Part shown: one piece after another, positions 1 through 17,217 of the stretch | How positions within the stretch are numbered: the first letter of the stretch is position 1 | Layout: every line of letters starts with the position of its first letter | Source of the DNA: Planctomycetota bacterium | Lineage (GTDB): Bacteria; Planctomycetota; UBA8742; SKZP01; JAIOTL01 | Length of the DNA: 17,217 bases | Direction: 5' to 3' | Assembly (NCBI GenBank): GCA_021106775.1 | Contig: JAIOTL010000289.1 | Coordinates: 1 to 17,217, forward strand | The notes under the pieces: model-generated | Seen by the model: only the letters and a program-made list of their open reading frames with translations | Told to the model about the DNA's origin: nothing | The model's database searches: none | Translations under genes and position numbers: made by a program

Positions 1-1691
1 ATTCCTTCGTTGCTTTTCGCGCTTTGTTTGCCAGATGCCGCATATTTTGCGAACGCACCAATCATGATGCCAATGCCGATAACCGAGGGCAGATAAATTC
101 CAACTGCGAATGCAAGCGATGACAGAATCAAACCTTTTGTTTTTCCGATAAGTTCCGTTACAACAGCAGCGAAACCGAATCCGATACCGATTAAAACAGG
201 TGTCCACGGAATATTCTCGGAAATAAACAATGCTGAGAGTATGCCGGAATAAAAACTTGCCTGCGGACACGCCAGTTCGGTTGGTCCACTCCCGAACCCA
301 TAAGAATTATACGCCACGTACAAAACAAGCGGGACGACAATTGCACCTGCGAGTAATCCGACAAGTTGAGGGATAAATCCGATTCGTGCAGGATATCCGT
401 TTAATTGTAGAGTTTTGTAGTCTTGTGAGCTGTCGTTGGCAGCGGCGACAGCGACGCAAATCGCGATAATCATTGGCATGAGATAAATTGCGTCTGCTGC
501 TCCACCGAGTCCAGCAAGAAGCGCGAACACAGATATTATAAGAAGTGCAATGAAAACCGTACCGCTGACGGGTGATGCTGATGAGCCGACTTGCAGCGAA
601 AGTAACGCTCCGAGATTACTCATCAAGTACGCAACAACCACAGAAACTATGAGAATCACGATAAACGGCACGAAACCGGGGAAATCGGACATCATCAACC
701 CGATGAGTAAACCGATACCTAAAATTATTGACGCAATAATCAACATTAAACTGCGTTTATCAATTTCGAGTAATTTCTCATTAACTCCCTTGGTTTTGCG
801 ATTGACTGTATATTTTTTCCGGTCCATAACAAAATATGAGAACAAGCTGAAAACAACCGCAACTGTCATTGCACCAGCGCCGACCCATCTTGTGAATCGT
901 TCGACAACATCAGCATCAGTTTGAAAAACTACGACATCAATCGAGTAATTTAGAAAACTTCCAATGAAAATCATGATTGCTGTCGAAAGCGTCAACAAAC
1001 CGCCGATGCCAATGAAAAGCGCACTTGCGGGAATCATCAAACCTTCTTTTGTACCCAGCCCTTTCAGTTGAACACCTACATCTTCCTTAATTAACGTAAG
1101 CTTTTCCATAAGATGAGTTACAGCACCAAACATCAGACCTGCAACGAGGGAATACTTGAGTCTTGGCTTGAAAAATTTTCCAGAAACAGGTTTTTTACCA
1201 TCCGCATTTGCCGACAGTGTTTCATCAAGTTTGATTTCCTTTGCTGCGGTTTTAATCATTCTGTCGCAGGCAACCGCTTCAGGTGCCGGAAGTTTCGGGT
1301 CTCGAAGGAATTTCTTTGTTGCAAGACCCACAAAACCGAAACCCAGAAAAGTACCAGACAAACTTGCGATAATGAGCATGAAAACGTCAACACCGGGAAC
1401 TTCCAGATTGTTGCTCATTGCCATAAGCTGAATTGCCGGTGCAGTAAAAACTATACCTGCTGTTACCGCTGCTCCCGCGGAACCAGTTACCTGAGAAATG
1501 GCAAGGAATTTCTTGGTTTTACCCTTGAGAAGATTTGAGAAAACCACCCAGCCAACGAGAATGACAAGTGGGCTGACTCCGGGTGTGATACCTGCTTTTG
1601 CAGCAGCGATAACAAGCGTGCCGGAAATAAACGCAGATATAAAAAAGCCGAACAAAACACCGAGAAAAGTCTCATTTTTCAACAACTTCAT
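1..1691 (-). CDS. OPT-family (oligopeptide/metal-chelate) transporter, C-terminus cut by window edge
   Basis: A long open frame starts at ATG 1691 and runs off the left edge after about 563 codons. AAGGAG lies just upstream of the ATG. The translation is almost entirely hydrophobic, with well over ten likely membrane segments. It matches the OPT/YSL transporter family: an N-terminal GTLVIAAAKAGITPG-like stretch, ISQVTGSAGAAVTAGIVFT near residues 65-85, LPAPEAVACDRMI near 135 (family pattern LPxPxGxACAEVL), and VGSSASPVSGTVFIALL in the middle. OPT proteins import oligopeptides or metal-chelator complexes using the proton gradient; the substrate here cannot be read from sequence. Bacterial members are usually 500-680 residues, so little is missing. 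It begins 51 bp after the YchF-like gene on the same strand and may be co-transcribed with it. The frame is intact within the window. Confidence 0.85.
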   Translation of the reverse strand, partial: MKLLKNETFLGVLFGFFISAFISGTLVIAAAKAGITPGVSPLVILVGWVVFSNLLKGKTKKFLAISQVTGSAGAAVTAGIVFTAPAIQLMAMSNNLEVPGVDVFMLIIASLSGTFLGFGFVGLATKKFLRDPKLPAPEAVACDRMIKTAAKEIKLDETLSANADGKKPVSGKFFKPRLKYSLVAGLMFGAVTHLMEKLTLIKEDVGVQLKGLGTKEGLMIPASALFIGIGGLLTLSTAIMIFIGSFLNYSIDVVVFQTDADVVERFTRWVGAGAMTVAVVFSLFSYFVMDRKKYTVNRKTKGVNEKLLEIDKRSLMLIIASIILGIGLLIGLMMSDFPGFVPFIVILIVSVVVAYLMSNLGALLSLQVGSSASPVSGTVFIALLIISVFALLAGLGGAADAIYLMPMIIAICVAVAAANDSSQDYKTLQLNGYPARIGFIPQLVGLLAGAIVVPLVLYVAYNSYGFGSGPTELACPQASFYSGILSALFISENIPWTPVLIGIGFGFAAVVTELIGKTKGLILSSLAFAVGIYLPSVIGIGIMIGAFAKYAASGKQSAKSNEG

Positions 1692-1742
1692 AGTAACTCC
1701 TTCATCGATTTTCTATTTCATTATATTCAAAATATTCAAAAT

Positions 1743-2768
1743 TTATACGGAAAATCTGATTGTCAAAATGTCGCCGTCCTTCACGATGTAATCCTTGCCC
1801 TCAAGCCGCAACTTGCCGTTTGCCTTGATTTCCTTTTCACTTTTATATTTTTCGATGTCATCGTATGTAAAAACTTCTGCGCGAATGAAGCCTCGTGCAA
1901 GATCTGAATGGATGCAGCCTGCAGCCTCGACGGCATTCGAGCCTGTTTTAAGCTCCCAAGCACGGCATTCATCAGAACCGTACGTGTAAAATCGAATCGT
2001 ATTCAGGATTTCGAATGCTTTTTCGATTATAATATTTCTTGATAACTCGGTGATATTAAATTCTGCTAAAAACTCCTTCTGTTCGTCAGGGTTTAAATCC
2101 ACGATTTCCTTCTCAACCTCAGCATTGATAACGATTGCATCCTTGATTTTAGTATCTGAAATTCTGCTGGCATCATCGGAATTAAGCACAATTATTCTTG
2201 GTTTCTGAGACAAAAACTTGAATCCGCGTATTGATTTATCATCTTCTTTGCTCATCTCGAAGCCTTTCCAATTCTCGTTTTCCTCAAGATGTTTTTGCAG
2301 CCGTTCGAGAAATTCAAGCTCTTTCCGCTCTTCTTTGTGTGTTTTTGTTGGTTTTATCAGACTTGCCTGCAATTTTGAAACGCGTTTTTCAATCATTTCG
2401 AGGTCGCTGAATAGAAACTCGGAAAGCAGATTCTCGTAATCTTTTACATAATTGTTGTCGTCAAAAGCCTTCAGCACGATAACGAGGGCATCTGAGAGCG
2501 TGCGCACTTCACCGAGTAGCGTTTTCAGTGTTTCAGTGCGTGAGCCAAGCCCGATGCCAACAAAATCGAGGAATTCGGTTATCGCAGGTACTCTTTTTTT
2601 TGGCATATAAAGCTCAGTCAAGAAATCAAGCCGAGTGTCCGGAACCTTGACAATCCCTGGCTGAGGTTTTACGCCATGATATTTTGACGGGTCTGGTACA
2701 AGTCCAGTCAATGCCTGAAACATGGTGCTTTTCCCGCAAAGTGGTGTACCAACAATACCGATTTTCAT
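1743..2768 (-). CDS. YchF-family (Obg-related) P-loop NTPase, divergent paralogue with TGS domain
   Basis: The protein has 341 residues; GAGG lies about 6 nt before ATG 2768. Its C-terminus is a clear YchF-type TGS/DUF933 domain (about 258-341), with AWELKTGSNAVEAAGCIHSD, GFIRAEV and KLRLEGKDYIVKDGD. The N-terminus has the P-loop GTPLCGKST at 7-15, where canonical YchF reads GLPNVGKST. An acidic and basic helical region (about 118-165) fits the coiled-coil insertion of YchF. Canonical YchF is an ATPase of about 363 residues that binds ribosomes and is linked to translation and stress control. Here the motifs are worn: G3 reads DFVGIGLGS instead of DIAGLVxGAS, and the G4 position reads VLNSDD rather than NxxE. 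I therefore read it as a divergent family member whose nucleotide preference and role may differ. Family assignment is firm; function is inferred. An OPT transporter gene follows 51 bp downstream. Confidence 0.85.
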   Translation of the reverse strand: MKIGIVGTPLCGKSTMFQALTGLVPDPSKYHGVKPQPGIVKVPDTRLDFLTELYMPKKRVPAITEFLDFVGIGLGSRTETLKTLLGEVRTLSDALVIVLKAFDDNNYVKDYENLLSEFLFSDLEMIEKRVSKLQASLIKPTKTHKEERKELEFLERLQKHLEENENWKGFEMSKEDDKSIRGFKFLSQKPRIIVLNSDDASRISDTKIKDAIVINAEVEKEIVDLNPDEQKEFLAEFNITELSRNIIIEKAFEILNTIRFYTYGSDECRAWELKTGSNAVEAAGCIHSDLARGFIRAEVFTYDDIEKYKSEKEIKANGKLRLEGKDYIVKDGDILTIRFSV

Positions 2769-2826
2769 TCTAACCTCTATTTATTATTGATGATTTTATA
2801 TATCTTCTGCTGAAAATCACTTTATT

Positions 2827-2962
2827 TAGTCTGTGTTTGAAAAATATCTTTTAGTGTCATTCCCAACTTGATTGGGAATCCAGAATCAGCGATATTTAGT
2901 GTATTATCCGGATTCCTGCTTGCGCAGGAATGACAATTTATGATTTTTCAAACATAGCCTAG
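2827..2962. repeat. MITE-like inverted-repeat element with two internal hairpins
   Basis: The two ends are imperfect inverted repeats: TGTTTGAAAAAT on the left (from 2834) and ATTTTTCAAACA on the right (to 2954). The similarity extends inward to GTCATTCC (2856-2863) and GGAATGAC (2927-2934). Inside are two perfect 8-bp hairpins: ATTCCCAA/TTGGGAAT (2859-2879, 5-nt loop) and ATTCCTGC/GCAGGAAT (2912-2931, 4-nt loop). TAGTC occurs at both outer borders (2827-2831 and 2960-2964) and might be a target duplication. No coding potential is seen. The GTCATTCC...GGAATGAC style of palindrome is a common non-autonomous dispersed repeat in many bacterial genomes. That this is such an element is inferred from structure, since only one copy is visible here. 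Confidence 0.7.
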
Positions 2963-2968
2963 TCCAAC

Positions 2969-3008
2969 AAAAAAAGGGGAAATCCCATTTCAGGAATTTG
3001 CCCCTTTT
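2969..3008 (-). terminator. Rho-independent terminator of secDF
   Basis: Read on the minus strand, AAAAGGGG is followed by C-AAATTCC, a six-base loop TGAAAT, GGGATTT and then CCCC, ending in seven T residues (2969-2975). The outer GGGG/CCCC and inner AAAUUCC/GGGAUUU (one G-U pair) stack into a long stem with one bulged base. It begins about 20 bp after the secDF stop codon, the expected place for an intrinsic terminator. Confidence 0.88.
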
Positions 3009-3026
3009 GAATTGCTGTGCTATTTG

Positions 3027-6000
3027 TTACTTTTTCTTGCCTTTACCTTTGCTTTTGCCTTTTCCCTTACCTTTACCCTTTGCACCTCCTTTTTTGCCCT
3101 TTGCGCCGCCTTTCTTTGCACCGGTTTTCTTTTGTCCGCCTTGTTTCTGAGGTTGTTTCTTAGGCTGAGCTTTTTTCTCCGGTTTCTCAGGTTCATCGGT
3201 TTTTTCAGGTTTTTCCTCTATCTTCACATCAGCTTTTTCCTCAGATTTTTCCTCTTTAACTTCAGGCTTAACCGATTTTTCCGCAGTCTCTTCAGCTAGA
3301 TTTTCATCCTCAACCGGTTTTACGGTTTCTTTATCAGCATTTTCATCCGTTTCTTTGGCTATGTAAGGCTCATCTTCTTTTTTCACAAATGAATCTGTTT
3401 TTTTCTCAGGCTTTTTCTTTCCTGTTTTGTCGGTCTTATGAGGAGAAACACTGGTTTTCACGAAATCATACCAGCTATATCCCCAAATCGCTAAGCCAAT
3501 AAATACAACTGAATAAAGTACCATTGACAGGAACGGTGCTTCACCAATATGTGGAAGTATGTTCATTGCTGGCACCCAAAAAACCACACCACCGAGGATA
3601 AAACCTGCGATACTTGCAGTTAGAATTAAACTCTTTGCTTTTTCCCATCTCGCAGTGAGAATCGGCGTAGCAATGAAAATCGATGAATAAGTACCAACGA
3701 GAACACCGATAAATAGTGTAAACGCAAAGCCTTCAAGCACTTGAGTACCGAGAAGCAAAAGCACGAACACCACCACAAACGTGGTGAAAGACGTAAGAAT
3801 CGTTCGGCTAAGAGTTTGGTTAACCGCAGTGTTTAGATGCGGTTTAATATCGATGTTCTTTTTCGTACCCACAAGGTTTTCTCTGACGCGGTCAAACACA
3901 ACGATAGTATCATTCAATGAATAACCGATAATAGTCAGTAGTGCCGCTATAACCGTGAGGTCAATCTTGACGTTAACGATATCCAGCGCGTCGAACACAG
4001 CAATTGCACCCAGCGCGAACATAACATCGTGTGCCAGTGCCATAGTTGCTCCGAGACCATATTTGAAATTGCGGAAACGTACCCAAATGTAGATAATAAT
4101 GACGAGAAGCGAAATAATAATCGCCCAGGTTGCCTGTTCCTGCATATCCGAAGCGATTGTCTGCCCAATGACTTCCTGTCTTAAAAACGGCGACGGAACA
4201 CTTCTTGGTGTGTAACCTTCACCTCGATCGCTTGCATTCTTCGGATTAAGGAATAAATGAACCTCTTTTTCTATACTTATCACCATGTTTTCCGGGTTAG
4301 TCATAATGCTTACGTCGTCATCGGTCATGTCAGCAAACATCGTATCATCGCCGACCTCAATGACGAATCCCACGAGTTTGTTTTCATAATTCAGACGTAA
4401 TTCTTCGTTGGTCAATGTTCCGTAAGCTGTATTGAGCTGAGCAAGTTTATCAGGATTCGTACTGAATTCCTTCTTCTTCAACTTAAAAGCTTTCTCTATT
4501 TCTTCCGCATTGGTAGCTCTTTTGACACCGAGAATATCGAAATATTTATTATCCATGAGCAAGCCGGACTCGCGTTCAGCTTTGGTTACTTCCTTCGCAT
4601 CGATATTGACATGGTTGAAACCTTGCAGGTCTTCGAAAGCTTTCTTCAGTACCGAAACAAGGTTGTCCAGATGTTCATCGCGAAATTCATCTTTTCCGAA
4701 TGCAGGCTCAACATTGAAAGATACAAGCAGTTTCCCCTTATGCGGGAACGATTTTACATCGATTATTCTATCTGACAGTTTATTCTGTATATCTTTATCG
4801 TTTTCGCTGACAAATTCCTTGATGACACGCCTAAATTCGTCGGCTACGATTGTTCCCGACTTCTCTCCTTCAGCATTCGTAATAATCTTGTCGAATGTGC
4901 CGAACCTGACCGGCATATCCATCAGGTAAACTAACAGCTCATTATCAACATTTCTGAACTCAAATCTCGGAATCGGAAGTTTTTCCTGGGTTTCATCTGT
5001 TATTGCATCGTTGGCAGCGAAGTTTTCTTCGATAACTTCATAAATGTATTTATCATCAGATATTTTCACTTCATCTTCTAAGTATATTGGTAATTCTGTC
5101 TTGATGAATTCCATTTCAGCACCGGTTAGTTGGTTGCTAAACGGAACCGTTATCTTGAACTGAACCGTATCCGATTTCCCAACGTATGCGTCAATTGCGG
5201 GTTGAACAAGCCGTGGCAGCGTATCACCATTGAATACGCGGTCAATGTCATTTTTCTTATTGCGTTTATCAACCTCGCGCCTAAGTTCAAGGTCTGTTGA
5301 TTCATCCGCTTTCTTCGATGGAAACGTAATAACGAATTGCGACGTATGTGAACCGCTTGAAATGACACCTTCGGGATAAGCAGCAATAATGCGGATATCA
5401 GGATATTTCGGTGCGTCCTGTTCGTCTTTCAGTTCTGCAAAACCTTTCCTGACATCGTCAACATCTGCTGATTCCTCCGTTACAACATGGAATTCCATAC
5501 CACCGAGGAAATCGATACCAAGATTTTCCGTGCCGCGAACACTGAAAATAACTAATCCGATGATGATGAGAATTGTTGAAAGAGAGAACATCGGTGCTCG
5601 TAATTTTAGGAAATTGAATTTTGGTGAACCGATCATCTGCAGCATCGAGAATTTTTTTATCGCTTTTACACTTACAAGGAAACCGATTAGGAACCTTGTT
5701 ACTAAAAGTGATGTGAACAGTGATGCTGAAATACCAATGATGAGAGTTATTGCAAAGCCCTGAATCTCCGCAGTTCCGACGAGTGCAAGGATGAACGCAG
5801 TAAGAATCGTTGTGATCTGAGCATCCAAAATTGTAACAATTGCTCTGTCAAAACCACGCTGTATTGCATCTTTCAAATTACCGGTCTTGCGTTTCTCCTC
5901 TCGAATACGTTCAAAAATTAAAATATTCGCGTCAATTGACATACCAATGGTCAGGATGATACCTGCAATACCGGGTAGTGTCATTGTCGCCTGAAACAGA

Positions 6001-7379
6001 ACCATAATTCCTAGAAGCAGGAAAAGGTTTGAAATAACGGCGAAATTTGCGATTAGACCGGCACCGAGATAATAGAACATGATGAATATGAGTACTACGG
6101 CACCACCGATAATTATTGCAATGACACCCTGTCGAATCGAGTTCTGACCAAGTTCCGCGCCTGTTGTGCTGTCACCTTCTTCGACTAGGGTAACAGGCAG
6201 AGAGCCGGCACTCAAGAGGTTAATCATTGAGTTTTGTTCGATAGCATCCTGAAATCCTGACATAACGCCGCGTCCGGGAATACGTCCGTCAATTGTCCCT
6301 GCCCAGAACACTTTTTCGTTAAAAATAACGCATAATCTCGGAGCATCGCTTTCAGGCGAATAGTTTTGTTTCTTATATTGTTCGGTAAATGTACCAAATT
6401 TGTTTTTATCTTTTTCCTTGAATTCAAATGCAACTTGTTTGCCCATATCGGAGCCTGTAGCTGCTTTAATTGATGCAAGATGGTCACCGCTTAAAAAATC
6501 AACATGGACTTTCGAATCGCTTGGTTTCCATGCTATCAACACATATTTTTGAGTATAAACGGTGTCCCATTCTTCTTGAACCTTGTAGCTGTCACCAGCA
6601 CTTGAGCCATCTTTCTGAATAGGATACCAGCGATATTCGCCGGCTTTGCTGTCAACAGGGAAATCTGGATATGTAACTTTACCTTTGTATTTGTTTGGAG
6701 CTTCCATGCGCCAGAAAAGCTGACCCGATGATTTGATGATTTTTTTAATATTTTCTTCGTTGCGGATTGCTTCGGGCAGAATTATCTGGACTCTATCCTC
6801 TCCGTATGGTCTGACAACAATACCACCGAGTTTGCTGGCATCGAGACGATTGCGAAGTACATCGCAGACTTTATTGACGGATTCTTTTTTATCTTTTTCG
6901 AAGTCATTTAGAATGCGTTTCAAATCCTGTTTTAACCGACTTAAATCTTTCACACTTTCAACGGCTCTTTCAAAGCTATCTATTAATTCCTTGTCTGTGC
7001 TGGATTCGAGTTCGTTAGCCTGCATATTTAAGTAGTTTTCTAAATCATCAAGTTGACCATGATCAAGTCTATTGATAACTCTTTCGATATTTTGTGCATT
7101 TGCACCAATTTCCTCGTAAACTTCTGGGTAATCCTCACTTAAAACTTCTAAACTGTTTTGAAGTGAATTCTTATAGCCCTGGATTTCCGAGTTTTTCTGC
7201 TCTACTTCAACATTTTGAAGCGTATAAACGAGCCTGCTTCCACCCCGCAAATCAGTACCAAAACGTAAGTTTAATCCGAGAAAACCTTTGTTTCCTGGGA
7301 AACCAAGAAATGAAATAACAACAGCGACTGCAATAATCAGAATTACAGTGAGTAATTTCCATTGAACGTTCTGAAACAT
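3027..7379 (-). CDS. secDF: Fused protein translocase subunit SecDF with enlarged periplasmic loop and Lys-rich tail
   Basis: This is a 1450-residue inner-membrane fusion of SecD and SecF, which use the proton gradient to help pull proteins across the Sec channel. AAGGAG stands a few bases before ATG 7379. The SecD half has TM1 (8-26), GTDLRGGSRLVY (41-52), a charged helical insertion (about 60-170), the P1 domain (about 171-226 onward), and TM2-6 with GMSIDANILIFERIREE (479-495). The SecF half begins with TM near 597-614 and LGIDFLGGMEF (620-630). It closes with its TM block (1082-1245) containing IGYSLNDTIVVFDRVREN (1151-1168). The SecF periplasmic loop is about 450 residues against about 100 in E. 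coli and contains a J-domain-like stretch at 944-1001. Two extra hydrophobic segments (about 1249-1270, 1283-1303) precede a charged tail (1307-1450) that ends as almost pure Lys/Gly. SecD plus SecF in E. coli total about 940 residues. The fusion has no internal stop. It lies downstream of yajC, as is typical. Confidence 0.96.
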   Translation of the reverse strand: MFQNVQWKLLTVILIIAVAVVISFLGFPGNKGFLGLNLRFGTDLRGGSRLVYTLQNVEVEQKNSEIQGYKNSLQNSLEVLSEDYPEVYEEIGANAQNIERVINRLDHGQLDDLENYLNMQANELESSTDKELIDSFERAVESVKDLSRLKQDLKRILNDFEKDKKESVNKVCDVLRNRLDASKLGGIVVRPYGEDRVQIILPEAIRNEENIKKIIKSSGQLFWRMEAPNKYKGKVTYPDFPVDSKAGEYRWYPIQKDGSSAGDSYKVQEEWDTVYTQKYVLIAWKPSDSKVHVDFLSGDHLASIKAATGSDMGKQVAFEFKEKDKNKFGTFTEQYKKQNYSPESDAPRLCVIFNEKVFWAGTIDGRIPGRGVMSGFQDAIEQNSMINLLSAGSLPVTLVEEGDSTTGAELGQNSIRQGVIAIIIGGAVVLIFIMFYYLGAGLIANFAVISNLFLLLGIMVLFQATMTLPGIAGIILTIGMSIDANILIFERIREEKRKTGNLKDAIQRGFDRAIVTILDAQITTILTAFILALVGTAEIQGFAITLIIGISASLFTSLLVTRFLIGFLVSVKAIKKFSMLQMIGSPKFNFLKLRAPMFSLSTILIIIGLVIFSVRGTENLGIDFLGGMEFHVVTEESADVDDVRKGFAELKDEQDAPKYPDIRIIAAYPEGVISSGSHTSQFVITFPSKKADESTDLELRREVDKRNKKNDIDRVFNGDTLPRLVQPAIDAYVGKSDTVQFKITVPFSNQLTGAEMEFIKTELPIYLEDEVKISDDKYIYEVIEENFAANDAITDETQEKLPIPRFEFRNVDNELLVYLMDMPVRFGTFDKIITNAEGEKSGTIVADEFRRVIKEFVSENDKDIQNKLSDRIIDVKSFPHKGKLLVSFNVEPAFGKDEFRDEHLDNLVSVLKKAFEDLQGFNHVNIDAKEVTKAERESGLLMDNKYFDILGVKRATNAEEIEKAFKLKKKEFSTNPDKLAQLNTAYGTLTNEELRLNYENKLVGFVIEVGDDTMFADMTDDDVSIMTNPENMVISIEKEVHLFLNPKNASDRGEGYTPRSVPSPFLRQEVIGQTIASDMQEQATWAIIISLLVIIIYIWVRFRNFKYGLGATMALAHDVMFALGAIAVFDALDIVNVKIDLTVIAALLTIIGYSLNDTIVVFDRVRENLVGTKKNIDIKPHLNTAVNQTLSRTILTSFTTFVVVFVLLLLGTQVLEGFAFTLFIGVLVGTYSSIFIATPILTARWEKAKSLILTASIAGFILGGVVFWVPAMNILPHIGEAPFLSMVLYSVVFIGLAIWGYSWYDFVKTSVSPHKTDKTGKKKPEKKTDSFVKKEDEPYIAKETDENADKETVKPVEDENLAEETAEKSVKPEVKEEKSEEKADVKIEEKPEKTDEPEKPEKKAQPKKQPQKQGGQKKTGAKKGGAKGKKGGAKGKGKGKGKSKGKGKKK

Positions 7380-7481
7380 TTTTTCTCCTTAAATTTATGT
7401 ATCAAATGAAATTGAATATTGTAAGAATTCAGCCGGGTTGAAAATACCGACTAAATCACATAAGTATTGAGTTTTATGGGT

Positions 7482-7886
7482 TTAAAGCGATAGGTCTTCC
7501 GAAGGACAAGTCTTGCGAAATCTTGATTGAAAGGTTGAAATAAAACCAGATGCATGTAAATCTCGGATGAAATTCTGTTGAGAAATTTTGAAATTACGAA
7601 CAAATCCTCTTCCGCTGTCCGCTTTTCTGTTTTTGCTCGATGAATCACTTAATTGATACTGTAGAGTTGAAATAAAATATAAGACATTATTTCCATTATC
7701 ACCGAGACGCGATTCATCCTGAGAATGCTGAAAACTGACATTGCATTTCGCAAAATCGAGCTCGATAATCTTTGTGTTTACGTCATTTATGCAATACGCA
7801 ACGAGAAAAAGTGCAAACAAGAACGTTAGCACAGGCAAGCCTCTTTTTACCCAAAACATCGTCAGCAGGTCAAATAATTTTTGCAT
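7482..7886 (-). CDS. Small single-pass membrane protein of unknown function between yajC and secDF
   Basis: An open frame of 134 codons runs from ATG 7886. The frame is open further upstream to a TTG at 7970, but that start would overlap yajC. I prefer ATG 7886, 43 bp after the yajC stop, although only a weak AGGA precedes it and it abuts the ATG. One strong hydrophobic segment (about residues 16-33, GLPVLTFLFALFLVAYCI) follows a short basic N-terminus. The rest is polar, with Ser/Asn/Arg-rich stretches and three cysteines (32, 48, 127). I recognise no family. Its position inside the yajC-secDF cluster suggests a small envelope protein anchored by its N-terminus, but this is inference. Support for it being a real gene is the co-directional placement filling an otherwise empty 550-bp gap; absence of a good ribosome site counts against it. 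Confidence 0.5.
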   Translation of the reverse strand: MQKLFDLLTMFWVKRGLPVLTFLFALFLVAYCINDVNTKIIELDFAKCNVSFQHSQDESRLGDNGNNVLYFISTLQYQLSDSSSKNRKADSGRGFVRNFKISQQNFIRDLHASGFISTFQSRFRKTCPSEDLSL

Positions 7887-7929
7887 CCTAATGATTATGC
7901 TGTGAGAAAGGCGGAAAGTCTGTTCTATT

Positions 7930-8289
7930 CTACGATTCAACTTCTTCTTCCTTTGTCTCAGCTCTGTCAATTATATGAACAATCGCACCCTTAACAACAG
8001 TAACTCGTGTGTTATTACCTTCATCGATTTTAAGCACGACTTCGTTGTCCTTTATTTTCGTTACAAAACCGATTAGTCCGCCTGTAGTCATAACCTTATC
8101 ATTTTTAGAAAGCTCTCTGCGCATTGACTCAAGCGCTTTTTGTTTCTTCGACTGAGGACGAATCATAAAGAAATACATCACGACAAAAAGCATACCAATC
8201 ATCAGAACCATCGAAAGCAATCCGCCTGAAGCGTCCTGTGCTGGTGCATCCTGAGCAAAAATAAGTGCATTAATAATATTTTGATACAT
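7930..8289 (-). CDS. yajC: Preprotein translocase subunit YajC
   Basis: The protein has 119 residues, the usual YajC length. A single transmembrane helix (about 24-43) ends in the family signature YFFMIRPQSKKQKA, followed by the small basic domain with KNDKVMTTGGLIGFVTKIKDNEVVLKID. YajC associates with SecDF and YidC at the inner membrane as an accessory of the Sec translocon. The start at ATG 8289 is preceded by AGGAAA about 11 nt upstream, an extended spacing. It is the first recognised gene of the yajC, small membrane protein, secDF cluster and probably shares a promoter near 8427-8454. Confidence 0.95.
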   Translation of the reverse strand: MYQNIINALIFAQDAPAQDASGGLLSMVLMIGMLFVVMYFFMIRPQSKKQKALESMRRELSKNDKVMTTGGLIGFVTKIKDNEVVLKIDEGNNTRVTVVKGAIVHIIDRAETKEEEVES

Positions 8290-8293
8290 TTTT

Positions 8294-8360
8294 AGTTTAC
8301 TTTCCTGTAAGACTAGAATTGGTATATTGTTTTATTGTAAATATTAAGTTTACTTTCCTG
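8294..8360. repeat. 14-bp direct repeat in the yajC leader
   Basis: AGTTTACTTTCCTG occurs at 8294-8307 and again at 8347-8360, with starts 53 bp apart. On the yajC strand each copy reads CAGGAAAGTAAACT, and the proximal copy contains the presumed ribosome-binding sequence AGGAAA. The distal copy might be a duplicated translation-start or regulatory motif. Its function is unknown. Confidence 0.6.
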
Positions 8361-8407
8361 AAAAATAAAGCATCTCGATGCCTCAATCTTTGGATTTTGT
8401 TGTTCAT
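8297..8407 (-). CDS. Possible 36-codon leader ORF upstream of yajC
   Basis: An ATG at 8407 opens a 36-codon frame that ends in TAA seven bases before the yajC start. It begins MNNKIQRLRHRDALFF and ends YTNSSLTGK; it is basic and lacks a hydrophobic signal segment. The ATG lies about 20 bp downstream of a good -10 box, so its transcript leader would be very short, and no Shine-Dalgarno sequence is visible. A small hairpin GCATC-GA-GATGC (8370-8381) followed by a T-rich run lies within it. Leader peptides that regulate secretion genes are known in other bacteria (SecM, VemP), but this peptide lacks their export signal. A 36-codon opening in AT-rich DNA can also arise by chance. Confidence 0.22.
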   Translation of the reverse strand: MNNKIQRLRHRDALFFRKVNLIFTIKQYTNSSLTGK

Positions 8408-8426
8408 GTGTTTGTGAAAACGGAAA

Positions 8427-8454
8427 ATTATAAGAACAATAAGAATTTTTGCAA
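8427..8454 (-). promoter_or_regulatory. Sigma-70-type promoter for the yajC-secDF cluster
   Basis: On the minus strand a -35-like TTGCAA (8449-8454) is followed after 16 bp by a consensus -10 TATAAT (8427-8432). Transcription would start near 8420, giving a leader of about 130 nt before yajC. This is the best promoter match I can see in the divergent spacer for this direction. Confidence 0.55.
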
Positions 8455-8525
8455 GCGTTAATATATTTTGTGAACTTTTTACAATCTGGGCAGTATATAT
8501 GCTTGTAAGTTTTTTTTATATAGAA

Positions 8526-8537
8526 CAGGTAAACCTG
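8526..8537. promoter_or_regulatory. Palindrome CAGGT-AA-ACCTG, operator candidate
   Basis: A perfect 5-bp inverted repeat with a 2-bp centre lies about 95 bp upstream of the GGQ-protein start. The loop is too short for an RNA hairpin terminator, so a protein-binding site is the better guess. Its right half belongs to a 17-bp element repeated upstream of the PP2C phosphatase gene. Confidence 0.4.
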
Positions 8538-8544
8538 CTTTTAA
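8528..8544 (+). repeat. Copy 1 of a 17-bp element shared by two gene upstream regions
   Basis: GGTAAACCTGCTTTTAA lies here, about 87 bp before the GGQ-protein start. The identical 17 bp occurs on the minus strand at 13871-13855, upstream of the phosphatase gene, in the same orientation relative to the gene it precedes. This may be a common regulatory site; function is inferred. Confidence 0.5.
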
Positions 8545-8552
8545 ATTTCAGT

Positions 8553-8592
8553 ATTGACAATAGGACATCAGATTTACAGCCCTATTGACAAT
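8553..8592 (+). promoter_or_regulatory. Two ATTGACAAT palindromes 31 bp apart upstream of the GGQ-protein gene
   Basis: ATTGACAAT (ATTG-A-CAAT, an odd palindrome) occurs at 8553-8561 and 8584-8592, each preceded by T. The 31-bp offset is close to three helical turns. TTGACA inside each copy also equals the -35 consensus, but no convincing -10 box lies 16-18 bp downstream. They could therefore be operator half-sites or tandem -35 boxes. Confidence 0.4.
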
Positions 8593-8630
8593 GTTGTAAG
8601 CTTAAACCAGCAAGGCTGGAATTGAGTACA

Positions 8631-8966
8631 ATGAACAACGAAGAATTATTGGCACAGTGCAGAGTTGACACTTTCAGGGCAAGCGGTCCGGGAGGTCAGC
8701 ATGTCAACAAAACCGAGAGTGCAGTACGTCTAACGCATCTGCCCACCGGGATTGTTGTCCAGTGTCAGGAGGAACGGAGTCAGCATCAGAACAAATCACG
8801 ATGTCTTGAACGCCTGCGCGAAAGATTGCGCATGCTCAACAAAAAACCAAAAAAACGAATCCCAACCAAGATTTCGAACTCAAAGAAGGATGAACTTAAA
8901 AAGGACAAAATCCAACATTCCCAAAAAAAACAAGCACGAAAGAAACCTGATTTACCTGATGAATAA
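8631..8966 (+). CDS. Small GGQ-domain release-factor-like protein (putative ribosome rescue factor)
   Basis: The protein has 111 residues and consists of the catalytic domain of class I release factors with a basic tail; the codon-reading domains of full-length RF1/RF2 (about 360 residues) are absent. The signature [20 protein letters not shown] covers 18-37, with the catalytic Gly-Gly-Gln at 21-23, followed by [17 protein letters not shown]. The tail from about 70 on is Lys/Arg-rich, including [12 protein letters not shown], recalling the ribosome mRNA-channel tail of ArfB (YaeJ). Known relatives hydrolyse peptidyl-tRNA on stalled ribosomes. Unlike ArfB, there is no helical insertion after the GGQ strand, so it more resembles the mitochondrial MTRFR/C12orf65 type. 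An alternative TTG start lies at 8622. A small hairpin CCAGC-AAG-GCTGG (8607-8619) just upstream overlaps the likely ribosome site. It is the only plus-strand gene in the window. Confidence 0.85.
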
Positions 8967-8997
8967 CTGCGAAATTAGATTGATTTGAAACTAATCA

Positions 8998-10158
8998 TTA
9001 ATCCCCAAGCTCAAGAATGCTAAGGTGCCTGCCTTCAAAATTCTTTACTTCAATCTTAATCTTCTGCTCAAGCTTCAATTTCTTGATAAACTTCAGATGT
9101 GCTTCAACAGGATGCCATTTGCCTTTGTCATTCTTTGCCCAGCCTGTGAAAATTATGACCTTTTTACCAATAACCGATGCAGTATTCTTTGCTTTGCTGT
9201 CTTTCCATACCGTGGGAACACCCGTAGCCTTTAGCACAAAACCATTGTCCAATTTTTTCACAACAAAACCTTCGAGAACTCCTGAAAAGCCTATCATTCC
9301 TTCAGGAATCTCATATTCTTTCTTCCAATCCTTCTCGGGCTTTTCTTCTTTCTTATCTTCCTTTTTCTCCGCGAGTGCACGTTGTTCTTTGTTTAGCTCA
9401 AGAATATGCAACCGCTCACCTTCGATATTCTTAACCTCGATACTGATTTTATTCCCGATTTTCAGCATTTCAACAAATCTTGCATGTAGAGGAATCGGTC
9501 GCCATTTACTTTTTTCATATTCTTCCCAGCCCACGTTAATTAGAACCTTTTTGCCAATAACAGTCTCAGGTTTTTTCGCTTTGTTGCCTTCCCAGAGTTT
9601 TTCAACCTTTTCAACCAACAGTATGAATCCGTTTTTCTGCTTTCCAACAACCTTACCTTTAAGCCTTCCTGAAAAACCATGCATCCCATCAGGTATCACA
9701 GGTTTCATTTCTTTAGGTTCATCTTTTTTCTTTGTACCTTTTTTAACGAATTCTCTTTGATCACCGGTCAATTCAAGGAAGAAAATCTTGTTTCCGTCAT
9801 ATCTCACATCAATTTCAAATTTAGCACCCATTTCAAGTTTTCTGATGTATGCTACCAGCATTTCATCGAGTACAAATGTGCCCTTTTTAGTTTTAACCTT
9901 CCTGAAATAAACTCTGATTTGCTTTCCTACAGATTCCGCATAATCGTCGCATTTATTATGTTTCCACGTTTTTAAAACCTCTTTCACTTCAAAAAGGAAA
10001 CCGTTGTCGAGCTTTTTAATTAATTTCCCATAAAGCATACCCGCGAAACCTTTTAGGCATTTTGGGGCATTTCCTTCATCCGCTTTCTCTTTGTCACCAG
10101 TGAAAGCGGGAATAGAAAATAATGAAACAATCACAATGATAGCCAGAAATCTACGCAT
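8998..10158 (-). CDS. Exported protein of three ~98-residue repeats, function unknown
   Basis: The protein has 386 residues from ATG 10158. An ATG at 10170 is in frame, but it lies within the GGAGGA ribosome site, which is ideally spaced for 10158. Residues 1-21 (MRRFLAIIVIVSLFSIPAFTG) look like a signal peptide, so the product should be exported. Three tandem repeats cover about 33-134, 160-257 and 288-385. Each starts with GF(A/S)G-L-G and then NGF(L/I/V), W, (V/I)GK(K/Q), a Lys/Gly turn, (K)L-G-K-(I/F)-I-V, and a closing (L/I)-LEL. Repeats 2 and 3 are most alike. Linkers are Lys/Glu-rich. The beta-rich pattern could be an OB-like or other small barrel, but I recognise no named family. It follows the radical SAM gene by 66 bp on the same strand. 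Confidence 0.8.
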   Translation of the reverse strand: MRRFLAIIVIVSLFSIPAFTGDKEKADEGNAPKCLKGFAGMLYGKLIKKLDNGFLFEVKEVLKTWKHNKCDDYAESVGKQIRVYFRKVKTKKGTFVLDEMLVAYIRKLEMGAKFEIDVRYDGNKIFFLELTGDQREFVKKGTKKKDEPKEMKPVIPDGMHGFSGRLKGKVVGKQKNGFILLVEKVEKLWEGNKAKKPETVIGKKVLINVGWEEYEKSKWRPIPLHARFVEMLKIGNKISIEVKNIEGERLHILELNKEQRALAEKKEDKKEEKPEKDWKKEYEIPEGMIGFSGVLEGFVVKKLDNGFVLKATGVPTVWKDSKAKNTASVIGKKVIIFTGWAKNDKGKWHPVEAHLKFIKKLKLEQKIKIEVKNFEGRHLSILELGD

Positions 10159-10224
10159 TTTATCCTCCAATTCTTAAAAGAAACTTAATTTAGTATAACT
10201 AATCCCATCATTAAATAAGAATTA

Positions 10225-11208
10225 CTACGAATTTTCAAAAGGGTGAATATCGTCGGTAAAATCGGGCAGGTAAAAGTTGTGAGATGGAAGACCTTGCAGC
10301 CAGCCGTTTTCGAAGCCTAATTCATCCACCAAATCTAGCACTTTCTGATACTCCGAGCGTGAAACACCTCGATTTATCTCCTTAAAACTTGATGCTTTGT
10401 TGCAAGGATGATACTGCGACATGAGGCTGAGGAAAACGTTTGGTGAAACCTTTTCAGCAAGCCAGCACAAATTATCGAAACTGCCTGAAATATTGTTAGG
10501 CAGAACAAGATGCCTTACAATCAGCCCACGTACTCCGGTATTCAAATCATCGGTTTCAAGAGTGCCAACCTGTCTGTACATCTCAGAAATCACCTCGCGC
10601 GAGACTTCAACGTACTTAGGCGCGTTCGAATATTTTTCAGCATGAGCATTGTTCGCATACTTCAAATCAGGCATGTAAATATCAACGATGCCGTCCAGAA
10701 GCCCGATGACTTCGATGCTGTCATATCCGTTTGTGTTGTACACAATAGGCAGTTTCAGCCCCTTTCGTGCTGCGATATAAATTGCTTCAATAATTTGCGG
10801 AACATAATGGGTCGGTGATACGAGATTTATGTTATGGGCATTGAGATTGTTCTGCAGACGAAGCATCTCATCAGCAAGTTGGGCTGGTGTCAGTCTCTTA
10901 CTAATCGCCTCATCACCCTGACTTATCTGATAATTCTGACAGAAAACACATTTCAAATTGCAATGGCAGAAAAAAATCGTTCCCGAACCTCTGTACCCGG
11001 ATATCGGCGGTTCCTCTCCATTGTGCAAACAAACAGACGAAACATCCATCAAATCACCTGCCTTGCAAATCCCAATTTCTCCTGAAAATCTGTCAATCTT
11101 ACATTTATGGGGACATAGGCTGCATTTCTTTAGCATATCATTGAGCTTTGAGACACGTTTCTTAAATTCGTGGGATTCAAGCAGATTCAGGTATGCAGGA
11201 TATTTCAT
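10225..11208 (-). CDS. Radical SAM protein, PflX-type (COG1313; pyruvate formate-lyase activase-like)
   Basis: The protein has 327 residues from ATG 11208; no clear ribosome site precedes it. The radical SAM cluster motif CxxxCxxC is at 83-87-90 (CNLKCVFC), followed by QNYQISQ. Before it lies a second cysteine set, C29-x2-C32-x3-C36-x11-C48, typical of the PflX/COG1313 group and suggesting another metal site. Further family features are YNTNGYDS (about 157-164), DIYMPDLKYAN, RHLVLPNN and LMSQYHPCNKA. The group resembles activating enzymes that place a glycyl radical on a partner protein, but for most members, including this one, the substrate is unknown. No glycyl-radical enzyme gene is visible nearby. 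The next gene downstream encodes an exported repeat protein. Confidence 0.88.
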   Translation of the reverse strand: MKYPAYLNLLESHEFKKRVSKLNDMLKKCSLCPHKCKIDRFSGEIGICKAGDLMDVSSVCLHNGEEPPISGYRGSGTIFFCHCNLKCVFCQNYQISQGDEAISKRLTPAQLADEMLRLQNNLNAHNINLVSPTHYVPQIIEAIYIAARKGLKLPIVYNTNGYDSIEVIGLLDGIVDIYMPDLKYANNAHAEKYSNAPKYVEVSREVISEMYRQVGTLETDDLNTGVRGLIVRHLVLPNNISGSFDNLCWLAEKVSPNVFLSLMSQYHPCNKASSFKEINRGVSRSEYQKVLDLVDELGFENGWLQGLPSHNFYLPDFTDDIHPFENS

Positions 11209-11249
11209 TTAAACATATTGTTAAAATAAGATAGTATTTTTTAGGGCTT

Positions 11250-11289
11250 CTTTGTTTTACTTAGTGTTTCTTAGTGTGTCTTGGTGGTG
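11250..11289. repeat. Short tandem repeat, period 10 bp, in the radical SAM upstream region
   Basis: Four degenerate 10-bp units run head to tail: CTTTGTTTTA, CTTAGTGTTT, CTTAGTGTGT, CTTGGTGGTG. On the other strand this reads TTCACCACCAAGACACACTA, the style of a TTCACCAC-GAGACAC repeat seen dispersed in many environmental bacterial genomes. That link is from memory of such patterns, not from a search. The 180-bp spacer around it (11209-11392) holds no other clear feature. Confidence 0.5.
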
Positions 11290-11392
11290 AAATATTAAGA
11301 AGTTACAATAATTATTATTAGAATTGACTTTTTCGCTCAATTCCTTCGGAATATCGCGGCACCTCGAATTATTTTACAATAATTCTTGGTGT

Positions 11393-11731
11393 CTACAGAT
11401 TTTCTGTTGCTTCTTCCAGATTACTGTAAATCGCAAAAAATATCGCCATGCCTTTTCGCTTCAAGTCTGTTGTCAATTCTTCATTTAATCCAAATATTGC
11501 AATTTTATTATCCGCATTCTGCCAATCTTTAATAAATATTAGTAGTGACGCTATCGAAGCATCATCCCAATTCTCAAGCTTACTTAAATCAACTATTAGC
11601 TTCTTTATCGAAGGTGCAGTAACTAGCGATTCCAGTGTATCATCAAATTTTTCTACATCCTTAAGCTGAATTGCTCCCGAAATCTTAAGAATCGGGCATT
11701 CAATATTGCTTGTATCGATTGTTAATTCCAT
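11393..11731 (-). CDS. STAS-domain protein (anti-sigma factor antagonist-like)
   Basis: The protein has 112 residues, about the full length of a SpoIIAA/RsbV-type STAS domain. GGAG precedes ATG 11731 by 5 nt. The fold signature is visible as ISGAIQLKDVEKF (18-30), KLIVDLSKLENWDDASIASLL (about 44-64) and a late AIFGLN strand. In SpoIIAA the loop reads MDSSGLG, and the serine after Asp is phosphorylated by the anti-sigma kinase. Here the aligned stretch is DDASIAS, with Ala at that position, so control by phosphorylation may be altered or use the next Ser. The gene follows the PP2C phosphatase by 33 bp, and such phosphatases normally act on STAS proteins. The pair therefore looks like one functional unit of a partner-switching pathway. 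Confidence 0.85.
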   Translation of the reverse strand: MELTIDTSNIECPILKISGAIQLKDVEKFDDTLESLVTAPSIKKLIVDLSKLENWDDASIASLLIFIKDWQNADNKIAIFGLNEELTTDLKRKGMAIFFAIYSNLEEATENL

Positions 11732-11764
11732 GTTATCTCCGTTTTAGAAGCTTTTCTCAATTGT

Positions 11765-13807
11765 TTACAAAACTTTTATAGCAATCAGGGTAATATCATC
11801 ATCCGCAAGACTTCCCCTCCTGAATTCCTCAATTTCTTTCATTATTTCGCGATTGACCTCATCCGCCTCTTTTGCACTGTTTTTAATGATACAATTGCGC
11901 AATCGCTCAAATCCGTATTCTTCGCCTTCAGCATCCATGGTTTCAGTAATTCCATCAGTATAATAAACAAGCATGTCACCGGAATACAGTTGAAGAGTTT
12001 CCTCTTTCAGGCTGTTGTCGAACATTGTACCAGCAACCATGCCAACAACCATGCCTTGAGGTTCGATAACGTTAAAAGGTTCCTCGCGTTCGGGATTATA
12101 TAGCAGGAGAGGATTATGACCTGCGCGAGCCATGACAAGTTCGAAGGTTTCAATATCAAGAATCGAATAAAAAATTGAAACAAATGTTTTACTCGTGAGA
12201 TCTGGCACAAGGTCTTCATTGGCGTTAATTAACATTTCATTCGGTGAAGTCGTCTGTTTTGCGTAAATTCTCAATGTTTTCATGGTCATTGTTACATCAC
12301 CGAAAACTTCCGCCCCATGCCCCGAAACATCAGCCTGCACAATACCGAGTTTTTGTTCATTATTTTTAATGCGAATAAAATCGTAAAAATCACCACCGAC
12401 AACGTTACAAGGTTGATAAATTACTGAAATATCAATGCCATCGATATCAGGAGGTTCAGGTAAAATCCGCATCTGCTTCTCGCGCAGTTCTTCAAGCATC
12501 CGTTTATGCTCATCCTGACCACGGTTAAAGTCTTTATCGCTCATAATCGATGTAAGCTGAGAATTAACATGCGAAATGAGCTGACTCTGTGCTTTTTGTT
12601 CCGGTGTCATCTCAGAATATTTCAGTGCTGAAACGTCTGTTGACTGTTTTTTCAGACTTATCGGGTCAAGAGATACTTCCTGTGTATGAATATCGCTCTG
12701 TTTGTTTGGTATGTTCGTCATTTGTTCATTATCAGGTGAGATTATAGGCAAAGCCTCGCTTGAATCTGACAATTGTTCGGAAAATGATGTTGGAGCTGCG
12801 ACATTTACTGGAATTGCAGTTTCAGCTTTTTTCTGGTGACTATCCAAGAGCTTTACATAATCTTGTTCAGACTCAAGTGGTGTGGTTTTAAGCTTATTTC
12901 TGAACACATGACAAACATGAAGCAGATGTCTGGTAATTGCCTTCGAGTTTAGATTCAAAACGACTTCATTATCTGCTTTAGGTTTGATATTGCCCACACT
13001 CATACCGCAAAACGGGCATTCCCAAGTATTATGAGGTGTAAACTGATGCCATGAGTTTTCATTTAGAAATTTATCTTTAATTAGTTCTGAGATTGATGCA
13101 AGAGTTTGTGTTTTCGGCACTTTGCGAGTGAGTTCACTGATAGGGAGGATTTTACTTTTGCCGTTATTATATGATGGGTTGTTTTGCAGGAATTTGAAAA
13201 TTACAGACCATATTTTTTCCGATGGCTTGAAATTCTCCGGTAATTCAATAACTGTTTCTTGTCCGTTATAAGGATTAATCCATCTTCCGCTTGATGACCT
13301 GATTCTGAAAGATGGATGTATCATATAACTAATTTTTGTCTTCAAATATGAAAGTGATTTCGGCTTTTTGCCGTGCTTGAGATATTCCGGCTGAGAAATG
13401 ATGAAGTTATAAATCTCAATAATTTTCGTTTGTGTAAGAGGTTCATCGTCTCGAAGACTGATATTGCTGAATTTGGCTGAATAAGGGCAAAACCAAATAC
13501 CGTTTTTGTCCTTTATCTGAAATTCGGGACTTTGTCTGAGGTTTGCCTTCAATTCCTGAAGAAATGCTTTTTTTCTAAGGTCAGCAATTGAAATGTATTC
13601 ACCAGTAAATTCATTCCAGTTATCACTTTCGAAAACCAGGTGTTTATAGACCAAGTCAATGGTATCTTCATTGTTTTTGCTGATTGTTGCCATGACATTG
13701 CCATCATACGGACTGAGCAATTTCTTCCCGTGAACGGATATCTTCCAGTGATCATCGCTTTCTAGTAACTCCGCGATTCGCTGCTTAATCTTGCTTTCTT
13801 TTGACAT
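11765..13807 (-). CDS. PP2C-type (RsbU/SpoIIE-like) serine phosphatase with fourfold-repeated N-terminal region
   Basis: The protein has 680 residues from ATG 13807, which has GAGGG 6 nt upstream; a TTG at 13879 would add 24 residues. The C-terminal third (about 446-680) is a complete SpoIIE-type phosphatase: NVVGGDFYDF (469), DVSGHG (493), AGHNPLLLY (562), YYTDGITE (615) and DDDITLIAI (669). These supply the aspartates that hold the metal ions. Such enzymes dephosphorylate STAS proteins to release sigma factors or other outputs, and a STAS gene follows 33 bp downstream. Residues about 5-307 hold four ~75-residue repeats, each with a core (F/W)xI...GxWxxPYxG and a following helix. The fourth has CPFC (264-267) and HLLHVC (294-299), a possible zinc site. 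A low-complexity linker (about 310-420) and a helical segment (about 425-446) join the parts. No membrane segment is seen, so it is probably cytoplasmic. Confidence 0.88.
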   Translation of the reverse strand: MSKESKIKQRIAELLESDDHWKISVHGKKLLSPYDGNVMATISKNNEDTIDLVYKHLVFESDNWNEFTGEYISIADLRKKAFLQELKANLRQSPEFQIKDKNGIWFCPYSAKFSNISLRDDEPLTQTKIIEIYNFIISQPEYLKHGKKPKSLSYLKTKISYMIHPSFRIRSSSGRWINPYNGQETVIELPENFKPSEKIWSVIFKFLQNNPSYNNGKSKILPISELTRKVPKTQTLASISELIKDKFLNENSWHQFTPHNTWECPFCGMSVGNIKPKADNEVVLNLNSKAITRHLLHVCHVFRNKLKTTPLESEQDYVKLLDSHQKKAETAIPVNVAAPTSFSEQLSDSSEALPIISPDNEQMTNIPNKQSDIHTQEVSLDPISLKKQSTDVSALKYSEMTPEQKAQSQLISHVNSQLTSIMSDKDFNRGQDEHKRMLEELREKQMRILPEPPDIDGIDISVIYQPCNVVGGDFYDFIRIKNNEQKLGIVQADVSGHGAEVFGDVTMTMKTLRIYAKQTTSPNEMLINANEDLVPDLTSKTFVSIFYSILDIETFELVMARAGHNPLLLYNPEREEPFNVIEPQGMVVGMVAGTMFDNSLKEETLQLYSGDMLVYYTDGITETMDAEGEEYGFERLRNCIIKNSAKEADEVNREIMKEIEEFRRGSLADDDITLIAIKVL

Positions 13808-13854
13808 CGATGACCCTCGTAACGGACTTTCTGCTCCTATTGCCAATATCATGA

Positions 13855-13871
13855 TTAAAAGCAGGTTTACC
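13855..13871 (-). repeat. Copy 2 of the shared 17-bp upstream element
   Basis: On the minus strand this reads GGTAAACCTGCTTTTAA, identical to 8528-8544. Here it ends 48 bp before the phosphatase ATG at 13807. If the TTG at 13879 were the real start, the element would be inside the coding region. Confidence 0.5.
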
Positions 13872-13882
13872 AGTGGCAATCC

Positions 13883-13904
13883 ATATTATTATCGGCAATA
13901 ATAT
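13883..13904. promoter_or_regulatory. Inverted repeat ATATTATT-N6-AATAATAT
   Basis: A perfect 8-bp inverted repeat with a 6-bp spacer (atcggc) lies about 75 bp upstream of the phosphatase ATG. It has the size and spacing of an operator, but its all-A/T arms in AT-rich DNA make chance occurrence plausible. Confidence 0.35.
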
Positions 13905-13936
13905 CGACTTACACAGGTAAAATATCTTTATAAAAC

Positions 13937-13951
13937 CGTGTAATTTACACG
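13937..13951. promoter_or_regulatory. Palindrome CGTGTAA-T-TTACACG, operator candidate
   Basis: A perfect 7-bp inverted repeat surrounds a single central T. It lies about 130 bp upstream of the phosphatase start. A related near-palindrome TGTAATTATACA sits at 13969-13980, 32 bp further upstream on the gene's strand. The TGTAA-N-TTACA style is common for repressor or activator sites; the regulator is unknown. Confidence 0.45.
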
Positions 13952-14106
13952 AAATTTGCATGATTGGATGTAATTATACAATTTCAAATTTGATGAGCAA
14001 GTTATTCAAAATATTAAATCAAAATCAAAGCTATGGTCGTTTTTGTACTTTGAAATAAACTTGCTTCAATTCGAGTTATTCCTGATTATATCAGATATTC
14101 CAACTG

Positions 14107-14727
14107 TTAAGTAGTGAATAATTTGTTAATTTCGCGAGCTTGTTCGATTTTGGATATATTGTCAAAAGATTTGTAAATTCCACCATATTTAACGAATGAA
14201 ATTTTGTCTTTTCCAGTTTCACCAAGGTTCGCAGGACTATTTAAGACAATTACATCGCAGTTTTTTTCCAAAAGCTTGTTCTGAGCGTTTTCAAGTGGAT
14301 TATCAGCTTCGAGGGCAAACCCAATAATAAACTGTTTATCCTTCAATGCGCCCATTTCCTTGAGAATATCAGGGGTTCGGACTAACTCAATGATTCTTGA
14401 ATCGTCATTCTTTTTAATTTTGCCCTTAATTCGGTATTTCGGTCGATAATCCGCAACAGCAGCTGTCGCTATGAAAACATCAACATTTGCAAACTCAGCA
14501 TTGACCGCATGATACATATCTTCTGCACTGATGACGTTAATAATCCTGAGATTGTTGCATTCCCGAGGTTTGAGATGCGTTGGACCAAGCACCAGAATCA
14601 CTTCATGCATTTTATCAGCAAGCATTTCCGCCAGATATATGCCCAGTTGTCCACTTGCAAGATTGCTGATAAATCGCACTTCGTCGATCATTTCTCGCGT
14701 TGGACCAGCGGTTATAAGAGTTTTCAT
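14107..14727 (-). CDS. coaB: Phosphopantothenate-cysteine ligase domain protein (stand-alone CoaB)
   Basis: The protein has 206 residues from ATG 14727 (MKTLITAGPTRE); an in-frame TTG at 14748 would add seven residues, and neither start has a clear ribosome site. It matches the CoaB half of CoaBC: ITAGPTREMIDEVRFISNLASGQLG (5-29), ATAAVADYRP (87-96), KIKK (103-106), LVRTPDIL (115-122), IIGFALEA (134-141) and the terminal CDVIVLNSP. CoaB joins 4'-phosphopantothenate to cysteine using a nucleotide triphosphate, the second step of coenzyme A synthesis, in the cytoplasm. Most bacteria fuse it to the flavin decarboxylase CoaC; here the CoaC half is absent from the frame and from the window, so it should be encoded elsewhere. 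One change from E. coli is Gln in SGQLG where Lys (SGKMG) is usual. Confidence 0.9.
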   Translation of the reverse strand: MKTLITAGPTREMIDEVRFISNLASGQLGIYLAEMLADKMHEVILVLGPTHLKPRECNNLRIINVISAEDMYHAVNAEFANVDVFIATAAVADYRPKYRIKGKIKKNDDSRIIELVRTPDILKEMGALKDKQFIIGFALEADNPLENAQNKLLEKNCDVIVLNSPANLGETGKDKISFVKYGGIYKSFDNISKIEQAREINKLFTT

Positions 14728-14798
14728 AACATTATCATTAACAAACAAGTTTTATTTCCGAAACAACCTAGTACAGCGTAACATAAGTTTTAAGTATT

Positions 14799-14864
14799 GG
14801 TAGGACAGGCTTCCTATCCTGTCATGATGATGCTGAAGGAGTCAGGCAAAATGCCTGACCTACC
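14799..14864. repeat. 66-bp inverted-repeat element with twin hairpins
   Basis: The ends are 12-bp inverted repeats with one mismatch: GGTAGGACAGGC (14799-14810) and GCCTGACCTACC (14853-14864). Inside are GACAGG/CCTGTC (14804-14823) and a perfect GTCAGGCA/TGCCTGAC hairpin (14841-14859). It lies between the site-2 protease gene and coaB and has no coding potential. The structure is that of a small dispersed palindromic element (REP/MITE-like); copy number cannot be seen from this window. Confidence 0.65.
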
Positions 14865-14894
14865 GTTCATTAATTTAACTTCTGTTACAGTGCA

Positions 14895-17217
14895 CTAATT
14901 AAAAAGCCTTGAAATATCGTTATATAAGACAAGGATTATCAATAAACCTATGATGATAAGACCGAGTGCATTGAAATAACCCATCATTCGGTCGCTGAGT
15001 TTTTTGCCACGAATCTTTTCAACGAAGATGAACATCAAAGCACCGCCGTCAAACACAGGGATAGGCAGGATATTGAGTATCGCAAGATTAATGGACAACA
15101 ACGCCATGAAGTAGATTAATTTTCCCAGACCGAGCTTTGCAACCTTATACGATGCCTGTGCAATAAGGATTGGGCCACCGATGTTCTTTGAGCTTATTCG
15201 TGCAGAAATCACAGATTTTATGGTCATTACGACCATTTTCGCAAACACCCATGTTTTCTGCATACCCATCACAATTGCTTCGCCAAACGGGTATTTTATG
15301 TCGATGTATCCTTGCATCGGCGAGAATCCAATGAGGTTTTTGTAGACATAGATATCCGGCGTGAATGCAGATGTGCTGAATGTTATCGTAACTTCCTTCA
15401 TTTTGCCATCATCACCTGCAATTATTCTCAAAACCTTGATTTCAACAGGGTCACACAGAGGAATTTCCGAAGTTTTATCGTTATTTTTCCATGATTTGAG
15501 CGCGATTGTGTTGATATCAGTGATATTTTTATCGTTACTATCACCTGTTGGATTCCAGCTTGTTACCTTAGTTTTCTTGACTTCGATGATTTTGTCACCT
15601 GCAAGAATTCGATGATTTATCTTTTTTCGTTCATCAACCGTAATATCTCCAATTGAAGACAGGATTTTGAATTTCGCACCCGGATCTACACCTTTCACAG
15701 TTAAATCAGTGTTGATTTTGTCTGTATCGTCCAAATCAGGAAGAAATTCAAATTGTGCGCATCCGGTTGTTGTATCAGCGGAAGGCACGACAAACAAAGT
15801 TTCCACATTCTGCTTATTAGCGTCATCAGCATTTCGCAAAACTTTAATGAGGGATTTTTCACCGGGAACAAGCTTGCGGATTTCCCTGCGTAACATTTCA
15901 AACGATGTCGCTGCAATCCCGTTTACTTCGATTATTGTATCACCAGCAAGAATTGGTGCTGATGCTCCTTCAACCCATTCACCTTCTTTCAGAATTGCAA
16001 TCTTGGCTTCATCAGCAGGTCCACCTTTTTTGACAGATTTAATAGGCACATTCGGGTACATGTCAATCCCGAAACTGACACCTGTATGACGATTAAACAA
16101 CGTTATTCCCTGCAAATCAAAGATTTTGCCATTGCGATTAATTTTTAGCGTAACTTTATCACCTGTTACACGATTCAAAATCTCTCGTAAACTTGCATAA
16201 CTTCTGATTCTCGGATTAGACAAATTTTCCTGCTCATTTGGCTTAATCTCAGTGATTTCCTGCACGGGATCGCCTACATAGTCTACGCTGTGAATTGCCA
16301 TATCTTTTACACCGATTATCACGTCACCTTCGCGCAACTCACCAGGTTTATCTTCATGACCTTTGATTTTAATTATGCCCTTGAGAGCATCTTTGCGCTC
16401 GTTCATGATTTCTCCGACACGCGTACTTATAACAGGCTCCAAACCTATTGACGCAAAGCCGAGTGAATCATTGTATTCAGGTTTCAATGTGAATATCAGT
16501 GGTTTGTCAGATCCTGGACGTTGTACTTCAAGCACAAGTTCTTCGTCTTCTTCAGAAAATGCGACTCCAACCTGTAAATCTGTGAATTCAGAGATTTCTT
16601 TGCCATTCATTTTTATGATTTTGTCGCCAGGTTTCAGACCCGATTTCCATGCTGGTGTTTCAACTTCTTTTCCATTTGCAGTCATCATAGGTTGAATTCC
16701 GCCTACACCCGGAAAAACCGACGGGACACCCATGCCGAAAGCGATGATGAATAGGATAAATGCTGAAATTGCGTTGAATGTTACACCAGCAACGATAACC
16801 ATCGCCCTTGAGCCAGCACTTTTATTAAGGAACTGATCTTTTAAATCTCTTTTTTTCTTGTCGTTTTCAAACTCACCAGCCATTTTTACATATCCACCGA
16901 GCCAGAATAACGAGGCAACATATTCAGTTTCCGATGCATCATAAATCAGGATTTTATTCTCACCTTTTGCACTATATTCTGCAATTTTATCGGGTGTCAG
17001 CAGTTCTGCACCAAGTTTTTCGTTCTTATCATCGCTTTCATCGAATTTAACAGCAACCATTCCTTCCGTTACTTTGGAAAGCGGGTATTTCCGCATACGC
17101 AGACGTTTAGTACGCACTAGCCATTCAAGGTCTTCTGTCGATTCAAGCATATCCTCGGTGATAGTATCTTTATATTTAAAATTCGGGTCTTTGGGTTTCC
17201 AGGGATATTTTGGGATC
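14895..17217 (-). CDS. RseP-type site-2 intramembrane metalloprotease with about four PDZ-like domains, N-terminus cut by window edge
   Basis: The frame is open to the right edge (774 complete codons visible). An internal Met at 17150 is probably not the start, because the HExxH-bearing first helix is missing and should lie beyond the edge. Numbering from 17150: LGGYVKMAGE (84-93), NKSAGSRAMVIVAG and N126 with the following membrane helix (about 113-142). Next come PDZ-like modules around 150-225, 270-352, 360-455 and 484-592, each with an (E/A)GDxII(x)V or PGDKII core. The C-terminal block has NIGGPILIAQ (656), the metal-binding NILPIPVFDGG (693-703) and a last helix (729-746). This family cuts transmembrane proteins within the membrane, for example anti-sigma factors in envelope stress. 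Usual members have one or two PDZ domains and about 450 residues, so this one is enlarged. The usual His after DGG is Ala here. Confidence 0.9.
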   Translation of the reverse strand, partial: IPKYPWKPKDPNFKYKDTITEDMLESTEDLEWLVRTKRLRMRKYPLSKVTEGMVAVKFDESDDKNEKLGAELLTPDKIAEYSAKGENKILIYDASETEYVASLFWLGGYVKMAGEFENDKKKRDLKDQFLNKSAGSRAMVIVAGVTFNAISAFILFIIAFGMGVPSVFPGVGGIQPMMTANGKEVETPAWKSGLKPGDKIIKMNGKEISEFTDLQVGVAFSEEDEELVLEVQRPGSDKPLIFTLKPEYNDSLGFASIGLEPVISTRVGEIMNERKDALKGIIKIKGHEDKPGELREGDVIIGVKDMAIHSVDYVGDPVQEITEIKPNEQENLSNPRIRSYASLREILNRVTGDKVTLKINRNGKIFDLQGITLFNRHTGVSFGIDMYPNVPIKSVKKGGPADEAKIAILKEGEWVEGASAPILAGDTIIEVNGIAATSFEMLRREIRKLVPGEKSLIKVLRNADDANKQNVETLFVVPSADTTTGCAQFEFLPDLDDTDKINTDLTVKGVDPGAKFKILSSIGDITVDERKKINHRILAGDKIIEVKKTKVTSWNPTGDSNDKNITDINTIALKSWKNNDKTSEIPLCDPVEIKVLRIIAGDDGKMKEVTITFSTSAFTPDIYVYKNLIGFSPMQGYIDIKYPFGEAIVMGMQKTWVFAKMVVMTIKSVISARISSKNIGGPILIAQASYKVAKLGLGKLIYFMALLSINLAILNILPIPVFDGGALMFIFVEKIRGKKLSDRMMGYFNALGLIIIGLLIILVLYNDISRLFN

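Follow-up and report, generated by a model that had tools for sequence, protein, structure and literature searches.

A SecDF export protein was found to carry, within the large loop of its SecF half, a segment that is homologous to the J-domains of DnaJ and lacks their HPD tripeptide. The protein is a SecD–SecF fusion of 1450 aa, encoded on the minus strand (3027..7379) of the window, i.e., the whole 17,217-nucleotide stretch of DNA analyzed here, and the homologous segment covers residues 944–1001 (4377..4550, minus strand; also given as 4383..4547, residues 945–999). The homology, the place of the segment in the protein, and the absence of HPD could each be read from the sequence. From these, and from the known topology of SecDF, we infer a degenerate J-fold in an expanded P4 loop on the periplasmic side, which most likely does not stimulate Hsp70 and would serve as a helical docking surface; we assign this reading a probability of about 0.55.

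The identity of the host protein was established from its open reading frame and its SecD and SecF profile matches. Its frame is open throughout all 1450 codons (ORF list). In a Pfam profile search, SecD_SecF_C (E 3.2e-75) and SecDF_P1_head scored above cut-off and SecD_1st and Sec_GG below it, while the NCBIfam models gave 373.3 bits for secD (TIGR01129; cut-off 244.4) and 331 bits for secF (TIGR00966; cut-off 160). The best solved relative was SecDF 3aqp (E 8.7e-79, PDB sequence search), which we take to be the Thermus thermophilus protein, and like the fusion it has a SecD and a SecF half, with the SecD_SecF_C regions matched in both. A hydropathy scan placed hydrophobic segments at residues 9–27, in a cluster at 418–560, at 596–614, and in a second cluster at 1082–1236. 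SecD and SecF domains are fused, and the transmembrane segments follow the SecDF order (NCBIfam and hydropathy). A yajC gene lies upstream on the same strand (7933..8289, minus strand; TIGR00739 82.9 bits, cut-off 44.2).

The J-bearing loop corresponds to P4, the periplasmic domain of the SecF half (residues 615–1081; 4137..5537, minus strand), delimited in the hydropathy scan by TM7 (596–614) and TM8 (1082–1100). By known SecDF topology, P4 faces the periplasm, in agreement with the location proposed for the segment in an earlier, sequence-only note. SecDF profile and structure matches were found on both sides of this loop (NCBIfam, 3aqp). At ~467 residues and with a J-like segment inside, P4 is far longer here than in 3aqp: the gap between the two main matched stretches spans ~415 residues (648 to 1063), compared to ~50 (501 to 550) in the solved structure.

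Several comparisons linked the segment to J-domains. On a 61-residue piece, PF00226 reached 30.8 bits (E 3.3e-7), above its curated cut-off of 27.8, with an alignment spanning model positions 1–63; a 168-aa piece scored 26.7 bits (E 6e-6) and the full SecDF 21.0 bits (E 3.6e-4), the latter under the cut-off; in keeping with this, the precomputed Pfam annotation of the SecDF does not include PF00226. Among NCBIfam models, those for bacterial DnaJ matched both pieces (TIGR02349 at E 1.6e-5 on the short one), and the matches shown for the full SecDF, 25 out of 31, included none of them. Profile–profile alignment (hhalign) of eight DnaJ J-domains with residues 930–1020 yielded a probability of 95.2% (E 2.6e-8). 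The match to PF00226, proposed as a check in the earlier note, thus exceeds the curated threshold on the isolated piece and falls short of it in the full-length protein. With the J-like segment as query, 30 of 33 PDB sequence matches at E ≤ 10 were named DnaJ, Hsp40, Sis1, or dnj; two others had uninformative names, and presumably represent DNAJC16 and DNAJB3, and one was unrelated (E 0.55). A tblastn search against plasmids returned 29 places (E 7e-5 to 10), of which 26 carry a DnaJ or J-domain protein annotation and 3 carry none.

These matches were then set against controls, using a profile of our own for which 33 J-domains (HPD present in 32) were taken from loci of the phylum of an Epsilonproteobacteria genome. 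This profile gave 30.2 bits on the piece and 21.4 on the full SecDF, compared to 4.2 on the reversed piece and at most 16.4 across 10,000 shuffles (9,971 of which returned a score). In any window elsewhere in the same SecDF it gave ≤3.1 bits, and for the 119 listed relatives ≤2.7 bits on whole proteins and ≤7.3 bits across 13,030 windows (63 residues each, taken every 9 residues). Likewise, 200 shuffles reached ≤5.6% and the reversed piece 2.6% in hhalign, against 95.2% for the segment. Since shuffled, reversed, and other-SecDF controls all scored far lower, we consider the homology of residues ~944–1001 to DnaJ J-domains well supported at the sequence level, as the earlier note had suggested on seeing this peptide; chance resemblance was ruled out by the same controls. 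A helical P4 element that came to resemble a J-domain by convergence would account for the full-protein PF00226 score under the curated cut-off and for a structure model of low confidence (see below). However, PF00226, the NCBIfam DnaJ models, our own HMM, hhalign, and the PDB and plasmid searches all agree, and with the best shuffle at 16.4 vs 30.2 bits and hhalign shuffles at ≤5.6% vs 95.2%, the controls already make convergence unlikely.

Helices I–IV of the segment all align with J-domains (PF00226, hhalign), and do so over the whole PF00226 model. The four equivalents, assigned from the J alignment and from low-confidence helices of a single-sequence AlphaFold2 model, are all on the minus strand: helix I at residues 944–950 (NKYFDIL, followed by GV; 4530..4550), a lysine-rich helix II at 958–974 (4458..4508), helix III at 976–986 (PDKLAQLNTAY; 4422..4454), and helix IV at 991–1002 (NEELRLNYENKL; 4374..4409). 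Residues aligned at J positions are Y946, L950, G951, V952, I961, A964, F965, L979, L982, A985, Y986, L989, R995, and Y998, which we take to be typical J core positions. For residues 930–1020, the model (pLDDT 51, pTM 0.35) predicted helices at 944–950, 958–974, 976–986, and 991–1002, plus a short one at 933–937. These fall in J-domain order, yet given such confidence values the model supports little.

What sets the segment apart from DnaJ/Hsp40 J-domains, beyond its location in a SecDF and, by topology, in the periplasm, is the loop between helices II and III. There is no HPD in this loop; STNPDK stands in its place (residues 973–978; 4446..4463, minus strand), and both the own-profile and the hhalign alignments bear out this substitution, which had been noticed earlier. 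The helix II–III spacing is 8 residues shorter than in the DnaJ profile (8 gap columns in hhalign), and the own-profile alignment shows 10 deleted and 2 inserted columns in this loop. With ungapped spacing from helix II, S-T-N stands at the HPD place (read from the sequence; compare hhalign), while the own-profile HMM alignment puts N-P-D-K opposite H-P-D-K after a two-residue insertion; the HPD histidine is lost in either alignment. Because STNPDK replaces HPD, we refer to the segment as “J-like” rather than as a canonical J-domain protein.

Next, we evaluated the occurrence of the J-like segment among relatives. An initial protein search scored 7,999 candidates, 6,313 of them at E ≤ 0.001, and the best 120 of these 6,313 were listed, own protein included. 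Our own J profile detected the segment in none (0/119) of the other SecDFs among the matches listed. The nearest of these, P0002 (1340 aa, from a Planctomycetota MAG), is 40% identical overall and was placed as sister of the SecDF fusion with a support of 1.0 in a midpoint-rooted tree of the fusion and 67 of the 119 listed relatives; it displayed no J segment by our own J profile or by hhalign (0.1%). A multiple alignment did fill 17–48 of the 58 J columns in the 67 relatives, but with unrelated P4 residues, and was rejected as evidence of homology. Searches restricted to residues 840–1056 (603 candidates) or 941–1003 (20 candidates) returned only the SecDF protein itself from 5.8 billion proteins. 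These searches are word-based and require shared five-residue words, so that diverged J-bearing SecDFs could be missed. In two scans of genome contigs, close SecDF relatives were absent from the first, and the second produced a single Epsilonproteobacteria locus (L001) whose best segment is 30% identical to the fusion; its two plus-strand open frames of >400 codons, the only ones scored, gave ≤0.4 bits with our own J profile. The sharing of this segment with related SecDFs, which the earlier note had put forward as a source of support, was therefore not observed: the J-bearing SecDF is a singleton on a single 17-kb contig, i.e., so far a lead and no family. Consistent with the remark in the same note that no SecDF with such a module was known, we found no description of a J-domain within SecDF in the open-licence papers searched.

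As no second J-bearing SecDF was found, conservation, which would be the strongest indication of function, is not available as an argument. The main rival to a docking role is that the segment represents a fragment of a J-domain that landed in a tolerant P4 loop and is decaying there without any role. In favor of such a neutral passenger, the segment occurs only once among the matches found, HPD and 8 residues are missing, and P4 is a long region whose length differs widely (between 101 and 514 residues within the aligned span, as counted in 67 of the 119 relatives listed). Against this, the alignment with J-domains still extends over the four helices and the core residues, and the frame remains open through 1450 residues. 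We regard a decaying passenger as possible, although clearly less probable than a docking surface.

The route by which the segment reached P4 was examined from alignment and composition. Leaving the J segment out of the alignment of P4 with P0002 brought no improvement (29 vs 28 with the segment), while values of up to 44 were reached when 60-residue stretches elsewhere were omitted, and P4 around the segment is not alignable with P0002. An origin by insertion into P4 is what we would tentatively propose; the comparison with P0002 supports neither this event nor a particular point of entry. The segment has a third-position GC that is ordinary for the gene (0.367 vs 0.391 ± 0.065 in 60-codon windows), while overall GC (0.356) lies at the low end of the gene, with 6.8% of 60-codon windows as low or lower. 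A recent foreign insertion finds no support in third-position GC, but may still have occurred, given that overall GC is low for the gene. These data also bear on an assembly artefact, in which a J-domain gene fragment would have been joined into secDF in one contig. Both the restriction to a single protein on a single contig and the low overall GC would fit such a misjoin. However, third-position GC is ordinary, no repeats of at least 12 bases occur in 4200–4800, and an in-frame misjoin that happened to bring a J segment already devoid of HPD would be unlikely; overall, we consider an artefact very improbable.

Taken together, we favor a degenerate J-domain that was grafted into P4, the expanded loop of SecF, and would lie in the periplasm, i.e., in trans; it would have retained helices I–IV and its core residues while the Hsp70-contacting HPD loop was shortened and replaced. 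With this loop altered, the segment is most likely unable to stimulate Hsp70 in the standard way. Most likely it instead offers the export motor a compact, helical surface for docking, retained or put to new use, for a periplasmic partner (a chaperone, an emerging chain, or an envelope factor) or for the rest of P4. A docking role is made plausible by analogies to Sec63, Pam16, and a proposed interaction of SecDF with SurA. Sec63 bears an HPD-containing J-domain and a Brl domain and is not an RND-type proton-driven protein. The J-domain of Sec63 is reported to recruit and activate lumenal BiP at the ER channel (PMC13261788). It acts on the lumenal (trans) side of a Sec channel, as the segment described here would on the periplasmic side, with the difference that the one in Sec63 recruits and activates BiP, and the one described here is without HPD (hhalign); the Sec63 family was also absent from the Pfam matches to the full SecDF, of which 11 were listed up to E 10, a range in which HMMER filters may drop weak matches. 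Pam16/Tim16 is reported as an HPD-less J-like subunit of the mitochondrial import motor (PMC12953747), and thus combines, like the SecDF fusion, a missing HPD with a place in a machine for protein translocation. We take this as a functional analogy only, since Pam16 is a protein of its own, partnered by Pam18 and acting on mtHsp70. Finally, SecDF periplasmic domains have been proposed to recruit the chaperone SurA (PMC9987972).

The same comparisons could be read differently, i.e., the segment may still act with Hsp70, either through an exported Hsp70-like protein or by pairing with an HPD-bearing J-protein in the manner of Pam16–Pam18, to form a trans-side chaperone ratchet. Its architecture resembles Sec63/BiP and Pam16/Pam18, helix II is lysine-rich, and N-P-D-K occupies the H-P-D-K place in one of the alignments. 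Yet HPD is absent and no supply of ATP is known in the periplasm, and we deem a remaining coupling to Hsp70 improbable. A bolder reading, which we offer as speculation and hold to be doubtful, is that the export motor evolved its own trans-side J-like module in parallel to Sec63/BiP and Pam16/Pam18, through which the proton-driven SecDF would bring a chaperone or other partner in the periplasm to chains as they leave SecYEG. At the far side of the ER translocon a J-domain recruits Hsp70, while in bacteria the corresponding place is taken by SecDF, together with the proton gradient. A SecDF with a J-like domain would connect these solutions; it would also suggest that, beyond a bacterial membrane, the J-fold lends itself to uses independent of Hsp70.

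Two additional features of the SecDF fusion were observed at its C-terminus, where it extends past the last usual SecF segment and differs further from 3aqp. Beyond this segment, two extra hydrophobic segments were detected by hydropathy (residues 1251–1269 and 1281–1299; 3483–3629, minus strand), and the protein ends in a Lys/Gly-rich tail with 15 K/R among its final 30 residues (3030–3173, minus strand). A content of at least 14 K/R in the final 30 residues was reached by 1 of the 120 SecDFs compared, namely the fusion itself, and the Planctomycetota relative P0002 has a similar tail with 13. Some YidC proteins carry ribosome-binding tails, to which the tail of SecDF may be likened.

Other features noticed in the window also lie on the minus strand. 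Between yajC and secDF, and overlapping the end of yajC, lies a 162-aa ORF (7482–7970) in which a single hydrophobic stretch was noted by eye and Pfam gave nothing up to E 0.01; it may encode a small membrane protein or be no gene. A 390-aa protein (8998–10170) contains three stretches that look similar by eye (GFxGxLxG...NGF), and it was matched neither by NCBIfam (up to E 1e-5) nor by Pfam (up to E 0.01). An OPT-family transporter (3–1691; PF03169 104.1 bits) reaches the edge of the window, and an RseP-type M50 protease is encoded at 14895–17150; at 751 aa, the latter is far longer than the RseP models that match it (421 and 450 positions) and displays PDZ matches, with PDZ_2 in two stretches.
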